DNA of 64,000 nt from Amniculibacterium aquaticum (GTDB lineage Bacteria > Bacteroidota > Bacteroidia > Flavobacteriales > Weeksellaceae): assembly GCF_003852705.1 (NCBI RefSeq), contig NZ_REFA01000013.1, positions 1 to 64,000 on the forward strand. The letters are read 5' to 3'. Both the position numbers and the translations under genes were made by a program. The notes under the pieces are model-generated. The model did not search any database, was not told the origin of the DNA, and was given only the letters and a program-made list of their open reading frames with translations. Shown here one piece after another: positions 1 through 64,000 of the stretch; positions within the stretch are counted from its first letter, which is position 1; the number at the start of each line of letters is the position of its first letter.

Positions 1-567
1 GGTATTCTTTTGCATAGAGAAATTTGTAGTTATTTTTCCTCTAATATACTGAATACCAGTCTTTTAAACAAATAATTAACGCCTTTTTTTAAAGGTGTTT
101 ATCGATTTTTTTACTTTAAACAAGTTCTATATTTAATATTCATTGGCACTCAAAAAAAAATTAAACCAATTGAGCTTAATTTTCTACCAACGACATTCTT
201 TTATTGACCATCAACAATACGGCTTAAAGTTTTAATGGATAATTAACAATAATTTCAGCCTAATTTTAAACATTTGTTTATGCAAAAAAGATGGTCAAAA
301 GTAAAATCCTGTAATTTCAATCACAAAATCACAGCAAAAATGCACAATCACAAAATATTTGTTATATAATAATAGATTTTAACAGTTTAATACCAATATT
401 TTCAATAAACAACCTAATAATCATCATTATTAATAAAAATTCAAAAAACAAAACACTTCATTATCATTAAATTAACCCAACTTAAAAATATTTTTTGCAG
501 GGCTATTGATAAATTTTTCTATTTTTAGAGCCTTTAAACATACCATAATTAAGAAAAACCACAGTAG
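1..567. other. AT-rich intergenic region without a gene
   Basis: No credible coding frame is visible on either strand. The stretch is very AT-rich. It carries a 12-bp direct repeat, CAATCACAAAAT, at 318-329 and 345-356, a spacing of 27 bp. Near its right end TTTTTTG (491-497) and TATTTTTA (520-527), 22 bp apart, resemble a Bacteroidota -33/-7 promoter for the kinase gene that follows. The left part may belong to a gene outside the window. Confidence 0.6.
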
Positions 568-1629
568 ATGGAGAGTAACATGACCAATAAATTGATCCAT
601 TTTGAGATTAAAATATTACACCATTTCTTATTTTGGTTCGTATATTTTTTCCTAAATTTTTTACGCTGGGGATCCTACTTCAATGATTATTGGTACTCGT
701 TAAAATCCAACCTGATCGAGTTTTCGCTCATCATACCATTGGTTTATTTCAATTTATTTGTATTGGTACCTAAGCTAATACTAAGGTCCAAATACATCCT
801 ATACATTTTTGCATTACTTTGTAGTTTACTGCTCTTGTATCTGATGAAAACAGGGCTTACCTATTTCTTGATTTCTAAAAATATTTGGCCAGAAGCCAAT
901 AGAGAGTATCATTCTTTTGACATCAACCATATTGTTGCAGTGGTAATTGGCGAATTGTATGTTGTGGGTATGGCAACTTCGGTCTATTTTACATTGTATT
1001 GGCTGAAGGAAAGAGAAAGAAACCGAGCTTTGAGCGAAGAACAATTAAAAATAAAAGTTCGTAGTTTGGAATTGCAAATACAACCGCATTTCTTTTTCAA
1101 TACATTGAACAATCTTTACGCTCTATCACTGTCCAAATCCGAATTGGTAGCACCCACCATCATCAAGCTATCCAAACTCATGAAACACCTTATTTATGAC
1201 ATCAAAGAAAGTAATACTGTACTGATGACAAAGGAGTTGGACTATATTCAAAATTATATTGATATTGAAAAGCTAAGGTTTAAAAATATAGAAGTTCGTA
1301 CCAACATCAACACGGATCTTAGTGGAATTGTTGTGCCACCCATGATTTTTATAAATTTTGTAGAAAATGCGTTCAAACATGGTGGATTCAATGATATTTT
1401 TCGAATAAAAATAAATTGTTCTCTAAAAAACAAAAAATATCTTACATTTGAAGTCATCAACAATTTTGACCCGTCCAAAAAGAAGAAAATAGAAAGCGGA
1501 ATTGGGAATGAAAATGTTTTGGAACGATTGCACCTTTTATTTGGTAAAGAATTTCAGTTTCAACACAGTACCAAGTTGAATTATTATATTGCTAAACTAG
1601 AAATCCCGATTAATTATGAAGAAAATTAG
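568..1629 (+). CDS. LytS/YehU-type sensor histidine kinase
   Basis: Membrane sensor kinase of the LytS family (His_kinase domain plus HATPase_c), expected to phosphorylate the LytTR regulator encoded next to it. Four hydrophobic segments lie at about residues 13-33, 48-66, 75-97 and 120-143, with no large periplasmic domain, so the signal is probably sensed in or at the membrane. The phospho-acceptor is the His in IQPHFFFNTLNNL (about residue 174); the N-box is FVENAFKHG and a glycine box GIGNEN follows. The stop overlaps the regulator start by 14 bp, which indicates translational coupling. ATG codons at 568 and 580 are both possible starts. The ligand cannot be read from the sequence. Confidence 0.9.
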   Translation: MESNMTNKLIHFEIKILHHFLFWFVYFFLNFLRWGSYFNDYWYSLKSNLIEFSLIIPLVYFNLFVLVPKLILRSKYILYIFALLCSLLLLYLMKTGLTYFLISKNIWPEANREYHSFDINHIVAVVIGELYVVGMATSVYFTLYWLKERERNRALSEEQLKIKVRSLELQIQPHFFFNTLNNLYALSLSKSELVAPTIIKLSKLMKHLIYDIKESNTVLMTKELDYIQNYIDIEKLRFKNIEVRTNINTDLSGIVVPPMIFINFVENAFKHGGFNDIFRIKINCSLKNKKYLTFEVINNFDPSKKKKIESGIGNENVLERLHLLFGKEFQFQHSTKLNYYIAKLEIPINYEEN

Positions 1630-2317
1630 TTGTGTTATTATCGATGACGAACCTTTGGCTCAGGAAGTCATCCAAAATTACCTGAAAACCTTTCCTGATT
1701 TTGAGGTATTAGCTGCATTTCATAACGCAGTAGAAGCTTTGGATTTCCTGAACAAAAACCAAGTCGATGTTTTATTTGTCGATATCAATATGCCCATTAT
1801 TTCAGGTTTCGAACTGATAAAACTCTACGATAACAAGCACAAAACAAAAATTATTATTACCACAGCGTACAGAGAATTTGCTGCCGAAAGCTACGACTTG
1901 GATGTCTTGGATTATTTGGTGAAACCCATCCCAATCTCTCGTTTTATCAAGTGCATTAACAAAATTGAAAGCACCTTTAAAAAGCCGGAAACCGCTGCTC
2001 CTAAGAACGATTTCATCATCCTGAAAGTCGATAAAAAAATGGTAAAATTATACCATGACGACATTATTTTTGTTGAAGGCATGAAGGAGTATGTGAAAGT
2101 AATAACCCCTGAAAAGTCCTATATCACGCACAGGACGCTAACTTCGGTTTCTGAAGAATTACCCAATCAGCAATTTTATAGAGTTCATAAATCGTTTACC
2201 GTTTCTTTGGATAAAATAAACTCAATTGAGGGAAATCTTCTGCACATTTCCGGATACAAAATCCCGATTGGCAGGACCTATACCAAAGAGGTGAAATCAA
2301 AAATATTGGAAGGGTAA
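1616..2317 (+). CDS. LytTR-family response regulator
   Basis: DNA-binding response regulator of 233 residues. Residues 1-120 form a receiver domain: acidic DDE near the N-terminus, phospho-acceptor Asp56 in VDINMP, the switch Thr in TTAY and the conserved Lys in YLVKP. Residues about 135-233 form a LytTR domain, with the typical HDDIIFVEGMKEYVKV and RVHKSFTVSL stretches. It overlaps the upstream kinase gene and surely forms a two-component pair with it. No SusCD or other obvious target operon adjoins, so the regulon is unknown. Confidence 0.93.
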   Translation: MKKISCVIIDDEPLAQEVIQNYLKTFPDFEVLAAFHNAVEALDFLNKNQVDVLFVDINMPIISGFELIKLYDNKHKTKIIITTAYREFAAESYDLDVLDYLVKPIPISRFIKCINKIESTFKKPETAAPKNDFIILKVDKKMVKLYHDDIIFVEGMKEYVKVITPEKSYITHRTLTSVSEELPNQQFYRVHKSFTVSLDKINSIEGNLLHISGYKIPIGRTYTKEVKSKILEG

Positions 2318-2343
2318 CCAATGCTTGTTGCCCTTCCATTATT
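2308..2343 (+). terminator. Hairpin terminator between convergent genes
   Basis: GGAAGGGTAAC (2308-2318) pairs with GTTGCCCTTCC (2327-2337) around an 8-nt loop, followed by ATTATTTTAAT. The stem covers the stop codon of the response regulator and lies between it and the convergent AhpD-like gene. Confidence 0.6.
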
Positions 2344-2787
2344 TTAATCTTTATAAATCAACTTTGTTGCTACTGCAATTCTGTTCCAAGCATTTATGGT
2401 TACAACGAGCATGAGAATTTGAGCGGTCATTTTTTCTCCAAAAAACTGAAGCATTTTACGATGTGTTTCGTCCTGAACTCCTTCCTGTGCGATATTTGTA
2501 ACTTCTTCGGTGTATTGCAAAAGGGTTCTTTCTTCTTCAGAAAAAAGATGCGATTCATGCCAAACCGAAACGGCAAATATCCTTCGACTGCTTTCGCCCA
2601 AATCCAAAGCATCTTCGGTATGCATGTCCAAACAATAGGCACAACCGTTAATTTGCGAGGCTCTGATCTTTATTAATTCTTTTAGTTTGGGATCCAGATC
2701 ACAACTTTTCCCCCAATTTTCTAAAGCTAACATCGCTTTAAAAGCAGATGGATCCATTTCATTAATGGATTTTCTATACTGATTCAT
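2344..2787 (-). CDS. Carboxymuconolactone decarboxylase / AhpD-like protein
   Basis: 147-residue all-helical protein of the carboxymuconolactone decarboxylase (AhpD-like) family. The redox motif is visible as Cys49-Ala-Tyr-Cys52 followed by His56 (CAYCLDMH), the arrangement found in alkylhydroperoxidase D-like proteins that reduce peroxides through a CxxC pair. The length is normal for a stand-alone member. No AhpC gene adjoins, so the electron donor and substrate are unknown. The gene is monocistronic and convergent with the response regulator. Confidence 0.88.
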   Translation of the reverse strand: MNQYRKSINEMDPSAFKAMLALENWGKSCDLDPKLKELIKIRASQINGCAYCLDMHTEDALDLGESSRRIFAVSVWHESHLFSEEERTLLQYTEEVTNIAQEGVQDETHRKMLQFFGEKMTAQILMLVVTINAWNRIAVATKLIYKD

Positions 2788-2917
2788 TTCTTTATTGTTT
2801 ATTGGTTAAGTACTTGACAAAAATTGAAAAACAACATAGAAACATAGTATTTATAACAATAAGGGTGCATTATGAGACTATGCTGTTTCAATTAAATTAT
2901 TTTGTTAGATACATGAA

Positions 2918-3817
2918 TTAAAGTTTATTGGCTAAAAAATAATCGTAGGCCGCTTTGGAAATTTCGGCAATTATCTTTTCGTTTTCTGCATCATTTTCTT
3001 TAGACTGCGTTACAAAAACCGTAATTACAAAATAATTGCCATTGGGCAACATCACAATGCCCATATCGTTGCACGCTGCGAGTACACCATCTTTCCTGCC
3101 AGAGGTACCGGTTTTGTGCGCTACGATTGTTCCGTTGGGCAAGTTTCCTTTCAAACGATTTTCTCCTGTGTTGGTTTCATGCATAATTTTCCAAAGGAAA
3201 TCGTGGCTTTTTTGTGATAATAATTTTTTGTCTGTGTAAAACTTATATGCAATTTCAGATGCTGCATGGGGTGTTGTCCAGTTTTCATACATGGCATCCC
3301 AAGTAGCTTGCATTTCTTTTTCGGTAAGCTTTATAGAAACATTTTTGATGCCTTGACTTTTGATGTAGGCATCTACATTTTTTGGAGAACCCAGTAATTT
3401 TAACAACTCGTCGCAAGCGATATTATCGCTTTTAGACACGGCATATTCCAACAGTTGAGCTACGGTAAAAGATCCACCTTCGGGGTTATCATCTCGCATG
3501 GGACTCCAAGTATTCGGATACCAATCGGATTTTTTTATGTCAACTTTTTGATCCAAAGAAAATCGACCACGATCCACCTCTGAAAGCACGGCCAAAGCAA
3601 TGTGAAATTTATACACGCTTTGCATGGGAAGTTTTTCTTGTCCGTTAATGGAGGCCACTTCCCTACCGTCTAAGTTTAAAATTGAAACTCCGATTAGCGC
3701 TTTTTTATCGGATGTTATTTGGTTGATCTTATTCTGAAGATCACCTCCTTTCTTGTCTGCCGTTTTACAATTTAAAAGTATAAGCAGTAGGCTAAGTATA
3801 AAAATGCTTTTTTTCAT
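2918..3817 (-). CDS. Class A beta-lactamase, subclass A2 (VEB/PER-like)
   Basis: Serine beta-lactamase that would hydrolyse penicillins and probably cephalosporins in the periplasm. Numbered from the ATG, the motifs are Ser67-Val-Tyr-Lys70, SDN at 130-132, the omega-loop Glu166 in EKEMQ, and KTG at 235-237. The sequence around them, such as QSVYKFHIALAVLSE and NRLKGNLPNGTIVAHKTG, resembles the subclass A2 enzymes of Bacteroidota (VEB, PER, CME, CGA). Residue 170 is Gln where many class A enzymes have Asn and VEB/PER have His. A hydrophobic signal peptide ends in LLILLNC, possibly a lipobox. A TTG at 3832 extends the frame, but the ATG at 3817 directly before the signal peptide is preferred. 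No mobile element adjoins, which suggests an intrinsic gene. Confidence 0.93.
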   Translation of the reverse strand: MKKSIFILSLLLILLNCKTADKKGGDLQNKINQITSDKKALIGVSILNLDGREVASINGQEKLPMQSVYKFHIALAVLSEVDRGRFSLDQKVDIKKSDWYPNTWSPMRDDNPEGGSFTVAQLLEYAVSKSDNIACDELLKLLGSPKNVDAYIKSQGIKNVSIKLTEKEMQATWDAMYENWTTPHAASEIAYKFYTDKKLLSQKSHDFLWKIMHETNTGENRLKGNLPNGTIVAHKTGTSGRKDGVLAACNDMGIVMLPNGNYFVITVFVTQSKENDAENEKIIAEISKAAYDYFLANKL

Positions 3818-4126
3818 AATGAATTTTATCAATGCAATTTATGATTTTATTTGAAATCTATAAATCCCTATTCAGGACAAATTATCCTATTTAATCCACA
3901 TTTTTGTTTTAAAAAGAACCTAAAAAAAGGATAAAAACATCTTTATTTTATTAAGATTTTATTCTTTTTTAGAATTATTAAAAATAAATAAGCGTTTAAG
4001 ATTGTCATAAAACACTTAATACCAATATATTAACATTATAAATTATGAGTTCTTTAACAAAATGACATTCATCATGTTGTTATTTAGAATAATTAAAAAT
4101 AAATTTGCACTCGTAAAATAAAAGTT
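3818..4126. other. Divergent intergenic region, beta-lactamase / siderophore receptor
   Basis: About 310 bp of very AT-rich DNA between two divergent genes. The right end holds a clear promoter for the receptor (listed separately). For the beta-lactamase only weak -7-like sequences are visible. No Fur-box palindrome could be identified with confidence. Confidence 0.5.
4078..4107 (+). promoter_or_regulatory. Bacteroidota promoter for the siderophore receptor
   Basis: TTG at 4078-4080 and TAAATTTG at 4100-4107 match the -33 and -7 (TAnnTTTG) elements with 19 bp between them. The expected transcript start lies about 15 nt before the ATG at 4127. Confidence 0.7.
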
Positions 4127-6349
4127 ATGAATAAATATATTGCAACCTCAGTACTTATCTTATCTGGAGTACTTGCCAATGCCCAAAATCAAACAAAAGA
4201 TTCCATCAAACAAAAAGAAATTGAAAAAGTTGAATTGTTTGGTGTTGCTAAACAAAAAACCCAAGGTCTAGAAGCCATTACCAGACTTCCTCTAAAAACC
4301 AGAGATCAAATCCAAAGTATTTCTGTAATTTCTTATAAAGCCATTGAAGAATTGGGAGCAATGACCCTAACTGAAGTAGCACAAAATGTACCTGGCGTTA
4401 CTCGTTTTTCCAGCTATGGAGGTTCTAACGAAAGTATGACCATCCGTGGATACCGTGGGGTTCCTGTATTGAAAAATGGGGTTTCTATGGACTCCGATTT
4501 CCGTACTGCAGGGATGCTTACCGATATGCAAGGGATAGAAAATGTGCAGGTTATCAAGGGATCAGCTGCCGTTACCCAAGGTATTGGTGATGGTTTGGGA
4601 TCTGCAGGTGGGGTGATCAATGTGGTGACTAAAACTCCAAGATTCATCAATTCTGGAAATGTAGGTTTCCGTTACGGAAGTTGGGATTTTTACAGACCAA
4701 CACTAGATGTACAAAGAGTTTTGGATAAGCAAGGTAAGGTTGCGGTTCGTTTCAACGGTGCATATCAAAATAACAATTCATTCCGTCCTTTTGTTCAAGG
4801 TGAGAGGGTTTATGTTAATCCGTCCGTAGCTTTCCGTCCGGATGATAAAACCAACATTGTATTGGAAATGGATTATTTGTACAACAACCAAACTCCGGAC
4901 AGAGGTACCATCAACACAGCAAATGGAGATACAGAAGCTTTGTATCACATGCCTAAAGATAAATTTTTGGGTTATGCCAGCGATTATAACAAAACTGAGG
5001 CTTATAATTTTGCCATTTCTGCCGATAGAAAAATCTCCAATAAATTTAAAGTTAGAGCCACATACATCCAAGCCAACAGAAATTCCGATAGCGAAGCTTC
5101 ATCCATTGCACCGGTAAAAAATGCAGGCTACACAGTAAGACAAAGAACGATTGGTAAATCGGCAAGCGAAGATATTAACAAAGTATTCCAATTCGATTTT
5201 ATCGGTCAAGATATTCAGACAGGACCTATCAAGCATTTGTTCCAATTAGGATTTGACTGGAAAGAGTCTAAAACATCTTATGAGACCTTTAATGCTTACA
5301 AAAATTCGGTTTCCAATGCCAATTTAATCGGTTCAACCAATCCTTTGGATGTTATTGATGTGGTGAACGGATCAATTCCTAACCACCTACCTGTACATGT
5401 AGTTTACGCAAGCCAAGGATGGTCCAATGCTGTGCTTACCCCAACTTATGGGTTGATGGCACAAGATGTTATGCAGTTTGGGAAATATGTGAAAGCACAT
5501 CTGGGAATCCGTTATTCTAACCTAAACGGATCTACAAGAAGAGTGACCGATTCTTGGAATCCTTCCTTCGGATTAATCATTTCTCCTATTGAAAATGTGA
5601 ATGTTTTCGGGTCGTACACAACAACAACCTCTCTAAGATCGGTAAACAATGTACTACAAACGGGTGGTTTCGTAGGTCCATCTCATACCAAACAATGGGA
5701 AGCAGGAATTAAATCGGATTGGTTTGGCGAAAGATTGAGATTTAATGTAACCCTATTTGATATCAACACCGACAACCTATCGTACAGCATCTTGGATGCA
5801 AACTACAATCCGGTAAAAGATTCAGAAGGAAATACACTTTATGGATTGGCAGGTAATCTAAGAAGAAAAGGTGTAGAAGTAGAATTAATCGGTAGAATCT
5901 TACCTAACTTGCAAGTGATGTCCGGATACTCTTATTTGGATGCACAATACCAAGACAGCCCGGCTTATGTAAACGGATCTGCACCAATGAACTCTGCAAA
6001 ACATACTGCAAACGGTTGGTTGAATTATAAATTTGATCACGATTTACTAAAAGGCCTCGATATAGGTGCAGGGATCTATTTCGTAGGAGCCAGACCGGTA
6101 GACGAATGGACACAAAAGACATTCACCAACAGCCATGTAAACTCTGTAAAACCAGGTCTGAAGCCGTTCGACATGCCGTCTTACACTACGGTTAATGCAC
6201 AAGTTGGATACAGCTTCCAAAATTATTCTGTGAGAGCATATCTTAATAATATCTTTGATGCGGTGGGTTATACTTCTTATTTTAGAGGAGGTTACATCGA
6301 CCAAATCCAACCAAGAAACTTTGCAGTTCAATTAAACTACAAATTTTAA
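4127..6349 (+). CDS. TonB-dependent siderophore receptor
   Basis: 740-residue outer-membrane receptor of the siderophore (FhuA/FpvA-like) group, importing a ferric chelate with energy from TonB-ExbBD. A signal peptide covers residues 1-19, ending ANA before Gln20. The plug follows at about 45-170, with typical phrases such as QNVPGVTRFSSYGG, MTIRGYRG and GGVINVVTK. The remainder is beta-barrel and ends in an aromatic residue (QLNYKF), as outer-membrane proteins do. It has no CarboxypepD_reg extension, unlike the SusC protein of this window, and no sigma/anti-sigma pair adjoins. The gene is monocistronic, with its own promoter and terminator. The actual chelate cannot be told from sequence. 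Confidence 0.93.
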   Translation: MNKYIATSVLILSGVLANAQNQTKDSIKQKEIEKVELFGVAKQKTQGLEAITRLPLKTRDQIQSISVISYKAIEELGAMTLTEVAQNVPGVTRFSSYGGSNESMTIRGYRGVPVLKNGVSMDSDFRTAGMLTDMQGIENVQVIKGSAAVTQGIGDGLGSAGGVINVVTKTPRFINSGNVGFRYGSWDFYRPTLDVQRVLDKQGKVAVRFNGAYQNNNSFRPFVQGERVYVNPSVAFRPDDKTNIVLEMDYLYNNQTPDRGTINTANGDTEALYHMPKDKFLGYASDYNKTEAYNFAISADRKISNKFKVRATYIQANRNSDSEASSIAPVKNAGYTVRQRTIGKSASEDINKVFQFDFIGQDIQTGPIKHLFQLGFDWKESKTSYETFNAYKNSVSNANLIGSTNPLDVIDVVNGSIPNHLPVHVVYASQGWSNAVLTPTYGLMAQDVMQFGKYVKAHLGIRYSNLNGSTRRVTDSWNPSFGLIISPIENVNVFGSYTTTTSLRSVNNVLQTGGFVGPSHTKQWEAGIKSDWFGERLRFNVTLFDINTDNLSYSILDANYNPVKDSEGNTLYGLAGNLRRKGVEVELIGRILPNLQVMSGYSYLDAQYQDSPAYVNGSAPMNSAKHTANGWLNYKFDHDLLKGLDIGAGIYFVGARPVDEWTQKTFTNSHVNSVKPGLKPFDMPSYTTVNAQVGYSFQNYSVRAYLNNIFDAVGYTSYFRGGYIDQIQPRNFAVQLNYKF

Positions 6350-6374
6350 TTTTTTCAAACCTATTAATTATTTT

Positions 6375-6405
6375 AAAGGCAGTCGTGAAAATGACTGCCT
6401 TTTTT
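6375..6405 (+). terminator. Rho-independent terminator after the siderophore receptor
   Basis: AAAGGCAGTC (6375-6384) and GACTGCCTTT (6393-6402) form a 10-bp stem with an 8-nt loop, followed by a T run. It lies between convergent genes and may work in both directions. Confidence 0.85.
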
Positions 6406-6455
6406 ACTTTTCAATGTATAATTTTCTTTAGATTCGCATTTTTCATTTTTCAAAA

Positions 6456-7010
6456 TCACTTACTACTTACCACGAATAACCCACGGATTTCATTGACTTT
6501 ATAACCCGTTGCCAAATCGTTCGGATAGAGTTTTTTCAACTTCTCAGCCGTCTTTAGTTCTATCGTTTCACCCGCAACTCCATGGCACTTCAAACATTGG
6601 GAATTGGTCACAATGGGTACATAAAGTTGGTGGTCTTTCATCACCGCTCCCACTTCCTTACCTTCCAATAACTGAGCTTTATAACGATTGATGAGTGCGA
6701 TCTCCTGAGCATTGGCCTTATTTTGTGGATTTCTATTTTTATCCGATACCCTTTTTATTTGAGTTTGATGCTTTACAGCAACCGACTTGGTCAATGGCAA
6801 TGCATTGATGTTACAAAATTCCAATGCATTTTCGGTTCCGTTTTCTTTAATTTTTTTCATTAAAGTACCCATCAAAAGTTCTTTAGTTTCTTGTACATAA
6901 GCCAAAGCTTTTTCTTGATCCAAAGGCGTTGTAGCCGTTTTATTGGCCGTACAAGAAACCATCAAAAATGATAGAGCAACAATTGCAGTAGCGGTGATGT
7001 ATCTTTTCAT
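6456..7010 (-). CDS. Tll0287-like (DUF3365) c-type haem lipoprotein
   Basis: 184-residue exported protein with one c-type haem motif, Cys139-Leu-Lys-Cys142-His143. The N-terminus is a lipoprotein signal with Cys20 in MVSC. The FCN motif near residue 66, the PQNKAN stretch around 95-100 and the CLKCHG site fit the Tll0287-like domain (DUF3365), a PAS-like fold that binds haem. A redox-sensing or electron-transfer role at the membrane surface is inferred. It is divergent from a Crp/Fnr regulator, which suggests but does not prove linked control. Confidence 0.85.
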   Translation of the reverse strand: MKRYITATAIVALSFLMVSCTANKTATTPLDQEKALAYVQETKELLMGTLMKKIKENGTENALEFCNINALPLTKSVAVKHQTQIKRVSDKNRNPQNKANAQEIALINRYKAQLLEGKEVGAVMKDHQLYVPIVTNSQCLKCHGVAGETIELKTAEKLKKLYPNDLATGYKVNEIRGLFVVSSK

Positions 7011-7117
7011 AGTTCTCCAAATTTTAGTTCATTCAAAGTTATTCAATCAAAACAAACTCCAATGTGACCGTGGTTACAGAATAGATATCAGGAAATGAAT
7101 TACTTTACCCAAATATT

Positions 7118-7148
7118 TTGAACACAAAATTATTATTGACTATTTTTG
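7118..7148 (+). promoter_or_regulatory. Promoter for the Crp/Fnr-type regulator
   Basis: TTG at 7118-7120 and TATTTTTG at 7141-7148 are 20 bp apart and match the -33/-7 consensus. Only four bases separate the -7 box from the ATG at 7153, so the mRNA would begin at or next to the start codon. Confidence 0.7.
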
Positions 7149-7152
7149 AAAG

Positions 7153-7761
7153 ATGAACATGATGGAACAATTTAAAACCGAACTAAAAGACGAGATAAAA
7201 AACTCGGGCGAACTGAAAACTTTTCGAACCGGAACGGTAATTTTGGATGTGGATTCTTATGTCAATTACATTCCTATCGTCGTTTCTGGAAGTATAAAAG
7301 TGATACGAACTGAAGAAGATGGCAGAGAAATCCTCCTCTATTACATACAACCTGGAGAAAGTTGCATTGTCTCTATCCTTTCTGGAATGAAACAGGACAA
7401 ATCCAAGATACGCGCCGTAATCGAAGAAGAAGCCGAAATATTAATGGTCTCCATCCCAAAAGCCAAAGAATGGATTAAAAAATATCCGGAATGGACCGAT
7501 TTTATTTTCACTTTGTATCAAAAAAGATTCGAAGAACTTTTAGAAGTGGTCAATTCTGTAGCCTTCCAAAAAGTAGATGCCCGAATTTTGCATTTGCTAA
7601 AACAGAAAAGTCAGCTCTACGAAAGCAATGAAGTCACAGCTACCCATCAGCAATTGGCCGACGAGTTGGGCATATCCCGAGAGGCGACCAGCAGAACGCT
7701 AAAGCAAATGGAGAAAAATAAACTCATCGTATTGTCCAGAAATAAAATTACGCTTTTGTAA
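7153..7761 (+). CDS. Crp/Fnr-family transcriptional regulator
   Basis: 202-residue regulator with a cyclic-nucleotide-binding-type beta-roll at about residues 20-110 (GSIKVIRTEEDGREILLYYI) and a C-terminal winged helix at about 140-202, whose recognition helix is LADELGISREATSRTLKQ. It has no N-terminal cysteine cluster for an FeS centre, so it is not a classical Fnr; the effector is unknown. Starts at 7153, 7159 and 7162 are all ATG. The start at 7153 is reported, but the promoter lies so close that an internal ATG is possible. The neighbours (haem lipoprotein, rhodanese) hint at redox or sulfur stress control. Confidence 0.9.
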   Translation: MNMMEQFKTELKDEIKNSGELKTFRTGTVILDVDSYVNYIPIVVSGSIKVIRTEEDGREILLYYIQPGESCIVSILSGMKQDKSKIRAVIEEEAEILMVSIPKAKEWIKKYPEWTDFIFTLYQKRFEELLEVVNSVAFQKVDARILHLLKQKSQLYESNEVTATHQQLADELGISREATSRTLKQMEKNKLIVLSRNKITLL

Positions 7762-7822
7762 TCTTCATCACCAAAAAAAATAGGAAGATTGCATAAGTTT
7801 GCAAAAAAATAAAGAGATTGTT

Positions 7823-8134
7823 ATGTTTGGATTTTTTAAAAAACTTTTAGGATTGCAGTCGGTCGATTTTGTCGAGCTGAAAAGAAACGGAGCAATCATT
7901 ATAGATGTAAGAAGCAAAGTCGAATTTGCTGGTGGACACATCAAAGGATCGTTGAACATCCCTCTGAATACCCTTTCTCAAAACCTAAACATTTTGAAAG
8001 ATAAAAACAAAACCATCATTACTTGCTGTGCATCCGGGATGCGTTCTGCAACTGCCAAAGGAATTTTAAAAAGCAACGGATATACCCAAGTGTTCAATGG
8101 AGGTGGATGGCACAGCCTGAACAATAAAATATAA
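7823..8134 (+). CDS. Single-domain rhodanese-like protein
   Basis: 103-residue single rhodanese domain, expected to carry a persulfide on its active cysteine. The domain starts with IIIDVRSKVEFAGGHIKGSLNIPL, and the active loop is CCASGMRS with Cys69 followed five residues later by an Arg, as in sulfurtransferases. It has no signal peptide. The frame can be extended to a TTG at 7799, but that overlaps a -7-like box (TAAGTTTG, 7794-7801), so the ATG at 7823 is preferred. It follows the Crp/Fnr gene by 61 bp on the same strand and may be co-transcribed or have its own promoter. Confidence 0.92.
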   Translation: MFGFFKKLLGLQSVDFVELKRNGAIIIDVRSKVEFAGGHIKGSLNIPLNTLSQNLNILKDKNKTIITCCASGMRSATAKGILKSNGYTQVFNGGGWHSLNNKI

Positions 8135-8157
8135 AAACACCTATTCATATATCAAAA

Positions 8158-8211
8158 CTCCTCTGCAAACCGTATTGCAGAGGAGTTTTTAATTTTTACT
8201 GAAGCCAAAAA
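8158..8211. terminator. Bidirectional terminator hairpin, first of two copies
   Basis: The stem CTCCTCTGCAA / TTGCAGAGGAG (8158-8185, 11 bp, loop ACCGTA) is followed by TTTTT and then by a tail ending GAAGCCAAAAA. The same 54-bp unit occurs again at 8887, with the hairpin loop inverted. It ends transcription of the rhodanese gene. Confidence 0.8.
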
Positions 8212-8429
8212 GGATTTGTGGTTAAATTTAAAGTGAAAATTTTGTTCTAAAACTGAACTTAATTCTGTACTTTTATTCTCATAATTGGTTTTTGTGTGGC
8301 TTGCTAAATGCATAAAGAACATTTATTAATTTACAAAAAATCAATTTTTTATGAAAACTTTCAGCAATTTATTTCACTTATTTTCAATAAGTTGTGATTT
8401 TTGTTTTGTATTTAGAAATTATATATACT
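8212..8429. other. AT-rich leader of the GNAT gene
   Basis: About 220 bp with no gene. No confident -7 box was found close to the ATG at 8430. Together with the GNAT gene it forms the segment enclosed by the duplicated terminator. Confidence 0.5.
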
Positions 8430-8837
8430 ATGCTAACCTACCAAATAGAAAAAAATCTTAGTGTTGAAGAATTTACCGAAGTATTAATAAACTCAACATT
8501 GAGCGAAAGACGACCAGTAAACGATCCCGGCAGAATTGCTAAAATGCTGGAATACGGAAATTTAATTGTTACGGCTCGTTTTGATGGGAAAATAATTGGT
8601 GTAGCAAGGTCTTTGACAGACTTTTTTTATTGTACTTATTTGTCAGACTTAGCCGTTGATAGCAAATTTCAAAAACAAGGTATTGGAAAAGAACTTGTAC
8701 GACTAACAAAATTAGAAACTCCAAAAGCTAAACTTATTTTACTTGCTGCACCAAAAGCAGTAAATTATTATTCAAAAATCGGTATGACAAGACACGAAAA
8801 TTGTTATTTTTTAGAAAACATAACCGATTTGAAATAG
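8430..8837 (+). CDS. GNAT-family N-acetyltransferase
   Basis: 135-residue acetyl-CoA-dependent acetyltransferase of the GNAT fold. Motif A is plain: LAVDSKFQKQGIGKELV contains the Q-x-x-G-x-G/A pyrophosphate loop, and the C-terminal part ending in YYSKIGMTRHENCYFL is motif B-like. The substrate is not predictable. The frame extends upstream to 8394, but the ATG at 8430 starts the recognisable fold. The gene sits alone between two copies of one terminator, between the convergent rhodanese and FrnE-like genes, and looks like a later insertion. Confidence 0.88.
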   Translation: MLTYQIEKNLSVEEFTEVLINSTLSERRPVNDPGRIAKMLEYGNLIVTARFDGKIIGVARSLTDFFYCTYLSDLAVDSKFQKQGIGKELVRLTKLETPKAKLILLAAPKAVNYYSKIGMTRHENCYFLENITDLK

Positions 8838-8886
8838 TTTATTAACCGTTTTTTATAAACCAAAAAATAGTCTATAAAAATTAAAT

Positions 8887-8939
8887 CTCCTCTGCAATAC
8901 GATTTGCAGAGGAGATTTGATTTTTATTGAAGCCAAAAA
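8887..8939. terminator. Bidirectional terminator hairpin, second copy
   Basis: CTCCTCTGCAA / TTGCAGAGGAG (8887-8914, loop TACGAT), followed by a tail ending TTGAAGCCAAAAA. The flank matches the copy at 8158 in direct orientation, while the hairpin core equals its reverse complement with one mismatch. It can serve both the GNAT gene and the convergent FrnE-like gene. Confidence 0.78.
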
Positions 8940-8969
8940 AATGGGCTTAATCCCTAAAGAACACCTATT

Positions 8970-9692
8970 TTATTCACAATTTCCATTGATATCGCAGCGG
9001 GCTCCATCATCGATTATTTCTAATTTTGAAGGCGTCGTTTTCTTCCAATCTTCATAGGATTGTTCCAAAGTTTTTAGAAATACATCAACAGGTTGGGCTC
9101 CAGAAACTCCGTATTTTCTGTTAAAAACAAAAAACGGAACTCCGGAAATTCTCAAATTTCCAGCTTCTTGCATGTCCTGTTGCACTCGGTAGGCAAAAGT
9201 TTCATTGGTCAATGCATCATCCACTTCCTCAGGACTCAAACCGTTTTCTACGGCAACTTGCTTTAAGATTTCTGGTTTTGCCAAATTCAATCCCTTTTCA
9301 AGATATGCCGAGAAAAAAGCTTCAGACATTTTTGTACCAATGCCTTTATCGTGGGCTTTGTGCAACAATCTGTGTGCATTTTCAGTATTGAATCGATACG
9401 AATTTTCAAAATCAAAATTCAACCCTACAGCATGTGCACTTTGTTTTATATGCACTTGCATTTGTTCAATTTCTGCTAGCGATTTATTGTATTTTTCGGC
9501 CAAACCTTTATTCAGATCATAACGATCATCGGGGTTATGGCTGAACTGTGGGTCGAGTTGAAAACTTTTGAACTCCAACTCTATTTCAGAGGAGTGTTCA
9601 AATTTTTCTAAAGCCAATTCATAATTCTTTTTCCCGATATAACAGAATGGACAGACAATATCGCTCCAAACTTCTACTTTAAATTTTTCCAT
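8970..9692 (-). CDS. DsbA-family oxidoreductase, FrnE-like
   Basis: 240-residue cytoplasmic thioredoxin-fold protein of the DsbA/FrnE group. The active site is Cys14-Pro-Phe-Cys17 in WSDIVCPFCYIGKKNYE, and the cis-Pro region is ISGVPFFVFN. A second cysteine pair lies at the very C-terminus (Cys233 and Cys239, CDINGNC), as in FrnE-type proteins. There is no signal peptide, so it is not a periplasmic DsbA. A role in disulfide exchange or redox stress is inferred. It is monocistronic. Confidence 0.9.
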   Translation of the reverse strand: MEKFKVEVWSDIVCPFCYIGKKNYELALEKFEHSSEIELEFKSFQLDPQFSHNPDDRYDLNKGLAEKYNKSLAEIEQMQVHIKQSAHAVGLNFDFENSYRFNTENAHRLLHKAHDKGIGTKMSEAFFSAYLEKGLNLAKPEILKQVAVENGLSPEEVDDALTNETFAYRVQQDMQEAGNLRISGVPFFVFNRKYGVSGAQPVDVFLKTLEQSYEDWKKTTPSKLEIIDDGARCDINGNCE

Positions 9693-9783
9693 GTTGAATG
9701 TATTTCTTGACGGTTATCACCATCGTATGAGGACAAATATACAGGGCTTTTACCAATCATCAAAACGAAAAAAACAATCGTTG

Positions 9784-10548
9784 TCATTGGTTCATCCAAT
9801 CCTTCCAATCGTTGATTTGCTGTTTGCTGACAAATACATCGGACTCCGTATCCGGTGAGGGTTGCAGTTTCAGCTCAATTTTTTGACTGGAATGTTTTAT
9901 GACATCGGAAATGGCACCGATGTTCACAATAAATTTTCTATTGATTTTGAAGAACAAATTGGGATTTATTTTCCCAATAATATCTTTAATGGTGTCTTCA
10001 TAAATGTACGATTTTTTGTCTTTTGTCGTGATGAACAAGTATTTTCCTGAAGCAAAAAAATAAGCAATATCTTCTTCCTGAAGCGATTTTAGCTGATGCC
10101 CATCGGCAACCAAAAAGCGGCTCATCAACTTGGGCTGATCGATCAAGTCCAATTTGGCTAATTTTTGTATCGAATCGCTGGGATTAAAATTTTCTAAAAT
10201 GGACAAAAATTTTTCCAAAGCGGATAACAATTGCTCCTCTTCATAAGGTTTTAACAAATAATCAATGGTAAAATGTTTAAACACTTTTAGGGCATATTCA
10301 TCATAAGCTGTGGTAAAAATGATGGGTGTTTTCAGTTCAACTTCTTCAAAAATTTCCAAACTTTTACCATCGCCCAAATGGATGTCCATAAAAATGAGAT
10401 CGACGGTGTTTTCAGAAAAAAAATCAACAGCTTGTTTCTTGGATCTCAAGCCGGTTATGGATGAAATGGACACCAAGTTTTGTCTTTCTAAAATTTCTTT
10501 CAGATAGTTCTGTGCGAGGATTTCGTCTTCAACAATGGCAATTTTCAT
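9784..10548 (-). CDS. LytTR-family response regulator of the SusCD locus
   Basis: 254-residue response regulator with a receiver domain (residues 1-120, phospho-acceptor Asp55 in IFMDIHLGDG, switch Thr in TTAYDEYA, Lys in YLLKPYEEE) and a LytTR DNA-binding domain (about 150-250, with DIAYFFASGKYLFI and KINRKFIVNI). The frame reaches 10605, but the ATG at 10548 begins the receiver fold. No kinase is adjacent; the nearest minus-strand kinase is at 18062-19642, at the other end of the SusCD block, and is the likely partner. It has its own promoter directly behind the SusD terminator. Confidence 0.92.
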   Translation of the reverse strand: MKIAIVEDEILAQNYLKEILERQNLVSISSITGLRSKKQAVDFFSENTVDLIFMDIHLGDGKSLEIFEEVELKTPIIFTTAYDEYALKVFKHFTIDYLLKPYEEEQLLSALEKFLSILENFNPSDSIQKLAKLDLIDQPKLMSRFLVADGHQLKSLQEEDIAYFFASGKYLFITTKDKKSYIYEDTIKDIIGKINPNLFFKINRKFIVNIGAISDVIKHSSQKIELKLQPSPDTESDVFVSKQQINDWKDWMNQ

Positions 10549-10555
10549 GATGGTA

Positions 10556-10563
10556 CAAAAATA
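10556..10563 (-). promoter_or_regulatory. -7 box for the LytTR regulator
   Basis: On the minus strand this reads TATTTTTG, a full match to TAnnTTTG, and ends seven bases before the ATG at 10548. It is placed directly downstream of the SusD terminator. No good -33 element is visible. Confidence 0.55.
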
Positions 10564-10599
10564 CAAAAAACCGCCTAAACTATAAAAGTCTAAACGGTT
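10564..10599 (-). terminator. Rho-independent terminator after SusD
   Basis: On the minus strand AACCGTTTAGAC pairs with GTTTAGGCGGTT (12 bp with G-U pairs, 7-nt loop), followed by TTTTTTG. It separates the susCD transcript from the regulator gene. Confidence 0.72.
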
Positions 10600-10628
10600 C
10601 CTCAATAAAAATTGATATGAAGAATTTA

Positions 10629-11948
10629 TTATAAGTTCGGGTTATTTTTCTTTGCCGAAGGTGGTATTGCAATGGTGTAACGAACATCGTTGGCTTGTAG
10701 GGTAAATACCGTACCGTTGATGTTGTGAACAATTTGTTTTTGGTTGGCTCTTCTCAGGTCGTACCATCTTTGTCCTTCCAAGGCAAACTCACGATTTCTT
10801 TCGTCCAAAATAAAATTCATAAATGCTGCATTGTCCATGGTAGAAATGGATGCTTGTACCGTTGCAAGACCGGTTGCATTGTACCTTTTCTCTAAAACAG
10901 GCATCAAAACATCTTTTGAATTTTGTAACTGATTCAGTTTCAACAAGGCTTCAGCTTTTATAAAATACAGCTCAGCCGTACGGAAAGAAACTCTAAAGTC
11001 CGTACTGCCTCCTTTTTTCACTTTGTATTTACTGCCTGTTTTTTCGTAATAGATTCCGAATCTTTTGTCGTTGTTGGCATCGTAGCTTGCAATAAGCTCT
11101 GGTGATGCGTAAGCCACATTTTGAACTCCATTATTAAGAGCAAAATCCAAAGCTAAAATGGACTCTTTAGAATCGAAACGGTTGGGAGCAGCCGTGCTGG
11201 TATTGAGATCTACCAAGTCATTCTGAATGGCCAATGCTTGGTTGGCAAAATCCATGGCAGATTGATGGTTATTTTGGTACAAAGAAACTCTGGCTTGCAA
11301 AGCTTTCAAAGCAACTTTTGAGAAACGGTATTTGGTAGCTTGCTCCTGTTTTTCTGCATTCATCAACGATTCGGCCTTGTCTAAATCCGAATGAATTTGA
11401 TCATAAACTTGCTGAACAGAAGATGCTGGCAACACCTGTTCCAGATCAATCTCTAAACTGATTGGGACTCCTTTGTCAGACGAAGCCGTTGCTGCATTGT
11501 ACGGTTTTCCGTATAAATTTACCAAATCAAAATAGGTGTATGCTCTTAGAGCATAGGCTTCCGCCAAAATTTGGTTTTTCTCGGCCCCTTCCGTCATGGT
11601 TTTTGTCCCTTCGTTGATGGTTTGGTTGGCATAAAAAATCACGGAATAAAAACTTACCCAAGGAAATTCTACAGTTACTGCATCCAGGTTAGAATCTTTC
11701 CACATGGCGATTTCTCGGTAATTTGGGAAATCCATGCTGTTGTCATTAATCATCAATTCATCTGTTCGAAGTGCTGTTAATGATTTGTGCGTTGGGTATT
11801 TGGCATAAGCCGAAGTCAACACTTTTCTGTAATCTTCTGTAGTCGTAGGGATTACTTTACCTTCCGGTTGTATATCTAAAAAGCGGTCGCAACTTACTGA
11901 ACTTAAACTAAGTGCTACCAAACCTATGATTGCGAATATTTTTTTCAT
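10629..11948 (-). CDS. RagB/SusD-family nutrient-binding lipoprotein
   Basis: 439-residue surface lipoprotein that captures a nutrient and caps the SusC-type channel. The signal peptide ends at the lipobox cysteine in SVSCDRFLDIQPEG; the DRFLDI..P stretch is the usual SusD N-terminus. TPR-like helices occupy about 75-230, and the C-terminal FILDERNREFALEGQRWYDLRR is the SusD/RagB signature. It lies 13 bp after the SusC gene on the same strand, a normal SusCD pair. No glycoside hydrolase or lyase adjoins, while a metalloprotease does, so peptides are a reasonable guess for the ligand. Confidence 0.95.
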   Translation of the reverse strand: MKKIFAIIGLVALSLSSVSCDRFLDIQPEGKVIPTTTEDYRKVLTSAYAKYPTHKSLTALRTDELMINDNSMDFPNYREIAMWKDSNLDAVTVEFPWVSFYSVIFYANQTINEGTKTMTEGAEKNQILAEAYALRAYTYFDLVNLYGKPYNAATASSDKGVPISLEIDLEQVLPASSVQQVYDQIHSDLDKAESLMNAEKQEQATKYRFSKVALKALQARVSLYQNNHQSAMDFANQALAIQNDLVDLNTSTAAPNRFDSKESILALDFALNNGVQNVAYASPELIASYDANNDKRFGIYYEKTGSKYKVKKGGSTDFRVSFRTAELYFIKAEALLKLNQLQNSKDVLMPVLEKRYNATGLATVQASISTMDNAAFMNFILDERNREFALEGQRWYDLRRANQKQIVHNINGTVFTLQANDVRYTIAIPPSAKKNNPNL

Positions 11949-11961
11949 AATTTTCTAAATC

Positions 11962-14900
11962 TTAAAATGAAACATTAAATCCTACCGTTACCGATTTTTG
12001 GATGGGTTGAGCATAGATATTTCCATAAGTTTCTGGGTCGAAATATCCATTGTAACCGTTACTGAATACAAACAAGTTTCTACCCTCTACACTCAAACGA
12101 AGTGTGGAAACTCCTATGGCATCCGAGAATTGTTTTGGCAAAGTATACCCCAAACGGATGCTCGAAATTCTTAGATACGAAATTTCTTTTGCCCAAAGAT
12201 CCAAAAGTGCATAGGTATTGGCTCGGTTATCAGCAAACCATTTGTTACCCATCCATCCTTCTGGATTGGCGTTGATGTCCGGACTGGTAATCCCCGGCAG
12301 TGTAGTTCCGGCTTGCCAAATATCGGTGGTATAGTTTCGGCCACGATCCAACTCCATTCCTCTATACGACGGCGATCTCATTACGGTTTGTTTCAAATTG
12401 AATGCTGCCGAAATGGATAGATCAAAGTTTTTATATTTGAAATTATTGATAATCCCTCCGGTAAATTTCGGATCCCTATCACCTACATAGGTAAACAATC
12501 CACGGATTTGCTCATTGGTTAATTTGGTGTTCACCAATTGTCCCGGGAAGAAATCGGCCCACTCATCATACAATTGGAAAAATTCTGCTGCAGACACCTT
12601 TTCATCTCCTTTCCAAAACAACGGATTTCCATATTGATCAATTCCTGCCGTTTTCAGAGCAAATACGGCATTAACCGGCAAACCAACTCGTGAAGGCAAG
12701 GTCGAATTGTCTCTCACCTGTTCGTCTAAAACTTCACTTTTGTTGTGTGCAAAGTTGATGGTGGTATTCCATTGGAAATGGTCTGATTTAATATTTTTTG
12801 TGGACAAAGCCAATTCAAAACCTTTATTGGTCAGACTTCCCCAGTTCACCATGGTATATTCGAAACCGGTTTCTAGTGGGGTTTCTTTCATGCTGATCAT
12901 GTCGGTACCTTTTCTATAATACACATCGGCAGTTAGATTGATTCTGTTGTTGAACAAACCTAAATCTACACCTAAATTGGTATTGGCGGTTTTTTCCCAA
13001 CGCAATTTTCCGTTTGGTGGACTGATGACATTGATGATGTCTTCTTTGTTCCCCGGAAGTATGGTGGTATCGCTGTACTCTCCGATAAAATATGGAGATG
13101 TATTTCTGTCGATATTTCCTTGAAGTCCATACGATGCTCGTAATCTTAGATTGGAGATAAAATCTAGATTTTTCATAAAATCTTCTCTGGACACCAACCA
13201 CGAAGCTGAGGCAGCCCAAATCGGAAGATATCTGTACTTTTTATCGACACCGAAAAGGTTGGTACCATCGTATCTGGCAGAACCAAAGAAGGTGTATTTT
13301 TTGTCCAAAGTATAAGATCCCGTTGCATAGAAAGAGGCGTACGCATTTTCTATTGGAGCTACTTCTCTGTATGCTTCAAATCTTTTGTCGGAAGCAAAGT
13401 TAGAGCTTGGAAAGACGATAGATGTTGCTCTTTTCGTAACCGGGTTGTACCCAAAAGCTCTGGTAATGGTGGTATGGTCTTCAGTTTTTCTCAATTCGGA
13501 ACCGGCCATCAAATCAATTTCGTGACGGTTACCAATTTTGGTACTGTACAGGGCTTGCAATTTCCAGTTGTATTGGAAGAAATCGTTGTCCCAATTTTGT
13601 TTTATGGCTCCATCGGGTAAGAAATATTTGTAGCCGCCATTTTGATAGTAGCGGGTACTTTCTTTCATTTTTCTAGTGAAATAGGTGTTTTCCCCTGCAT
13701 ATTTTTCGGTATCGTTCACATCGTATTGCACCCCGAATTGGGAAGTCAACTTCAATCCTTTGGACAGTTTATATTCCAAATCCAAAATGGCTTTCAAGGA
13801 TTTATTTTTCAAGAAATAATGGGTATTCTCTCTTTCTTCCATAAAGTTGAACGGCACATAACGATCATCAAAACCATCAATATCTTTGTCGTAGTTGTAC
13901 GATCCATCGGCTTTGAACGGCGAAAGATACGGATTGGCATTTCTGGAATAGTTCACCGGGTTGATGGAAGCATCGGCATCGGTTACAAAAGAATCTTTTT
14001 GGCTGGAAGTACCGAAAACGGAAATTCCGACATTCAATTTATTGTTTACTTTAAAATTATTTTTCAAAGTAAGGTTCAGTCGGTCAAAACCAGTTCCTAT
14101 CGTTGTACCTTGTTCGTTAAAATATCCAAAAGAGGCGTAGTAATCCGAAACATCATTTCCTCCTGACAGACTTACACCGTATTGACGGTTAATGGCTGTT
14201 CTATACAACAATTTCCCCCAATCGGTAGTATTCGCTCTCAAGGCGTTAATTTGAGATTGAGTTGTTGCATCCAAAGCACCCCAACCTCCATTTCTATAGG
14301 CCGTAAGTTGATTGTTGGCATTCAGGATACGCATAACCTCACCTTTATCTTCACGGTAGGTAAGTTCTGGTCTTCCCGCCATCATCAATTCCAAATCTAC
14401 TTTTTCTGAAGCATTTAGTAAATTTAGTTTAGAAAAGTCCGGTCTAAGGTTTACAAAAGTATCGGCGTTGAAGTTGACCTTCATGGCACCCTTTTTACCT
14501 TTTTTGGTTGTGATGGAGATGACACCATTGGCTGCTCTAGCTCCATAAATTGCAGTTGCAGCGGCATCTTTTAGTATGGTGATGTCTTCGATATCGTTGG
14601 GGTTAAGTCCGGCGATGGAGAAGTTCTGGAGCTGATCTAAATTTTCTTTGTCGCTAAAATTTGGCACATCGTTTCCTTCCAATGGCAAACCATCAATCAC
14701 CCAAAGTGGGTCTTGAGGACCGGAAAGAGAAGCAGTACCTCTAATTCTTATTTTGGCTGGACTACCGGGAGCACCCGTTTCTGGAGTAACAACTACTCCG
14801 GCAACTTGTCCCATCAACAATTTATCCACACTGGCAACTCCGGATTGTTGTATGTCTGCCATCTTCACCGTATTCACCGCTGAAGTTAGTTTTCTTTTTT

Positions 14901-15300
14901 CAATTTTTTGATACCCTGTAAGTACAACTTCTTGTATGTTCGTTTCTTTTTTAGAACTTGTTACGGGTTGTAGTTTTATAACATATTCCGTCTGACTTGG
15001 GAACAGTTGAAGTATTTCTGCTTCGTAACCTGGAAAACTGATGGTTACCGTTTGGGTATCCTTCGGGATTTCTAATGAAAATTGACCGTTTGCCGTAGAA
15101 ATTGTTCCAACCGAAACACTTTCGATAATCCCTTTTTGCTGGGTTGTAGATGAAACAGATTGTGCATCGATCTTTATAGATGCACCTACCAATCCTTTGG
15201 AGGTAGAGGCATCTTGTACCGATCCAGTGATCACTCTTTTCTCCTGTGCATAAGTGAAACTTGCTGCTAGAAGAGGTAAAAGAATTAATGATTTTTTCAT
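11962..15300 (-). CDS. SusC/RagA-family TonB-linked outer-membrane transporter
   Basis: 1112-residue outer-membrane importer. The signal peptide (1-18) ends TYAQ. A carboxypeptidase-regulatory-like domain follows (about 22-115, VITGSVQDASTSKGLVGASI), then the QEVVLTGYQKIEKR stretch typical of SusC proteins, the plug (about 150-270, with GTASLSGPQDPLWVIDGLPL and ILKDAAATAIYGARAANGVI), and the barrel ending SVTVGFNVSF. It would transport the ligand held by the adjoining SusD, driven by TonB. No clear -7 box was seen in the 95 bp before the start, so it may be co-transcribed with the metalloprotease upstream. Confidence 0.95.
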   Translation of the reverse strand: MKKSLILLPLLAASFTYAQEKRVITGSVQDASTSKGLVGASIKIDAQSVSSTTQQKGIIESVSVGTISTANGQFSLEIPKDTQTVTISFPGYEAEILQLFPSQTEYVIKLQPVTSSKKETNIQEVVLTGYQKIEKRKLTSAVNTVKMADIQQSGVASVDKLLMGQVAGVVVTPETGAPGSPAKIRIRGTASLSGPQDPLWVIDGLPLEGNDVPNFSDKENLDQLQNFSIAGLNPNDIEDITILKDAAATAIYGARAANGVISITTKKGKKGAMKVNFNADTFVNLRPDFSKLNLLNASEKVDLELMMAGRPELTYREDKGEVMRILNANNQLTAYRNGGWGALDATTQSQINALRANTTDWGKLLYRTAINRQYGVSLSGGNDVSDYYASFGYFNEQGTTIGTGFDRLNLTLKNNFKVNNKLNVGISVFGTSSQKDSFVTDADASINPVNYSRNANPYLSPFKADGSYNYDKDIDGFDDRYVPFNFMEERENTHYFLKNKSLKAILDLEYKLSKGLKLTSQFGVQYDVNDTEKYAGENTYFTRKMKESTRYYQNGGYKYFLPDGAIKQNWDNDFFQYNWKLQALYSTKIGNRHEIDLMAGSELRKTEDHTTITRAFGYNPVTKRATSIVFPSSNFASDKRFEAYREVAPIENAYASFYATGSYTLDKKYTFFGSARYDGTNLFGVDKKYRYLPIWAASASWLVSREDFMKNLDFISNLRLRASYGLQGNIDRNTSPYFIGEYSDTTILPGNKEDIINVISPPNGKLRWEKTANTNLGVDLGLFNNRINLTADVYYRKGTDMISMKETPLETGFEYTMVNWGSLTNKGFELALSTKNIKSDHFQWNTTINFAHNKSEVLDEQVRDNSTLPSRVGLPVNAVFALKTAGIDQYGNPLFWKGDEKVSAAEFFQLYDEWADFFPGQLVNTKLTNEQIRGLFTYVGDRDPKFTGGIINNFKYKNFDLSISAAFNLKQTVMRSPSYRGMELDRGRNYTTDIWQAGTTLPGITSPDINANPEGWMGNKWFADNRANTYALLDLWAKEISYLRISSIRLGYTLPKQFSDAIGVSTLRLSVEGRNLFVFSNGYNGYFDPETYGNIYAQPIQKSVTVGFNVSF

Positions 15301-15395
15301 AGGTTGTAAAATCTTTTTTTTAATGACCCTATGCTTTCGCTAATTTACGATTATTCTCATTTTCATGGGTATAGCGATTGCATAATTGGCTATAA

Positions 15396-17957
15396 CTATT
15401 TATTCAATGCTTCTTTAATACGGGTGATTAAATCTGCGTAATGCGCTTGCGTATTGGTGTCGCCGTTGTTTTTTTTCTTTTGTACAATATCCAAAACTTT
15501 TTGAAGTTCTGCTCTTTTGTATGTGGTGACTTCAGAAACTCTTTTCATGGAAGAATAGTTGATGTTTCTCGCCATTTTATCATCATCCAAATGATTGCAT
15601 ATCGTAGGCATTCTTAAAGTTTGATCTATGGTAATGCCTTTTACTGAAGTCTTCTCAAACAATTTATTGGTTGAAACAATTAAGGCATCCACATAATTTT
15701 TCTGAGTCATTCTTTCTAAAATACTCAAGCTTCCTTTTTTGTTGAATGCGACATTGCGAACTTGTTCAAACAAATCAGAAACGGTATATATCTCGTTCTT
15801 TGTTCCCAACTCCTCTTGCTTCAGTTCATTTTCCAACATCCTTAACAATCGATCGTCTGCAAAAAGATAATAGATATTCGAATATTGCATTTCTCTTGCC
15901 AAAGTATAAGGCGATTGCTCATACGGACCCATTGGGGATTTCTTGACAGCGTAAGTTTTCTCTAATATTGGATTAAAAAACAACCACTTTGGAATTTCTA
16001 AAATATTCTTGGTCAGATAATCTACCGCTTTTCTTTGCATTGCTGCCGGTACTGCTTCATAGGCTTTTTTATGATTTCCAAAAACGGCTTGGTTCAGATA
16101 GATACCACCAACATTGGCCATAACATGGTGGTTGTAAAGATCCCACTGACCGATGGTTCCGAAATACAATTTTCCGGCTTCCTCGTAATTTTTTCCTTCT
16201 TCAGCAGTCCAAGTCAAAAGATTGTCGACTACTCTTTTTAGGTTTTTCATTCCGTATTCACTGGCCAATACGGCATCATCACCCAAGTCTTCGGATTGAG
16301 AACGAGGATCAACGGTATCCAAATAACTTTGTTGTTCGCCATAAAAATACAAGGGATCGTTTTGGTGAGTTTCGATCAGCTTTTTTAAAGCTATTTTTTC
16401 TACATTCGAATTTTCAAACCAACGATAGCCCCATTCTATGGCATATTTGTCATAAACACCAATTTTGGGCGTAATGGCTGTAACACCATCTTCCGGTTGT
16501 GCTACATAGTTATATCGGGCATAATCCATGATGGAAGGAGCTGTACCTCCCATTTTATCGGTAAATTCTTTGGATCTTAGAGATTCGACAGGATAGGCAA
16601 AAGAAGATCCCATGTTGTGTTTCAGACCAAAGGTGTGTCCTACTTCATGAGAAGAAACAAATCGAATGGCCTCTCCCATATGTTCGTCAGAAAATTTATT
16701 TCCTCTGGCTTTAGAGTCTATGGGGCCGGTTTGTATGCGCATCCACTCGTGTAGGGAAGTCATCACATTGTGCCACCAAACGATATCCGATTCCAAAATT
16801 TCGCCACTTCTAGGATCCACGACAGAAGGTCCCATGGCATTGGCTTTTGGAGATGCCACATAGGTAATTACCGAATAACGGACATCATCAATATCAAAAT
16901 CTTTGTCGTCTGCTGTTGGCATTTTTGCAAGTACTGCATTTTTAAAACCTGCTTTTTCAAAAGCGACTTGCCAATCGTGCACCCCGGCGATAATTTTTTC
17001 GCGCCATTGCTTTGGTGTAGCCGGATCAATGTAATATACAATCGGTTTTTTAGGCTCTACCAATTCTCCTCGCAAATATTTTTCTTTGTCTTCATCTTTA
17101 GGTTCCAACCTCCAACGGGTGATCAGTTTTTTCTCTTCCATTTTCTGCTGACCGTCGTTGAAGTACCAATGTTTTTCTGTAAAATATCCCAATCTATCGT
17201 CTGCAAACCTCGGTTGCATCGGTGTTTTGGAAAGTAAAACAATATTGCTGGTCACCCCCAAAGTTACGGCCATATCTACTCCACCTTCATTCACAGAAGT
17301 TGTAAGTTGAGATTTAACCACCACATTTTCAGGGAAAGTTTTTACGGCATCAATGTAGGACAGATCCGACTTTACCGAACCTCCCAAACCGGTGTTGGCC
17401 AAGACATCGTTAAAACTTTTTTTATTACCATCAAATATTTTGTTCACTTTGATGGCTACAGAAGTGGAATCTGAATTTTGAGCTTCCACATCAAAAACTT
17501 CTATGATGGATTCCGCAAAATTTTCTTTTACCGATTGGGTAATGGCGTCATTTTCAGGTGAAGAAACTTTAGGCGTTGAGGTTTTTACCCAAACTTTTTT
17601 GGCCACTTTATCGTGATGAAAGGTGATGACTTTATTTTCATAATTCATCCCTTTGTTCAGTCCGGCTTCGTTCACCGCCATCGGAACTTGAGAAATTTTA
17701 TTAACCACCAAAAACTGCCTGCCCATCAAAGAATCGGGAATCTCAAAATACACATCGGTTTTCACCTGAATGGTATTAAACATTCCTTTGTTATAGCTTC
17801 CTTTTTTGATGAGTTCGTCAATTTTCTTCACTTTTTTGGAAGAATCTGATTTTTCAGTTTTCTCTTTATTTGCTTTGTCGTCCTCTTTTTTCTGGGCATA
17901 AACACCTGAAGAATAGAGAGCAACGGCTAAATAAATGGCTAATCTAAATTGTTTCAT
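15396..17957 (-). CDS. Zinc-dependent metalloprotease (DUF5117/DUF4953 type)
   Basis: 853-residue secreted protein. The N-terminus has a signal peptide (about 1-21, ending VYAQ) followed by a charged Lys/Glu/Asp-rich stretch. The zinc site is His437-Glu438-x-x-His441 with His447 as third ligand (HEVGHTFGLKHN), a metzincin-like HExxHxxGxxH pattern. The flanking regions fit the Bacteroidota family with DUF5118, DUF5117 and DUF4953 domains. Family substrates are poorly known. It lies between a sensor kinase and SusC on one strand, so it may cut proteins into peptides for the SusCD pair or process locus components. It has no T9SS tail, so it is more likely periplasmic or outer-membrane associated. 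Confidence 0.9.
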   Translation of the reverse strand: MKQFRLAIYLAVALYSSGVYAQKKEDDKANKEKTEKSDSSKKVKKIDELIKKGSYNKGMFNTIQVKTDVYFEIPDSLMGRQFLVVNKISQVPMAVNEAGLNKGMNYENKVITFHHDKVAKKVWVKTSTPKVSSPENDAITQSVKENFAESIIEVFDVEAQNSDSTSVAIKVNKIFDGNKKSFNDVLANTGLGGSVKSDLSYIDAVKTFPENVVVKSQLTTSVNEGGVDMAVTLGVTSNIVLLSKTPMQPRFADDRLGYFTEKHWYFNDGQQKMEEKKLITRWRLEPKDEDKEKYLRGELVEPKKPIVYYIDPATPKQWREKIIAGVHDWQVAFEKAGFKNAVLAKMPTADDKDFDIDDVRYSVITYVASPKANAMGPSVVDPRSGEILESDIVWWHNVMTSLHEWMRIQTGPIDSKARGNKFSDEHMGEAIRFVSSHEVGHTFGLKHNMGSSFAYPVESLRSKEFTDKMGGTAPSIMDYARYNYVAQPEDGVTAITPKIGVYDKYAIEWGYRWFENSNVEKIALKKLIETHQNDPLYFYGEQQSYLDTVDPRSQSEDLGDDAVLASEYGMKNLKRVVDNLLTWTAEEGKNYEEAGKLYFGTIGQWDLYNHHVMANVGGIYLNQAVFGNHKKAYEAVPAAMQRKAVDYLTKNILEIPKWLFFNPILEKTYAVKKSPMGPYEQSPYTLAREMQYSNIYYLFADDRLLRMLENELKQEELGTKNEIYTVSDLFEQVRNVAFNKKGSLSILERMTQKNYVDALIVSTNKLFEKTSVKGITIDQTLRMPTICNHLDDDKMARNINYSSMKRVSEVTTYKRAELQKVLDIVQKKKNNGDTNTQAHYADLITRIKEALNK

Positions 17958-18045
17958 TCCTTATTATAAAATTATAAAATCCATAATTCTACCTATGAAT
18001 TTGCAGTAAATATAAAGGTGACTGCAATAAAAATGAAACAAAAGA

Positions 18046-18081
18046 GAGTGAATGGATAATTTTATGGAGTGAATGGATAAT
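18046..18081. repeat. 15-bp direct repeat at the 3' end of the kinase gene
   Basis: GAGTGAATGGATAAT occurs at 18046-18060 and again at 18067-18081. The second copy lies in the last codons of the kinase gene, the first just beyond its stop codon. It may be a slippage duplication. Confidence 0.6.
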
Positions 18082-19642
18082 CCGTATCCAAAAACGGAAT
18101 GAAAACATGAAATTGGTCCTTATCTATCCAAGTTCTGAATTCATCATTTTTATAAAATGTGCATGTTTTTTGCAAATAATTCAAACCAAAATGCTCACCT
18201 ACCGGTTTTTTCTGTTTGGGTTGATAGGTATTTATCACAAAAATTCCGTTTTCGCTATCGTACAATTTTATAAACAAAGGATGATCTACAGTAGCAATAT
18301 TGTGTTTGATGGCATTTTCGACTACGATTTGCAAGGACAGATACGGAATCTTTTTATTGAGATTTTCAGGTATTTCTATGTTTTTTTCAAACTGAATCTC
18401 ATCTTCAAAACGACTTTTTTGTAAGTCCATAAACGGATTTATGAACTTCAACTCATCCTTTACCAAGACCAAGTTTTCTTTGGGTGGAATGATGATGTAT
18501 CTGTAAATTTTAGACAAATTCATTGTGAATTTTTGCGCTTTTTGCGGATCCAAACCAATTAGCATATAAAGCGAATTTAATGAATTGAATAAAAAGTGTG
18601 GATTGATTTGATTTTTAAGTTGTTGCAATTGATTAATGGCATTTTCTTTATGCATTTCTTCATTTATGATCAGGAGTTTATTCTTCTCATTTTGCACCAA
18701 TTCCTTTTCTTTATACGCATTGTTGGTGGCTTGATGGAACACAATAAAAATAATGGAAATCAGCAAAATCGTTGCTAGAAAGATGTAGATAATATAATTT
18801 TTGGTCTTATTGACATTTTCATCAATCAAAAAATTCACATAATTCACAGCGACATAACCGTCAAAATTTCTCGTTTTCAGAGGTTTTATAAATCGTAAAA
18901 CTTCTAAATTAAGGTACTCCGAATTTACTTTTCTCTCGGTATTCCCCATTTCAGGAGTTATGGTGTCTTTTGGGACGATGTTGGTAAAGCCGAATACATT
19001 TTTTCCAATAAATTTTTGTTCGGGATGGGTAATGCATGTACCGTCTTTTGAAAAAACAAAGGCATAATTGTTTTGGCTTTGTGTGACCTCTGAAAAATAA
19101 TCGTGTAAATTATTTAGATTGATGGTAAATCCGTAATATCCATTAAATTCTGGAGAACGATTTTTTTGGTAATTGACCCAAAACATGGAGTCTTTTACTG
19201 TTACAAAACAACTGTTCTGTTTCGTAGTTGTCAAAAACGATTTTGTACTAAAATCTTTTTGATTGTTAATTTTATTTTTAAAAAAATACGGAAACAAATT
19301 CTTTTCGTTATCAACATTCGAAACCCAATTGTAGGGTTTGATATTTTGCTGAATTTTAAATTTATTCAACAATTCAAACTCTGTTTTAATTTCGTTTTCA
19401 GATCTGTTCTTTGTCATTTCATTCAGAGAAATCTGATAATTTTCAATATTCGAAAACACATTGCTTATGGCGATATATTTATTCTGAAATGCTTTTCTAG
19501 CACTTTCTTCATTGATTTTCTTGCTTTCATTGGTGATCAGAAAACTAGAAACAACAAAAGCCAAAAAGGCAATAACACATACGACAATTGCGATGATGAA
19601 GATGGGTTTTCGAGAATTTAGATTATAAAAAATAGACTTCAC
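18062..19642 (-). CDS. LytS-like sensor histidine kinase with periplasmic sensor domain
   Basis: 526-residue kinase. Transmembrane helix 1 covers about residues 13-35, an extracytoplasmic sensor domain about 36-280 (reminiscent of a Cache domain, with NGYYGFTINLNNLHDYF and AFVFSKDGTCITHPEQKFIG), helix 2 about 283-305, then a coiled linker, the His_kinase region with His349 in INPHFLFNSLNSLYML, and an ATPase with VVENAIKHN. The large sensor domain sets it apart from the kinase at 568-1629. No regulator adjoins; the orphan LytTR regulator at 9784 is on the same strand beyond the metalloprotease, SusC and SusD. Its last codons lie in a 15-bp direct repeat. Confidence 0.9.
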   Translation of the reverse strand: MKSIFYNLNSRKPIFIIAIVVCVIAFLAFVVSSFLITNESKKINEESARKAFQNKYIAISNVFSNIENYQISLNEMTKNRSENEIKTEFELLNKFKIQQNIKPYNWVSNVDNEKNLFPYFFKNKINNQKDFSTKSFLTTTKQNSCFVTVKDSMFWVNYQKNRSPEFNGYYGFTINLNNLHDYFSEVTQSQNNYAFVFSKDGTCITHPEQKFIGKNVFGFTNIVPKDTITPEMGNTERKVNSEYLNLEVLRFIKPLKTRNFDGYVAVNYVNFLIDENVNKTKNYIIYIFLATILLISIIFIVFHQATNNAYKEKELVQNEKNKLLIINEEMHKENAINQLQQLKNQINPHFLFNSLNSLYMLIGLDPQKAQKFTMNLSKIYRYIIIPPKENLVLVKDELKFINPFMDLQKSRFEDEIQFEKNIEIPENLNKKIPYLSLQIVVENAIKHNIATVDHPLFIKLYDSENGIFVINTYQPKQKKPVGEHFGLNYLQKTCTFYKNDEFRTWIDKDQFHVFIPFLDTDYPFTP

Positions 19643-19728
19643 ATAAAAGAATTATGCTACAAAATTGATGAAAATTGGTGAGAAAACATATTAATTGTTA
19701 CAAAATACAAATCCATGAAAAATATCAT

Positions 19729-19736
19729 TAACTTTG
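19729..19736 (+). promoter_or_regulatory. -7 box for the MgtC-like gene
   Basis: TAACTTTG matches TAnnTTTG and lies 18 bases before the ATG at 19755. No TTG occurs at the right distance upstream. Confidence 0.5.
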
Positions 19737-19754
19737 GAAGTAAAGTACAACCCC

Positions 19755-20426
19755 ATGATCCTTTGGCAAGACATCTTATTACGACTGGCATTGGCCTCCA
19801 TTTTTGGAGCATTAATCGGACTTGAAAGAGAAAGAAAAAATTGGGCTGCAGGCCTCAGAACCCACATGATGGTTTGTGTGGGATCTTGTCTGGTCATGAT
19901 GGTATCTAGTTTTGGTTTTCAAGATATTTTGGGAACACCCAATGTTAACCTAGACCCGTCCAGAGTGGCTGCACAAGTGGTTAGTGGTATAGGATTTTTA
20001 GGTGCCGGTACCATTATTTTTTCCAAACAAGGAATTATCCGGGGACTTACGACTGCCTCTGGATTGTGGACCGTTGCCGGTATCGGTCTTGCTACCGGAA
20101 GTGGAATGTTTGTCGCAGCGGTCGCCACTACACTCATAGCAATAATAATTCTTTGGGGTCTAAAACCTTTAGAAGAGCGTGTTTTCAGAAAATTCAGACA
20201 CATGTCTTTAAAAATCATTACACACAACGACATCAACCATGCCGTGTTTTTAAAATCTTTATTGACCAATGACAATCTGAAAGTTCAAAATTTTAATGTG
20301 GAGAAATTGGAAAATCAATATATTTTTGAACTGAAATTTGAAAACATTCCCATCAACCAAATAGATGTAATTATCGCAAAAATTGAACAATACAAAGAAG
20401 TGAAAGAAATATTTTGGACTCAATAA
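19755..20426 (+). CDS. MgtC/SapB-family membrane protein
   Basis: 223-residue inner-membrane protein. The MgtC/SapB signature is seen at the start (LASIFGALIGLERERKNWAAGLRTH), and further transmembrane segments run to about residue 140 (GIGFLGAGTIIF, GLTTASGLWTVAGIGLATG). A soluble ACT-like C-terminal domain covers about 150-223. The frame extends to a TTG at 19734, but that lies within the -7 box, so the ATG is chosen. Members are linked to magnesium limitation and to control of other membrane proteins, but the exact role here is open. It is divergent from the kinase gene and convergent with the YihY gene, one base apart. Confidence 0.9.
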   Translation: MILWQDILLRLALASIFGALIGLERERKNWAAGLRTHMMVCVGSCLVMMVSSFGFQDILGTPNVNLDPSRVAAQVVSGIGFLGAGTIIFSKQGIIRGLTTASGLWTVAGIGLATGSGMFVAAVATTLIAIIILWGLKPLEERVFRKFRHMSLKIITHNDINHAVFLKSLLTNDNLKVQNFNVEKLENQYIFELKFENIPINQIDVIIAKIEQYKEVKEIFWTQ

Positions 20427-20427
20427 C

Positions 20428-21384
20428 TTAGTCCATCACCTCACTGCTATTATCGATGTCGATCAATTGTGTTCTTTTCTGATCTTTTTCTATTTTTTTT
20501 AGCCGAATATTTTTAATGGCGAGATTCAGTTCATTCCCTAACAGGATCAAAATGATGTTAAGGTTGATCCAGACCATTACCAAAATTATGGAACCAATGG
20601 ATCCGTATAAGACATTGTATCGGGCAAAATCCTTAACATAAACAGCAAAAAAGTAAGTCAGAAGTATGAACAAAACGGTGGTGAGGATAGCGCCTGGCAA
20701 CGCTTGTTTCCAAGAATTGATCCTAAAACATCCCAGCCAATAAAATAAACTGAGGACTAAAAAATAGAACAATGGAAAGGAAAAAAAACCAATAATTTTA
20801 GACAAATTACTTATTAACCAGGTGGTTTTTATCTCTGGGCTAAACAATTTTAGTACCACTTCGCTATAATAAAGTCCTAATAAGGAAAATATAATGAATG
20901 CTGTAAATGAGAGTGTTATGGCAAAGGAAACCAAATATTCTTTTATGGCATTCACCTTTCTGCGGTGGTTCAGGTTGAATCCGTTGATCAGAGAATGTGT
21001 TCCGTTGGTGGCAAAAATTAATGCCAAAAAAATGGTGAGAAAACTTAGGTTTTTAATATTGGGGTTGATGACATCCTCGATATAATTGGAGATATCTTCC
21101 TGAACTTTGGCCGGAAAAAAATTATGCAACAAGACATGAAAAATATAATACTGCAACTCGTGATAATGCGGCAGATACGGCAATAGGGACAACAAGAACA
21201 ATAAAAATGGAAACAAAGACAAGAAAAAACTCCAAGATATACTGGCAGCCATCCTCCCGATTTGCATTCTGAAAATTCCTTTTCCATAAATTTCGAACAT
21301 TCTCCAAAGTGAAATATCCAAAAATGGAATGTGTATCCCATGAAAAAAGTCTCGGATTTTAAAAAGAAATTGAGGGGTTTTCAA
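20428..21384 (-). CDS. YihY/BrkB-family inner-membrane protein (UPF0761)
   Basis: 318-residue protein with six or so hydrophobic segments. Typical family stretches are AASISWSFFLSLFPFLLFLLSLLP and YGSIGSIILVMVWINLNIILILLGNELN, and the tail is charged. Once called ribonuclease BN in error; the true function is unknown. The start codon appears to be TTG at 21384, because the ATG a few bases upstream is out of frame and the next in-frame ATG would remove the conserved N-terminus. A -7 box (TATCTTTG on the minus strand, 21409-21416) lies just upstream. Confidence 0.88.
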   Translation of the reverse strand: MKTPQFLFKIRDFFHGIHIPFLDISLWRMFEIYGKGIFRMQIGRMAASISWSFFLSLFPFLLFLLSLLPYLPHYHELQYYIFHVLLHNFFPAKVQEDISNYIEDVINPNIKNLSFLTIFLALIFATNGTHSLINGFNLNHRRKVNAIKEYLVSFAITLSFTAFIIFSLLGLYYSEVVLKLFSPEIKTTWLISNLSKIIGFFSFPLFYFLVLSLFYWLGCFRINSWKQALPGAILTTVLFILLTYFFAVYVKDFARYNVLYGSIGSIILVMVWINLNIILILLGNELNLAIKNIRLKKIEKDQKRTQLIDIDNSSEVMD

Positions 21385-21408
21385 AATGCATCATTTATAT
21401 TTGCAAAA

Positions 21409-21416
21409 CAAAGATA
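21409..21416 (-). promoter_or_regulatory. -7 box for the YihY-family gene
   Basis: Reads TATCTTTG on the minus strand, a match to TAnnTTTG, and lies 24 bases before the TTG start at 21384. Confidence 0.5.
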
Positions 21417-21507
21417 GGAAAACGACCGAATTATCCAAATACTTTAATTTTCTATTGTTATCATAATTCATCAGTACCAATAACCGTACAACAACCTCCG
21501 TTAGAAA

Positions 21508-21981
21508 ATGAAAATAAACTTGATGTGTATTGGCAAAACAGACGACAAGGAAATAAAAAATTTGGTTTCCTACTACAAACTTCGTTTGCCAAAATATTGG
21601 AATTTTGAAATTATCGAAATTCCGGATGTTAAAAATGCTAAAAACCTAAGTCCCGATTTGCTAAAAAAAGAAGAAGCCAAACTCATCTTTCAAAATCTTG
21701 ATTCGACCGATGTTTTGGTACTTTTGGACGAAAAAGGTAAGCAATTTACCAGCAGAGAATTTGCCCAAAAAATTGATCATTGGCAAAACAGTTCCATCAA
21801 AAGAATTGTGATTTTGATTGGTGGTGCTTACGGGTTTGCAGAAGAAATCTACCAAAGGGCAAATGAAAAAATATCCTTGTCCAAAATGACTTTTACCCAT
21901 CAAATGATTCGCTTATTCATCGTAGAACAAATCTACAGAGCCGATCAAATCCTACAAGGAAAGCCCTATCACAACGATTAA
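21508..21981 (+). CDS. rlmH: 23S rRNA (pseudouridine1915-N3)-methyltransferase RlmH
   Basis: 157-residue SPOUT-family methyltransferase that methylates the N3 atom of pseudouridine 1915 in helix 69 of 23S rRNA, using S-adenosylmethionine. Full family length. Conserved parts are LLDEKGKQFTSREFAQ, the SAM-knot IGGAYGFAEEIYQRA, and the C-terminal FTHQMIRLFIVEQIYRADQI ending GKPYHND. Its stop overlaps the stop of the convergent PAP2 gene by four bases. Confidence 0.97.
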   Translation: MKINLMCIGKTDDKEIKNLVSYYKLRLPKYWNFEIIEIPDVKNAKNLSPDLLKKEEAKLIFQNLDSTDVLVLLDEKGKQFTSREFAQKIDHWQNSSIKRIVILIGGAYGFAEEIYQRANEKISLSKMTFTHQMIRLFIVEQIYRADQILQGKPYHND

Positions 21982-22562
21982 TGTCCGGTGCCAGAAGGCG
22001 GTTCCAAATTTTGTTTTTGTAAAACTTTCTTCATCAATTTAGAAAAAAGAATACCCAATAAAATTCCGGCTACCATTCCGGTAATGATATCTCCGGGGAA
22101 ATGCACTCCCAAATAAATCCTGCTGTAGGAAACCAAAATAGCCCAAGAAAACAATAAAATAGGAAACCACGGTATTTTTTTTCTCAACAAAAAAGATAAA
22201 AAAGTGGCCAAGAAAAAGGTATTGGAGGCATGACTGGAATAGAAGCCAAACTGTCCACCACAAGTCACCATTCTCATTTTCGATATCAATTCCGGATCGT
22301 GACAAGGCCTCAGCCTCATGAAACCGTTCTTAAAAATACCTGCTAATTGATCGGAGATGGTAATTCCCAATGCAATAAATATAAGTATAAAAATCACGGA
22401 TTTGGCCTTATAATTTCTAAATAATAAATACAGAAAAATAACATAAAGCGGTATCCAGAACCATTTTCCGGTAATCATTAACCAAAAAGGATCGAAGGCA
22501 GAATCTCCAAGCCCATTCAAAAATAACAAAGCTGCTTTGTCTTCTTGTATCAGTTCGTTCAT
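21978..22562 (-). CDS. PAP2-superfamily membrane phosphatase
   Basis: 194-residue multi-pass membrane phosphatase of the PAP2 family. The three catalytic motifs are recognisable: KNGFMRLRPCHDP (KxxxxxxRP), YSSHASNTFF (PSGH-like, with Ser-Ser-His) and SRIYLGVHFPGDIITG (SRxxxxxHxxxD). A role in undecaprenyl pyrophosphate or other lipid phosphate turnover is likely. Its start is five bases from the end of the TatA gene, so the two are probably one operon. It is convergent with rlmH. Confidence 0.92.
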   Translation of the reverse strand: MNELIQEDKAALLFLNGLGDSAFDPFWLMITGKWFWIPLYVIFLYLLFRNYKAKSVIFILIFIALGITISDQLAGIFKNGFMRLRPCHDPELISKMRMVTCGGQFGFYSSHASNTFFLATFLSFLLRKKIPWFPILLFSWAILVSYSRIYLGVHFPGDIITGMVAGILLGILFSKLMKKVLQKQNLEPPSGTGH

Positions 22563-22567
22563 AGAAA

Positions 22568-22912
22568 TTATCGGCTCACCGGACCTTGATAGTTGCTGTC
22601 CGAAGGATTGGGTTTATTAGATTGCACCTCGTTGGAATTTTCAATGTATTTTTTAAGATCCATCTCCTCACGAAGTTGTTCTCTAGGGTCAAATTCTTTC
22701 ACCTGATCCTTTACTTTATCAATTTCTTTTTTAATTTCAGAAATCGGATTGTCTGTATCCTTCATGATTTCTGTTTTTATATCGTCCATTGCACCACGCA
22801 TCTTTCTCACTCCTTGTCCTAAATCTCTGGCGATTTGAGGGAGTTTATTGGGACCAAACATGATCACAATAACCAAAAAGATAACGAGCATTTCTCCTAT
22901 ACTAAGTTCCAT
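22568..22912 (-). CDS. tatA: Twin-arginine translocase subunit TatA/TatE
   Basis: 114-residue Tat translocase component. One N-terminal membrane helix (about residues 5-20) is followed by the FGPNKLPQIARDLG hinge and amphipathic helix that define TatA/TatB proteins. A charged tail (DDIKTEIMKD, EIDKVKDQVKEF) follows, and the Pro/Asn/Ser-rich end is disordered. The helix lacks the strong features of TatB, so TatA/E is preferred. tatC is not in the window. It is co-directional and nearly contiguous with the PAP2 phosphatase. Confidence 0.9.
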   Translation of the reverse strand: MELSIGEMLVIFLVIVIMFGPNKLPQIARDLGQGVRKMRGAMDDIKTEIMKDTDNPISEIKKEIDKVKDQVKEFDPREQLREEMDLKKYIENSNEVQSNKPNPSDSNYQGPVSR

Positions 22913-22987
22913 AGCTGCGAAATTACAAAAGTTTGAATGAATAAATTAACCAAATTGAAAAATTAAGTAGATTTTAAGATTTGCAGT

Positions 22988-24193
22988 CTATTTAAAATTT
23001 CTATACACAAACAACAGACTGATAACGATGAGTCCAAAACCCAATAAAAACGGAGCACCGGGAAAGTTAATAGGAGCATCGTCGTGGGTAAAATAATAAA
23101 AAGTATTGGTCATCAACGGTGGGCCTACAATGGCTGTGGCACTGGCCAAACTTGCCAAAGCTCCTTGCAATTCTCCCTGTTCATTTTTAGGCACCTGAAC
23201 GGAAATTACAGATTGTAATGTAGGGCCTGCAATCCCACCCAAACCGTAAATAATAAGGATGGCGTACATCATCCAACTTTGATTGGCAAAAGCAAATAAA
23301 AACATTCCTACAGCGTAGAAAAATAGTCCGTACAAGATGCTTCTTTCGTTTCCGATCTTAGGATTTATCACCCGGATTAGTCCTCCTTGCACAATGGCAG
23401 CGACCAAACCAGAAACTCCGAGAGAGATACCAACCCATTTTTCGTTCCAATTAAATTTATACATGGTGTAGAAAGCCCAATTGGTTTGTAGTGCGTGAAA
23501 CGCGATGTACATAAAAACCAAAGCCACTACCAAACCTAAAATTTGTGGATACTTTTTCAACCTTAACAAAGAGCCTATCGGATTGGCTCTTTTCCATTGA
23601 AAAGGTCTGCGATGGTCTTTGTCTAAGCTTTCTGGTAATGCAAAATATCCGTAGATAAAGTTGACCAAACACAATGCCGAAGCCGCAAAGAAAGGAACAC
23701 GGCTACCGTACTGTCCCAAAAGTCCTCCCAATACAGGACCTATGATAAAGCCCAATCCAAAAGCCATCCCAATCATTCCAAAATTTTTGGCACGGTTGTC
23801 ATCTGTAGAAACATCGGCAATGTAAGCACTGGCCGGCGTGATGCTGGCGCCGGTTATCCCGGAGAATAATCGCCCAACAAAAAGCCAAAAAATACTTGGA
23901 GCCAAACCTTGAATAAGAAAATTGATTGAAAACCCCAGCAATGAAGCCAAGATCACGGGTCTTCTGCCAAATTTATCACTCAATCCTCCTAAAACAGAAG
24001 CAAAAAGAAATTGTGTGGTTGCATATACAAAACTAAGCCATCCTCCGTATTTGGAGGCCAAACTAATATCCCCGTGGATTAATTCTTTGATCAAAGCCGG
24101 AACCACAGGAATGATGATGCCCCAACCTGTGATATCGATCAGTAAAGTAATGAATATGAACCAAATGGCCGTTTTCTTTTTTGTTTCTTGCAT
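22988..24193 (-). CDS. TetA-like MFS efflux transporter (TCR/Tet family)
   Basis: 401-residue 12-helix major facilitator transporter. The motif A loop after helix 2 reads GGLSDKFGRRPVIL, and motif C-like glycines occur in helix 5 (GMAFGLGFIIGPVLGGLLG). The N-terminal LLIDITGWGIIIPVVPALI and ITPASAYIADVS stretches are typical of the TetA/multidrug group of DHA1 antiporters. Proton-driven export of tetracycline or another drug is possible, but chromosomal members of Bacteroidota often have no known substrate. No TetR gene adjoins. It lies downstream of the proline dehydrogenase terminator. Confidence 0.9.
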   Translation of the reverse strand: MQETKKKTAIWFIFITLLIDITGWGIIIPVVPALIKELIHGDISLASKYGGWLSFVYATTQFLFASVLGGLSDKFGRRPVILASLLGFSINFLIQGLAPSIFWLFVGRLFSGITGASITPASAYIADVSTDDNRAKNFGMIGMAFGLGFIIGPVLGGLLGQYGSRVPFFAASALCLVNFIYGYFALPESLDKDHRRPFQWKRANPIGSLLRLKKYPQILGLVVALVFMYIAFHALQTNWAFYTMYKFNWNEKWVGISLGVSGLVAAIVQGGLIRVINPKIGNERSILYGLFFYAVGMFLFAFANQSWMMYAILIIYGLGGIAGPTLQSVISVQVPKNEQGELQGALASLASATAIVGPPLMTNTFYYFTHDDAPINFPGAPFLLGFGLIVISLLFVYRNFK

Positions 24194-24210
24194 AAATTAT
24201 GGGATTCGAC

Positions 24211-24244
24211 AAAAAAACTTCCAAAATCTTTTGGAAGTTTTTTT
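24211..24244. terminator. Terminator between proline dehydrogenase and the MFS gene
   Basis: AAAAACTTCCAAAA (213-226 of this kilobase block) pairs with TTTTGGAAGTTTTT around two bases, flanked by A and T runs, so it can act on both strands. Read on the minus strand it ends the proline dehydrogenase transcript. Confidence 0.8.
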
Positions 24245-24253
24245 CTTCGAATA

Positions 24254-25426
24254 TTATTTTAATTTTTTTCTTCTTTCAATTTCCTTGTTCAGAAGTCCAA
24301 GCTCTCTACCGGTTTGTCCAGCGACTGAAGTATTTTCTTGGGCTCTTCTGGTTAGGTACGGTACCACATCTTTTACAGGGCCGTACGGAAGGTACTTGCT
24401 GGCGTTGTATTTTTGGTTCCCCAAATAATAAGTGATGTTATCGCTCATACCGTACAATTGTCCGAAATGGATTCGGCTATCGTCGTTCGCCAATTGTTGG
24501 GTTTTCATTTTATCCATTGCCAACTCGGTCGATTTTTCGTTGTGTGTACCGAAGAAAGCAGAAACTTTATCCAAATGATTCATTACGAATTGTACAGCAG
24601 CATCGTAGTTATCATCTGTTGCTTGTTTGTTTGGTTGGATTGGGTCCGGATATCCCATTGCAGCGGCTCTTTCTCTTTCTTTCTCCATATAGGCACCACG
24701 AACGAATTTGTAACCTAAGAAATAATTTTTCTCCTGTGCTCTTTTCAGATCAGCTTCAAGATATTCAATTCTTCCGGTTCTGTACATTTGGATGGTATTC
24801 CATACGATGGCTTTTTCTTTGTTGAATCTTTCCATCATGTCGTTTACCAAATCATCCACGGCAGTTTGCATGTGAGTTTCTTCGGCATCAACCATAAGGA
24901 TTACACCAAGATCGTAAGCCAATTGGCACACTTCGAGGTATCTTTTCTTGATGTTTTCCCATTCTTGTTTTTCGGAAGAAGTCAGCTCTTTACCTTTTTG
25001 AATTTCTGCATACAAATCCAAACGACCAAATCCTGTTGGCTTGAATACCACGAACGGAATGGCCGGGTTTCCTTTTGCAAACTGAATATTTTGTTTAATT
25101 TCTTCGCAAGTATGGTCGAATGTTTGTTCGTCTTCTTTCCCCTCAATGGCATAATCAAAGATACTTCCGATGTGGTGTGCGTACATTTGTTGTACCACTT
25201 TGGAACTTTCTTCTCGGGTTACACCTCCACAAAATTGCTCGAACAAGGTGTTTTTCACAATATTTTCTACAAAGGGAAAGTTATTTTTTATGGTAAAATT
25301 CAAAGCGTTGATCCCTACATTGGTAAGGCTTGGATACTGTATCATGGTGAACATCCATTTTGCTTTTTCTAATTGCTTTGTACTTTTATCTACAAAAGCG
25401 ATCTGAGTATCATTGAAAATTGACAT
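24254..25426 (-). CDS. Proline dehydrogenase
   Basis: 390-residue stand-alone proline dehydrogenase, an FAD-dependent TIM-barrel enzyme that oxidises proline to delta-1-pyrroline-5-carboxylate. Characteristic stretches are FVVFKPTGFGR, VILMVDAEETHMQTAVDDL, YRTGRIEYLEADL, KFVRGAYMEKERERA and the C-terminal YGMSDNITYYLG and YLPYGPVKDVVPYLTRRAQENTS, which binds substrate and FAD. The usual partner, P5C dehydrogenase, is elsewhere. The frame extends to 25453, but the ATG at 25426 is preferred because the family start MSIFNDTQIAF begins there. Confidence 0.95.
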   Translation of the reverse strand: MSIFNDTQIAFVDKSTKQLEKAKWMFTMIQYPSLTNVGINALNFTIKNNFPFVENIVKNTLFEQFCGGVTREESSKVVQQMYAHHIGSIFDYAIEGKEDEQTFDHTCEEIKQNIQFAKGNPAIPFVVFKPTGFGRLDLYAEIQKGKELTSSEKQEWENIKKRYLEVCQLAYDLGVILMVDAEETHMQTAVDDLVNDMMERFNKEKAIVWNTIQMYRTGRIEYLEADLKRAQEKNYFLGYKFVRGAYMEKERERAAAMGYPDPIQPNKQATDDNYDAAVQFVMNHLDKVSAFFGTHNEKSTELAMDKMKTQQLANDDSRIHFGQLYGMSDNITYYLGNQKYNASKYLPYGPVKDVVPYLTRRAQENTSVAGQTGRELGLLNKEIERRKKLK

Positions 25427-25450
25427 GGGAGATTGTATTTTAAAATCGTA

Positions 25451-25458
25451 CAAAATTA
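25451..25458 (-). promoter_or_regulatory. -7 box for proline dehydrogenase
   Basis: Reads TAATTTTG on the minus strand, matching TAnnTTTG, 24 bases before the ATG at 25426. Confidence 0.55.
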
Positions 25459-25482
25459 ATCATTAATACATTCAAAAAAAAA

Positions 25483-26373
25483 TTACCACTTCATAATTAT
25501 TCCATCAAAAAGCATGGCCAATATTCCTATAAAAATCCAGAATCGTAAAATATTAAGCGTATAAAATTTTGCATTTTTTTTATTTGAAACCAACAAAAAC
25601 GCCGAAAAAATAAAAATTAAGATACCCGATAAGTAATAATACGCCATAATTCCTGTTAATCCTTTTTTCATCACAATTAAAATAGAATTCAGGATCAAGA
25701 AAACCAAAAGACTAATTATCAAACGATTAACCACTGTTTTTTTGAAAGTATTCGGTAGAGTGTGGTATCCAAAAATTTCATCTGCGTGTTTGGTTAGGCT
25801 GTCTTTAATAATATCGATCACCAATAAAAGTCCAAATAAAAATGTAGCCATCAATACTATTTTGATGGAAAAAGTTTGATAATAAATGAGCATTCCAAAA
25901 AAAGGATACAACGAAAGACTGACAAATGTCAGGTTATTCAGGATCAGAATTTTTGAAATTTTATGGCTGTAAAACCAAATGAGAAACTGATAAAACAGAA
26001 AAAAAATCAGGACTCTGACGGATATAAAACCGGCTACAGCCAAAGAAATGCTGTTGAGAAAAACATAAGCGTATAAAAAATACTTTTGCTTTAGGAAACT
26101 TTGCAGTTTTGTACGAAAAGGACGGGTGATTTTGTCTTTTTCTTTATCGTAAAACTGATTGATGATTCCTCCTGCACCAATACTGACTATTGCACAGAAA
26201 ATAATGGCATGAACACGAAAATCAAATGCAAAAGCCCTCAGACTTTCTTCTTGATTAAATAAAAAAAAGGTGGAAACATAGAGTGCAAATGTAAGTACAA
26301 CCACCATCAACAGTTTTGTCCCCAAAACAAATGCTAAAAGCTGGGAAAGTCTGTAGAGAAATTTATTTTCCAT
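25483..26373 (-). CDS. UbiA-family prenyltransferase
   Basis: 296-residue polytopic membrane enzyme of the UbiA family. The first Asp-rich motif is Asn72-x-x-x-Asp76-x-x-x-Asp80 (NQFYDKEKD), which binds the Mg-prenyl diphosphate; the second motif is seen as DIIKDSLTKHADE. About eight or nine hydrophobic helices are visible. It follows mevalonate kinase on the same strand after a 68-bp gap, which points to isoprenoid metabolism. Related Bacteroidota proteins are often labelled geranylgeranylglycerol-phosphate geranylgeranyltransferase, but the acceptor is not known from sequence. Confidence 0.85.
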   Translation of the reverse strand: MENKFLYRLSQLLAFVLGTKLLMVVVLTFALYVSTFFLFNQEESLRAFAFDFRVHAIIFCAIVSIGAGGIINQFYDKEKDKITRPFRTKLQSFLKQKYFLYAYVFLNSISLAVAGFISVRVLIFFLFYQFLIWFYSHKISKILILNNLTFVSLSLYPFFGMLIYYQTFSIKIVLMATFLFGLLLVIDIIKDSLTKHADEIFGYHTLPNTFKKTVVNRLIISLLVFLILNSILIVMKKGLTGIMAYYYLSGILIFIFSAFLLVSNKKNAKFYTLNILRFWIFIGILAMLFDGIIMKW

Positions 26374-26441
26374 AATCCATCCACCTTAAAGACAGAAAAA
26401 ACACTTTTATATTAATGAAGTAAAAGATAAATTATTTATCC

Positions 26442-27368
26442 TTAGAAACGATAGATAACCTCTTTCTGAAAGCCGGATAACATCTCATCTGCTTTTTCAT
26501 AATCTTTGGTAAAGCCCAAGATATAGCCACCACCTCCACTGCCACACAATTTCAGATAATAGGCATTGGTGTCCAAGCCTTTTTTCCAAGCTTTGTATAA
26601 ACTTTCGGGGATCATGGGTTTGAAATGCTCGTATGCCCAAATCGAAAGACTTTTAAGATTTCTAAAAAAAGGATTCATTTCTTTCTTTAAAAAAGCATGT
26701 ATGCAAGCGTTGTTATAATGGATAAATTCTTCTTTCAATGTTTTTCTGAACCCTTCGGTTTTCATTTTCTCAAAAAAGATCTGCACCATAGGACCGGTCT
26801 CTCCCACCATTCCGGAATCGATCAGAAAAATAGCTCCTTTGCCAACTTCTTCGGCCGGAATATTTACCTTATCAACACTTTCTTTATTTTCGATAAGAAT
26901 TGGAAGGTTCATAAAACAAATTAATGGATCTATCCCCGAGCTTTTCCCATGAAAATAACTTTCTAAGAGTCCAAAAATCTTTTTCAATTCCTTCAGTTCG
27001 TCTTTAGAAATGGTTTCCGGTTCGAATTTCTTGATTGCATATTTGCTAAAAACCGCTGCAACCAAAGCTCCAGAACTCCCCACTCCATAACCTTGCGGTA
27101 TGTTGGAGTCAAAATACAAACCGTTATCAATATCGTTCTTCAGCCGTTCTACATCCAATAAAAATTCCGAAGGTAGCTCTAAAGTTTCTAAATATTCAGT
27201 GTATTTTTTCAAAGAACTGTTGGACTTTAAAATAAATTCAGAATCCAAGTCTGAAAATTTCAAAGACCCTTTATAGTAGCTGTATGGCAAAGTTAACCCT
27301 TGGGAATCTTCGATAATTCCGTATTCGCCAAAGAGAAGTATTTTTGCATAAAACAAAGGGTTGTTCAT
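26442..27368 (-). CDS. Mevalonate kinase (GHMP family)
   Basis: 308-residue GHMP kinase, phosphorylating mevalonate with ATP in the mevalonate route to isopentenyl diphosphate, which Flavobacteriia use. The N-terminal YAKILLFGEYGIIE, the ATP loop PQGYGVGSSGALVAA (91-105), the KSSGIDP catalytic region and the C-terminal LCGSGGGGYILGF are all in place. The diphosphomevalonate decarboxylase expected in the pathway is not in the window. It is the first gene of a probable two-gene operon with the UbiA-like enzyme and is divergent from the SUI1 gene. Confidence 0.9.
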   Translation of the reverse strand: MNNPLFYAKILLFGEYGIIEDSQGLTLPYSYYKGSLKFSDLDSEFILKSNSSLKKYTEYLETLELPSEFLLDVERLKNDIDNGLYFDSNIPQGYGVGSSGALVAAVFSKYAIKKFEPETISKDELKELKKIFGLLESYFHGKSSGIDPLICFMNLPILIENKESVDKVNIPAEEVGKGAIFLIDSGMVGETGPMVQIFFEKMKTEGFRKTLKEEFIHYNNACIHAFLKKEMNPFFRNLKSLSIWAYEHFKPMIPESLYKAWKKGLDTNAYYLKLCGSGGGGYILGFTKDYEKADEMLSGFQKEVIYRF

Positions 27369-27393
27369 CTTGTTAATTTAAAGTCATTAAATA

Positions 27394-27401
27394 CAAAATT
27401 A
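27394..27401 (-). promoter_or_regulatory. -7 box for mevalonate kinase
   Basis: Reads TAATTTTG on the minus strand, 25 bases before the ATG at 27368. It is paired back to back with the -7 box of the SUI1 gene. Confidence 0.55.
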
Positions 27402-27466
27402 CACTTTTTTTAACAATTATCACTAAATTTCAATAATTTAACATTCCAATTTTATTCAGAAAATAC

Positions 27467-27474
27467 TAATTTTG
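27467..27474 (+). promoter_or_regulatory. -7 box for the SUI1/YciH gene
   Basis: TAATTTTG matches TAnnTTTG and lies only five bases before the ATG at 27480, so the transcript would be leaderless or nearly so. Confidence 0.55.
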
Positions 27475-27479
27475 CCTCT

Positions 27480-27803
27480 ATGGATATTCGAGAACAACTA
27501 AAGAATTTATTTCCTGATCACGAAGAACAGGATTTTGAAATGCCTGAAGAAAAATTTGTACAAAAAGAACCTCTTGTTTGTAAATTTGAGAAGAAAGGCA
27601 GAAACGGAAAACCTGTAACCCTCATTGAAGGCTTTGAGGGAAGTGACGACGAATTGAAAAAAATTTCGAAAAAAATAAAAACAACACTTGGGATTGGCGG
27701 TTCTGAAAAAGATGGGATTATTGTGATACAAGGGGATAATCGTGATAAAATCATGATTTTACTAAAAGATATGGGCTACAAAACCAAAAGAGTTGGCGGA
27801 TAA
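27480..27803 (+). CDS. SUI1/YciH-family translation factor-like protein
   Basis: 107-residue protein with a SUI1/eIF1-like domain at about residues 35-107 (GRNGKPVTLIEGFEGSDDELKKISKKIKTTLGIGGSEKDG, then IVIQGDNRDKIMILLKDMGYKTKRVGG, shown here in pieces of the family pattern). The N-terminal 35 residues are acidic and probably flexible. Bacterial YciH proteins are thought to influence start-codon selection under stress. The gene has its own promoter and terminator. Confidence 0.93.
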   Translation: MDIREQLKNLFPDHEEQDFEMPEEKFVQKEPLVCKFEKKGRNGKPVTLIEGFEGSDDELKKISKKIKTTLGIGGSEKDGIIVIQGDNRDKIMILLKDMGYKTKRVGG

Positions 27804-27832
27804 ATCGCAGTACAATTCGATAGAACAAATTC

Positions 27833-27866
27833 ATCCATTGAGAACAAACTCAATGGATTTTTTTTT
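27833..27866 (+). terminator. Rho-independent terminator after SUI1/YciH
   Basis: ATCCATTGAG (27833-27842) pairs perfectly with CTCAATGGAT (27849-27858), 6-nt loop, followed by a run of T. Confidence 0.9.
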
Positions 27867-27933
27867 GAGTAAAAATATTTCTTCATTTCATGAAATTTAC
27901 AATAAAAATGTGCTTTATTTATATAGTTTTCAA

Positions 27934-27941
27934 TAATTTTG
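27934..27941 (+). promoter_or_regulatory. -7 box for the porin gene
   Basis: TAATTTTG, 46 bases before the ATG at 27988. The -33 element is not clear. A four-codon frame (ATG at 27946) lies in the leader, probably by chance. Confidence 0.45.
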
Positions 27942-27987
27942 ATACGATGAATTTATTTTAACATCATTCACAGAAAAAAAACTTGCC

Positions 27988-29166
27988 ATGAAACGAATAC
28001 TCTATCTTCTATCTGCGGTTGTATTTTCTACTTTTTCAGCACAAGAGATCAAAACCGTTCAGGACAGCATCAACCCACAAAAACCTTTATTGAATCTTGA
28101 AAACCAAAAGTTTCTGAAGGACATTCATGTCTATTTGGATATGCGTTTGGGTTTCTTGAATCATTTTGAAAATGGAAGAACGGATAATTTCACCGAATTC
28201 AGAAATTCCTTAGTCGCACTTGGAGTACAAGGAAAAATTCATGATAAGGTGAATTTCAGATTCAGATATCGTTTCAACAAAAATGGTGAAGTTCAATCCT
28301 TGGACATGTTGGACAAAGCTGTAGAATTGGCCTTTGTGGATGTTAAAATCCTACCCAAAACCAATCTTCAAGTGGGGAAAATGTACGCCTATTTTGGTGG
28401 GTACGAATACGACTATAACCCCATCGACATCTTAGAGTACAACGATGCCATAAACCAATTGCTGAACTATGTGAGTGGCGTCGGAATAACCCAACAGATT
28501 TCTGAACAACACAAAATAGGTTTTCAGGCACTCAACTCCAGAACCATGAGGTACGCAGATCTGTACGAAGGAAATGTGTACGACAATGTACAAGAACCCA
28601 AATGGCCTCTCGCCTTGGTCTTGAACTGGCAAGGAAAATTTTTTGACAACAAATTGGAAACCATCTACAGCATGAGTAATTTTCGTGTTGCAAAAGGACA
28701 TGCCTCTACTTATGCATTTTCTCTTGGGCATAAATACCAAGTGGAAAATTTAAAAGTCATGTACGACTTCAACTACAGTCATGAACAACTGGACACGAAG
28801 GGGATATTAACTGAAATGATAAAAGGTCCTAAAATTTCCGAAGATGCTACTTACATTGAAAATTGGTTTCGTGCAGAATATCAAATTTCACCAAAAATCC
28901 AGACCCTACTCACATTGATGACCAGCAATACTTATGGTAAAAATGTGGTAAGCACTACCAGTGGAAACAACCATTTGAGAACAAGTTATGGGATTGTACC
29001 GACGGTTTACTATCAACCTTTCAAAGATATTAAATTGAGGTTTTATTTGGCCTATATTGCTCGTATATACCGGTTTTCAGACTATGCTAGAAACCAATTG
29101 GGCATATCCAATTATACTACCGGCGAAGTACAAGTTGGTCTTTCTACACCACTTTGGATATTTTAA
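27988..29166 (+). CDS. OprO/OprP-like outer-membrane porin
   Basis: 392-residue outer-membrane barrel of the phosphate-selective porin type (Porin_O_P). A signal peptide covers residues 1-18, ending FSAQ. The remainder alternates short amphipathic strands with aromatic girdle residues, with typical phrases such as HDKVNFRFRYRFNK, VGKMYAYFGGYEYDYNP and RTMRYADLYEG, and ends STPLWIF. The substrate could be phosphate, pyrophosphate or a small anion; this cannot be read from sequence. It is monocistronic and convergent with the macroglobulin-like gene. Confidence 0.82.
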   Translation: MKRILYLLSAVVFSTFSAQEIKTVQDSINPQKPLLNLENQKFLKDIHVYLDMRLGFLNHFENGRTDNFTEFRNSLVALGVQGKIHDKVNFRFRYRFNKNGEVQSLDMLDKAVELAFVDVKILPKTNLQVGKMYAYFGGYEYDYNPIDILEYNDAINQLLNYVSGVGITQQISEQHKIGFQALNSRTMRYADLYEGNVYDNVQEPKWPLALVLNWQGKFFDNKLETIYSMSNFRVAKGHASTYAFSLGHKYQVENLKVMYDFNYSHEQLDTKGILTEMIKGPKISEDATYIENWFRAEYQISPKIQTLLTLMTSNTYGKNVVSTTSGNNHLRTSYGIVPTVYYQPFKDIKLRFYLAYIARIYRFSDYARNQLGISNYTTGEVQVGLSTPLWIF

Positions 29167-29249
29167 AAAATGAATCGCTGTACATTACAGAAGAAAAGGA
29201 AAGAGATTGATACAAGCCGTTATTTCCCTTAAAAATTGATACGAAAAAA

Positions 29250-29280
29250 GAGCCTTGCCAAGTAGCAAAGCTCTTTGTTT
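29250..29280. terminator. Terminator between porin and macroglobulin-like genes
   Basis: GAGCCTTGC (29250-29258) and GCAAAGCTC (29265-29273) pair with one mismatch around CAAGTA, flanked by A-rich and T-rich runs, so it may serve both convergent genes. Confidence 0.7.
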
Positions 29281-29294
29281 TGAAACTTAAAAAA

Positions 29295-32200
29295 TTATTC
29301 AATTATCAGTTTTGTACCTTGGGTTCTGCTGTTCATTTGTGGGGCATAGTAGTTTTGCAAAGTTGTAATTCCGTTGCTGAAGACTCCAGAGACATTGGCT
29401 ACCAAATCGTACTCGAAAACGAATTGGCCTTTTGGCAAATACTCAATAAAAAATTGGGTAGAAGCATCTTTTGTCACCTGATAATACGCCAAATTATTTT
29501 TCCATTGGTATGCGGAAAGCACATCTACAGGCTCCAAACCGGCAGCTCTCATGTCTTTAAGCAGAACAAATTCCATTGGTCTATCTGCATTCAGGATCAT
29601 ACGAACTGTTATTTTGTCACCGATTTTTAATGGAGCGTTTTCTGTGATCTTCTGCAATTCTTCACCGTTTACCGTTTTCACTTTTTTGTACAATTCTTTG
29701 GTTAGCGAAATGTAGTTTTCTGTAGATTTCACTTGGTTCAAATCTTCATAATATTGCCAAAACAAGCCCCCTTGCACAATTCCCGGACTGTCTTTTTTGA
29801 TGCTGACAGTTGCCAAACTTTCATCCATCTTCTCCGAGTAAACCGATTGTTTTAGATATCCAGAACCTTTGGTTTGTGGATGCATCTCTTTTCCACCCCA
29901 AAGAATTTCTGCTTTGTCCGAAGCATCTGCGGTCCAAGATTTTCCAGAATTCAGAATGGTAAAAATGACTTCTGCTGTACTTCTGCTGGTATCCCAATGC
30001 GAAACCTCTTTTTGGGTGATGAGCCAAATCTTCATTTCCTCTACGAATTTTTGATCGTTACCCAATTTCTCAAAAGCTTCCAAAGCACCTGCATGGTTGA
30101 CCAATTGAGAATTGTACCAACCCCAATTGTCAATATTCGATTTCCAATATGCACCTTGGTTATCGCTTTCAACCGAAGTTTCTTTCAGGTAAGTCATCAG
30201 TTTTTTCGATAATTCTTTCAAGCCATAATCGTTGAACAAGAGTGCAGCTCTATGCAATCCGAAGAACGAAAAATCTTCAATTTCAGCTTTTTTAGCTTTT
30301 TGAACGACTAAATTTTTCAAAAATTTACCATTTCCAGAAAGAGGATATTGGCTTTCCCAATAATTTCTGGTGTCCAAATAGTCCAGCGCAAAATTGGACC
30401 ATGCATTTCCTTTGTTTACTTCAAAATAGCGATTCAACTCTTGATCAACAAATCGTATCAACCTGCCCACCATTTCATTTTGTTCCGTAGATTGATACTC
30501 ATTTGGAGTATTTTTTAGCCAAGAATTTAATTTACCCAACTGTTTCAGAATATACAATGACGACGAATACGAACTTGGATAACCCGCCATCCAAGAGAAA
30601 CCACCGTCTGTATTTTGGAGTTTTTTCAGCTCGTCCCAATCTTGGTTAATGGAATTTCGCATGGTATTGGCATCAAAGAGTCTGGCTATTTTTTGCATTT
30701 GTCCTTCTTCATTCTTAGCGTCCAAAACCCAAGGAGTTTCCTCCAACAGAAGTTGTTTCAGTTCTTGATTTTTGCTCAGATTAGAACCAAGTAAACCTTT
30801 GGATTGATAGTCCTCAAAAACGGATTTCAATTTTGGGTTTGTTCTAAAAATTTCCGCAGCCAATACATCTGCAAACCATTTGTTGAAGACGACATCTGCT
30901 GAGGTGTTGTTATCGTTTTTCAAACCGGGCAATGCGAAAATAACTTCCCAAATCGGATTGGTCGTTAGCTCCAACGAATTGGAAATGTTGGTTGCTGTGG
31001 TGGATTTGTTTTGGGCTAAATTTTCAAGCACAAAAGATTTGGTTTGACCTTCTTTTACGAAAACAGGGACGGCATCGGTTACCATAATTCTATTGGGTAA
31101 AATGGGCACTGCTTTTTGTTCGCCATCGGAGAAATTTCCAGTCTTGGCAACGGTCTTGATGACGATAGCTTCGGCACCGTTCGGAACTTTTAGAGTCCAA
31201 GAAGCCATCGTACTTTCACCAGCCTTTACCGTGAATGATTTTTGAATGTCATTTAAATTGAATTTAGACGAAATATCTTCATTAGAAAATGCATCCAAAA
31301 TCTGAAGCTGAACCGTTCCGTTTAAATTTTCTTTAGACAGATTGTTCAGTTTTGATTTAAAGATCAACTCATCGCCTTCCCTTAAAAATCGAGGATAATT
31401 GGGAGTTACGGAAAATTCTTTCTGGGTAACTACGGTTTTTTCCAAAGTAGCGGCTTCTGCATTTTTGGTATGTGCCAAAAACATGAGTTTCCAACGGGTA
31501 AGTGCTTCCGGTGAAGTAAATTCAAATGATACATTTCCATCTTTGTCAGTCAATAAATTTGGATAGAAAAATGCCGTTTCGCTAAGGTTTTCTCTTAGTT
31601 TTACTCCAGATAAATCTGCATTAAGATTTTTAAGTTTCGTTGCGGTTTTAGAATACCCCATTACAACTTCAGTAGCCGCAGTAGAACCAAAATTGGATGT
31701 TCCTCTTATCATCATATCTACCGAAGGAGCCGGACTACTTTCTGAATAGACCCTATTTTCCGATTTGTACTTCTTTCTGGCGTATATATAGTCATCCATC
31801 CATCTAAATTGGGGTTGGTAAATCTCTACAAACTTTATGTAAGGAATTCTTTTATAATAACTGAATCTATCTATATCCTGTTTGGAGTTTCTAAAATAAT
31901 TGATGTACCTCTGTATTTTTTCATAGAGTGGGTTCCAAACGAAATCGTTGGAGGCAAACTGATCCAAAGATTGGTCGTACATATTCGCCAAGACTTCGGC
32001 ATTCACTTTTTCGTTTTTGTCGCCTGTAATTTTTATCGTCCATTTTTCTTTTTGTCCAGGCTCTAACTTGTCTCTAAAAGTGATGGTTTCTATATTCAAT
32101 CCTTTCTTTTCGGATTTTATTTTAATATTTTTTGTTTGAGTTTGTACATCACCCAATGCGACCAACTGAAACTGAAAATCAAGATCCGAAATACTTTCGT

Positions 32201-35108
32201 CATTTGGAAGTTTGGTTTCATAAAGATAATACCCGTTGTTCAGTTTTACGGTTTCGTATTTGGTATTTCCATCGCCATTTTGTGTATAAATATGTACCAA
32301 AGCATCCTTCACACCAGAATAAATATAAAATTTAGCTTTATCGTTTCTGTTGTATTCGTTTTTTTCTTCGACAACTTTTAGAAATGGAAGTTTGGAACTC
32401 AAAGATTTTTTGTCGAAAACCTCAAATTTTTGTGATGTTATTATGGTGTCTTTACCTTCTACATTATAGACTTCCAGTTTGTAATTTCCCACTTCCAGTT
32501 TGTCCATGATTTGGTAAATACCGCCCTCTACAGGTTGCATTTTTTGGTCAAAAATCACTTTTTCTACCTTATCTTTTTTCTCTTCATTCGAAAAATAATC
32601 GTGTGGAAACTTTAGATTAAAATCGGTTTCAGACATCATCGGATCGTTCTGAATCTCATTTTCAAAATTACTTCTATACAGCTTTTTAGGACTTATGAGT
32701 TTAGACAATTTTACGGTGAAAGGTTTTTTAATGATCTGGTTGTTGTAATTTTTCGCTTCAACTTTTACAGAAATATTTTCATCTGAAAAATAATTGAATT
32801 TAACATCCGAAAGAGATAGATGGTGCGATACCGAAGAAACCAAAATCGATTTTTCGGTCGATTGACTTTCTCCGTTGATGTCGGCAACCGAAGCTTTTAT
32901 TTTATAATTATCCACTTGTATCCCATCCAGATTTTCATCTTTTTTCAAGTCTAATGCTACGGTAAACTCTCCTTTTTCATTGGTTTTTGTTGAACCTAAA
33001 ATGGAATTATCGTTATCTGTATTTTCATGATACCAGTTAAAATACTTCCAACGAATATTTCTTTTTATAATTTCATAATTTACCGTTGCATTGGCAATGG
33101 GAATTCCGGAAAAAGAAACGGCTTTTCCTTTCAGCTCAATCGTTTTACCGTATTGATATTCCTCTTTAATATTGGAAAATTCTACTTCGAAATTGGGTCT
33201 TTTGAATTCTTCAACTCTAAAATACACCAACGATTCATTGTCGATTCTTAGGGAAAAAATACCGTTCACTTTATTTTTTGGCAATACAAAATTCCCCTGA
33301 AAAGACCCAAAACTGTTTGTTGTAAAGTTTTGTGAATCCACTTCTTGTCCATTAGAATCAAGCAATTTCAGCACCACCTTTCGGTTATTTTCTACAGACT
33401 CTTTTTTGTTGAGCAATTGAGTTGCAATCCCTTTGAAATAAAGCGTTTGACCGGGTCTGTAGATGGCTCTATCCAAAAACATTTGTATTTTCTTTTGATC
33501 GGGGTTATCAAAATTATGATGTACTTTAACCTGTTGTTCAAATTTTACAAGAGAATAATCGTCTGTTAGCTTATTTTTCACAAGGCAAGTAGCATTATAC
33601 ATTACCGAATTTGCAGCCGAAAAACTACCGTCTGTTTTGGTTATTAAATCAGTTTGTTTTAGTTCTTTATCATCCAACTGAAATAAAGAAATCGGTGTAT
33701 TTGCAAACGGTTTTCCATCGTAATTGTCAACCAATTTCCAAGTATTTTGTACATTTGGCGAATAGCTTATTTGCTGAAAAATAACAGCCGTATTCGTTAC
33801 TATAAAATAAAAATTGTCTATAGATTTACCTTCCACTTCGTACTCTGCGACATACAATCCGGAGGGCAAAACCCCAACATCCAAAGCCGTAGATTTCTTT
33901 TTATAATCTTGAGTTGGCAACAAATTAAAAGTTTGAGTTTTTACAAGAGATTTTTTTAATGTTTTAAAAATATCATTTTGCCAAGCATTCTGAATGTATT
34001 TTAGGATAACAGCTTCATTGCCTTTAACCGAATATATTTTCAACTGAAAACGATCCAAATTAGTATAAGTTGCAACCATTTGTATGGGTCTATTCGCCAA
34101 GGTCGTTTTTTCATACTTCACAACGAGATTCGGCTGTACAATTTGATTTTTATAAAAGCGAAGTTCAATTAAAAAAGGTGACTTAGGATGGTCTTTTTCG
34201 GCTTTTGCAATCCAAGACATGGCATCTGTAAATTGTTCTTTGGACATTAACAAAACAACAATTTCTTTAGCGATATACACTTTGTAATCCCCTTCTGTAG
34301 GCGATTGATAAAGAGAAGTAAGTTGTTCTATTTTGTTTTTACATGAACCATTAGCACAATCGTTTTTTATTTTTTGAAGCTGAAAATAGAGTTTGGCATT
34401 TCCCGTATTTTCTGCTATCAAATCGTTTTCGATGGTCGTGATTTGGGTCTGATTTTCTTTTCTTTCCAATGGCGTAAAAAGCTCATTGCTCTTCAAAAAA
34501 TTTATATAATTTTTCCCAAAATATTCCAATAACGACGGGAAATACTCTAAATGTTCCGCCTTATCGAAAATTGAGCGGTAAGGCATCAGTTTGACATTCT
34601 TTAACGATGCTTTATTGCGGTACAGTTCTGCATAATTTTTTTGTAAATACAATTTAAAATCCAACTCAGACCAAGTTTCAATCTTTGTGAGATCCTGAGA
34701 GTTGATGTTGGTTCTGTTGTTAATTTTCCAAGAATTTTGTTCATAATAATCCGCAATGAATTCATGTTTCAGTATTTCAAAAACCCAACGATCGTTCCCG
34801 TTTGTGTTTTTTTCTAAGGATAAAATTTTACCAAAAAAAACGGAAGCTTCGTTATTTTTCTCATCGTTATTCGTATTTTTTAAAATGGAAAATTCGGCTT
34901 TTAACGATTTGATGATTTCTAAGGCATTTTCCTCTTTGACGGCTTGTTTTTGAAGCTCTAAAACCTTTGGCAACAACGATTTGTACTGCCCAGAATTGCT
35001 AAGTTTATCGATCTCTTTCCATTGTTTTTGATAAAAATCTTGTGATTTCATATATCCAGAATTACAGAATATTAAAGTGAAAATTAAGAGTTGAAGGAAT
35101 CTATTCAT
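29295..35108 (-). CDS. Alpha-2-macroglobulin-like protein (MG2/A2M), no thioester
   Basis: 1937-residue exported protein, the largest in the window. Signal peptide about 1-22, then a helical region to about 330, then macroglobulin MG domains including the MG2 signature FLDRAIYRPGQTLYFKG (near 580), a Ser/Asn-rich A2M core around SETAFFYPNLLTDKDGNVSFEF, and the alpha-toroid (TED) domain around 1480-1780 (DWDELKKLQNTDGGFSWMAG). Where thioester members carry CxEQ, this protein reads LPGLKNDNNTSADVVFNKWF, so it cannot trap proteases covalently. The usual partner penicillin-binding protein 1C is not adjacent. It may shield the cell against proteases or act in envelope assembly. Confidence 0.88.
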   Translation of the reverse strand: MNRFLQLLIFTLIFCNSGYMKSQDFYQKQWKEIDKLSNSGQYKSLLPKVLELQKQAVKEENALEIIKSLKAEFSILKNTNNDEKNNEASVFFGKILSLEKNTNGNDRWVFEILKHEFIADYYEQNSWKINNRTNINSQDLTKIETWSELDFKLYLQKNYAELYRNKASLKNVKLMPYRSIFDKAEHLEYFPSLLEYFGKNYINFLKSNELFTPLERKENQTQITTIENDLIAENTGNAKLYFQLQKIKNDCANGSCKNKIEQLTSLYQSPTEGDYKVYIAKEIVVLLMSKEQFTDAMSWIAKAEKDHPKSPFLIELRFYKNQIVQPNLVVKYEKTTLANRPIQMVATYTNLDRFQLKIYSVKGNEAVILKYIQNAWQNDIFKTLKKSLVKTQTFNLLPTQDYKKKSTALDVGVLPSGLYVAEYEVEGKSIDNFYFIVTNTAVIFQQISYSPNVQNTWKLVDNYDGKPFANTPISLFQLDDKELKQTDLITKTDGSFSAANSVMYNATCLVKNKLTDDYSLVKFEQQVKVHHNFDNPDQKKIQMFLDRAIYRPGQTLYFKGIATQLLNKKESVENNRKVVLKLLDSNGQEVDSQNFTTNSFGSFQGNFVLPKNKVNGIFSLRIDNESLVYFRVEEFKRPNFEVEFSNIKEEYQYGKTIELKGKAVSFSGIPIANATVNYEIIKRNIRWKYFNWYHENTDNDNSILGSTKTNEKGEFTVALDLKKDENLDGIQVDNYKIKASVADINGESQSTEKSILVSSVSHHLSLSDVKFNYFSDENISVKVEAKNYNNQIIKKPFTVKLSKLISPKKLYRSNFENEIQNDPMMSETDFNLKFPHDYFSNEEKKDKVEKVIFDQKMQPVEGGIYQIMDKLEVGNYKLEVYNVEGKDTIITSQKFEVFDKKSLSSKLPFLKVVEEKNEYNRNDKAKFYIYSGVKDALVHIYTQNGDGNTKYETVKLNNGYYLYETKLPNDESISDLDFQFQLVALGDVQTQTKNIKIKSEKKGLNIETITFRDKLEPGQKEKWTIKITGDKNEKVNAEVLANMYDQSLDQFASNDFVWNPLYEKIQRYINYFRNSKQDIDRFSYYKRIPYIKFVEIYQPQFRWMDDYIYARKKYKSENRVYSESSPAPSVDMMIRGTSNFGSTAATEVVMGYSKTATKLKNLNADLSGVKLRENLSETAFFYPNLLTDKDGNVSFEFTSPEALTRWKLMFLAHTKNAEAATLEKTVVTQKEFSVTPNYPRFLREGDELIFKSKLNNLSKENLNGTVQLQILDAFSNEDISSKFNLNDIQKSFTVKAGESTMASWTLKVPNGAEAIVIKTVAKTGNFSDGEQKAVPILPNRIMVTDAVPVFVKEGQTKSFVLENLAQNKSTTATNISNSLELTTNPIWEVIFALPGLKNDNNTSADVVFNKWFADVLAAEIFRTNPKLKSVFEDYQSKGLLGSNLSKNQELKQLLLEETPWVLDAKNEEGQMQKIARLFDANTMRNSINQDWDELKKLQNTDGGFSWMAGYPSSYSSSLYILKQLGKLNSWLKNTPNEYQSTEQNEMVGRLIRFVDQELNRYFEVNKGNAWSNFALDYLDTRNYWESQYPLSGNGKFLKNLVVQKAKKAEIEDFSFFGLHRAALLFNDYGLKELSKKLMTYLKETSVESDNQGAYWKSNIDNWGWYNSQLVNHAGALEAFEKLGNDQKFVEEMKIWLITQKEVSHWDTSRSTAEVIFTILNSGKSWTADASDKAEILWGGKEMHPQTKGSGYLKQSVYSEKMDESLATVSIKKDSPGIVQGGLFWQYYEDLNQVKSTENYISLTKELYKKVKTVNGEELQKITENAPLKIGDKITVRMILNADRPMEFVLLKDMRAAGLEPVDVLSAYQWKNNLAYYQVTKDASTQFFIEYLPKGQFVFEYDLVANVSGVFSNGITTLQNYYAPQMNSRTQGTKLIIE

Positions 35109-35151
35109 AAGTTGTATTTTTTTTTTTTATAGAAACTCAGTACGAGTTGAG

Positions 35152-35159
35152 TATCTTTG
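35152..35159 (+). promoter_or_regulatory. -7 box for the UbiA-like / recF operon
   Basis: TATCTTTG matches TAnnTTTG and ends five bases before the ATG at 35165. Confidence 0.5.
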
Positions 35160-35164
35160 TGAAA

Positions 35165-35920
35165 ATGGATTTTTTAAAATTACTAAAAAAATATGTTATT
35201 GACAGCCAAATATATGTTTCGCTGATGGGGACATTTTTGGCAACATTTTTTATGCTTGAGCAAAACACATTCCGTTTTCCAACATTTTTTCTGATTTTTC
35301 TAACTTATTTTGGCGGATACACCTATACCAAATTTCAAAATTCAAAAAAAATGAAACTTTCTTTGGTGATATGTGCAGTTGCCGGCATTTTCTGTTCGCT
35401 TCTGATCATCCAGAATCACAACATTGAAAGATTATACAAATGGCTGATTATCTGCTTACTGGGTCTGTTATACAACAGTTTTTTTCTCAATTTTAACATC
35501 CGAAAAATTCCACTGCTCAAGATATTTTATGTTGGATTTATTTGGGGCTTAATGAATGCGTGGCTCAGTTTCCCGTATTTTAGTTGGGGCATATTTTTCA
35601 TCTCTTTCATTTATATTACGGCATTGGTTCTCCCCTTTGATATTCGGGATATGAAAAGAGAAAATGTGATGATCTTCCCCAACCTGATTGGTATAAAGAA
35701 AACCAAAATTTTGGCTGCAGCAATGATCATTTCCTCCGTAATAATTTCAAATGCTATACTACAACCTGATTTTAGTTTGGCTTTTCTATTGGCGTCGGTA
35801 CCTACATTAATACTCATTTATTTTTCAGAAAATTCAAGACCGGACTGGTACTTTTCTTTCTTGGTCGAATCTTGTTCGGCATTGCCGTTTTTGTTTTTAA
35901 TTTTATTGAAGTATTTTTGA
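35165..35920 (+). CDS. UbiA-like polytopic membrane protein, function unknown
   Basis: 251-residue protein with about eight hydrophobic helices. The stretch ALVLPFDIRDMKRE resembles the second Asp motif of UbiA prenyltransferases, but the first motif (NDxxDxxxD) is not recognisable at its place, where GGYTYTKFQNSKKMK is found. It may be a degenerate or divergent UbiA-fold protein. The frame can be extended to a TTG at 35147, but the ATG at 35165 follows a -7 box. Only three bases separate its stop from recF, so the two are co-transcribed. Confidence 0.75.
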   Translation: MDFLKLLKKYVIDSQIYVSLMGTFLATFFMLEQNTFRFPTFFLIFLTYFGGYTYTKFQNSKKMKLSLVICAVAGIFCSLLIIQNHNIERLYKWLIICLLGLLYNSFFLNFNIRKIPLLKIFYVGFIWGLMNAWLSFPYFSWGIFFISFIYITALVLPFDIRDMKRENVMIFPNLIGIKKTKILAAAMIISSVIISNAILQPDFSLAFLLASVPTLILIYFSENSRPDWYFSFLVESCSALPFLFLILLKYF

Positions 35921-35923
35921 GGC

Positions 35924-37003
35924 ATGATTGTTCAGAATTTATCCCTTATCCAATTCAAAAACCACAGCGAAAAACAATTTTCTTTCTCAGCAAAAATCAA
36001 TTGTTTTGTAGGAAATAACGGTGTTGGAAAAACCAACATCCTGGATGCCTTGTTTTATACTGCGATGGGCAAGAGTTTTTTGGGAAATTCGGATGTTCTA
36101 AACATCAAAAACAATGAAGATTTTTTCAGCATAGAAAGCAACATTCAGAACGATGATAAAATCGACAATCTGAAGGTTTTATATGCAAAAGAAGCTAAAA
36201 AAATCATTAAAAAAAACGATAAAACCTACGATAGAATAGCCGATCACATCGGATATTTGCCTTGTGTAACCATTTCTCCTTACGATGCCAACCTGATTTC
36301 GGACTCCGGAGAAAGCCGTAGGAAATTTCTGGATGCCATGATCTCCCAAACCGATCACGACTATCTTTACAGCCTGATCCAGTACCAAAAAACCATTATA
36401 CAACGGAATGCACTTCTCAAATATTTTGCTAAAAACAGAACATTCGATAGAGATTCTTTGGAAATCTACGACGAACCGATCACCAAATACGGAACGGTAA
36501 TTTTCGAGAAAAGATCCGAGTTTATAGAACAACTCAGTCCTATTGTTCGACTTTTTTACGAAACCATTTCTGGTGCTAAAGAAACGGTTGAGGTGCACTA
36601 CGAATCGCCACTTCAAAAAGGAGATTTCAGCCTTATTCTTCAAGAAAATTTGGAGAAAGACCGTCAACTTACTTACACCTCCAAAGGCGTACACAAAGAC
36701 GATTTGCTATTTTTAATGAACGGTGAACTCATCAAAAAAATGGGTTCGCAGGGACAACAAAAATCCTTTCTTATTGCGCTAAAATTGGCACAACTGAATA
36801 GGTTAAAACAACTCACCGGTAAAAACCCCATCCTCCTTCTTGACGATATTTTTGATAAACTGGACGACCTTCGTGTTTCTCAACTCATCTCTTTGATTAA
36901 TCACGAAAAATTTGGTCAGATGTTCATCACCGATACCCATAAAGAACGAACAGAAATCATTGTAAAACAAATCGATAACAACGCCAAAATTTTTGAGATT
37001 TAA
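35924..37003 (+). CDS. recF: DNA replication/repair protein RecF
   Basis: 359-residue SMC-like ATPase that, with RecOR, loads RecA at single-strand gaps. Walker A is GNNGVGKT (30-37), the ABC signature-like SQGQQKSFLIALKLAQL, and Walker B LLLDDIFDKLDD; the D-loop/His region QMFITDTHKERTE follows. The length is normal. In many genomes recF lies by dnaA/dnaN, but here it is downstream of a UbiA-like membrane protein gene, as often happens in Bacteroidota. Confidence 0.96.
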   Translation: MIVQNLSLIQFKNHSEKQFSFSAKINCFVGNNGVGKTNILDALFYTAMGKSFLGNSDVLNIKNNEDFFSIESNIQNDDKIDNLKVLYAKEAKKIIKKNDKTYDRIADHIGYLPCVTISPYDANLISDSGESRRKFLDAMISQTDHDYLYSLIQYQKTIIQRNALLKYFAKNRTFDRDSLEIYDEPITKYGTVIFEKRSEFIEQLSPIVRLFYETISGAKETVEVHYESPLQKGDFSLILQENLEKDRQLTYTSKGVHKDDLLFLMNGELIKKMGSQGQQKSFLIALKLAQLNRLKQLTGKNPILLLDDIFDKLDDLRVSQLISLINHEKFGQMFITDTHKERTEIIVKQIDNNAKIFEI

Positions 37004-37082
37004 TTTCAATTTCATTCATTAACCATTTCCCCCTCTTTTTCCTTCTGTAACAAACATCACTGTAAAATAGATTTTGTCAATA

Positions 37083-37090
37083 TAATTTTG
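37083..37090 (+). promoter_or_regulatory. -7 box for the RND efflux operon
   Basis: TAATTTTG matches TAnnTTTG and lies 17 bases before the ATG of the TolC gene at 37108. The -33 region is not obvious. Confidence 0.5.
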
Positions 37091-37107
37091 CCATCAAATT
37101 AGACAAA

Positions 37108-38418
37108 ATGAAAAAACTATTGGTTTCTATTTTCAGTATCGTGTTTTCTACTGCTGTTTTTAGTCAGAATATTATTAGCATTTCCAAAGCCGAGTTGGAA
37201 AGCAAATCTCTGGACGAAAATCTTCAAGTAAAATTAGCAAAGGCTGAAATTAATCTTGCCCAATCCGAACTTTTAGGTTCCAGAGCTGCCTATTTACCAG
37301 ACATCAAAGCGTCTTATACCTTTACCCACACCAACAATCCGCTCATGGCTTTCGGATCCAAACTGAACCAGGAACGAATCTCCATGATGGATTTCAATCC
37401 CGATGATCTCAATAATCCTAAGGGAATTTCCAACTTCGCCACCAAGGTCGAAGTGCTACAACCCATTATCAACATGGATGCGATGTACCTAAAAAAAGCA
37501 GGAGAGGTAAAAGTTGAAGCCCTAAAAATGAAAGCCGAAAGAACCCACGAATATCTTTTGTTCGAACTGAAAAAAGCCTACGGAATGCTTCAACTGGCGT
37601 ATAAAATGGAGGAAACGCTGCAAAATGCCAAACAAACGACTTTGGAAAATAAAAAAGTGATCGACAATTATTTCAAAAACGGCATCATCCAAAAGTCCGA
37701 TGTTTTGTACATTGAGGTCCGACTGAGCGAGATCAACAGCCAACTTCAATTGGCAAATTCCAACATCAAAAATGCTTCCGATTATCTTTTTTTCTTACTG
37801 AACGAAGACAAATCCGGAAAAATCTTTAAACCCTCAGAAAATTTGGTGTACAACAATTCTTTTTTGTTAAATCCAACTTTGCTTAACGAAAACCGAAAAG
37901 ACATTCGGGCGTATCAAAAATCCCTTGAAGCCTACGATTGGATGGACAAAGCATCCAAATCCAAATTTTTGCCAAGGCTGAATGCGTTTGGATCTTTCGA
38001 AATGCACGATAGAAAAATCGCCAGCTTCGATGCCAACGGATATTTGGCAGGTCTTCAGCTTTCTTGGAATGTTTTTGATGGATTGAAAGCCAAAAGCGAA
38101 CAAGAAAAAATAAAATCTGAAAGAACAAAAGCAAAGCTGGAAATTGAACAATATACCAAACAAAGCCAACTGGAACTGAGCAAGGCTGAAAGACAAATTG
38201 CAGATGCCGACGATAAAGTAACTTTTACCCAACTCGCTTTAGAGCAAAGTGCCGAAGCCTACAGAATCCGCAAAAACCGCTACGACCAAGGTCTTGAAAA
38301 ATCGTCTGATTTGCTCACCGCAGAAACCCTGATGTCCCAAAAAGAATTGGAAATGCAACAGGCCATTTTCGAATACAACACAGCGGTGGATTATTATCAG
38401 TTTTTACAATCGAAGTAG
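37108..38418 (+). CDS. TolC-family outer-membrane efflux protein
   Basis: 436-residue outer-membrane factor with a signal peptide (about 1-19, ending VFSQN), and two OEP repeats rich in coiled-coil helices (about 25-220 and 230-435). Typical phrases include RAAYLPDIKASYTFTHTNNP and KNRYDQGLEKSSDLLTAETL. It would form the outer-membrane duct of the efflux system encoded by the two following genes. First gene of the locus; a 224-bp gap separates it from the adaptor gene. Confidence 0.93.
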   Translation: MKKLLVSIFSIVFSTAVFSQNIISISKAELESKSLDENLQVKLAKAEINLAQSELLGSRAAYLPDIKASYTFTHTNNPLMAFGSKLNQERISMMDFNPDDLNNPKGISNFATKVEVLQPIINMDAMYLKKAGEVKVEALKMKAERTHEYLLFELKKAYGMLQLAYKMEETLQNAKQTTLENKKVIDNYFKNGIIQKSDVLYIEVRLSEINSQLQLANSNIKNASDYLFFLLNEDKSGKIFKPSENLVYNNSFLLNPTLLNENRKDIRAYQKSLEAYDWMDKASKSKFLPRLNAFGSFEMHDRKIASFDANGYLAGLQLSWNVFDGLKAKSEQEKIKSERTKAKLEIEQYTKQSQLELSKAERQIADADDKVTFTQLALEQSAEAYRIRKNRYDQGLEKSSDLLTAETLMSQKELEMQQAIFEYNTAVDYYQFLQSK

Positions 38419-38642
38419 TTGATGGTTGATGGTTGATGGTTGTCGGATGAATAGCAAAGTAAAAGAAATATTATTTCCAAATAACCAAATAGTTACACAA
38501 ACTAAATTACTTTAAAGTTGAGATAGAAACTAACGATTGAACATAGATAAATTGTTCTATTTAAAACTGAAAAAGCTCCGGAGGAGCGACATCAAAAAAA
38601 TACAAAATCCAAAATTAAAATCCAAAATTTAAAATTTAACAA
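38419..38642. other. Intergenic region with short tandem repeat and hairpin
   Basis: Just after the TolC stop there is GATGGTT repeated three times (about 38420-38440). Further on, the palindromic GCTCCGGAGGAGC forms a short hairpin, followed by the near-repeat AAAATCCAAAATTAAAATCC. No gene or clear promoter was seen. Expression of the adaptor could be coupled to tolC or driven from an unrecognised promoter. Confidence 0.5.
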
Positions 38643-39731
38643 ATGAATAAATACATCATCACCAGCATTGCACTTGTCGTACTGCTACTGAGCAGCTGCT
38701 CCAAAGACGATGCAAAAAAATCGGTCAATAAAGAAGTACCCATCGAGGTATCGGTAAGCAGATCCGTGGAGTCCAACGAAAGTGGAAATACCACTGCCAG
38801 TGGAAAATTGGTAGCTAAAAATTCGGTTAATATTTCAACCCGAATGATGGGCTACATCACTTTTCTAAAAGCCGAAGTTGGGCAAAATGTTCGTGCCGGA
38901 CAAAATTTAGTCAGCATCAATTCAACGGATATTCAAGCCAAAGGCGGACAAGCCAACGCACAAATTGCACAGGCACAAGCGGCGTACAATTCGGCAAAAA
39001 AAGATTTTGAAAGATTTCAAAATTTATTCAAAAACCAATCGGCTTCGCAAAAAGAATTGGACGATATGCGTGCGCGATACGAAATGGCTTCGGCAGGTTT
39101 ACAAGCAGCTCAGCAAATGAAAAATGAGGTCAATGCCCAATACAAATACACCCATATTTCTGCTCCCATTTCCGGAACCATCACTGCAAAATATGCCGAA
39201 CAAGGTGACATGGCAAGTCCGGGAATGCCTATTTTGACCATAGAATCTCCATCCAATTTGCAGGTTCAGGTATTGGTTTCCGAGCAAAACATCAACCAAG
39301 TGAGTCAAGGAATGCCTGTAAAAGTATCTTTAAAATCCATCAACAAAACCGTTTCCGGTACCGTTTCCGAAGTGTCAAAATCGGCTGCCAATACGGGTGG
39401 ACAATTTATGGTAAAAGTGAATGTGCATCAAACGCAAGATCTTCTCCCGGGGATGTTTGCCCATGTAGAATTTCCATTTAAAAGTCACGGAAAAATAAAC
39501 CAAGATTTCCAAGAAACCCTTACCATACCAACATCTGCAGTGGTAGAGCAAGGACAACTAACAGGCGTTTATGTCATCAGTTCTCAAAACACAGCCCTAT
39601 TAAGATGGGTAAAATTAGGAAAAAATTTAGGCGACAAAGTAGAAGTTTTGGCCGGATTAAATTCCAAAGAACAGTACATCACCAATGCCAACGGAAGATT
39701 GTATAACGGAGCAAAAATAAGTGTAAAATAG
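38643..39731 (+). CDS. RND efflux periplasmic adaptor (MFP/HlyD family)
   Basis: 362-residue lipoprotein adaptor. Signal peptide with lipobox LLSSCSK (Cys about 19), a lipoyl-type half around 85-105 (VGQNVRAGQNLVSINSTDIQAK), an alpha-hairpin around 105-165 (QAQAAYNSAKKDFERFQNLF), second lipoyl half (ISAPISGTITAKYAEQGDMASPG) and beta-barrel. It joins the RND permease to the TolC duct. It lies between both partners on the same strand. Confidence 0.93.
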   Translation: MNKYIITSIALVVLLLSSCSKDDAKKSVNKEVPIEVSVSRSVESNESGNTTASGKLVAKNSVNISTRMMGYITFLKAEVGQNVRAGQNLVSINSTDIQAKGGQANAQIAQAQAAYNSAKKDFERFQNLFKNQSASQKELDDMRARYEMASAGLQAAQQMKNEVNAQYKYTHISAPISGTITAKYAEQGDMASPGMPILTIESPSNLQVQVLVSEQNINQVSQGMPVKVSLKSINKTVSGTVSEVSKSAANTGGQFMVKVNVHQTQDLLPGMFAHVEFPFKSHGKINQDFQETLTIPTSAVVEQGQLTGVYVISSQNTALLRWVKLGKNLGDKVEVLAGLNSKEQYITNANGRLYNGAKISVK

Positions 39732-39784
39732 TAATAAGTGATTGAGTTTTTGAGTAATTGGGTTTTTGAATATTTACTTCTATA

Positions 39785-39868
39785 CTTAATCTTAACCTTA
39801 ATCTTAACCTAAGCCTCAACCTAAGCCTCAACCTAAGCCTCAACCTTAACCTCAATCTTAACCTTAAC
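39785..39868 (+). repeat. 6-bp tandem repeat tract before the RND permease
   Basis: Fourteen consecutive hexamers of the form CTNAAY or CTAAGC fill 84 bp without a break. The order is CTTAAT and CTTAAC alternating, then CTAAGC/CTCAAC three times, then CTTAAC-rich units. It ends with ten A's immediately before the ATG at 39880. Such a tract is prone to slippage. Confidence 0.9.
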
Positions 39869-39879
39869 CTAAAAAAAAA

Positions 39880-42800
39880 ATGGAAAAAGGATTCGCAGGG
39901 CGTATTGCCGAGATGTTCATCAACTCCAAGCTGACCATACTTTTGATGGTTTCGTTGATGATCATCGGGGTGTACAGCTCCACATTAATACCCAGAGAAG
40001 AAGAACCCCAAATCATCATCCCCATGGCGGATGTCATGGTGGGATATCCCGGTGCTTCTCCCAAAGAAATAGAAAGCCGAGTGGTAAAGCCGTTGGAAAA
40101 AGTAATTTCCAACATCAAAGGTGTAGAGCACATCCACTCTATGGCAATGAACGGTCAAGCCATGATTATTGTACAATTTTTGGTGGGCGAAGATACCGAA
40201 CGCTCCTATGTTAAATTGTACGACGAACTGATGAAAAACCGAAACATCCTCCCAAAAGAGGTGATGGAACCGTTGGTGAAAACCCGTTCCATAGACGATG
40301 TTCCCATGTTGGGACTTACCCTTTGGAGCGAGAAACTCTCGGACGATGAACTGAGAAGCATCACGGAAGAAATATCTTCGGAAATAAAAAAAATAAAAGA
40401 TGTCTCGCTGACCAAAATTCTGGGTGGAAGAAACCGTCAGCTTCAAATTATTTTGGACAAAGATAAAATGGCCGAATTGCAAGTCGATCCTCTTTCGGTA
40501 ATGCAAATGGTACAGGCCAACAACGGAAGTTCTCAGTCAGGAAAATTTAATGCAAATGATACTGAATATCTGCTGACATCTGGTCAATTTTTACATTCTG
40601 CAGAAGATGTAGAGAATTTGGTTATCGGGACTTCTCAAAACATGCCGGTCTATCTAAAACAAGTGGCTCAGATAAAAGACGGCCCCGAAGATCCTATCAA
40701 TTATGTCAATTTTGGATACGGAAATGCTGTGGAAAAAGGCAATCAGTACAAATCCGAATATCCTGCTGTTACCCTTTCTATTTCTAAAGTGAAAGGCGCC
40801 GATGCCATGAAGATTTCAGAACAAATCTTGACCAAAGTAGATGAACTGAAAAAAAATATTATTCCGTCTGATGTGCATGTAGAAGTTACCCGAAATTATG
40901 GTGAAACCGCTTCGCATAAGGTTTCCGAATTGTTATTACATCTTGGTGTTGCCATTATTGCCGTTACGGTTTTGGTGATGTTTGCTATGGGTTGGCGCGG
41001 CGGATTGGTCGTATTTTTCTCCGTACCTCTAACTTTTGCTTTAACCTTGTTCAGCTATTATATTTTAGGATATACCTTGAATAGAATTACGCTTTTTGCT
41101 CTGGTTTTTGTGGTCGGAATTGTGGTGGACGACAGCATCATCATCGCTGAAAATATGCACAGGCATTTCCACATGAAAAAACTTCCCTTCAAACAGGCCG
41201 CCATTTATGCCATTAACGAAGTGGGTAACCCAACCATTTTGGCCACTTTCACCGTTATTGCAGCGATATTGCCAATGGCTTTCGTGAGCGGAATGATGGG
41301 ACCTTACATGAGTCCAATGCCGATTGGTGCATCCATCGCCATGTTGCTGTCCTTGTTTATCGCACTTACCGTTACGCCTTATCTTGGTTTTCACTTGCTT
41401 AAAGTAAAAGACAACGAAGCACTTAAGGAAGAAGAAGGTTTGGAAACCAGTAAAATTTATAAAATTTATAAAAAAATAGAACAACCGCTTTTGGATTCTG
41501 GTAAAAAAAGAAATACCATGATGCTCATAACGGTGGTACTTTTACTGATATCTGTTGGTGCTTTCTTTACCAAATGGGTAGCGGTTAAGATGCTTCCTTT
41601 CGACAATAAAAACGAAATACAAGTGGTGATTGATATGCCAGAAGGAACCACTTTGGAAAGAACCGGAGCTGTGGCACAAGACATCGCACAGTATCTAAAA
41701 ACCGTACCTGAAGTAGTCAATTATCAATCTTATGTAGGTTCTTCGGCACCAATTACCTTCAACGGATTGGTAAGACATTACGATATGCGAGGCAGTGGAA
41801 ATACCGCCGACATCCAAGTTAATCTTCTGAATAAAGACGATAGAACCGAACAAAGCCACGATGTTGCAAAGAAAATTAGACCTCAAATTCAGAAGATTGC
41901 AGAAAAATACAATGCCAATGTCAAAATTGTAGAAGTTCCACCCGGCCCACCGGTTTTATCGACCATCGTTGCCGAAATATACGGTCCCAACTACGACAAA
42001 CAGGTTGAAATTGCAGACAAAGTACAAAACATTCTGAAGAAAACCGATGATGTTGTGGATATCGATTGGATGGTAGAAGCACCTCAAACCGAATTCAAAG
42101 TCATTCCGGACAAGGAGAAAGCCATGCTGAACGGCGTTGCACCACAACAAATTGTGGGCAACCTCACCTATCTTACCGGGAAACATCCTATTGGAAATCT
42201 TTACGATGAAAAATCCAACGACCCTGTAGAAATGGTGATGAAATTGAAAAATGCCGACCAAACCAGCATACAAGAAGTGACCAATCTAAAAATAAAAGGC
42301 ACAGGCGGGATGGTTTCTGTAAGCGATGTTTCGAAAATTGAGAAAACGGAAATGGAAAAAACCATCTACAGAAAAGACCAAATGCCGGTGGTATATGTAC
42401 TTGCCGATATGGCAGGTGGATTGGAAAGCCCCGTCTATGCCATCCTTGGTATGGAAGAAAAATTAAAGAAAATAGAACTTCCTAAAGGTTATTCCCTAAA
42501 CGAAATCTACATGGGACAACCCAAAAATGAGGATAATTATACCGTAAAATGGGACGGAGAGTGGCAAATTACTTTAGAAGTTTTTAAAGATTTAGGGATT
42601 GCCTTTGCCGTGGTGATTATCATTATTTATATGCTGATTGTTGGTTGGTTCCAAGATTTTAAAACCCCAATTGTGATGATGGTTGCCATACCTCTTTCGC
42701 TCATCGGTATTGTCCTGGGACATTGGTTGTTGGGAGCTTTCTTTACCGCAACATCTTTCATCGGGATGATTGCTTTGGCAGGAATTATGGTAAGAAATTC

Positions 42801-43089
42801 GGTGCTGTTAATCGACTTTATCGAGATCAGACTGAAGGAAGGAATCCCTATAAAACAAGCGATTATAGAAGCCGGTGCGGTGCGTACAACTCCAATTTTG
42901 TTAACAACCGGTGCGGTTGTGATAGGAGCTGTAATCATCTTGTTCGACCCTATTTTCCAGGGCTTGGCGATATCTTTGGTATTCGGAGCGGTGGTTTCTA
43001 CCCTACTGACTTTGATTGTCGTTCCGTTGATTTACTACATCACCGAAAAGAAAAAATGGGAGAAAATCCAGAGAAAAAATTTGGATTGA
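39880..43089 (+). CDS. RND efflux transporter permease
   Basis: 1069-residue inner-membrane RND pump (AcrB-like, AcrB/AcrD/AcrF family). Twelve transmembrane helices in the usual 1+5 / 1+5 arrangement surround two large periplasmic loops. The proton relay is seen as Asp417-Asp418 in VVDDSIIIAEN; the basic relay position in TM10, Lys in AcrB, is Arg972 (MVRNSVLLIDF). The N-terminal STLIPREEEPQI differs from classical HAE-1 pumps and marks a less studied branch, so the substrate (drug, metal, organic acid) is open. Ten A's directly precede the ATG; no good Shine-Dalgarno is visible. Confidence 0.94.
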   Translation: MEKGFAGRIAEMFINSKLTILLMVSLMIIGVYSSTLIPREEEPQIIIPMADVMVGYPGASPKEIESRVVKPLEKVISNIKGVEHIHSMAMNGQAMIIVQFLVGEDTERSYVKLYDELMKNRNILPKEVMEPLVKTRSIDDVPMLGLTLWSEKLSDDELRSITEEISSEIKKIKDVSLTKILGGRNRQLQIILDKDKMAELQVDPLSVMQMVQANNGSSQSGKFNANDTEYLLTSGQFLHSAEDVENLVIGTSQNMPVYLKQVAQIKDGPEDPINYVNFGYGNAVEKGNQYKSEYPAVTLSISKVKGADAMKISEQILTKVDELKKNIIPSDVHVEVTRNYGETASHKVSELLLHLGVAIIAVTVLVMFAMGWRGGLVVFFSVPLTFALTLFSYYILGYTLNRITLFALVFVVGIVVDDSIIIAENMHRHFHMKKLPFKQAAIYAINEVGNPTILATFTVIAAILPMAFVSGMMGPYMSPMPIGASIAMLLSLFIALTVTPYLGFHLLKVKDNEALKEEEGLETSKIYKIYKKIEQPLLDSGKKRNTMMLITVVLLLISVGAFFTKWVAVKMLPFDNKNEIQVVIDMPEGTTLERTGAVAQDIAQYLKTVPEVVNYQSYVGSSAPITFNGLVRHYDMRGSGNTADIQVNLLNKDDRTEQSHDVAKKIRPQIQKIAEKYNANVKIVEVPPGPPVLSTIVAEIYGPNYDKQVEIADKVQNILKKTDDVVDIDWMVEAPQTEFKVIPDKEKAMLNGVAPQQIVGNLTYLTGKHPIGNLYDEKSNDPVEMVMKLKNADQTSIQEVTNLKIKGTGGMVSVSDVSKIEKTEMEKTIYRKDQMPVVYVLADMAGGLESPVYAILGMEEKLKKIELPKGYSLNEIYMGQPKNEDNYTVKWDGEWQITLEVFKDLGIAFAVVIIIIYMLIVGWFQDFKTPIVMMVAIPLSLIGIVLGHWLLGAFFTATSFIGMIALAGIMVRNSVLLIDFIEIRLKEGIPIKQAIIEAGAVRTTPILLTTGAVVIGAVIILFDPIFQGLAISLVFGAVVSTLLTLIVVPLIYYITEKKKWEKIQRKNLD

Positions 43090-43096
43090 GAATAAA

Positions 43097-43129
43097 AACT
43101 TTTCCAAAGTTTTGAACTTTGGAAAAGTT
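43097..43129. terminator. Perfect 15-bp hairpin after the RND permease
   Basis: AACTTTTCCAAAGTT and AACTTTGGAAAAGTT are exact inverted copies with a TTG loop. A short T-rich run follows. It may end or attenuate transcription before the PII-like gene. Confidence 0.7.
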
Positions 43130-43160
43130 CTTTAAAACATTGACATTTAAAATAAAAGAC

Positions 43161-43457
43161 ATGAAAATAATCCTCATCATAGCGGTTGAAGAATATGAAA
43201 AAGAGATAAAAAATATTCTAAAACATTCAAAAATTAAGGCTTTTACCATGCAAGAAGTTAAAGGCTATCAAAATCATAATAATTTGCAATCTTGGTTTAT
43301 TAGCGACGAAATATCGACAGATTCGGTGCAGTTTACCATAATATCAGACAAAGAATGTGCAGATGAGATTTTTTCTGAAGTAGAAAACTTCAACCTAAAA
43401 CAAGATATTCAAACAAAAATCCATTTGGTTTGTTGGGATATTGAAAAATCTATCTAA
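43161..43457 (+). CDS. PII-like (GlnB/DUF3240-like) small protein
   Basis: 98-residue soluble protein with a predicted ferredoxin-like beta-alpha-beta-beta-alpha-beta layout: KIILIIAVEEY, helix EKEIKNILKH, strand FTMQEVKGYQN, strand SVQFTIISD, helix ECADEIFSEVENF, strand KIHLVCWDI. The strand-turn VKGYQ is like the start of the PII T-loop. Small PII-like proteins occur beside RND pumps in other bacteria (for example DUF3240 with CusA-type pumps), so a regulatory or metal-sensing part in the efflux locus is inferred. The frame extends to 43119, but the ATG at 43161 starts the first strand. Family assignment is by pattern only. Confidence 0.6.
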   Translation: MKIILIIAVEEYEKEIKNILKHSKIKAFTMQEVKGYQNHNNLQSWFISDEISTDSVQFTIISDKECADEIFSEVENFNLKQDIQTKIHLVCWDIEKSI

Positions 43458-43482
43458 ACCCTTTATTTATCAAATTTTATTC

Positions 43483-43515
43483 AATCCTTCAAGGATTTAA
43501 AATCCTTGAAGGATT
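43483..43515. terminator. Double-palindrome hairpin before the YgaP-like gene
   Basis: AATCCTTCAAGGATTT and AAATCCTTGAAGGATT are a perfect 16-bp inverted repeat with a one-base spacer, and each arm is itself palindromic. No T run follows, so its role as terminator is uncertain. Confidence 0.5.
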
Positions 43516-43542
43516 ACAAATAATAAATTAGAATTCAAAATC

Positions 43543-43752
43543 ATGTACAACAGAATAGCACACGCATTTGCAGGAATACTCATCTTGTCCAGCATCTCAC
43601 TCACCTACGCCAGCGACAACAAAAATTGGCTTTGGATAACGGCTTTTGTAGGCGCCAATCTTTTACAAAACTCCATGTCCAATTGGTGTTTACTGCATCA
43701 AATTCTAAAAAAAATAGGAATAAAAAACACTGAAAGTAGCTGTAAAATTTAA
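43543..43752 (+). CDS. YgaP-like (DUF2892) small membrane protein, intact copy
   Basis: 69-residue protein with two membrane helices (about residues 7-24 and 30-46) and the C-terminal NWCLLHQILKKIGIK, matching the DUF2892 / YgaP transmembrane-domain pattern. It follows the efflux genes on the same strand and may belong with them. A second copy lacking a start codon lies at 45685-45891; the first 155 bp from the AGA codon agree at all but one position, after which the two diverge. Confidence 0.8.
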   Translation: MYNRIAHAFAGILILSSISLTYASDNKNWLWITAFVGANLLQNSMSNWCLLHQILKKIGIKNTESSCKI

Positions 43753-44183
43753 CCAAAAGCAAGAAATAAAAACCAAAATACATTTGGCAACCGTTAATTT
43801 AGAACATTCGATATTATAAATAATTTGAATTTATTAAAAACAAATACTATGTACAATAACCAAGTTTTCGTTTTGCCCGAAGGGTTAGAAATGAAATGAC
43901 CCTTCATCGAATCCATAAAAATAATAAGAATGAGGTAAAACCCTGTTGAAAGGAAGCAGCTACAGTCCGAAGATTAAGTTCAACAGACGGTTTTGTGAAA
44001 TGCAGAGTTTTGGCTCTTGCGTTGAAATTTTTGAGAAATTACTCGCAAAAAGCCATTTTCTTTTACTAATTTTTATATTTTAGCTAAAGTAAAATGTCTT
44101 TCTGCTTAGTATCGGGATTGTATAAGTGCTTAATAATCAAACTCCGCACTTCATAAAGCTGCAAACCAGTTAGCCACAATCAT
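43753..44183. other. Intergenic stretch of the accessory island
   Basis: About 430 bp without a full gene. It holds a 16-codon frame at 43850-43900 (MYNNQVFVLPEGLEMK) whose core recurs at 44870-44905, then AAAACCCTGTTGAAAGGAAGC (see 45532), an 8-bp inverted repeat CTGTTGAA / TTCAACAG, and TGCAAACCAGTTAGCCAC just before the barrel gene. Confidence 0.55.
43850..43900 (+). other. Short coding-like frame, repeat copy 1
   Basis: ATG TAC AAT AAC, then codons for QVFVLPEGLEMK and TGA. The 36-bp core 43861-43896 recurs at 44870-44905 with two differences, both synonymous (Leu TTG/TTA, Gly GGG/GGA). This suggests the repeat derives from, or still is, coding DNA. Whether a peptide is made is unknown. 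Confidence 0.45.
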
Positions 44184-44852
44184 ATGAAAACAAACGATTT
44201 ACAACGAATTTTAACAATTTTGATGATTATTTTTTCAGTAAATATTCCTGCACAGAATATCACAGAAAATAGATTTTTATTTGGAGCCGAAACTGGAATA
44301 AACATAAATCAGTCTGACTTTATAAATGACACTAAAAAGATTTCAGTTCAAGGAGGAATTTTAGTTGAATATATTTTGAATAAGAATTTTAGTGTAATGG
44401 GAAAATTAAAATATTATGAAAGCCAAATTATTTTTCCATATTCAAAAATAGTAGGCACCGGAATGTTATTTAATCAATATGAATTCTTCACTTGCAAATA
44501 CGATGGTATAATCATTAGTTTACCAATAACTGCTAATTACAATTTCAAAATATATCGAAGCCTTTCTGGAAGTTTAAGACTTGGAACTTCTATAAATTCT
44601 GAAATTTCAAACAAATATGATTATCCCGCTGAAGTGAAAAAAGATTATGGTAATTTTTTTATTAAAATAACTGGCGGAATAAATTTAAATTATAACACTG
44701 AAAAAATAATTTATTTTGTAGGTTTTGAGTCGTTGGCTGGTGCAAAAAGAGGTTCAATAACCGGAAAAGACTTTAATAATCACCAACAAACTCAAAACTA
44801 TGCAATGGAAAATTATTTGTTCAATATTGGAATGAAATTTAATCTAAAATAA
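44184..44852 (+). CDS. Outer-membrane beta-barrel protein, hypothetical
   Basis: 222-residue protein with a signal peptide (about 1-24, ending IPAQ) and a run of amphipathic strands ending IGMKFNLK, typical of an eight-stranded outer-membrane barrel. The gene has AT-rich codon use compared with the efflux genes and lies in the island between the two YgaP-like copies. No known function could be recognised. Confidence 0.75.
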   Translation: MKTNDLQRILTILMIIFSVNIPAQNITENRFLFGAETGININQSDFINDTKKISVQGGILVEYILNKNFSVMGKLKYYESQIIFPYSKIVGTGMLFNQYEFFTCKYDGIIISLPITANYNFKIYRSLSGSLRLGTSINSEISNKYDYPAEVKKDYGNFFIKITGGINLNYNTEKIIYFVGFESLAGAKRGSITGKDFNNHQQTQNYAMENYLFNIGMKFNLK

Positions 44853-44869
44853 AGACTGCGGCTAATAAG

Positions 44870-44905
44870 CAAGTTTTCGTTTTACCCGAAGGATTAGAAA
44901 TGAAA
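44870..44905 (+). repeat. Coding-like intergenic repeat, copy 2
   Basis: 34 of 36 bases agree with 43861-43896. The same reading frame (QVFVLPEGLEMK, then NNITL and TGA) ends in a TGA that overlaps the ATG of the next gene as ATGA, an arrangement that would allow translational coupling. The frame has no in-frame ATG upstream of its Met codon at 44900. Confidence 0.6.
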
Positions 44906-44919
44906 AATAATATAACCCT

Positions 44920-45480
44920 ATGAAAACAATAATCAATAAAATCGCTATAGTCTTTATTATACTATGGACTGTTAATTACAACGCCCAACAAGTTTTACCT
45001 CTAAACACTTTTTTGGAAAACATACCAGCAAATGCTCATGTTAAAGACTTTAACAACGAGCTTAATCCTTATGTAGGTACTTACAAAGCAAATTTTGAAG
45101 GAAATGAAGTTACTCTTTTTATAACAAAAGTTGAAGATAAATTAGAAAAAAGAGTAAATAAAAATTTTTATAGAGATGCATTAGTTATACAATATATTGT
45201 GAAAAATTCTAATGGTAACATATTACAGGATAGTCAAAGCACTCCGAATATTGAATTATACAGCTTTGGTTCCAAACCAGCCCAAAATAAGATTGTTTTT
45301 TATTATAGTGGTACCAATTGTAATGTTGGTTGGGGCGACATTTATCTAAGTAAAATCAATGCAAATCAAATTTTATGGGATTATCGTCCAGAAAGTATTG
45401 TACTTGTAAATTGTCCACAGGGTTCGGATTTAACTGTTTACCTACCCGATACAAAAAACTTAATTTTCACTAAACAATAG
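44920..45480 (+). CDS. Exported protein of the DUF6705 type
   Basis: 186-residue exported protein with a signal peptide (about 1-22, ending YNAQ). The body reads like the DUF6705 family of Flavobacteriia: VLPLNTFLENIPANAHVKDFNNELNP is followed by YVGTYKANFEGNEVTLFITK, then YYSGTNCNVGWGDIYLSKI and ILWDYRPESIVLVNCPQG, near-diagnostic phrases. These proteins often occur in several copies per genome and have no known role. It lies in the accessory island and starts at an ATGA overlap with the upstream coding-like repeat. Confidence 0.8.
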   Translation: MKTIINKIAIVFIILWTVNYNAQQVLPLNTFLENIPANAHVKDFNNELNPYVGTYKANFEGNEVTLFITKVEDKLEKRVNKNFYRDALVIQYIVKNSNGNILQDSQSTPNIELYSFGSKPAQNKIVFYYSGTNCNVGWGDIYLSKINANQILWDYRPESIVLVNCPQGSDLTVYLPDTKNLIFTKQ

Positions 45481-45684
45481 AGTCTTCTGCCAATAGCTAG
45501 GTCTTCGTTGCGTGCATAGCACGAACAATAAAAACCCTGTTGAACGGAAGCTTTGAAAGCTTTTTCAACTGCTTATGGGATTATCGACAAAAAATTTTAA
45601 AACATGGGAAGAGCCTGTAAGAAAGGGCTCTTTTTTTTGTGTCTGAATTTGCGTATTTTTAGGGAAAAGCTACTGATGGTTTAG
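45481..45684. other. Intergenic stretch with degenerate island repeats
   Basis: Contains a weaker third relative of the island repeat (about 45491-45530, CAATAGCTAGGTCTTCGTTG) and AAAAACCCTGTTGAACGGAAG at about 45530, which matches about 43937. A terminator is listed separately. No gene was recognised. Confidence 0.5.
45610..45638 (+). terminator. Rho-independent terminator closing the island genes
   Basis: AGAGCC (45610-45615) and GGCTCT (45626-45631) pair around a 10-nt loop, followed by a run of eight T. Confidence 0.75.
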
Positions 45685-45891
45685 TTCAAAAGAATAGCAC
45701 ACGCATTTGCAGGAATACTCATCTTGTCCAGCATCTCACTCACCTACGCCACCGACAACAAAAATTGGCTTTGGATAACGGCTTTTGTAGGCGCCAATCT
45801 TTTACAAAACTCCATGTCCAATTGGTGTTTACTGCATCAAATTCTTTACAAATTGGGGATAAAAGACACTGAAAGCTCTTGTAAAAGATAG
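45685..45891 (+). pseudogene. YgaP-like (DUF2892) gene copy without a start codon
   Basis: From AGA at 45691 the sequence equals 43552-43706 over 155 bp with a single change (Ser to Thr), then diverges but stays in frame to TAG at 45889. The ATG of the intact copy is missing; the in-frame upstream codon at 45682 is TAG. It is therefore a 5'-truncated copy, unless an unusual start codon is used. Confidence 0.8.
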
Positions 45892-46018
45892 AAACTTATC
45901 ATGGGGTCAAAATTTTAAATGTCTCACTTATTCAAGTTATTTCCCCAAATAAATGAAATAAATTTTAAAAAACAGCAAAATATATAGGGGATATAATCCG
46001 TAAAACTGATAATTTAAT

Positions 46019-46026
46019 TATATTTG
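46019..46026 (+). promoter_or_regulatory. -7 box for the acyl-CoA dehydrogenase
   Basis: TATATTTG matches TAnnTTTG, 16 bases before the ATG at 46043. Confidence 0.55.
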
Positions 46027-46042
46027 GGCAAAATTTTTCACC

Positions 46043-47179
46043 ATGTTTATTGAAAATACAGAAATTGAAATGATCGCCCAAACGGCGAAAGAATTTGCAG
46101 AAACTCATATCAGGCCAAACATCATGGATTGGGACGAAAGTCAGACTTTCCCAAAAGAATTATTCCACCAATTAGGGGAAATGGGTTTCATGGGAATTGT
46201 TATCCCTGAGCAATACGGAGGATCTGGACTTTCTTATCACGAATATGTAACCATTTTGGACGAAATCTCCCAAGTAGATCCATCCATTGGCTTGTCAGTA
46301 GCTGCACACAACTCTTTGTGTACCAACCATATTTACGAATTTGGTAACGAAGAGCAACGCATGAAGTGGTTGCCACAATTGGCCACAGGAAAAGTGATTG
46401 GAGCTTGGGGACTTACAGAACACAATACGGGATCCGACTCCGGAGGGATGAGTACAACTGCCGTAAAAGACGGTGATGAGTGGATCATCAACGGAGCCAA
46501 AAACTTTATTACGCATGCCATTTCTGGAGACATCGCAGTGGTGATGACCAGAACTGGAGAAATTGGAGCTAAAAACAATTCCACAGCTTTTGTTTTGGAA
46601 AAAGGAATGCCAGGTTTTACTTCCGGAAAAAAAGAAAATAAATTAGGAATGCGTGCATCAGAAACTGCAGAACTTATTTTCGATAATGTCAGAGTTCCGG
46701 ACAGCCACAGATTGGGCGAGGTTGGCGAAGGTTTCAAACAAGCCATGAAAATCTTAGACGGAGGAAGAATTTCCATCGCTGCTCTATCTTTGGGTATCGC
46801 AAGAGGCGCTTATAAATCTGCTCTAAAATATGCCAACGAAAGAAAACAATTTGGTAAAGCCATTTCAGAATTCCAAGCCATCAACTTTATGTTGGCCGAT
46901 ATGGCAACAGAAATTGATGCGTCTGAATTGCTGATCCGCAGAGCGGCTACTTTGAAAAACGCCAAACAAAAAATGACCAGAGAAGGAGCAATGGCTAAGT
47001 TATACGCTTCCGAGGCTTGTGTGAGAATTTCCAACAATGCCGTTCAAATTTTTGGCGGTTACGGATACACCAAAGATTTCCCTGCAGAGAAATTCTACAG
47101 AGATTCTAAACTTTGCACCATTGGTGAGGGAACTTCAGAAATCCAAAGATTGGTTATCGGTAGAGATATCGTAAAGTAA
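46043..47179 (+). CDS. Acyl-CoA dehydrogenase
   Basis: 378-residue FAD enzyme that oxidises acyl-CoA to trans-2-enoyl-CoA, passing electrons to ETF. The N-terminal helical domain, the middle beta domain (WGLTEHNTGSDSGG, the FAD/substrate signature) and the C-terminal domain (RKQFGKAISEFQAI, then QIFGGYGYTKDFPAEKFYRD) are complete; the catalytic Glu is likely the one in TIGEGTSEIQ. It may act on short-chain or branched-chain acyl-CoA, which cannot be decided from sequence. It is monocistronic. Confidence 0.95.
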   Translation: MFIENTEIEMIAQTAKEFAETHIRPNIMDWDESQTFPKELFHQLGEMGFMGIVIPEQYGGSGLSYHEYVTILDEISQVDPSIGLSVAAHNSLCTNHIYEFGNEEQRMKWLPQLATGKVIGAWGLTEHNTGSDSGGMSTTAVKDGDEWIINGAKNFITHAISGDIAVVMTRTGEIGAKNNSTAFVLEKGMPGFTSGKKENKLGMRASETAELIFDNVRVPDSHRLGEVGEGFKQAMKILDGGRISIAALSLGIARGAYKSALKYANERKQFGKAISEFQAINFMLADMATEIDASELLIRRAATLKNAKQKMTREGAMAKLYASEACVRISNNAVQIFGGYGYTKDFPAEKFYRDSKLCTIGEGTSEIQRLVIGRDIVK

Positions 47180-47224
47180 ATTTATGTTTTTATCATAAAC
47201 CATCACCTTTTCAAAATTAAATTA

Positions 47225-47254
47225 AGATCACTCTTTTTGGGTGGTCTTTTTTTT
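47225..47254 (+). terminator. Rho-independent terminator after acyl-CoA dehydrogenase
   Basis: AGATCACTC (47225-47233) pairs with GGGTGGTCT (47239-47247) allowing G-U, 5-nt loop, followed by eight T. Confidence 0.8.
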
Positions 47255-47378
47255 ATTGAATAATCACAACAATACCGAGTTTACACCTACAAATCCACGC
47301 ATTTCCAAAGTTATCACAGGCTCTAAATTATTTTCAAAAAAAAATTATTAAACTTAAAAATTTGAAATCCCAAATCCT

Positions 47379-47386
47379 TAAATTTG
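47379..47386 (+). promoter_or_regulatory. -7 box for pnuC
   Basis: TAAATTTG matches TAnnTTTG and ends four bases before the ATG at 47391. A leaderless transcript is expected. An upstream TTTG (47361-47364) is only 14 bp away. Confidence 0.5.
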
Positions 47387-47390
47387 ATCA

Positions 47391-48044
47391 ATGGACTTCT
47401 ACAATCTTTTCTTACAGCCTTATGAAAGCTATACTCCAATTCAAATTGCATTGGAAATTATCGCAGCTACTTTCGGTATTCTAAGTGTCTATTTTTCCAT
47501 CAAAAAAAACATTTGGGTCTATCCAACGGGTATCGTTTCAACCGCTTTGTATGTTTACATCTTATTTGTTTTTGGTTTGTTAGGGGATTGCATGATCAAC
47601 ATTTACTATACCATAATGAGCATTTACGGTTGGATTTTATGGTCCAAAAGTGCAGAAGATCATGTCCATGTCCATGTTTCGTGGACTGAAAAAAAAGAAT
47701 GGTGGCTCGCCTGCTTACTCTTCGTCCTGAGCCTTATTGCCGTAGCATTAGTTTATTATTACAAACCGGTCATCGACAACAATTTTAATTTTAAAAATTC
47801 AGAGCTTGGTTTTTATCATCTGGATTGGGCCAATGGGTTGGACATCATAACCACTTCCCTATTCCTGGTCGGTATGTGGTTGATGGCAAAACGAAAAATA
47901 GAAAATTGGATTTTTTGGATTATCGGAGATCTTATTTGCATCCCAATGATGATCTACAAAGGCTTGGGAATCACCTCAATTCAATACATTATTTTTACCA
48001 TTTTGGCCATTCAAGGTTGGCTGAGTTGGAGAAATTCTAAGTAA
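47391..48044 (+). CDS. pnuC: Nicotinamide riboside/mononucleotide transporter PnuC
   Basis: 217-residue membrane protein of the PnuC family, a facilitator for nicotinamide riboside (or another vitamin) that relies on trapping by a kinase. About seven helices are visible. Family phrases are IALEIIAATFGILSVYFSIK, KKNIWVYPTGIVSTALYVYI, MINIYYTIMSIYGWILW, and the late IENWIFWIIGDLICIPMM with IQGWLSWRNSK. No NadR or thiamine gene adjoins that would fix the substrate. Confidence 0.93.
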   Translation: MDFYNLFLQPYESYTPIQIALEIIAATFGILSVYFSIKKNIWVYPTGIVSTALYVYILFVFGLLGDCMINIYYTIMSIYGWILWSKSAEDHVHVHVSWTEKKEWWLACLLFVLSLIAVALVYYYKPVIDNNFNFKNSELGFYHLDWANGLDIITTSLFLVGMWLMAKRKIENWIFWIIGDLICIPMMIYKGLGITSIQYIIFTILAIQGWLSWRNSK

Positions 48045-48233
48045 AACCTTTGTGTATTACAAAAAAACACATAAATAATCTATTGGTCAAGCTACAGCTT
48101 GTCCCGATTTTTCAGGATAGACACAAAGGATCTACAACAATAAGACTTCATAACTACGCATAGCATCCGTCAAAGACGGATATCACTTGTGTTATTTCAT
48201 TGTCTATTCGTAAAAAACGATGAAGGAGTTTTA
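48045..48233. other. Intergenic region after pnuC
   Basis: Contains AAGCTACAGCTT and the small hairpin ATCCGTC-AAA-GACGGAT (48165-48181). Nothing gene-like was seen; no T run follows the hairpin. Confidence 0.45.
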
Positions 48234-48557
48234 TTACACATTTCTAAATCTCTTGTACAATCTCAAGTGTTTTTCTCGATTTAATAAATAAAGAATTATA
48301 CACAGTGAACCAAAAGAAAACATTCCTACAAACCACAATATTTTATTATGAATTTGGTTTCTGATTAAATCAATTAACACAACTATCCAAGGAATTAATT
48401 GGATTAATAAACCTATTCCTAGAAATAAGTGAGAATAATTTTCTGAAAAATTTTTGTTTATAATTTTTAGGTAAATTGATACTGTAACTAAAACAAAACC
48501 AATAATTACAAGAGCTAATAAGATTTTTTTGTTGATTAGTAATTCATGTTCTTTCAT
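48234..48557 (-). CDS. Small membrane protein, PLDc_N-like
   Basis: 107-residue protein with three hydrophobic segments (about residues 13-32, 42-62 and 70-91). The end, IPWIVVLIDLIRNQIHNKILWFVGMF followed by YLLNREKHL, resembles the N-terminal domain of phospholipase D-like membrane proteins (PLDc_N), which occurs alone in small proteins of unknown role. AT-rich, monocistronic. The assignment is by pattern only. Confidence 0.6.
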   Translation of the reverse strand: MKEHELLINKKILLALVIIGFVLVTVSIYLKIINKNFSENYSHLFLGIGLLIQLIPWIVVLIDLIRNQIHNKILWFVGMFSFGSLCIILYLLNREKHLRLYKRFRNV

Positions 48558-48636
48558 ATTTTTTCTTTTGCTGTTTTATTATGAAATTAAAGATAACAAA
48601 TTTTTTGTTGAAAGGATCATGTATTAAAAAAAATAA

Positions 48637-50109
48637 TTAATACCCTAAAACCGGCTCCAATATCATTTCCATTTTTCGTTTTACAGCATCGGTAGAACCC
48701 GCATAATTATTCACCAAAAGCGAAAATGCCAAAGTCTTGCCCGAGTTGGTTTTTAGATATCCCGTCAGACATTTCACTTTGTTCAAAGTACCAGTTTTCG
48801 CAAATATTTGTCCATTTCCATTTCCGTAAACAAACATTCTTTTCAAAGTTCCGGTTTGTCCTGCAATGGGCAATGAATCGAAATAATTTTTGAAATATTT
48901 GGTCGTCATCAAAGACGATAGAAACTTCACTTGTGATAAGGGCGTCACCATATTAGCTCTGGAAAGTCCACTACCATCGGCAAAATTAAGACCTTCCATA
49001 TCGAAACCTACAGATTGCAAATGACCAACCACGGCTCTTCTTCCGCTGTCCAAGGATTGATCTCCAAATTTTTGGAAGCCTACCATCCTAAGAGTTGCCT
49101 CTGCCAAACCGTTGTCACTGTGCTGATTGGTATAGAAAACTACATCATTCAAATCTGGGGAACGGTAAGTGGAGATGAGTATTCTTTTTTCAGGATCGGT
49201 ATCCAACATTTTTGTTGAAACTTTTCCAGAAACCGGGATTCCGGATTTTATCATGGCTGCTCTTAGTGAATTGGCCAAACCTACAGGTGCATCCGGAAGT
49301 TTTGTCGTAAAAGGAAGCGATTGATACTCTTCCGCATAAACCATTTTTTTGATGTACGGCGATACATAAAAATATCTTTTTTCTTGAGCGAAAGGATTGC
49401 TTTGTTTTACAATAATTTTTTCTTTCGCCGGATCTATCTCTGCGCTAGATCCCACAGGGAGGTAATATGCACCGTGTTCCAACCAAACAATATTCTCCGG
49501 GAGAGTTGGTATTTTATTGGCTTTGAAAACTGCAGTTTGAGTAATGATATCTCCATTCACTCTTTTTATTCCTTTTTCTGCCAGAGCAGCGATAAAATCC
49601 ATGGAGATCATTCCATAACTGGTAGCTCCTGCTTTGCTGGTGCCCAAACTTGGATCGCCACTTCCGACCAAATATAAATTTCCGTTTAACACTCCATTTT
49701 CATCAATCGTCCCCGAATAATCCAACTGGGTTAGCCACTGAAATCCTGATCCTAAAAGGCTAAGAGCAGTTTCTGTAGTGAGTAATTTGGTGGTTGATGC
49801 TGGAATTAACGGTTGGCTTTCGTTGTAGGAACTGACAATTTTTTTTGTTTTTGGATCGTAAACGACAAATCCCCAATGGGCATTTTTCAAAACCGGATCG
49901 CTGGCCATGGAGGTGAGCGTAAAATCTATTTGTTCTTTTGGACTGAGTGGCTTTTCGACCGCTACAGCCTGAACATAAACTGGAGCTGAAGTAGGTGCCG
50001 TTGATGTGTACACCGAAGAGCTTGTTGTATCTGAAAAATTAATCTGACTCCATAATAAAGAGCTCGATACAAGAGAGATCGAAAACAGTACTTTTTTTAG
50101 TTGAATCAT
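48637..50109 (-). CDS. dacB: D-alanyl-D-alanine carboxypeptidase/endopeptidase (PBP4, S13)
   Basis: 490-residue exported serine peptidase of family S13 (PBP4 type), trimming peptidoglycan stem peptides and cross-links. Signal peptide about 1-21 (ending WSQ). Catalytic motifs: Ser105-Thr-Thr-Lys108 in IPASTTKLL, Ser-Asp-Asn in HSDNGLAE, and Lys-Thr-Gly in FAKTGTLNKV. The frame extends 28 codons to 50193, but the ATG at 50109 begins the signal peptide. A Ser/Thr-rich linker lies just after the signal. Confidence 0.93.
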   Translation of the reverse strand: MIQLKKVLFSISLVSSSLLWSQINFSDTTSSSVYTSTAPTSAPVYVQAVAVEKPLSPKEQIDFTLTSMASDPVLKNAHWGFVVYDPKTKKIVSSYNESQPLIPASTTKLLTTETALSLLGSGFQWLTQLDYSGTIDENGVLNGNLYLVGSGDPSLGTSKAGATSYGMISMDFIAALAEKGIKRVNGDIITQTAVFKANKIPTLPENIVWLEHGAYYLPVGSSAEIDPAKEKIIVKQSNPFAQEKRYFYVSPYIKKMVYAEEYQSLPFTTKLPDAPVGLANSLRAAMIKSGIPVSGKVSTKMLDTDPEKRILISTYRSPDLNDVVFYTNQHSDNGLAEATLRMVGFQKFGDQSLDSGRRAVVGHLQSVGFDMEGLNFADGSGLSRANMVTPLSQVKFLSSLMTTKYFKNYFDSLPIAGQTGTLKRMFVYGNGNGQIFAKTGTLNKVKCLTGYLKTNSGKTLAFSLLVNNYAGSTDAVKRKMEMILEPVLGY

Positions 50110-50262
50110 AAATACCTTCTTAATAAAAGATTTCTTGTGCTTTTGCAAGAAATGCACGAGCAACACAAATGATGAAAACTTTCTACGGGTCAAAAGTATT
50201 AATTAAAAACAATCCGTCCTTGATATTCAGAATTAAAAAGCTTTAAACTCTGTTAAAGTTTG

Positions 50263-52713
50263 TTAAAAGTCCACCAATACGACCTTTTTAATGCTTTGGT
50301 AGGCGGTGATCTCATCAAATTCTTCAAAACTTTTCAATACAAAAGATTTGAATTCTTGATATCTTTTTCCTCTTGGTAATTTTAATAAAATCTGATATTG
50401 ATAGAGTGAATTGATCCTGGGAATGGGAGATTTTTCCGGTCCAAAAATGCATTCTTGAGGTAGATATTTCTCTAAAACTGAACTTAAAAAACGGCTGGCT
50501 CTTTCCACCTTATCTTCTTTTCTATGCCTAAGTTCTATAAAAATAAGTTTGGTAAACGGCGGATAAAGATTCTTTTTTCTCTCCTTCAACAGATAATCGT
50601 ACACCAAAGCCTGGTTGTGTTGTTCTTTGATCAAGAAAAAAACAGGATGGCCGGGATTGTAGGTTTGTATCATCACTTTTCCTTTTCCAGAAACCCTTCC
50701 TGCCCTGCCCGATACTTGGGTGATCAGTTGATACGCTCGTTCTTCGGCACGAAAATCTTGTACATAAAGCATTTGGTCGGCCCGTGGAATGCAGACCAAT
50801 TCAATTTTGTCAAAATCCAAACCTTTGGAAATCATTTGTGTTCCTACAACGATATCCGTTGTTCCGGATTCTATTTTTTCGTAAAGTTTTTCATAGGCAA
50901 ATTTCTTCCGCATGGCGTCCACATCCATTCTTTCCACATCAGAATCTGGAAATAACTTAGAAACCTCTTCATGAATTTGTTCTACACCAATGCCTCGTGT
51001 ATTGAGTTTATTTGAAAAACATTTGGGACATTGATTGGGTTTTGCAGCTTTGCTCCCACAATAATGGCACTTCAACTCGTTGGACGATTTGTGATACGCC
51101 ATCACCACATCGCAATTGGAGCAATAGGTAACATGACCACAGGCTTCGCACTCCACCACAGTTGCATACCCTCTTTTGTTGTGCAAAACGATCGCCTGAC
51201 TGTGATCTTCTACACAGTGGCTAAGCTCGTTGAGCATCTCTGAGGAAAAATTTCCATTTACTTTTTTAAGTTCCAAAGCTTCTTTAAAGTCGATCAGTTC
51301 AAAACTTGGTAAAGGTACATTTCCAAAACGATTCTCTAACTTTACCCATCTCAACTTATCGATTTCTGCTGCATAATACGACTCAACAGAAGGCGTTGCA
51401 GATCCTAAAATTGCAGGTGCTTTATAAAAATTTGCTAATATTAAAGCCGCATCTTTGGCATTAAAATAGGGAGAAACTTCGCGAGGTCTGTATGCCGAAT
51501 CGTGCTCTTCATCAACAATGACCAAGCCCAAATTCTGAAACGGTAGAAACAAAGCATTTCGAGTACCGATCAACACACGGATTTCGTTATTTTTCACTTT
51601 TTTCCAGACTTCAACTTTTTCAAAATCTGTAAGTTTTTGGTGATAATAGCAAAGTAGATTTCCGTATTTTTTTTCTATTCGCTGAACGATTTGTTGGGTG
51701 ATGGCGATCTCCGGAAGTAGGAACAAAACGGTCTTACCGGCAACCACTGTTTCTTCAATTTTTTCTAAATAAACATGGGTTTTTCCTGAAGCCGTAACGC
51801 CGTAGAGCAATACATTTTTTCCTTCTTCAAAAGCGTTGTCAATCTCCATTTTAGCAATTTGCTGTTCGGGAGAGAGCTGATCCTTTTCCTCTAAATCACC
51901 TTGATAATTGGGCAATCGATCTACGGACATTAGATATTCTTCCACCAAATTTTTATCGACCAAACCTTTCAGATGGCTGGCTGCAAAAATACCTTCTTCA
52001 AAAAGACTGGATTTTCTAAGTTCCTTTTCGGGATGTTCCGTTTCGTGTTGCAAAATGGTCAAAAACAATTCGTGTTGCTTGGGCGATCGTTTTAGGGACA
52101 ATAAAATTTCGGGTAAGTTATCACGAACGGTTTTTGGATCTTTAATTTTTACAAAAACGACTTCCTTAGCTTTGTACTTTTCCGCAATCACTTCATCTAC
52201 CTCTATGTATTGTAAATCAATCAATGAATTGATGGTTTTGATGATGTGTTTTTTCGGTATAAAGGCTTCGATGTCGGTAAAATTAATCAGTTGTCTGACT
52301 TCCAAAGCTTGGATCAGATAGATTTCGTTGGCATCTAGATTTTGATAATCAATCTGGGCATTTGCTTTTAGTTTTAGATATGTTTCGCTTTCTAATTTTA
52401 ACGAAGCGGGGAATGCAAAACGATAGATTTCGCCGATGGTACAGAGATAATATTCCGAAAGCCAATGCCAAAACTGAATTTGTTCTTTGGGCAAGATGGC
52501 TCTATCGTCCAAAAGGCTGATGATGTCTTTGGCCACAAAAGTTTCGGGCTCGTTGGTATGAATTTCGACCACTATTCCCGTGTACACTTTCTTGCCACGA
52601 AAAGGAATCAAGACCCGCATCCCAACTTGTAAGACCTCATGAAAATCTACCGGAACTTTGTAGGTAAAAGTTCCTTTTAAATTGAGTGGCAATACAACTT
52701 GAGCAAATAACAA
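50263..52713 (-). CDS. priA: Primosomal protein N' (replication restart helicase PriA)
   Basis: 816-residue superfamily 2 helicase that restarts collapsed replication forks. The N-terminal 3'-end-binding domain (1-110) is followed by Walker A GVTASGKT, DEEH box (IVDEEHDSAY), the two zinc clusters (CEACGHVTYCSNC and CHYCGSKAAKPNQCPKC), and helicase motifs V/VI (VGTQMISKGLDF, QVSGRAGR). The start codon is TTG at 52713; no in-frame ATG lies nearby. A -7 box (TACTTTTG, 52742-52749 on the minus strand) lies just upstream. Confidence 0.96.
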   Translation of the reverse strand: MLFAQVVLPLNLKGTFTYKVPVDFHEVLQVGMRVLIPFRGKKVYTGIVVEIHTNEPETFVAKDIISLLDDRAILPKEQIQFWHWLSEYYLCTIGEIYRFAFPASLKLESETYLKLKANAQIDYQNLDANEIYLIQALEVRQLINFTDIEAFIPKKHIIKTINSLIDLQYIEVDEVIAEKYKAKEVVFVKIKDPKTVRDNLPEILLSLKRSPKQHELFLTILQHETEHPEKELRKSSLFEEGIFAASHLKGLVDKNLVEEYLMSVDRLPNYQGDLEEKDQLSPEQQIAKMEIDNAFEEGKNVLLYGVTASGKTHVYLEKIEETVVAGKTVLFLLPEIAITQQIVQRIEKKYGNLLCYYHQKLTDFEKVEVWKKVKNNEIRVLIGTRNALFLPFQNLGLVIVDEEHDSAYRPREVSPYFNAKDAALILANFYKAPAILGSATPSVESYYAAEIDKLRWVKLENRFGNVPLPSFELIDFKEALELKKVNGNFSSEMLNELSHCVEDHSQAIVLHNKRGYATVVECEACGHVTYCSNCDVVMAYHKSSNELKCHYCGSKAAKPNQCPKCFSNKLNTRGIGVEQIHEEVSKLFPDSDVERMDVDAMRKKFAYEKLYEKIESGTTDIVVGTQMISKGLDFDKIELVCIPRADQMLYVQDFRAEERAYQLITQVSGRAGRVSGKGKVMIQTYNPGHPVFFLIKEQHNQALVYDYLLKERKKNLYPPFTKLIFIELRHRKEDKVERASRFLSSVLEKYLPQECIFGPEKSPIPRINSLYQYQILLKLPRGKRYQEFKSFVLKSFEEFDEITAYQSIKKVVLVDF

Positions 52714-52741
52714 TGGATTGAGGAATAGAAATTATCGAACA

Positions 52742-52749
52742 CAAAAGTA
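52742..52749 (-). promoter_or_regulatory. -7 box for priA
   Basis: Reads TACTTTTG on the minus strand, matching TAnnTTTG, 28 bases before the TTG start. It directly follows the SecDF terminator. Confidence 0.5.
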
Positions 52750-52751
52750 CA

Positions 52752-52784
52752 TAAAAAAATCCTTCAGAAAAACTGAAGGATTTT
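52752..52784 (-). terminator. Rho-independent terminator after secDF
   Basis: AAAATCCTTCAG (52756-52767) pairs perfectly with CTGAAGGATTTT (52773-52784), 5-nt loop, with T's following on the minus strand. Confidence 0.88.
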
Positions 52785-52803
52785 AATAAATTATTATAAA
52801 CGA

Positions 52804-55701
52804 TTACTTGCTTACTTCGTCTTTGTTGGTAGTAGATCTACCGTGTACATGTTCTTCTTTTTTGCCAATTCCTTTTAGGAAATCGTAAGCAATAGCCGAA
52901 GCAATGAAGATGGATGAGTAGGTACCGAAACCAATACCAATCAACAAAGCAAACATGAAGCCTCTAAGGTTATCTCCACCGAAAATAAAGATCGCTGCGA
53001 TTACCAATAAGGTTGTGAATGAAGTGTTGAAAGTTCTACCCAAAGTACTGGAGATGGAATCATCAAACAACCCTGCCAATGTAATGGATTTTTTCTCGCG
53101 AAGGTATTCTCTAATTCTATCGAAGATAATTACGGTATCGTTGATGGAATATCCCAATACGGTAAGGATGGCTGCAATGAAATCTTGGTTGATCTCCATG
53201 TTGAACGGCATCCACTTGTACAAGAATGAATATGCACCTAGAATGATGATGGCATCGTGGAACAATGAAACCACAGCTCCAAGAGAGAATTGCCATTTTC
53301 TAAATCTAAATAAAATATAGATGAAGATACCACCCAAAGCAATAACAACTGCCATGGTACCGCCCAATTTAATATCATCAGCAACGGTAGGTCCAACTTT
53401 TGTTGAAGATACAATTCCGTAATGTCCTAAATCTGCTGACTTGAATTGTTCTAAAGTTGCTGAAGCTGGTAAATCCGCTTTCAGACCTTCGAACAATTTC
53501 TTTTCGATATCTTGGTCTGCAGCTAGAGACTCGTCATCAATTTTATAATCCGTAGTAATTTTCAATTGGTTGTCTTTCCCAAATGTTTTTACATCTACTG
53601 AATTGTTTTTTCCAGTTTGAGTTGCAAAAAGTGGTGTAATTCTTTCTTCGATTTTGTTGGCATCTACAGATTTTTCAAAACGAATAACATAATTTCTACC
53701 ACCTTCGAAATCTACCCCGTACTTGAATCCGTTTGTGAAAATGGAGAACAAACAAGCGATGGTAAGGATTAGTGAGAAAATGTAGGCATATTTTCTTTTT
53801 CCAATGAAATCGATCCAAACATTTCTAAACATATTTTTGGTTGGAGCAGTCCAAACAGAAAGTCCTTTACCTTTTTCTAATCTACTAAAAATCATCACTC
53901 TAGACAACATTACTGATGTGAAGAATGTCATCAAAATACCGATAATTAAGGTAACTGCGAAACCTTTGATAGGCCCCGTTCCAAAGAAATACAATACAAA
54001 AGCGGTTAACAATGTGGTTGCGTGTCCATCGATAATCGCAGATAGTGCATGTTTGAAACCATCTTTATACGCTTCCTTAATATTTTTACCTGCGAACAAT
54101 TCTTCTTTAGTTCTTTCGTAAATAATTACATTGGTGTCCACCGCCATCGCCATAGACAACACGATACCTGCAATACCTGGCAAGGTTAGGGTAAAGTCAC
54201 CCGAATCCATAATACCAAAAATATAAAACAAGTTAATAACCATTGCAATTACTGCATACACACCGGCTCCACCGTAATAGAAAACGATATACGCAATAAT
54301 TAATGCGAATGCAATACCGAAAGACATTAGACCATCTTGAATGGATTGCTCCCCAAGAGATGGACCAACAACATCTGCCTGAACTACTTTTGCACCGGCC
54401 GGCAAACGACCTGCTCCTAGTACATTCACCAAATCTTGAGCTTCATCTTGAGTAAAATTACCCGAAATTTGAGTTCTACCGTTCGGGATTACACTTTGTA
54501 CTGTTGGTGCAGTGTATACTCGGTTGTCCAAAGTAACGGCCACTGATTTTTTCAAGTTTTTCTCGGTCATCAGTTTCCATTCTCTAGCACCTTTAGAGTC
54601 CATTTGCATATCCACCACTATTCTACCCAACTCGTCATAAGAGATGTTGGCTTTTTCTACAGCACCGTCAACAGGAGCTTTTTGGTTAATGTTTCCACGG
54701 ATTCCGTAAAGTACCAATTTGTTTTCGTCACCAGACTCCGGCTTATATCCCCACATGAATTGGGTGTACTTGATGTTGGATGGACGAAGGTTGTGAGCTA
54801 TTTTAGAATTTAATATTTTGTTAACCGTTGCCGTATCCGAAAGCTTTACATTGGCTACCCCGTTGGTTTTCAACGATTGAAGATCCAATAACTTCATGAA
54901 ATCGGTATTTTTTGCTACTCCGATAGAATCGGCTTTAGCAGGAATAGCGTCCGCCAAAGATTGTAGGTAAGGGTAAACTTCGTTGACATCCTGAACTTCC
55001 CAGAATTGCAATTTTGCAGAAGTCTGCAACATTTTTATTACTCTATCCTTATCTTTGATCCCCGGCATTTCTACAGAGATTCTACCTGTACCAGGTACTC
55101 GTTGGATGTTTGGCTGTACTGCCCCCATCTTGTCAATACGAGTTCTAAGAACCTCAAATGCAGTCCCTAAAGATTGATCGATTTTTCTTTTTACAATTGC
55201 TTTTACCTGATCATCAGTCGTATTGTACTTTATTTCTGTAAGATTGGTATTTCCGAAGATTTCCGGATCTGCAAGTTTAAGATTGGTATTTTTGGCTTGG
55301 TTTACTTTAGCAAACTCTTCAAAAAACACATCGATGTACGGCTTGGATGAATTTTTCATCGCCAAATCGGTCTTGTCTAAAGATTCTACTAAAATCGGGT
55401 TGGTCGAATAGTTGGCCAAATCGTTTACCAAATCTCTTTGGTTGATTTCCAACAATACATTGATCCCTCCCTTTAAGTCCAAACCAAGTTTCATTTCTTT
55501 TTCCTTGGCTTTTGAATAGTATAATTTGGTGAAACCAAGATCTAGAGTGTCTTTTTTAATCTTCTCGATTTCCTTCAAATTACCTTTTGCTGCTTCGATT
55601 TTCTTGTCCTGATTGCTGACATACCAAGTTGGTAAAAACTCGTTCAAGCAGATCAGTCCAAGTACAATCGCAATCATTGTAATTAGTCCTTTTCCTTGCA
55701 T
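52804..55701 (-). CDS. secDF: Fused protein translocase subunit SecDF
   Basis: 965-residue fusion of SecD and SecF, an RND-like membrane motor that uses the proton gradient to pull proteins out of the Sec channel. The SecD half (about 1-620) begins LCLNEFLPTWYVS and carries the signature LGLDLKGGINVLLEI, a P1 head domain and six helices. The SecF half (about 630-965) includes KYGVDFEGGRNYVIRF and VLGYSINDTVIIFDRIREYL. Fused SecDF is normal in Bacteroidota. Monocistronic, with its own promoter and terminator. Confidence 0.97.
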   Translation of the reverse strand: MQGKGLITMIAIVLGLICLNEFLPTWYVSNQDKKIEAAKGNLKEIEKIKKDTLDLGFTKLYYSKAKEKEMKLGLDLKGGINVLLEINQRDLVNDLANYSTNPILVESLDKTDLAMKNSSKPYIDVFFEEFAKVNQAKNTNLKLADPEIFGNTNLTEIKYNTTDDQVKAIVKRKIDQSLGTAFEVLRTRIDKMGAVQPNIQRVPGTGRISVEMPGIKDKDRVIKMLQTSAKLQFWEVQDVNEVYPYLQSLADAIPAKADSIGVAKNTDFMKLLDLQSLKTNGVANVKLSDTATVNKILNSKIAHNLRPSNIKYTQFMWGYKPESGDENKLVLYGIRGNINQKAPVDGAVEKANISYDELGRIVVDMQMDSKGAREWKLMTEKNLKKSVAVTLDNRVYTAPTVQSVIPNGRTQISGNFTQDEAQDLVNVLGAGRLPAGAKVVQADVVGPSLGEQSIQDGLMSFGIAFALIIAYIVFYYGGAGVYAVIAMVINLFYIFGIMDSGDFTLTLPGIAGIVLSMAMAVDTNVIIYERTKEELFAGKNIKEAYKDGFKHALSAIIDGHATTLLTAFVLYFFGTGPIKGFAVTLIIGILMTFFTSVMLSRVMIFSRLEKGKGLSVWTAPTKNMFRNVWIDFIGKRKYAYIFSLILTIACLFSIFTNGFKYGVDFEGGRNYVIRFEKSVDANKIEERITPLFATQTGKNNSVDVKTFGKDNQLKITTDYKIDDESLAADQDIEKKLFEGLKADLPASATLEQFKSADLGHYGIVSSTKVGPTVADDIKLGGTMAVVIALGGIFIYILFRFRKWQFSLGAVVSLFHDAIIILGAYSFLYKWMPFNMEINQDFIAAILTVLGYSINDTVIIFDRIREYLREKKSITLAGLFDDSISSTLGRTFNTSFTTLLVIAAIFIFGGDNLRGFMFALLIGIGFGTYSSIFIASAIAYDFLKGIGKKEEHVHGRSTTNKDEVSK

Positions 55702-55731
55702 TTTAATACAACATTAAATTTTTATAGTGGG

Positions 55732-55739
55732 CAAATATA
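55732..55739 (-). promoter_or_regulatory. -7 box for secDF
   Basis: Reads TATATTTG on the minus strand, matching TAnnTTTG, 30 bases before the ATG at 55701. Confidence 0.55.
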
Positions 55740-55912
55740 ATGAAATTATGACGAATTAAGCATTAATAATTTTATATTTTTAAGGCTTTTTAAGATGTTT
55801 TTATTCATCATTAAAGGTAATTATTAACAAATTCCGAAATAGGATAGAAAATTAAATTTTCATGCCTTCTTCATGCTGGAAAACAGATGAAAAAATCATA
55901 GAAACACAAAAG
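55740..55912. other. Intergenic region before secDF
   Basis: About 170 bp of AT-rich DNA upstream of secDF and beyond the hemN terminator. Nothing else gene-like was seen. Confidence 0.5.
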
Positions 55913-55947
55913 CCTCATTTGGAATAACTTATCCAAAATGAGGCTTT
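55909..55947 (-). terminator. Hairpin terminator after hemN
   Basis: AAAGCCTCATTTGGA (55909-55923) and TCCAAAATGAGGCTTT (55932-55947) form a long stem with one bulged base, 8-nt loop. Flanking A and T runs allow action in both directions. Confidence 0.85.
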
Positions 55948-55972
55948 ATTGTTGTTCTTAATTCTAAAAAAA

Positions 55973-57346
55973 CTAAACCGTCATCGAAAAAATACGAGTT
56001 TCCGGTTTGTTTCTAAGCATTCTTAGGTCAAATGCCATGGCTACATTTCGGGTAAAAGCTCTGCCTTTTTCAGTAATTTTCAAATAATTCTCACCCAATT
56101 CTACCAAGCCGTCTTTTTCCATTTCTTTTAAACTTTCTACCGCCTGAGCCATCTCCGGTACAAAGTTGGTTTCGTCCCAAGAGGTTTCCAATCGGCACAT
56201 GATGTTCAGGATGTGTTTGCGGATGATCAAATCTTCATCATTCAAAATATGTCCGTTGAAAACGGGAAGTTTTCCTTCGGCAACGGTATTTTGGTACTCT
56301 TCAACGGTTTTGATATTTTGTCCGAATGCGTACCAAGAATCGGATATGGCAGACATTCCCAAACCGATCATCAATTGGGTTTTGCTGGAGGTGTATCCCA
56401 TAAAATTTCTGTGGATATTTCCATTTTTCATCGACTGATAAAGGTCGTCGTGTTCGAAGGCGAAATGATCCATCCCTACTTCGATATACCCCAGGTCTTC
56501 TAATAATTTTTTACCGTCTTCGTAGAGTTTTCTTTTCTCTTCACCACTTGGCAAATCCTCTTCTTTAAAACCTCTCTGTCCAACACCTTTCACCCACGGC
56601 ACATGCGCATAGGAATAGAATGCCAAACGATCCGGTCTTAGTTCCAGGGTCTTTCTTATGGTAAATTCCATTGCGTCCCAATGTTGGAAAGGCAATCCGA
56701 AAATAATATCGTGAGATACCGAAGTATAGCCAATTTCTCTGGCCCATTCGGTTACATTTTTAACATTTTCAAAAGGCTGAATTCTGTTGATGGCTTTTTG
56801 CACAATGGGATCGTAATCCTGAACACCGAAACTGCATCTTCTGAAACCCAAGTCGTAAAGGGTTTGCAAATGTGCTTTGGTGGTATTGTTCGGGTGCCCT
56901 TCAAAAGAAAATTCAGGGTGTTCTGCAATTTCTGCCTTAGCAAAAATACCTTCCAATAATAATCTTAAATTTTTTGGAGAAAAGAAAGTTGGAGTACCAC
57001 CGCCCAAATGCAATTCTTTGATTTTGGGTTTTTGGGTGTTTCCTTTGGATTTGAACAATTCCAAATACAAATTCCATTCTTCCAAAACATGGGCGATATA
57101 AGGGTTTTCTACGGAATGTTGTTTGGTAATTCTTTTATGACAGGCACAAAATGTACACAATACCTCACAAAACGGGAGGTGGATATAGATGGAGATGCCT
57201 TCTTTGTCATTGCTTTCTGTGAAGGATTTCACCACAGATTCTTTCCATTTTTCTACGGTGAAATTTTCTGATTCCCAATACGGTACTGTAGGGTACGATG
57301 TATATCTCGGTCCTGGAATATTGTATTTATCGATTAACGAACTCAT
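55973..57346 (-). CDS. hemN: Oxygen-independent coproporphyrinogen III oxidase
   Basis: 457-residue radical-SAM enzyme of haem synthesis, decarboxylating coproporphyrinogen III to protoporphyrinogen IX without oxygen. The FeS cluster motif is Cys60-x3-Cys64-x2-Cys67 (CEVLCTFCACHK). The GGTP SAM motif (LHLGGGTPTFF), FSFEGHPNNTT and the C-terminal HemN domain (ending KTEKG-like LKITEKGRAFTRNVAMAFD) are complete, so this is the true HemN rather than the shorter HemW. Monocistronic. Confidence 0.96.
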   Translation of the reverse strand: MSSLIDKYNIPGPRYTSYPTVPYWESENFTVEKWKESVVKSFTESNDKEGISIYIHLPFCEVLCTFCACHKRITKQHSVENPYIAHVLEEWNLYLELFKSKGNTQKPKIKELHLGGGTPTFFSPKNLRLLLEGIFAKAEIAEHPEFSFEGHPNNTTKAHLQTLYDLGFRRCSFGVQDYDPIVQKAINRIQPFENVKNVTEWAREIGYTSVSHDIIFGLPFQHWDAMEFTIRKTLELRPDRLAFYSYAHVPWVKGVGQRGFKEEDLPSGEEKRKLYEDGKKLLEDLGYIEVGMDHFAFEHDDLYQSMKNGNIHRNFMGYTSSKTQLMIGLGMSAISDSWYAFGQNIKTVEEYQNTVAEGKLPVFNGHILNDEDLIIRKHILNIMCRLETSWDETNFVPEMAQAVESLKEMEKDGLVELGENYLKITEKGRAFTRNVAMAFDLRMLRNKPETRIFSMTV

Positions 57347-57369
57347 GTAATTTACTTTTTTTGAATGTA

Positions 57370-57377
57370 CAAATTTA
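57370..57377 (-). promoter_or_regulatory. -7 box for hemN
   Basis: Reads TAAATTTG on the minus strand, matching TAnnTTTG, 23 bases before the ATG at 57346. Confidence 0.55.
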
Positions 57378-57412
57378 GCTTAAAATAACCACAAACAAAA
57401 AGTTGTATCCAT

Positions 57413-57443
57413 AAAAAACTGCTCTACAAAATTTGTAGAGCAG
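57413..57443 (-). terminator. Rho-independent terminator after the first T9SS cargo gene
   Basis: CTGCTCTACAAA (57419-57430) and TTTGTAGAGCAG (57432-57443) are perfect inverted copies; on the minus strand the stem is followed by TTTTTTA. Confidence 0.88.
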
Positions 57444-57470
57444 CGGTATTGTTATCTTGTAATCTCGAAA

Positions 57471-58274
57471 TTATTTTTTAATGAATTTCAAAGATTGAGA
57501 TCCTTTGTTGGTTTCAACAGAAATCATGTAAGCTCCGCTTCTCAAAGCTTTTACATCTACAGAAGTTCCGTTTAGTTTAAGATCCATTTTTTTACCCGAC
57601 ATGTCAAATACAGAAACAGACTTTAATTTGTCTTTTGTTTCGATGTTCAATACATCTGTAGTTGGATTAGGATAAACGGATAATGAAATATTTTTTGCAT
57701 CTATTTCATTTGTGCTTAGATTTCCTTGCAAGACTTTCACATCATCTAACAAAAGATAATATTGACCCGTGCAACTAAAGTGTCTAAAGTACACTTTTAC
57801 CGCTTGACCATAAAGAGAAGTAGGTATTGCAACCGTTTGTACCGCTGCTGCCGCTGGCTCTGCCAGAGTCGCTTCCTTGACAGGTGTAGCTGTAGGTGTA
57901 AAAGGTGTAGCTGCAGGTAAAATATACACTGCATAATGCTCTAAGCCCCAATCAGGATCTGCCGCTCCAATAGTAAACCTTAAATTTAAAGGACCTGATG
58001 CAGGAAGTGTAATAGATGGGCTAGCTAATAAATTATCCGGTGTTAAGTCACTTGAAGTATCATCATCATAAGATGCTGAACCCACAATGTTCCCTGAAAA
58101 CCCATTTACCGCTGTTGTCCCTAGATTTAAAGGTGTCCAATCAAATCCATCGCCATCTGTGTCGGTAGCAGTCCAAGTTGTTGGACTGTCAAAAGTTTCA
58201 TTAAATACAACAGTTTGAGCATGGAAAGCAGAAACTGCAACGCTTAAGAATAAAGTTAGTAAAGTTTTGCGCAT
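57471..58274 (-). CDS. T9SS cargo protein with choice-of-anchor-like domain
   Basis: 267-residue secreted protein. Signal peptide 1-19 (ending FHAQ). Residues about 22-180 are a beta-sandwich like the choice-of-anchor J or cleaved-adhesin type (NETFDSPTTWTATDTDGDGFDW, then YFRHFSCTGQYYLLLDDVKV). The C-terminal 75 residues are a type A sorting domain of the type IX secretion system (LSVYPNPTTDVLNI, SVFDMSGKK, LRSGAYMISVETNKG, KFIKK), which would route it to the surface or medium. Function unknown; no enzyme domain is visible. Confidence 0.88.
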   Translation of the reverse strand: MRKTLLTLFLSVAVSAFHAQTVVFNETFDSPTTWTATDTDGDGFDWTPLNLGTTAVNGFSGNIVGSASYDDDTSSDLTPDNLLASPSITLPASGPLNLRFTIGAADPDWGLEHYAVYILPAATPFTPTATPVKEATLAEPAAAAVQTVAIPTSLYGQAVKVYFRHFSCTGQYYLLLDDVKVLQGNLSTNEIDAKNISLSVYPNPTTDVLNIETKDKLKSVSVFDMSGKKMDLKLNGTSVDVKALRSGAYMISVETNKGSQSLKFIKK

Positions 58275-58277
58275 AAT

Positions 58278-58302
58278 ATATATTTTTAATTAAACAAATA
58301 TA
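58278..58302 (-). promoter_or_regulatory. Promoter region for the first T9SS cargo gene
   Basis: On the minus strand TATATTTG (58295-58302) matches the -7 consensus, with TTTG 17 bp further upstream as -33 element. The expected start is about 20 bases before the ATG at 58274. Confidence 0.6.
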
Positions 58303-58345
58303 TAAATTAATTATAATACCAAAGTATTAATTACAATAATAAAAT

Positions 58346-58377
58346 AAAAAAGGTACTCGAGAACTTCGAATACCTTT
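58346..58377 (-). terminator. Terminator after the second T9SS cargo gene
   Basis: AAAGGTACTCGA (58349-58360) and TCGAATACCTTT (58366-58377) pair with one G-U, 5-nt loop. Read on the minus strand it is followed by a T-rich run. Confidence 0.78.
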
Positions 58378-58399
58378 ACTTCATCGTTTATTATGAATT

Positions 58400-59413
58400 T
58401 TATTTTTTAATGAATTTATCTGAAAAGACTCCATTATTCGTTTCAACAGTAATAAAATATCTTCCAATTGGTAAGTTTTCTACATCAATAGAAGTCCCAA
58501 CTAATTTTACATCTATTTTTTTACCGGTCATATCTGTAACAGTAACATCTTTTATTTTATCTTTTACTTTAATATTTAATATTTTAGATGTAGGATTTGG
58601 ATAAACAGAGATCATTTTATCTGCAATTTCATTTTTTACATCTGTTACGGCAAAGGTAGAAGAATTACCAAACTGAACCAAAATATTATCAAATCCTACT
58701 GTATTTGCAACTGTATTTCCTGTTGAGGTTGTATTTTGCAAGTAGATGTCTTTCGCCGTCATGCCAACAATCGCGTCTGGATCTGCAATCGCATTAACAC
58801 CACCTCCTGGCCAAATCCAAGTCATATCACCAGTAGTTTTGTTATAATAATATGTAACAGAAACCCATGTATTAACTGGAAACGCTGGAGCTGTTGCAGG
58901 GTCATTTACTATATACAATGTTGGGACATTTGTTGCATTATAAAATGTTCCAAGGCCAATAATTTTTCTTGTTGCTACTTCAAGTCTAAAACCACCAATT
59001 GCTTTATTAGAACCTTCTACATCTCCATAAATCATAAAATAATAATTACCACTTCCTGTAGAGGAACCTGTATATATATCTATAGTAGCTTTAACAATAT
59101 TATTGGTTGGTGTAGCTGTCACAGTAGTTAATTGAGCTGCAATTCTATTATTCGGGTTATTTGAAGCTGCATAACTATTTCCACTGGTAATCGATAGAGA
59201 CTTACCATGTGCAACATCTATATTACCGACTTGGTAATTTGCATTGGTTCCATTTAATGTGAGCCAATTATTTTGCCCAGGTGTTGCCCCCGTTACATCA
59301 GTACCTAAATTACCAAGAGTAAGAGAGTTAAAATTCTCATTTACAAGAGTTTGTACTTGTGCAAATCCTAAATATGAAAATGCAAAAGCTGAAAGTAGTA
59401 AAATTTTCTTCAT
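58400..59413 (-). CDS. T9SS cargo protein, beta-sandwich type
   Basis: 337-residue secreted protein. Signal peptide 1-19 from the ATG at 59413 (ending FAQ); the frame extends 19 codons further, but without a signal. The N-terminal 240 residues look like a jelly-roll/lectin-like fold (ENFNSLTLGNLG, NNIVKATIDIYTGSSTG, YYYNKTTGDMTWIW). The C-terminus is a type A T9SS sorting domain (ISVYPNPTSKILNI, VTDMTGKK, LPIGRYFITVETNNG, KFIKK) closely like that of the neighbouring cargo gene. Codon use is more AT-rich than in its neighbours. No catalytic domain is recognised. Confidence 0.87.
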   Translation of the reverse strand: MKKILLLSAFAFSYLGFAQVQTLVNENFNSLTLGNLGTDVTGATPGQNNWLTLNGTNANYQVGNIDVAHGKSLSITSGNSYAASNNPNNRIAAQLTTVTATPTNNIVKATIDIYTGSSTGSGNYYFMIYGDVEGSNKAIGGFRLEVATRKIIGLGTFYNATNVPTLYIVNDPATAPAFPVNTWVSVTYYYNKTTGDMTWIWPGGGVNAIADPDAIVGMTAKDIYLQNTTSTGNTVANTVGFDNILVQFGNSSTFAVTDVKNEIADKMISVYPNPTSKILNIKVKDKIKDVTVTDMTGKKIDVKLVGTSIDVENLPIGRYFITVETNNGVFSDKFIKK

Positions 59414-59444
59414 AATATTTTTTTTAAATTTTAATTGGGGTAAA

Positions 59445-59487
59445 GATAAGTTATATTTTTTATTGTGCAAAAAAAATATAACTTATC
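59445..59487. terminator. 17-bp perfect hairpin over the second cargo-gene promoter
   Basis: GATAAGTTATATTTTTT and AAAAAATATAACTTATC are exact inverted copies with a 9-nt loop. It can end the M20 dipeptidase transcript. On the minus strand TTTG and TATCTTTA, 19 bp apart, form a likely -33/-7 pair for the cargo gene inside the same palindrome. Confidence 0.65.
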
Positions 59488-59500
59488 GGTAATACTTTAA

Positions 59501-60880
59501 CTATTTTGTGTAATTTTCAAAGAATAACGGAATGCTTTCTATTCCTTTGTAGAAATTAAACAATCCATAATGTTCGTTTGGCGAATGGATGGCATCTGAA
59601 TCCAGACCAAAGCCCATCAACACCGATTTTGCACCTAATACTTGTTCAAACATCGCTGTAATGGGGATGGATCCTCCACCTCTGTACGGCAAAACTTCTT
59701 TTCCAAAAGCGGATTCCATGGCCTTTTTTGCTGCTAAAAACTCCTTGGTATCGCTCGGCAACACATAAGGCATCCCTCCGTGGTGTGGGGTAACGGTAAC
59801 TTTTACATTTTCCGGAGCTATTTTATGGAAATATTTTGTGAATTTTTCGGTAATTTCTTCCGGAGTTTGGTAAGGAACCAATCGCATGGAAATTTTTGCA
59901 AATGCCTTGCTTGGGATAACGGTTTTGGCACCTTCACCGGTGTACCCTCCCCACATACCGTTGCAATCCAATGTCGGGCGAATGGCTGTTCTTTCCAATG
60001 TGGTGTATCCTTTTTCACCTTCGATCCCGTTGAGACCTATGGATTTTTTAAACTCTTCAGGATTGTCCTTTAGCTTATTCATTTCAGCCCTTTCTTCAGA
60101 AGAAAGTTCGTATACATTATCATAAAAACCGTCAATGGTGATTCGTCCATCTTGGTCAATTAATTTCGCAATCATCCTGCTCAACACATGGATGGGGTTA
60201 GGAACTGCACCACCGTACAACCCGGAATGCAGATCTCTGTTGGGACCTTCCACAGCGACTTCTACATAACTAAGTCCTCTAAGTCCTGTAGTTACTGTTG
60301 GTTGCTCGTTAGAATAGATATGAGTATCGGAAATCAAGATGCAATCGCAAGCCAACTTTTCTTTGTTTTCGTTCACAAAATCGCCCAAACTCATGGATCC
60401 CACTTCTTCTTCTCCTTCCAAAATAAATTTAACATTGCAAGGTAAAGAATTGGTATGCATCATGGCTTCGAAAGCTTTCAAGTGCATAAAAAACTGACCT
60501 TTGTCATCAGCAGAACCTCTTGCAAAAATTGCTCCTTCGGGATGGAGTTCCGTTTTTTCAATATAGGGTTCAAATGGAGGTTTTGTCCACAATTCCAACG
60601 GATCCGGTGGTTGTACATCATAGTGTCCATAAACCAGAACGGTGGGTAAGTTTTTATCGATAAGCTTATCTCCGTACACGATGGGATATCCTTTGGTTTG
60701 GCAAACTTCTACATGGTCTGCACCTGCATTTTTAAGTGAACTGGCTACCCAGTCGGCACATTTTAAAACATCGTTTTTGTATGCAGAATCTGCTGAAATG
60801 GAAGGTATTCTTAACAATTCGAAAAGTTCCTGAACAAATCGCTCTTTATTTTCTTCTATGTATTGAAGTGTTTGTTGCAT
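59501..60880 (-). CDS. M20-family dipeptidase
   Basis: 459-residue metallopeptidase of the M20/M25/M40 family, a di-zinc enzyme that hydrolyses dipeptides in the cytoplasm. Visible are VLVYGHYDVQPPDPLELW (first zinc His and catalytic Asp), RGSADDKGQFFMHLKA, the LEGEEEVGS region with the general-base Glu, a dimerisation insert around 195-330 and the closing zinc His in DSDAIHSPNEHYGL. No signal peptide, so it acts in the cytoplasm. No transporter gene adjoins. It starts downstream of a small-lipoprotein terminator. Confidence 0.94.
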   Translation of the reverse strand: MQQTLQYIEENKERFVQELFELLRIPSISADSAYKNDVLKCADWVASSLKNAGADHVEVCQTKGYPIVYGDKLIDKNLPTVLVYGHYDVQPPDPLELWTKPPFEPYIEKTELHPEGAIFARGSADDKGQFFMHLKAFEAMMHTNSLPCNVKFILEGEEEVGSMSLGDFVNENKEKLACDCILISDTHIYSNEQPTVTTGLRGLSYVEVAVEGPNRDLHSGLYGGAVPNPIHVLSRMIAKLIDQDGRITIDGFYDNVYELSSEERAEMNKLKDNPEEFKKSIGLNGIEGEKGYTTLERTAIRPTLDCNGMWGGYTGEGAKTVIPSKAFAKISMRLVPYQTPEEITEKFTKYFHKIAPENVKVTVTPHHGGMPYVLPSDTKEFLAAKKAMESAFGKEVLPYRGGGSIPITAMFEQVLGAKSVLMGFGLDSDAIHSPNEHYGLFNFYKGIESIPLFFENYTK

Positions 60881-60932
60881 TGATTTAGATTTTTTAATAT
60901 TAATATTTTTTATTTGCTATAAAACTAAAAAA

Positions 60933-60954
60933 ATATCCTTCAGATGAAGGATAT
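60933..60954 (-). terminator. Terminator after the small lipoprotein gene
   Basis: ATATCCTTC (60933-60941) and GAAGGATAT (60946-60954) form a perfect stem with a 4-nt loop, followed by TTTTTTTAG on the minus strand. Confidence 0.82.
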
Positions 60955-61012
60955 AATTTACCCAACAAGGGTTCAAATATTTTCTACAGCCGTTACTTTC
61001 AACAGTTGGCTG

Positions 61013-61285
61013 TTATTTTTCTTTTTTCTCCTCAGTTTTCACCTCCGTAGTTCCTGCAGGAGCTTTGATGGTTTCTGCCGGTGCCTCCAATGTAGAAAGA
61101 GAATCGTTTCCAGCTTTTACTTCAGGTTTAGCTGCTGGAGTTTCGCTTTTCACTTCTTGTTCGATATCGCTATAATGCTCTATTGAAGCATCTTTTTGAA
61201 GTACTCCATGATTTCCACCCGCAGGAATTTTCTTACAGCTTACTGCCAATCCCAAAACCGCGATTCCAAAAACTAGTTTTTTCAT
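61013..61285 (-). CDS. Small lipoprotein of low complexity
   Basis: 90-residue lipoprotein. The signal peptide ends at the lipobox LAVSC (Cys17). The mature part is rich in Glu, Lys, Ala, Thr and Pro (VKSETPAAKPEVKAGND, APAETIKAPAGTTEVKTEEKKEK), with no fold expected, so it may be a linker-like or disordered envelope protein. Its codon use and lipobox make it a real gene. Function unknown. Confidence 0.7.
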   Translation of the reverse strand: MKKLVFGIAVLGLAVSCKKIPAGGNHGVLQKDASIEHYSDIEQEVKSETPAAKPEVKAGNDSLSTLEAPAETIKAPAGTTEVKTEEKKEK

Positions 61286-61491
61286 ATTATAGATAATTAT
61301 TTTATATTTTTTAATTCATTTTAAGTCAATGCTTTCCGTTTTAAACTGAAATTTGAACGACCTAAAATTTTAATTTTCCAAAAATAATAAATATTGCTCT
61401 CGTGGCAAAAACTTTTAGGATATTTTTGACCTAAATGATTTTTAACATCAAAAAGCAATTGGATGCACCCCTTGAAACTTTGATTTTCAGC
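61286..61491. other. Intergenic region
   Basis: About 200 bp between two minus-strand genes, AT-rich. No clear promoter or repeat was recognised beyond short A/T runs. Confidence 0.45.
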
Positions 61492-62643
61492 TTATGAAAC
61501 CGACCTTAAAACCAACTTTCCCTTTTGGCTTTGGGTAAAAATTAGATAGGACAAACCACCATCTTTTAGTTTGTATTTCTTTTTAATTTCTTCCGGTTTC
61601 AATGGATAATTTTTGGACACGATGTTGTACTGCTCCCCTTTTTTCAAAATTTTAGGATCCATCACCTCCATTTCTAAAATTCTACCGGGAAAGGTTACCA
61701 ATCGTGCATCAGAAGTATAAATATGGGTGTTTGGATGCAGCTTGTCCAACTGAAAATGCTCGGATATCCAACTGAAAGCACCGGACTTCAACAAGGCATT
61801 GTTGGGAAGGTACATGTATTTTTTAGGTTCTGAAAAAGTAGCATGAGCAGTATGAATTTCATCCATAAAAAACTCGGAATTGCTTTCGGTACTTTCAAGA
61901 TTTACGGTTTTTATTTTTATCCTTTCCGCACTCTTTTGTCGGATGAGCAAGACGATTTCTTTCACCTCATTTTTTACCGCAACAATATGGATTTCACAAA
62001 GATTTTTGACCACTGAAGCCAAATAGGTCAAGTCGATCAATGGCGATAACTTCACCACAACCAATGGTGCTTTGCTCAACAATTCGTCCTGAATTTGTAA
62101 GAGGTTGGGTGATAAATCTTCCAACAAAAAAACTTTGTTTTTATTTTCGTCCCTCCTTGCGGGATCCAGATAGATCAGGTCAAAATTTTCTGTATTGCTT
62201 TTCAAAAAATCTTCCAACTTATCCGATACAAAACGAGCTTTTTTTTGAAGGACATTCCAATTGTGTTCAACCATTTCCAGCAGGTCGGCATTTTGCTCGA
62301 GCAGAGTAATTTCTTTAAAATTTTCTGAAAGAAACCAAGCATCAATTCCAAAGCCCGAAGTAAGATCGATCATGGAATTTCCGGATACCAACTGAGCTTT
62401 GTAAACCGCCGTACTTTGAGAGCTGGTCTGCTCCATATTGAGCTGTGGCGGAAAAATAATGCCTTCTTTTATCAGAAAAGGAATTTTTTTTTCAGCCGTT
62501 TTTCTGGCTTTCATCTGTTGCACCAACTCTTGCATGGATACAGAAGAAAACGGAGTTTTCCTCAAAAGCATTTGATGGAAATCTCCGTTTGTATTTTTTT
62601 GGATAAACTCCTGAACTTCTTTATTTAAGAGGTTTTTATTCAT
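61492..62643 (-). CDS. THUMP-like class I methyltransferase
   Basis: 383-residue SAM-dependent methyltransferase. The SAM-binding core starts MIDLTSGFGIDAWFLSE (motif I, residues about 91-108) with motif II-like ITLLEQNADLLEMVE and a catalytic-loop candidate YLDPARRDENKN. The C-terminal quarter (YNIVSKNYPLKPEEIKKKYKLKDGG) fits the PG_1098-type ferredoxin-like domain that accompanies THUMP-like methyltransferases of Bacteroidota. A nucleic acid substrate is likely but unproven. It overlaps the end of the mutase gene by eight bases and is co-transcribed with it. Confidence 0.85.
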   Translation of the reverse strand: MNKNLLNKEVQEFIQKNTNGDFHQMLLRKTPFSSVSMQELVQQMKARKTAEKKIPFLIKEGIIFPPQLNMEQTSSQSTAVYKAQLVSGNSMIDLTSGFGIDAWFLSENFKEITLLEQNADLLEMVEHNWNVLQKKARFVSDKLEDFLKSNTENFDLIYLDPARRDENKNKVFLLEDLSPNLLQIQDELLSKAPLVVVKLSPLIDLTYLASVVKNLCEIHIVAVKNEVKEIVLLIRQKSAERIKIKTVNLESTESNSEFFMDEIHTAHATFSEPKKYMYLPNNALLKSGAFSWISEHFQLDKLHPNTHIYTSDARLVTFPGRILEMEVMDPKILKKGEQYNIVSKNYPLKPEEIKKKYKLKDGGLSYLIFTQSQKGKLVLRSVS

Positions 62644-63799
62644 ACATTTCAGACCAACGCACTGCTTTTACTACCGTTTCATCGTACAAATCTGCAGGTG
62701 ATTTTGTAGGTTCTAATTTTGGATAAAGATTGACCCCAATCAGTTTTATCTTTCCTCCGGCAACCCAATTTTGTTCTTCAATCGCCTGATTATAAATAGC
62801 TTTCTGAATTTCTTTTTGTTTCAACAATTCCAGATAACCGCCTTTTTCTTCAACTTCTACCAATAGATCCCAAGATTTTCCTGCAAATTGTTGGGTCAAA
62901 TTTTCGATGTAGTAACTTCCATTTCCGGCATCTTCGAAAACATTGATGATGCTTTCGTAAGCCAAAACAATCTGTTGTTTGAACGAAATTTCGCCTGAAA
63001 GAACCGTAGGATTTTCAATTTTATAATTATGGCTGTACACGGCATCCGATCCGCCTACCATGGCTGCAGCCAATTCTAAGGTCGAACGGATGAGATTATT
63101 CTCTTCATCGGTTTTGGTTTTGTTTCTCAGTGAAGATTCTGTAAAAATATACGGAATACTAGGCTGTCCCAAATCTTTTGACAATTGATAGAAAAGGATT
63201 TTCATGGCTCTAATCTTGGCGATTTCAAAGAAATAATTGGCACCAACAGCCATTTTTATGATGACTTGATCCAAAACTTCAACTCCAAACTTCTCGACCA
63301 ACTCTTTGGTTTTCGCCAGTGCATAAGCCAATTGCTGCACGATAGAGGCTCCGGCGTTTTGCAATATAGAAACATCTACACAAAGGCTTCTTTCAAAAGA
63401 TTTTGAAAGCAATTCTTTAGCCAAGTTTTCATTGATGCTTGCTGAGTTTTCATCGATAACATCTACCAACGAATAGTAGAAATTGCTGTCGTCCATTTTT
63501 ATATGATCCGCCAATTCTTTATTCTCTAAATACAGAGATTTTTCAGTAAGATATTCAACATTCTGACGAAGGACATAGGCAAAAATTTCGTCTTCAGTGT
63601 CTTCTAGATAATCGGACACCAATTGTGTGCTTTCCTCTATTTTAGGCAGGTTAACCAATGGAGAATCTGCTTGATCGTAATACGGACTCACCTCGATACC
63701 TTCAAGATTTTCTTTGGATAAAACAGTGTAGATATCATCGGTTTTCAATTGCTTTTTTACAAGATTTTCCCAATCGGACAAAGCTATTTTTTGAAACAT
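62636..63799 (-). CDS. Methylmalonyl-CoA mutase small-subunit-like protein
   Basis: 387-residue protein like the small (beta) subunit of methylmalonyl-CoA mutase. It has the substrate TIM-barrel (LSDWENLVKKQLKTDDIYTVL at the start, VDVSILQNAGASIVQQLAYALA, VGANYFFEIAKIRAMKIL) but no C-terminal B12-binding domain, as is normal for the beta subunit. It is somewhat short for the family. The large subunit (with DxHxxG) is not in the window and would be expected elsewhere, with succinate/propionate metabolism as the context. A small overlap with the methyltransferase gene shows an operon. Confidence 0.83.
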   Translation of the reverse strand: MFQKIALSDWENLVKKQLKTDDIYTVLSKENLEGIEVSPYYDQADSPLVNLPKIEESTQLVSDYLEDTEDEIFAYVLRQNVEYLTEKSLYLENKELADHIKMDDSNFYYSLVDVIDENSASINENLAKELLSKSFERSLCVDVSILQNAGASIVQQLAYALAKTKELVEKFGVEVLDQVIIKMAVGANYFFEIAKIRAMKILFYQLSKDLGQPSIPYIFTESSLRNKTKTDEENNLIRSTLELAAAMVGGSDAVYSHNYKIENPTVLSGEISFKQQIVLAYESIINVFEDAGNGSYYIENLTQQFAGKSWDLLVEVEEKGGYLELLKQKEIQKAIYNQAIEEQNWVAGGKIKLIGVNLYPKLEPTKSPADLYDETVVKAVRWSEMYE

Positions 63800-63835
63800 A
63801 CTTTTATATTTTTTCAGACGAATTATTGGTTTCGT

Positions 63836-64000
63836 CTATTGTTTTTTAGAATTAATTTTTGAACTGTCAGCAACGATGATAAAGATTTCCTCATTGGGTT
63901 TCTTCATGAAATAATTTTCTCTGGCGAATTTTTGTTTTTCGTCCTTATTGTTCATTAGTTTTTTATAATAATTATCGTTTTTTTCGTATTCGGATTTATA
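63836..64000 (-). CDS. DivIC/FtsB-like septum-formation protein, 3' part only
   Basis: The last 54 codons of a gene that begins beyond the window. The C-terminal ARENYFMKKPNEEIFII is the standard end of Bacteroidota septum-formation initiator (FtsB/DivIC) proteins, which join the FtsL/FtsQ divisome complex. The preceding coiled-coil stretch (YEKNDNYYKKLMNNKDEKQ) also fits. It lies 36 bases before the mutase gene on the same strand and may share its transcript. Confidence 0.8.
   Translation of the reverse strand, partial: YKSEYEKNDNYYKKLMNNKDEKQKFARENYFMKKPNEEIFIIVADSSKINSKKQ

Follow-up and report, generated by a model that had tools for sequence, protein, structure and literature searches.

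Among transporters of known structure, those closest to the SusC–SusD pair described here are ButC and ButD of Bacteroides (PDB 8YPT and 8YPU). The title of 8YPT, 'Cryo-EM structure of BfUbb-ButCD complex', names a protein ligand, and BfUbb is a secreted ubiquitin-like antagonist of B. fragilis strains (PMC5705921). The SusCD fold is shared by RagAB of Porphyromonas gingivalis, whose cargo is peptide (6SLI, entry title 'RagAB peptide transporter'). Control of a transporter gene by a LytS-type kinase and a LytTR regulator is familiar from the BtsS/BtsR (YehU/YehT) and YpdA/YpdB systems of E. coli, where the kinases perceive pyruvate as multi-pass Lyt-type receptors. Known LytTR sites consist of two repeats of 9–11 nt separated by spacers of 11–13 nt (PMC4847170), or of 9-mers spaced mostly by 12 bp and lying about 10 bp upstream of the −35 element (PMC6193735); the oligonucleotide for E. 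coli YehT/BtsR reads ACCGCTTA-N13-ACCACTCA (PMC4847170). The locus analysed here combines these two known kinds, a ButCD-branch SusCD and LytTR control of a transporter; what is new is the link between the parts, by way of an operator-like repeat. No description of the five-gene combination with its operator was found in the literature searched, and a search on DUF5117/DUF4953 gave nothing usable.

The locus lies in a window of 64,000 nucleotides from Amniculibacterium aquaticum. Positions 9784–19642 hold five consecutive open reading frames on the minus strand, encoding a LytS-type kinase, a DUF5118-DUF5117-DUF4953 metalloprotease, SusC, SusD and a REC-LytTR regulator. The features, in the direction of transcription, are as follows.

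18062..19642, minus strand: sensor histidine kinase (PF06580, 5.5e-23; dCache_1, 1.5e-7, below the curated cut-off)
18046..18076, minus strand: predicted LytTR operator, two direct repeats CCATTCACTC (18076-18067 and 18055-18046) with a 21-bp period
18007..18014, minus strand: predicted −7 promoter box TATATTTA, Bacteroidota TAnnTTTG type, 5/6 matches, 31 bp past the repeat
15396..17957, minus strand: zinc metalloprotease of the met-zincin type (PF17162, PF17148 and PF16313, 9e-110)
11962..15300, minus strand: SusC-type TonB-dependent transporter, ButC branch (TIGR04056, 643 bits)
10629..11948, minus strand: SusD-type surface lipoprotein, ButD branch (PF14322, PF07980; lipobox C20)
10564..10604, minus strand: predicted intrinsic terminator (18 pairs; z −3.2), closing the protease–SusC–SusD operon
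9784..10548, minus strand: REC-LytTR response regulator (longest reading frame from 10605; likely ATG at 10548)

The kinase begins with a transmembrane segment, followed by a periplasmic dCache-like domain (a weak dCache_1 match), a second transmembrane segment and a LytS-type His_kinase domain. Its H box, QINPHFLFNSL, and N box, VENAIKHN, contain cores (PHFLFN and EN..KHN) that are invariant in 78 orthologues, as is the phospho-acceptor aspartate of the regulator (FMDIHLG); the locus thus holds both a PF06580 kinase with its phospho-His and a REC-LytTR regulator with its phospho-Asp. The protease carries the HEXXHXXGXXH motif (HEVGHTFGLKH) and a Met-turn, SIMDY, which are likewise unchanged in the 78 orthologues, so that no catalytic or phosphorylation residue varies in any of the 78 loci. 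The window protein carries a Sec signal but no lipobox, and Pfam detects no T9SS tail domain, from which we infer a secreted or periplasmic protease; its periplasmic place, its activity and its role in the system are predictions. Since a PDB sequence search with the protease returned weak matches only, it has no close solved relative. A bacterial alpha-2-macroglobulin (1937 aa, a protease trap) is encoded in the same window at 29295–35108 on the minus strand.

SusC adjoins SusD, as in RagAB-like uptake systems. No STN signalling domain was found in SusC, and the lipobox Cys20 of SusD is invariant among orthologues. No terminator was found between the protease and SusC genes. The regulator gene is preceded by the terminator at 10604–10564 and then by its own TATTTTTG promoter box, which together place its start probably at ATG 10548 and the gene outside the susCD operon. 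Neither carbohydrate-active enzymes nor glycan-binding proteins occur in the block, its immediate neighbours or its conserved partners, and the locus does not qualify as a PUL. The neighbouring genes in the window (DsbA-like, MgtC, BrkB) are unrelated and ordinary.

Relatives were retrieved through the protease at 69–86% identity, giving 80 loci in named genomes. The order kinase–protease–SusC–SusD–regulator is complete, with intact reading frames, in 78; the remaining two, L050 and L080, are truncated by a contig end or by N. Loci with the conserved order span Chryseobacterium, Empedobacter, Chishuiella, Faecalibacter, Flavobacterium and Myroides, and an order kept across 78 uncut loci is far beyond chance. 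The flanking genes of the window are retained solely in the nearest relative (L001), and the five genes are therefore a unit rather than a frozen stretch of chromosome. Mean identity to the window falls from 75% for the protease to 69% for SusC, 59% for SusD, 58% for the regulator and 45% for the kinase; on the same measure the sensor domain of the kinase ranges from 24 to 50% and SusD from 44 to 79%. An earlier note on this DNA had described five genes in one direction, named their families and remarked on the lack of sugar enzymes. All of the reading frames are present, the families are matched by profile, and no sugar enzyme was found in the block. The genomic comparisons that the note proposed are in its favour: gene order is identical in all but the two cut loci, and in the 78 uncut ones this same protease and SusCD always come with the kinase and regulator, which flank them at opposite ends as described.

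The gap between the kinase and protease genes contains a direct repeat, WCCAYTCACTC-N10-WCCAYTCACTC, with a period of exactly 21 bp. Its first half overlaps the last codons of the kinase gene at 18062–18076 (CCATTCACTCCA, encoding P-F-T-P), and the site likewise begins within the kinase gene in 15 of 73 relatives. The strict core pattern, sought with periods of 19–23 permitted, is present in this gap in 73 of the 80 loci, always with a period of 21; five of the other seven have one substitution in one half and two are cut. The strict repeat was found nowhere else within the 80 loci, nor in 1.0 Mb of fetched loci of other types, and in the 2.55-Mb home genome it is unique even when up to 3 mismatches are allowed. 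Across 198 genomes of the family it occurs in 36, always as a single copy: in 36 of the 37 that carry an orthologous protease (75% or more identical) versus 0 of the 161 that do not. In the 37th genome only part of the protease is present, from residue 171 onward. An Rfam search gave no match.

The position of the repeat is equally regular. In 75 of 78 loci a TAnnTTTG box follows the repeat at a distance of 31–32 bp, so that the repeat lies immediately upstream of the −33 region; a sigma-70 scan gave chance-level results, as expected in Bacteroidota. Both the repeat length and the spacer, as well as the location upstream of the target promoter, agree with LytTR sites. The likeness to the BtsR target extends to the 21-bp period and to the half-site ACCACTCA, which is also present in several of the repeat sites found in the family genomes. 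The conserved repeat would thus mark the protease–SusC–SusD promoter as the predicted LytTR target, and it lends support from sequence to the proposal of the earlier note that the LytTR protein controls susCD. Autoregulation of the kinase and regulator through the same repeat was considered and rejected, as no copy lies upstream of either gene.

One locus offers a natural rearrangement. In L129 (771–13453, genome G499) the protease stands alone on one strand and regulator, kinase, SusC and SusD on the other, with two other reading frames between the protease and SusCD units. A separate period-21 repeat precedes each of the two units, at 674/695 before the protease gene and at 11002/11023 before the SusC gene. 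This double repeat, seen in one genome only, is expected if protease and SusCD must both stay under the same regulator.

Because an adjacent LytS-type kinase/LytTR pair lies only 7 kb from the locus (window 568–2317, plus strand; contig 13:1054/2036), the pairing of kinase with regulator was checked across the whole genome. There are three PF06580 kinases; two adjoin LytTR regulators of their own, the pair just mentioned and another at contig 31:14009/15024, and the third is the kinase of the locus. By elimination it is likely, on this genomic evidence, that the locus kinase pairs with the locus regulator. The elimination is not exclusive, since a further LytTR regulator (L147; contig 34, 2183–2947) is unpaired: its neighbours are a radical-SAM gene and an IS3-like insertion, and no PF06580 kinase adjoins it. 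Co-evolution does not single out the pair either, as pairwise distance correlations among the five proteins are all 0.93–0.98. When F. johnsoniae was coevolved with B. thailandensis, one or other of two adjacent LytTR/kinase genes, FJOH_RS09515/09520, was hit in five of five lines (PMC10197871, Table 2).

The sensor differs from the pyruvate receptors of E. coli in being dCache-like, and the present kinase and regulator, unlike the E. coli pairs, flank the target operon. The dCache_1AA motif for amino acids is R-x-W-Y..D. A fold search with the sensor ranked amino-acid chemoreceptors (PctA, PctB, Mlp37) and a methanogen-type kinase sensor highly, but with TM scores of only about 0.4–0.6. W75 of the sensor is invariant and mostly followed by an aromatic residue, with no conserved arginine two positions before. 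No ligand is therefore assigned to the sensor, the fold matches being too weak and the arginine of the motif missing.

The kinship of the transporter is clear. In PDB sequence searches 8YPT/8YPU stand well apart from all other SusCD structures, for SusC (E 1e-276 versus 1e-64 for the next match) and for SusD (3e-96 versus 2e-15); over the compared part SusC is about 50% identical to ButC, and SusD is 40% identical to ButD. An AlphaFold2 model of SusD (pLDDT 80) has 8ypt_A as its first-ranked fold, with TM 0.89–0.92. RagAB is more remote: SusD is 19% identical with TM 0.71, and SusC scores 1e-51 compared with 1e-276 for ButC. To our knowledge, the description of RagAB includes no metzincin or two-component system. 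The SusCD pair, whose SusD gene is one of only two in the home genome at the Pfam level, is thus a member of a known branch rather than the atypical SusCD that had been supposed. A SusCD with a collagenase in an F. psychrophilum transcriptome was set aside, as it is not shown to be the present locus.

The relatives of ButC with 60–75% identity form protease–SusC–SusD operons in all 14 loci inspected, which are placed in the Bacteroidaceae by their ButC kinship and not by a label; kinase, LytTR regulator and 21-bp repeat, present here, are absent from all of them. A second clade of Weeksellaceae (protease 54–61%) also has protease–SusC–SusD without kinase or regulator, and its L083 locus is decayed. 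A search for ButC in the order of genome G069, a different lineage, found none. In a protease tree, built quickly and with some long outgroup branches, the ButCD-linked proteases fall into a single clade (support 100), within which those from loci with kinase and regulator make up a single subclade (support 100); solitary or FecIR-SusCD-linked proteases fall outside the ButCD-linked clade. A second, separate joining of a DUF4953 protease to SusCD is seen in Flavobacterium and relatives (L101, L112 and L113), with the order FecI-FecR-SusC-SusD-metalloprotease; these loci differ in their ECF sigma/anti-sigma control (both genes checked in L113), in having the protease last, in a longer SusC and in the protease clade.

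The occurrence of protease, SusC and SusD alone in Bacteroidaceae and some Weeksellaceae identifies these three as the core, to which the two-component system was, judging from these genomes, probably a later addition. Kinase and regulator are accordingly not essential parts of the system. The simplest history is an old protease–ButCD core, with the two-component system and operator gained once in Flavobacteriales; the alternative is loss of kinase and regulator in the second Weeksellaceae clade.

From what can be read in the sequence (the gene set and its conservation, a unique operator-like repeat in fixed promoter geometry, the operon end and ButCD-branch membership) we propose, as a reasonably probable account, that a dedicated two-component switch controls a ButCD-type system taking up peptides or small proteins. 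The dCache-like domain would detect an extracytoplasmic signal, and the kinase would phosphorylate the LytTR regulator, its likely partner. Phosphorylated regulator would then bind the single pair of repeats upstream of the protease gene and presumably activate, rather than repress, the one protease–SusC–SusD operon. SusD and SusC would capture a polypeptide for TonB-driven import, and the co-expressed periplasmic metzincin would probably degrade or trim it. That ButCD was solved with a protein bound favours import of peptide or protein, which is the best reading of the cargo by analogy. The peptide- or protein-foraging system suggested earlier thereby gains some support as regards import, with peptides as the predicted native cargo. 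BfUbb itself may be a ligand that takes advantage of ButCD, the normal cargo being something else.

How far the cargo is specialised is a point on which readings diverge. Instead of bulk peptides, the cargo may be a specific small protein of signalling or toxin-like character, or else a cofactor or metal bound to peptide, with the protease disarming or processing what the kinase detects. That the nearest solved pair was solved with BfUbb, the antagonist of B. fragilis strains (PMC5705921), points this way, as do the fast evolution of sensor and SusD beside a nearly fixed protease and a predicted regulon of one operon, which would be unusual for bulk nutrition. Toxins usually exploit nutrient receptors, however, and no toxin-like or immunity-like gene is seen travelling with the locus, whose flanks are mostly unconserved; we regard this reading as unlikely. 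A narrower form, in which one extracellular polypeptide, for example a small protein from kin or competitors, is sensed and imported by a dedicated single-operon system with a periplasmic protease for the cargo, seems to us a little harder still to credit.

Most characterised SusCD pairs import glycans, and the metalloprotease could be incidental to a glycan or other non-peptide locus. Yet protease, SusC and SusD have stayed together without sugar enzymes from Bacteroidaceae to Flavobacteriales and the closest structure carries a protein, which makes such a cargo very improbable. It is improbable, too, that another regulator binds the repeat while kinase and LytTR protein act mainly elsewhere. 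A repeat cannot by its sequence identify the protein that binds it, and an unpaired LytTR regulator is present on contig 34; but the repeat is found only alongside this kinase and regulator, is absent from protease–SusCD loci that lack them, and has the geometry of a LytTR site.

Gut Bacteroidaceae and flavobacteria have in common a conserved metzincin–ButC–ButD core, to which the flavobacterial version adds a sensor of its own and one predicted operator whose position is precisely known. The latter is a candidate LytTR target site in Bacteroidota, of which no example turned up in the literature searched. If the reading of a single dedicated polypeptide were true, protein sensing, import and destruction would be contained within one five-gene cassette. 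Because the predicted regulon is one operon, ligands found to switch on its promoter would reveal the usual cargo of the ButCD branch, beyond what the complex with BfUbb tells.
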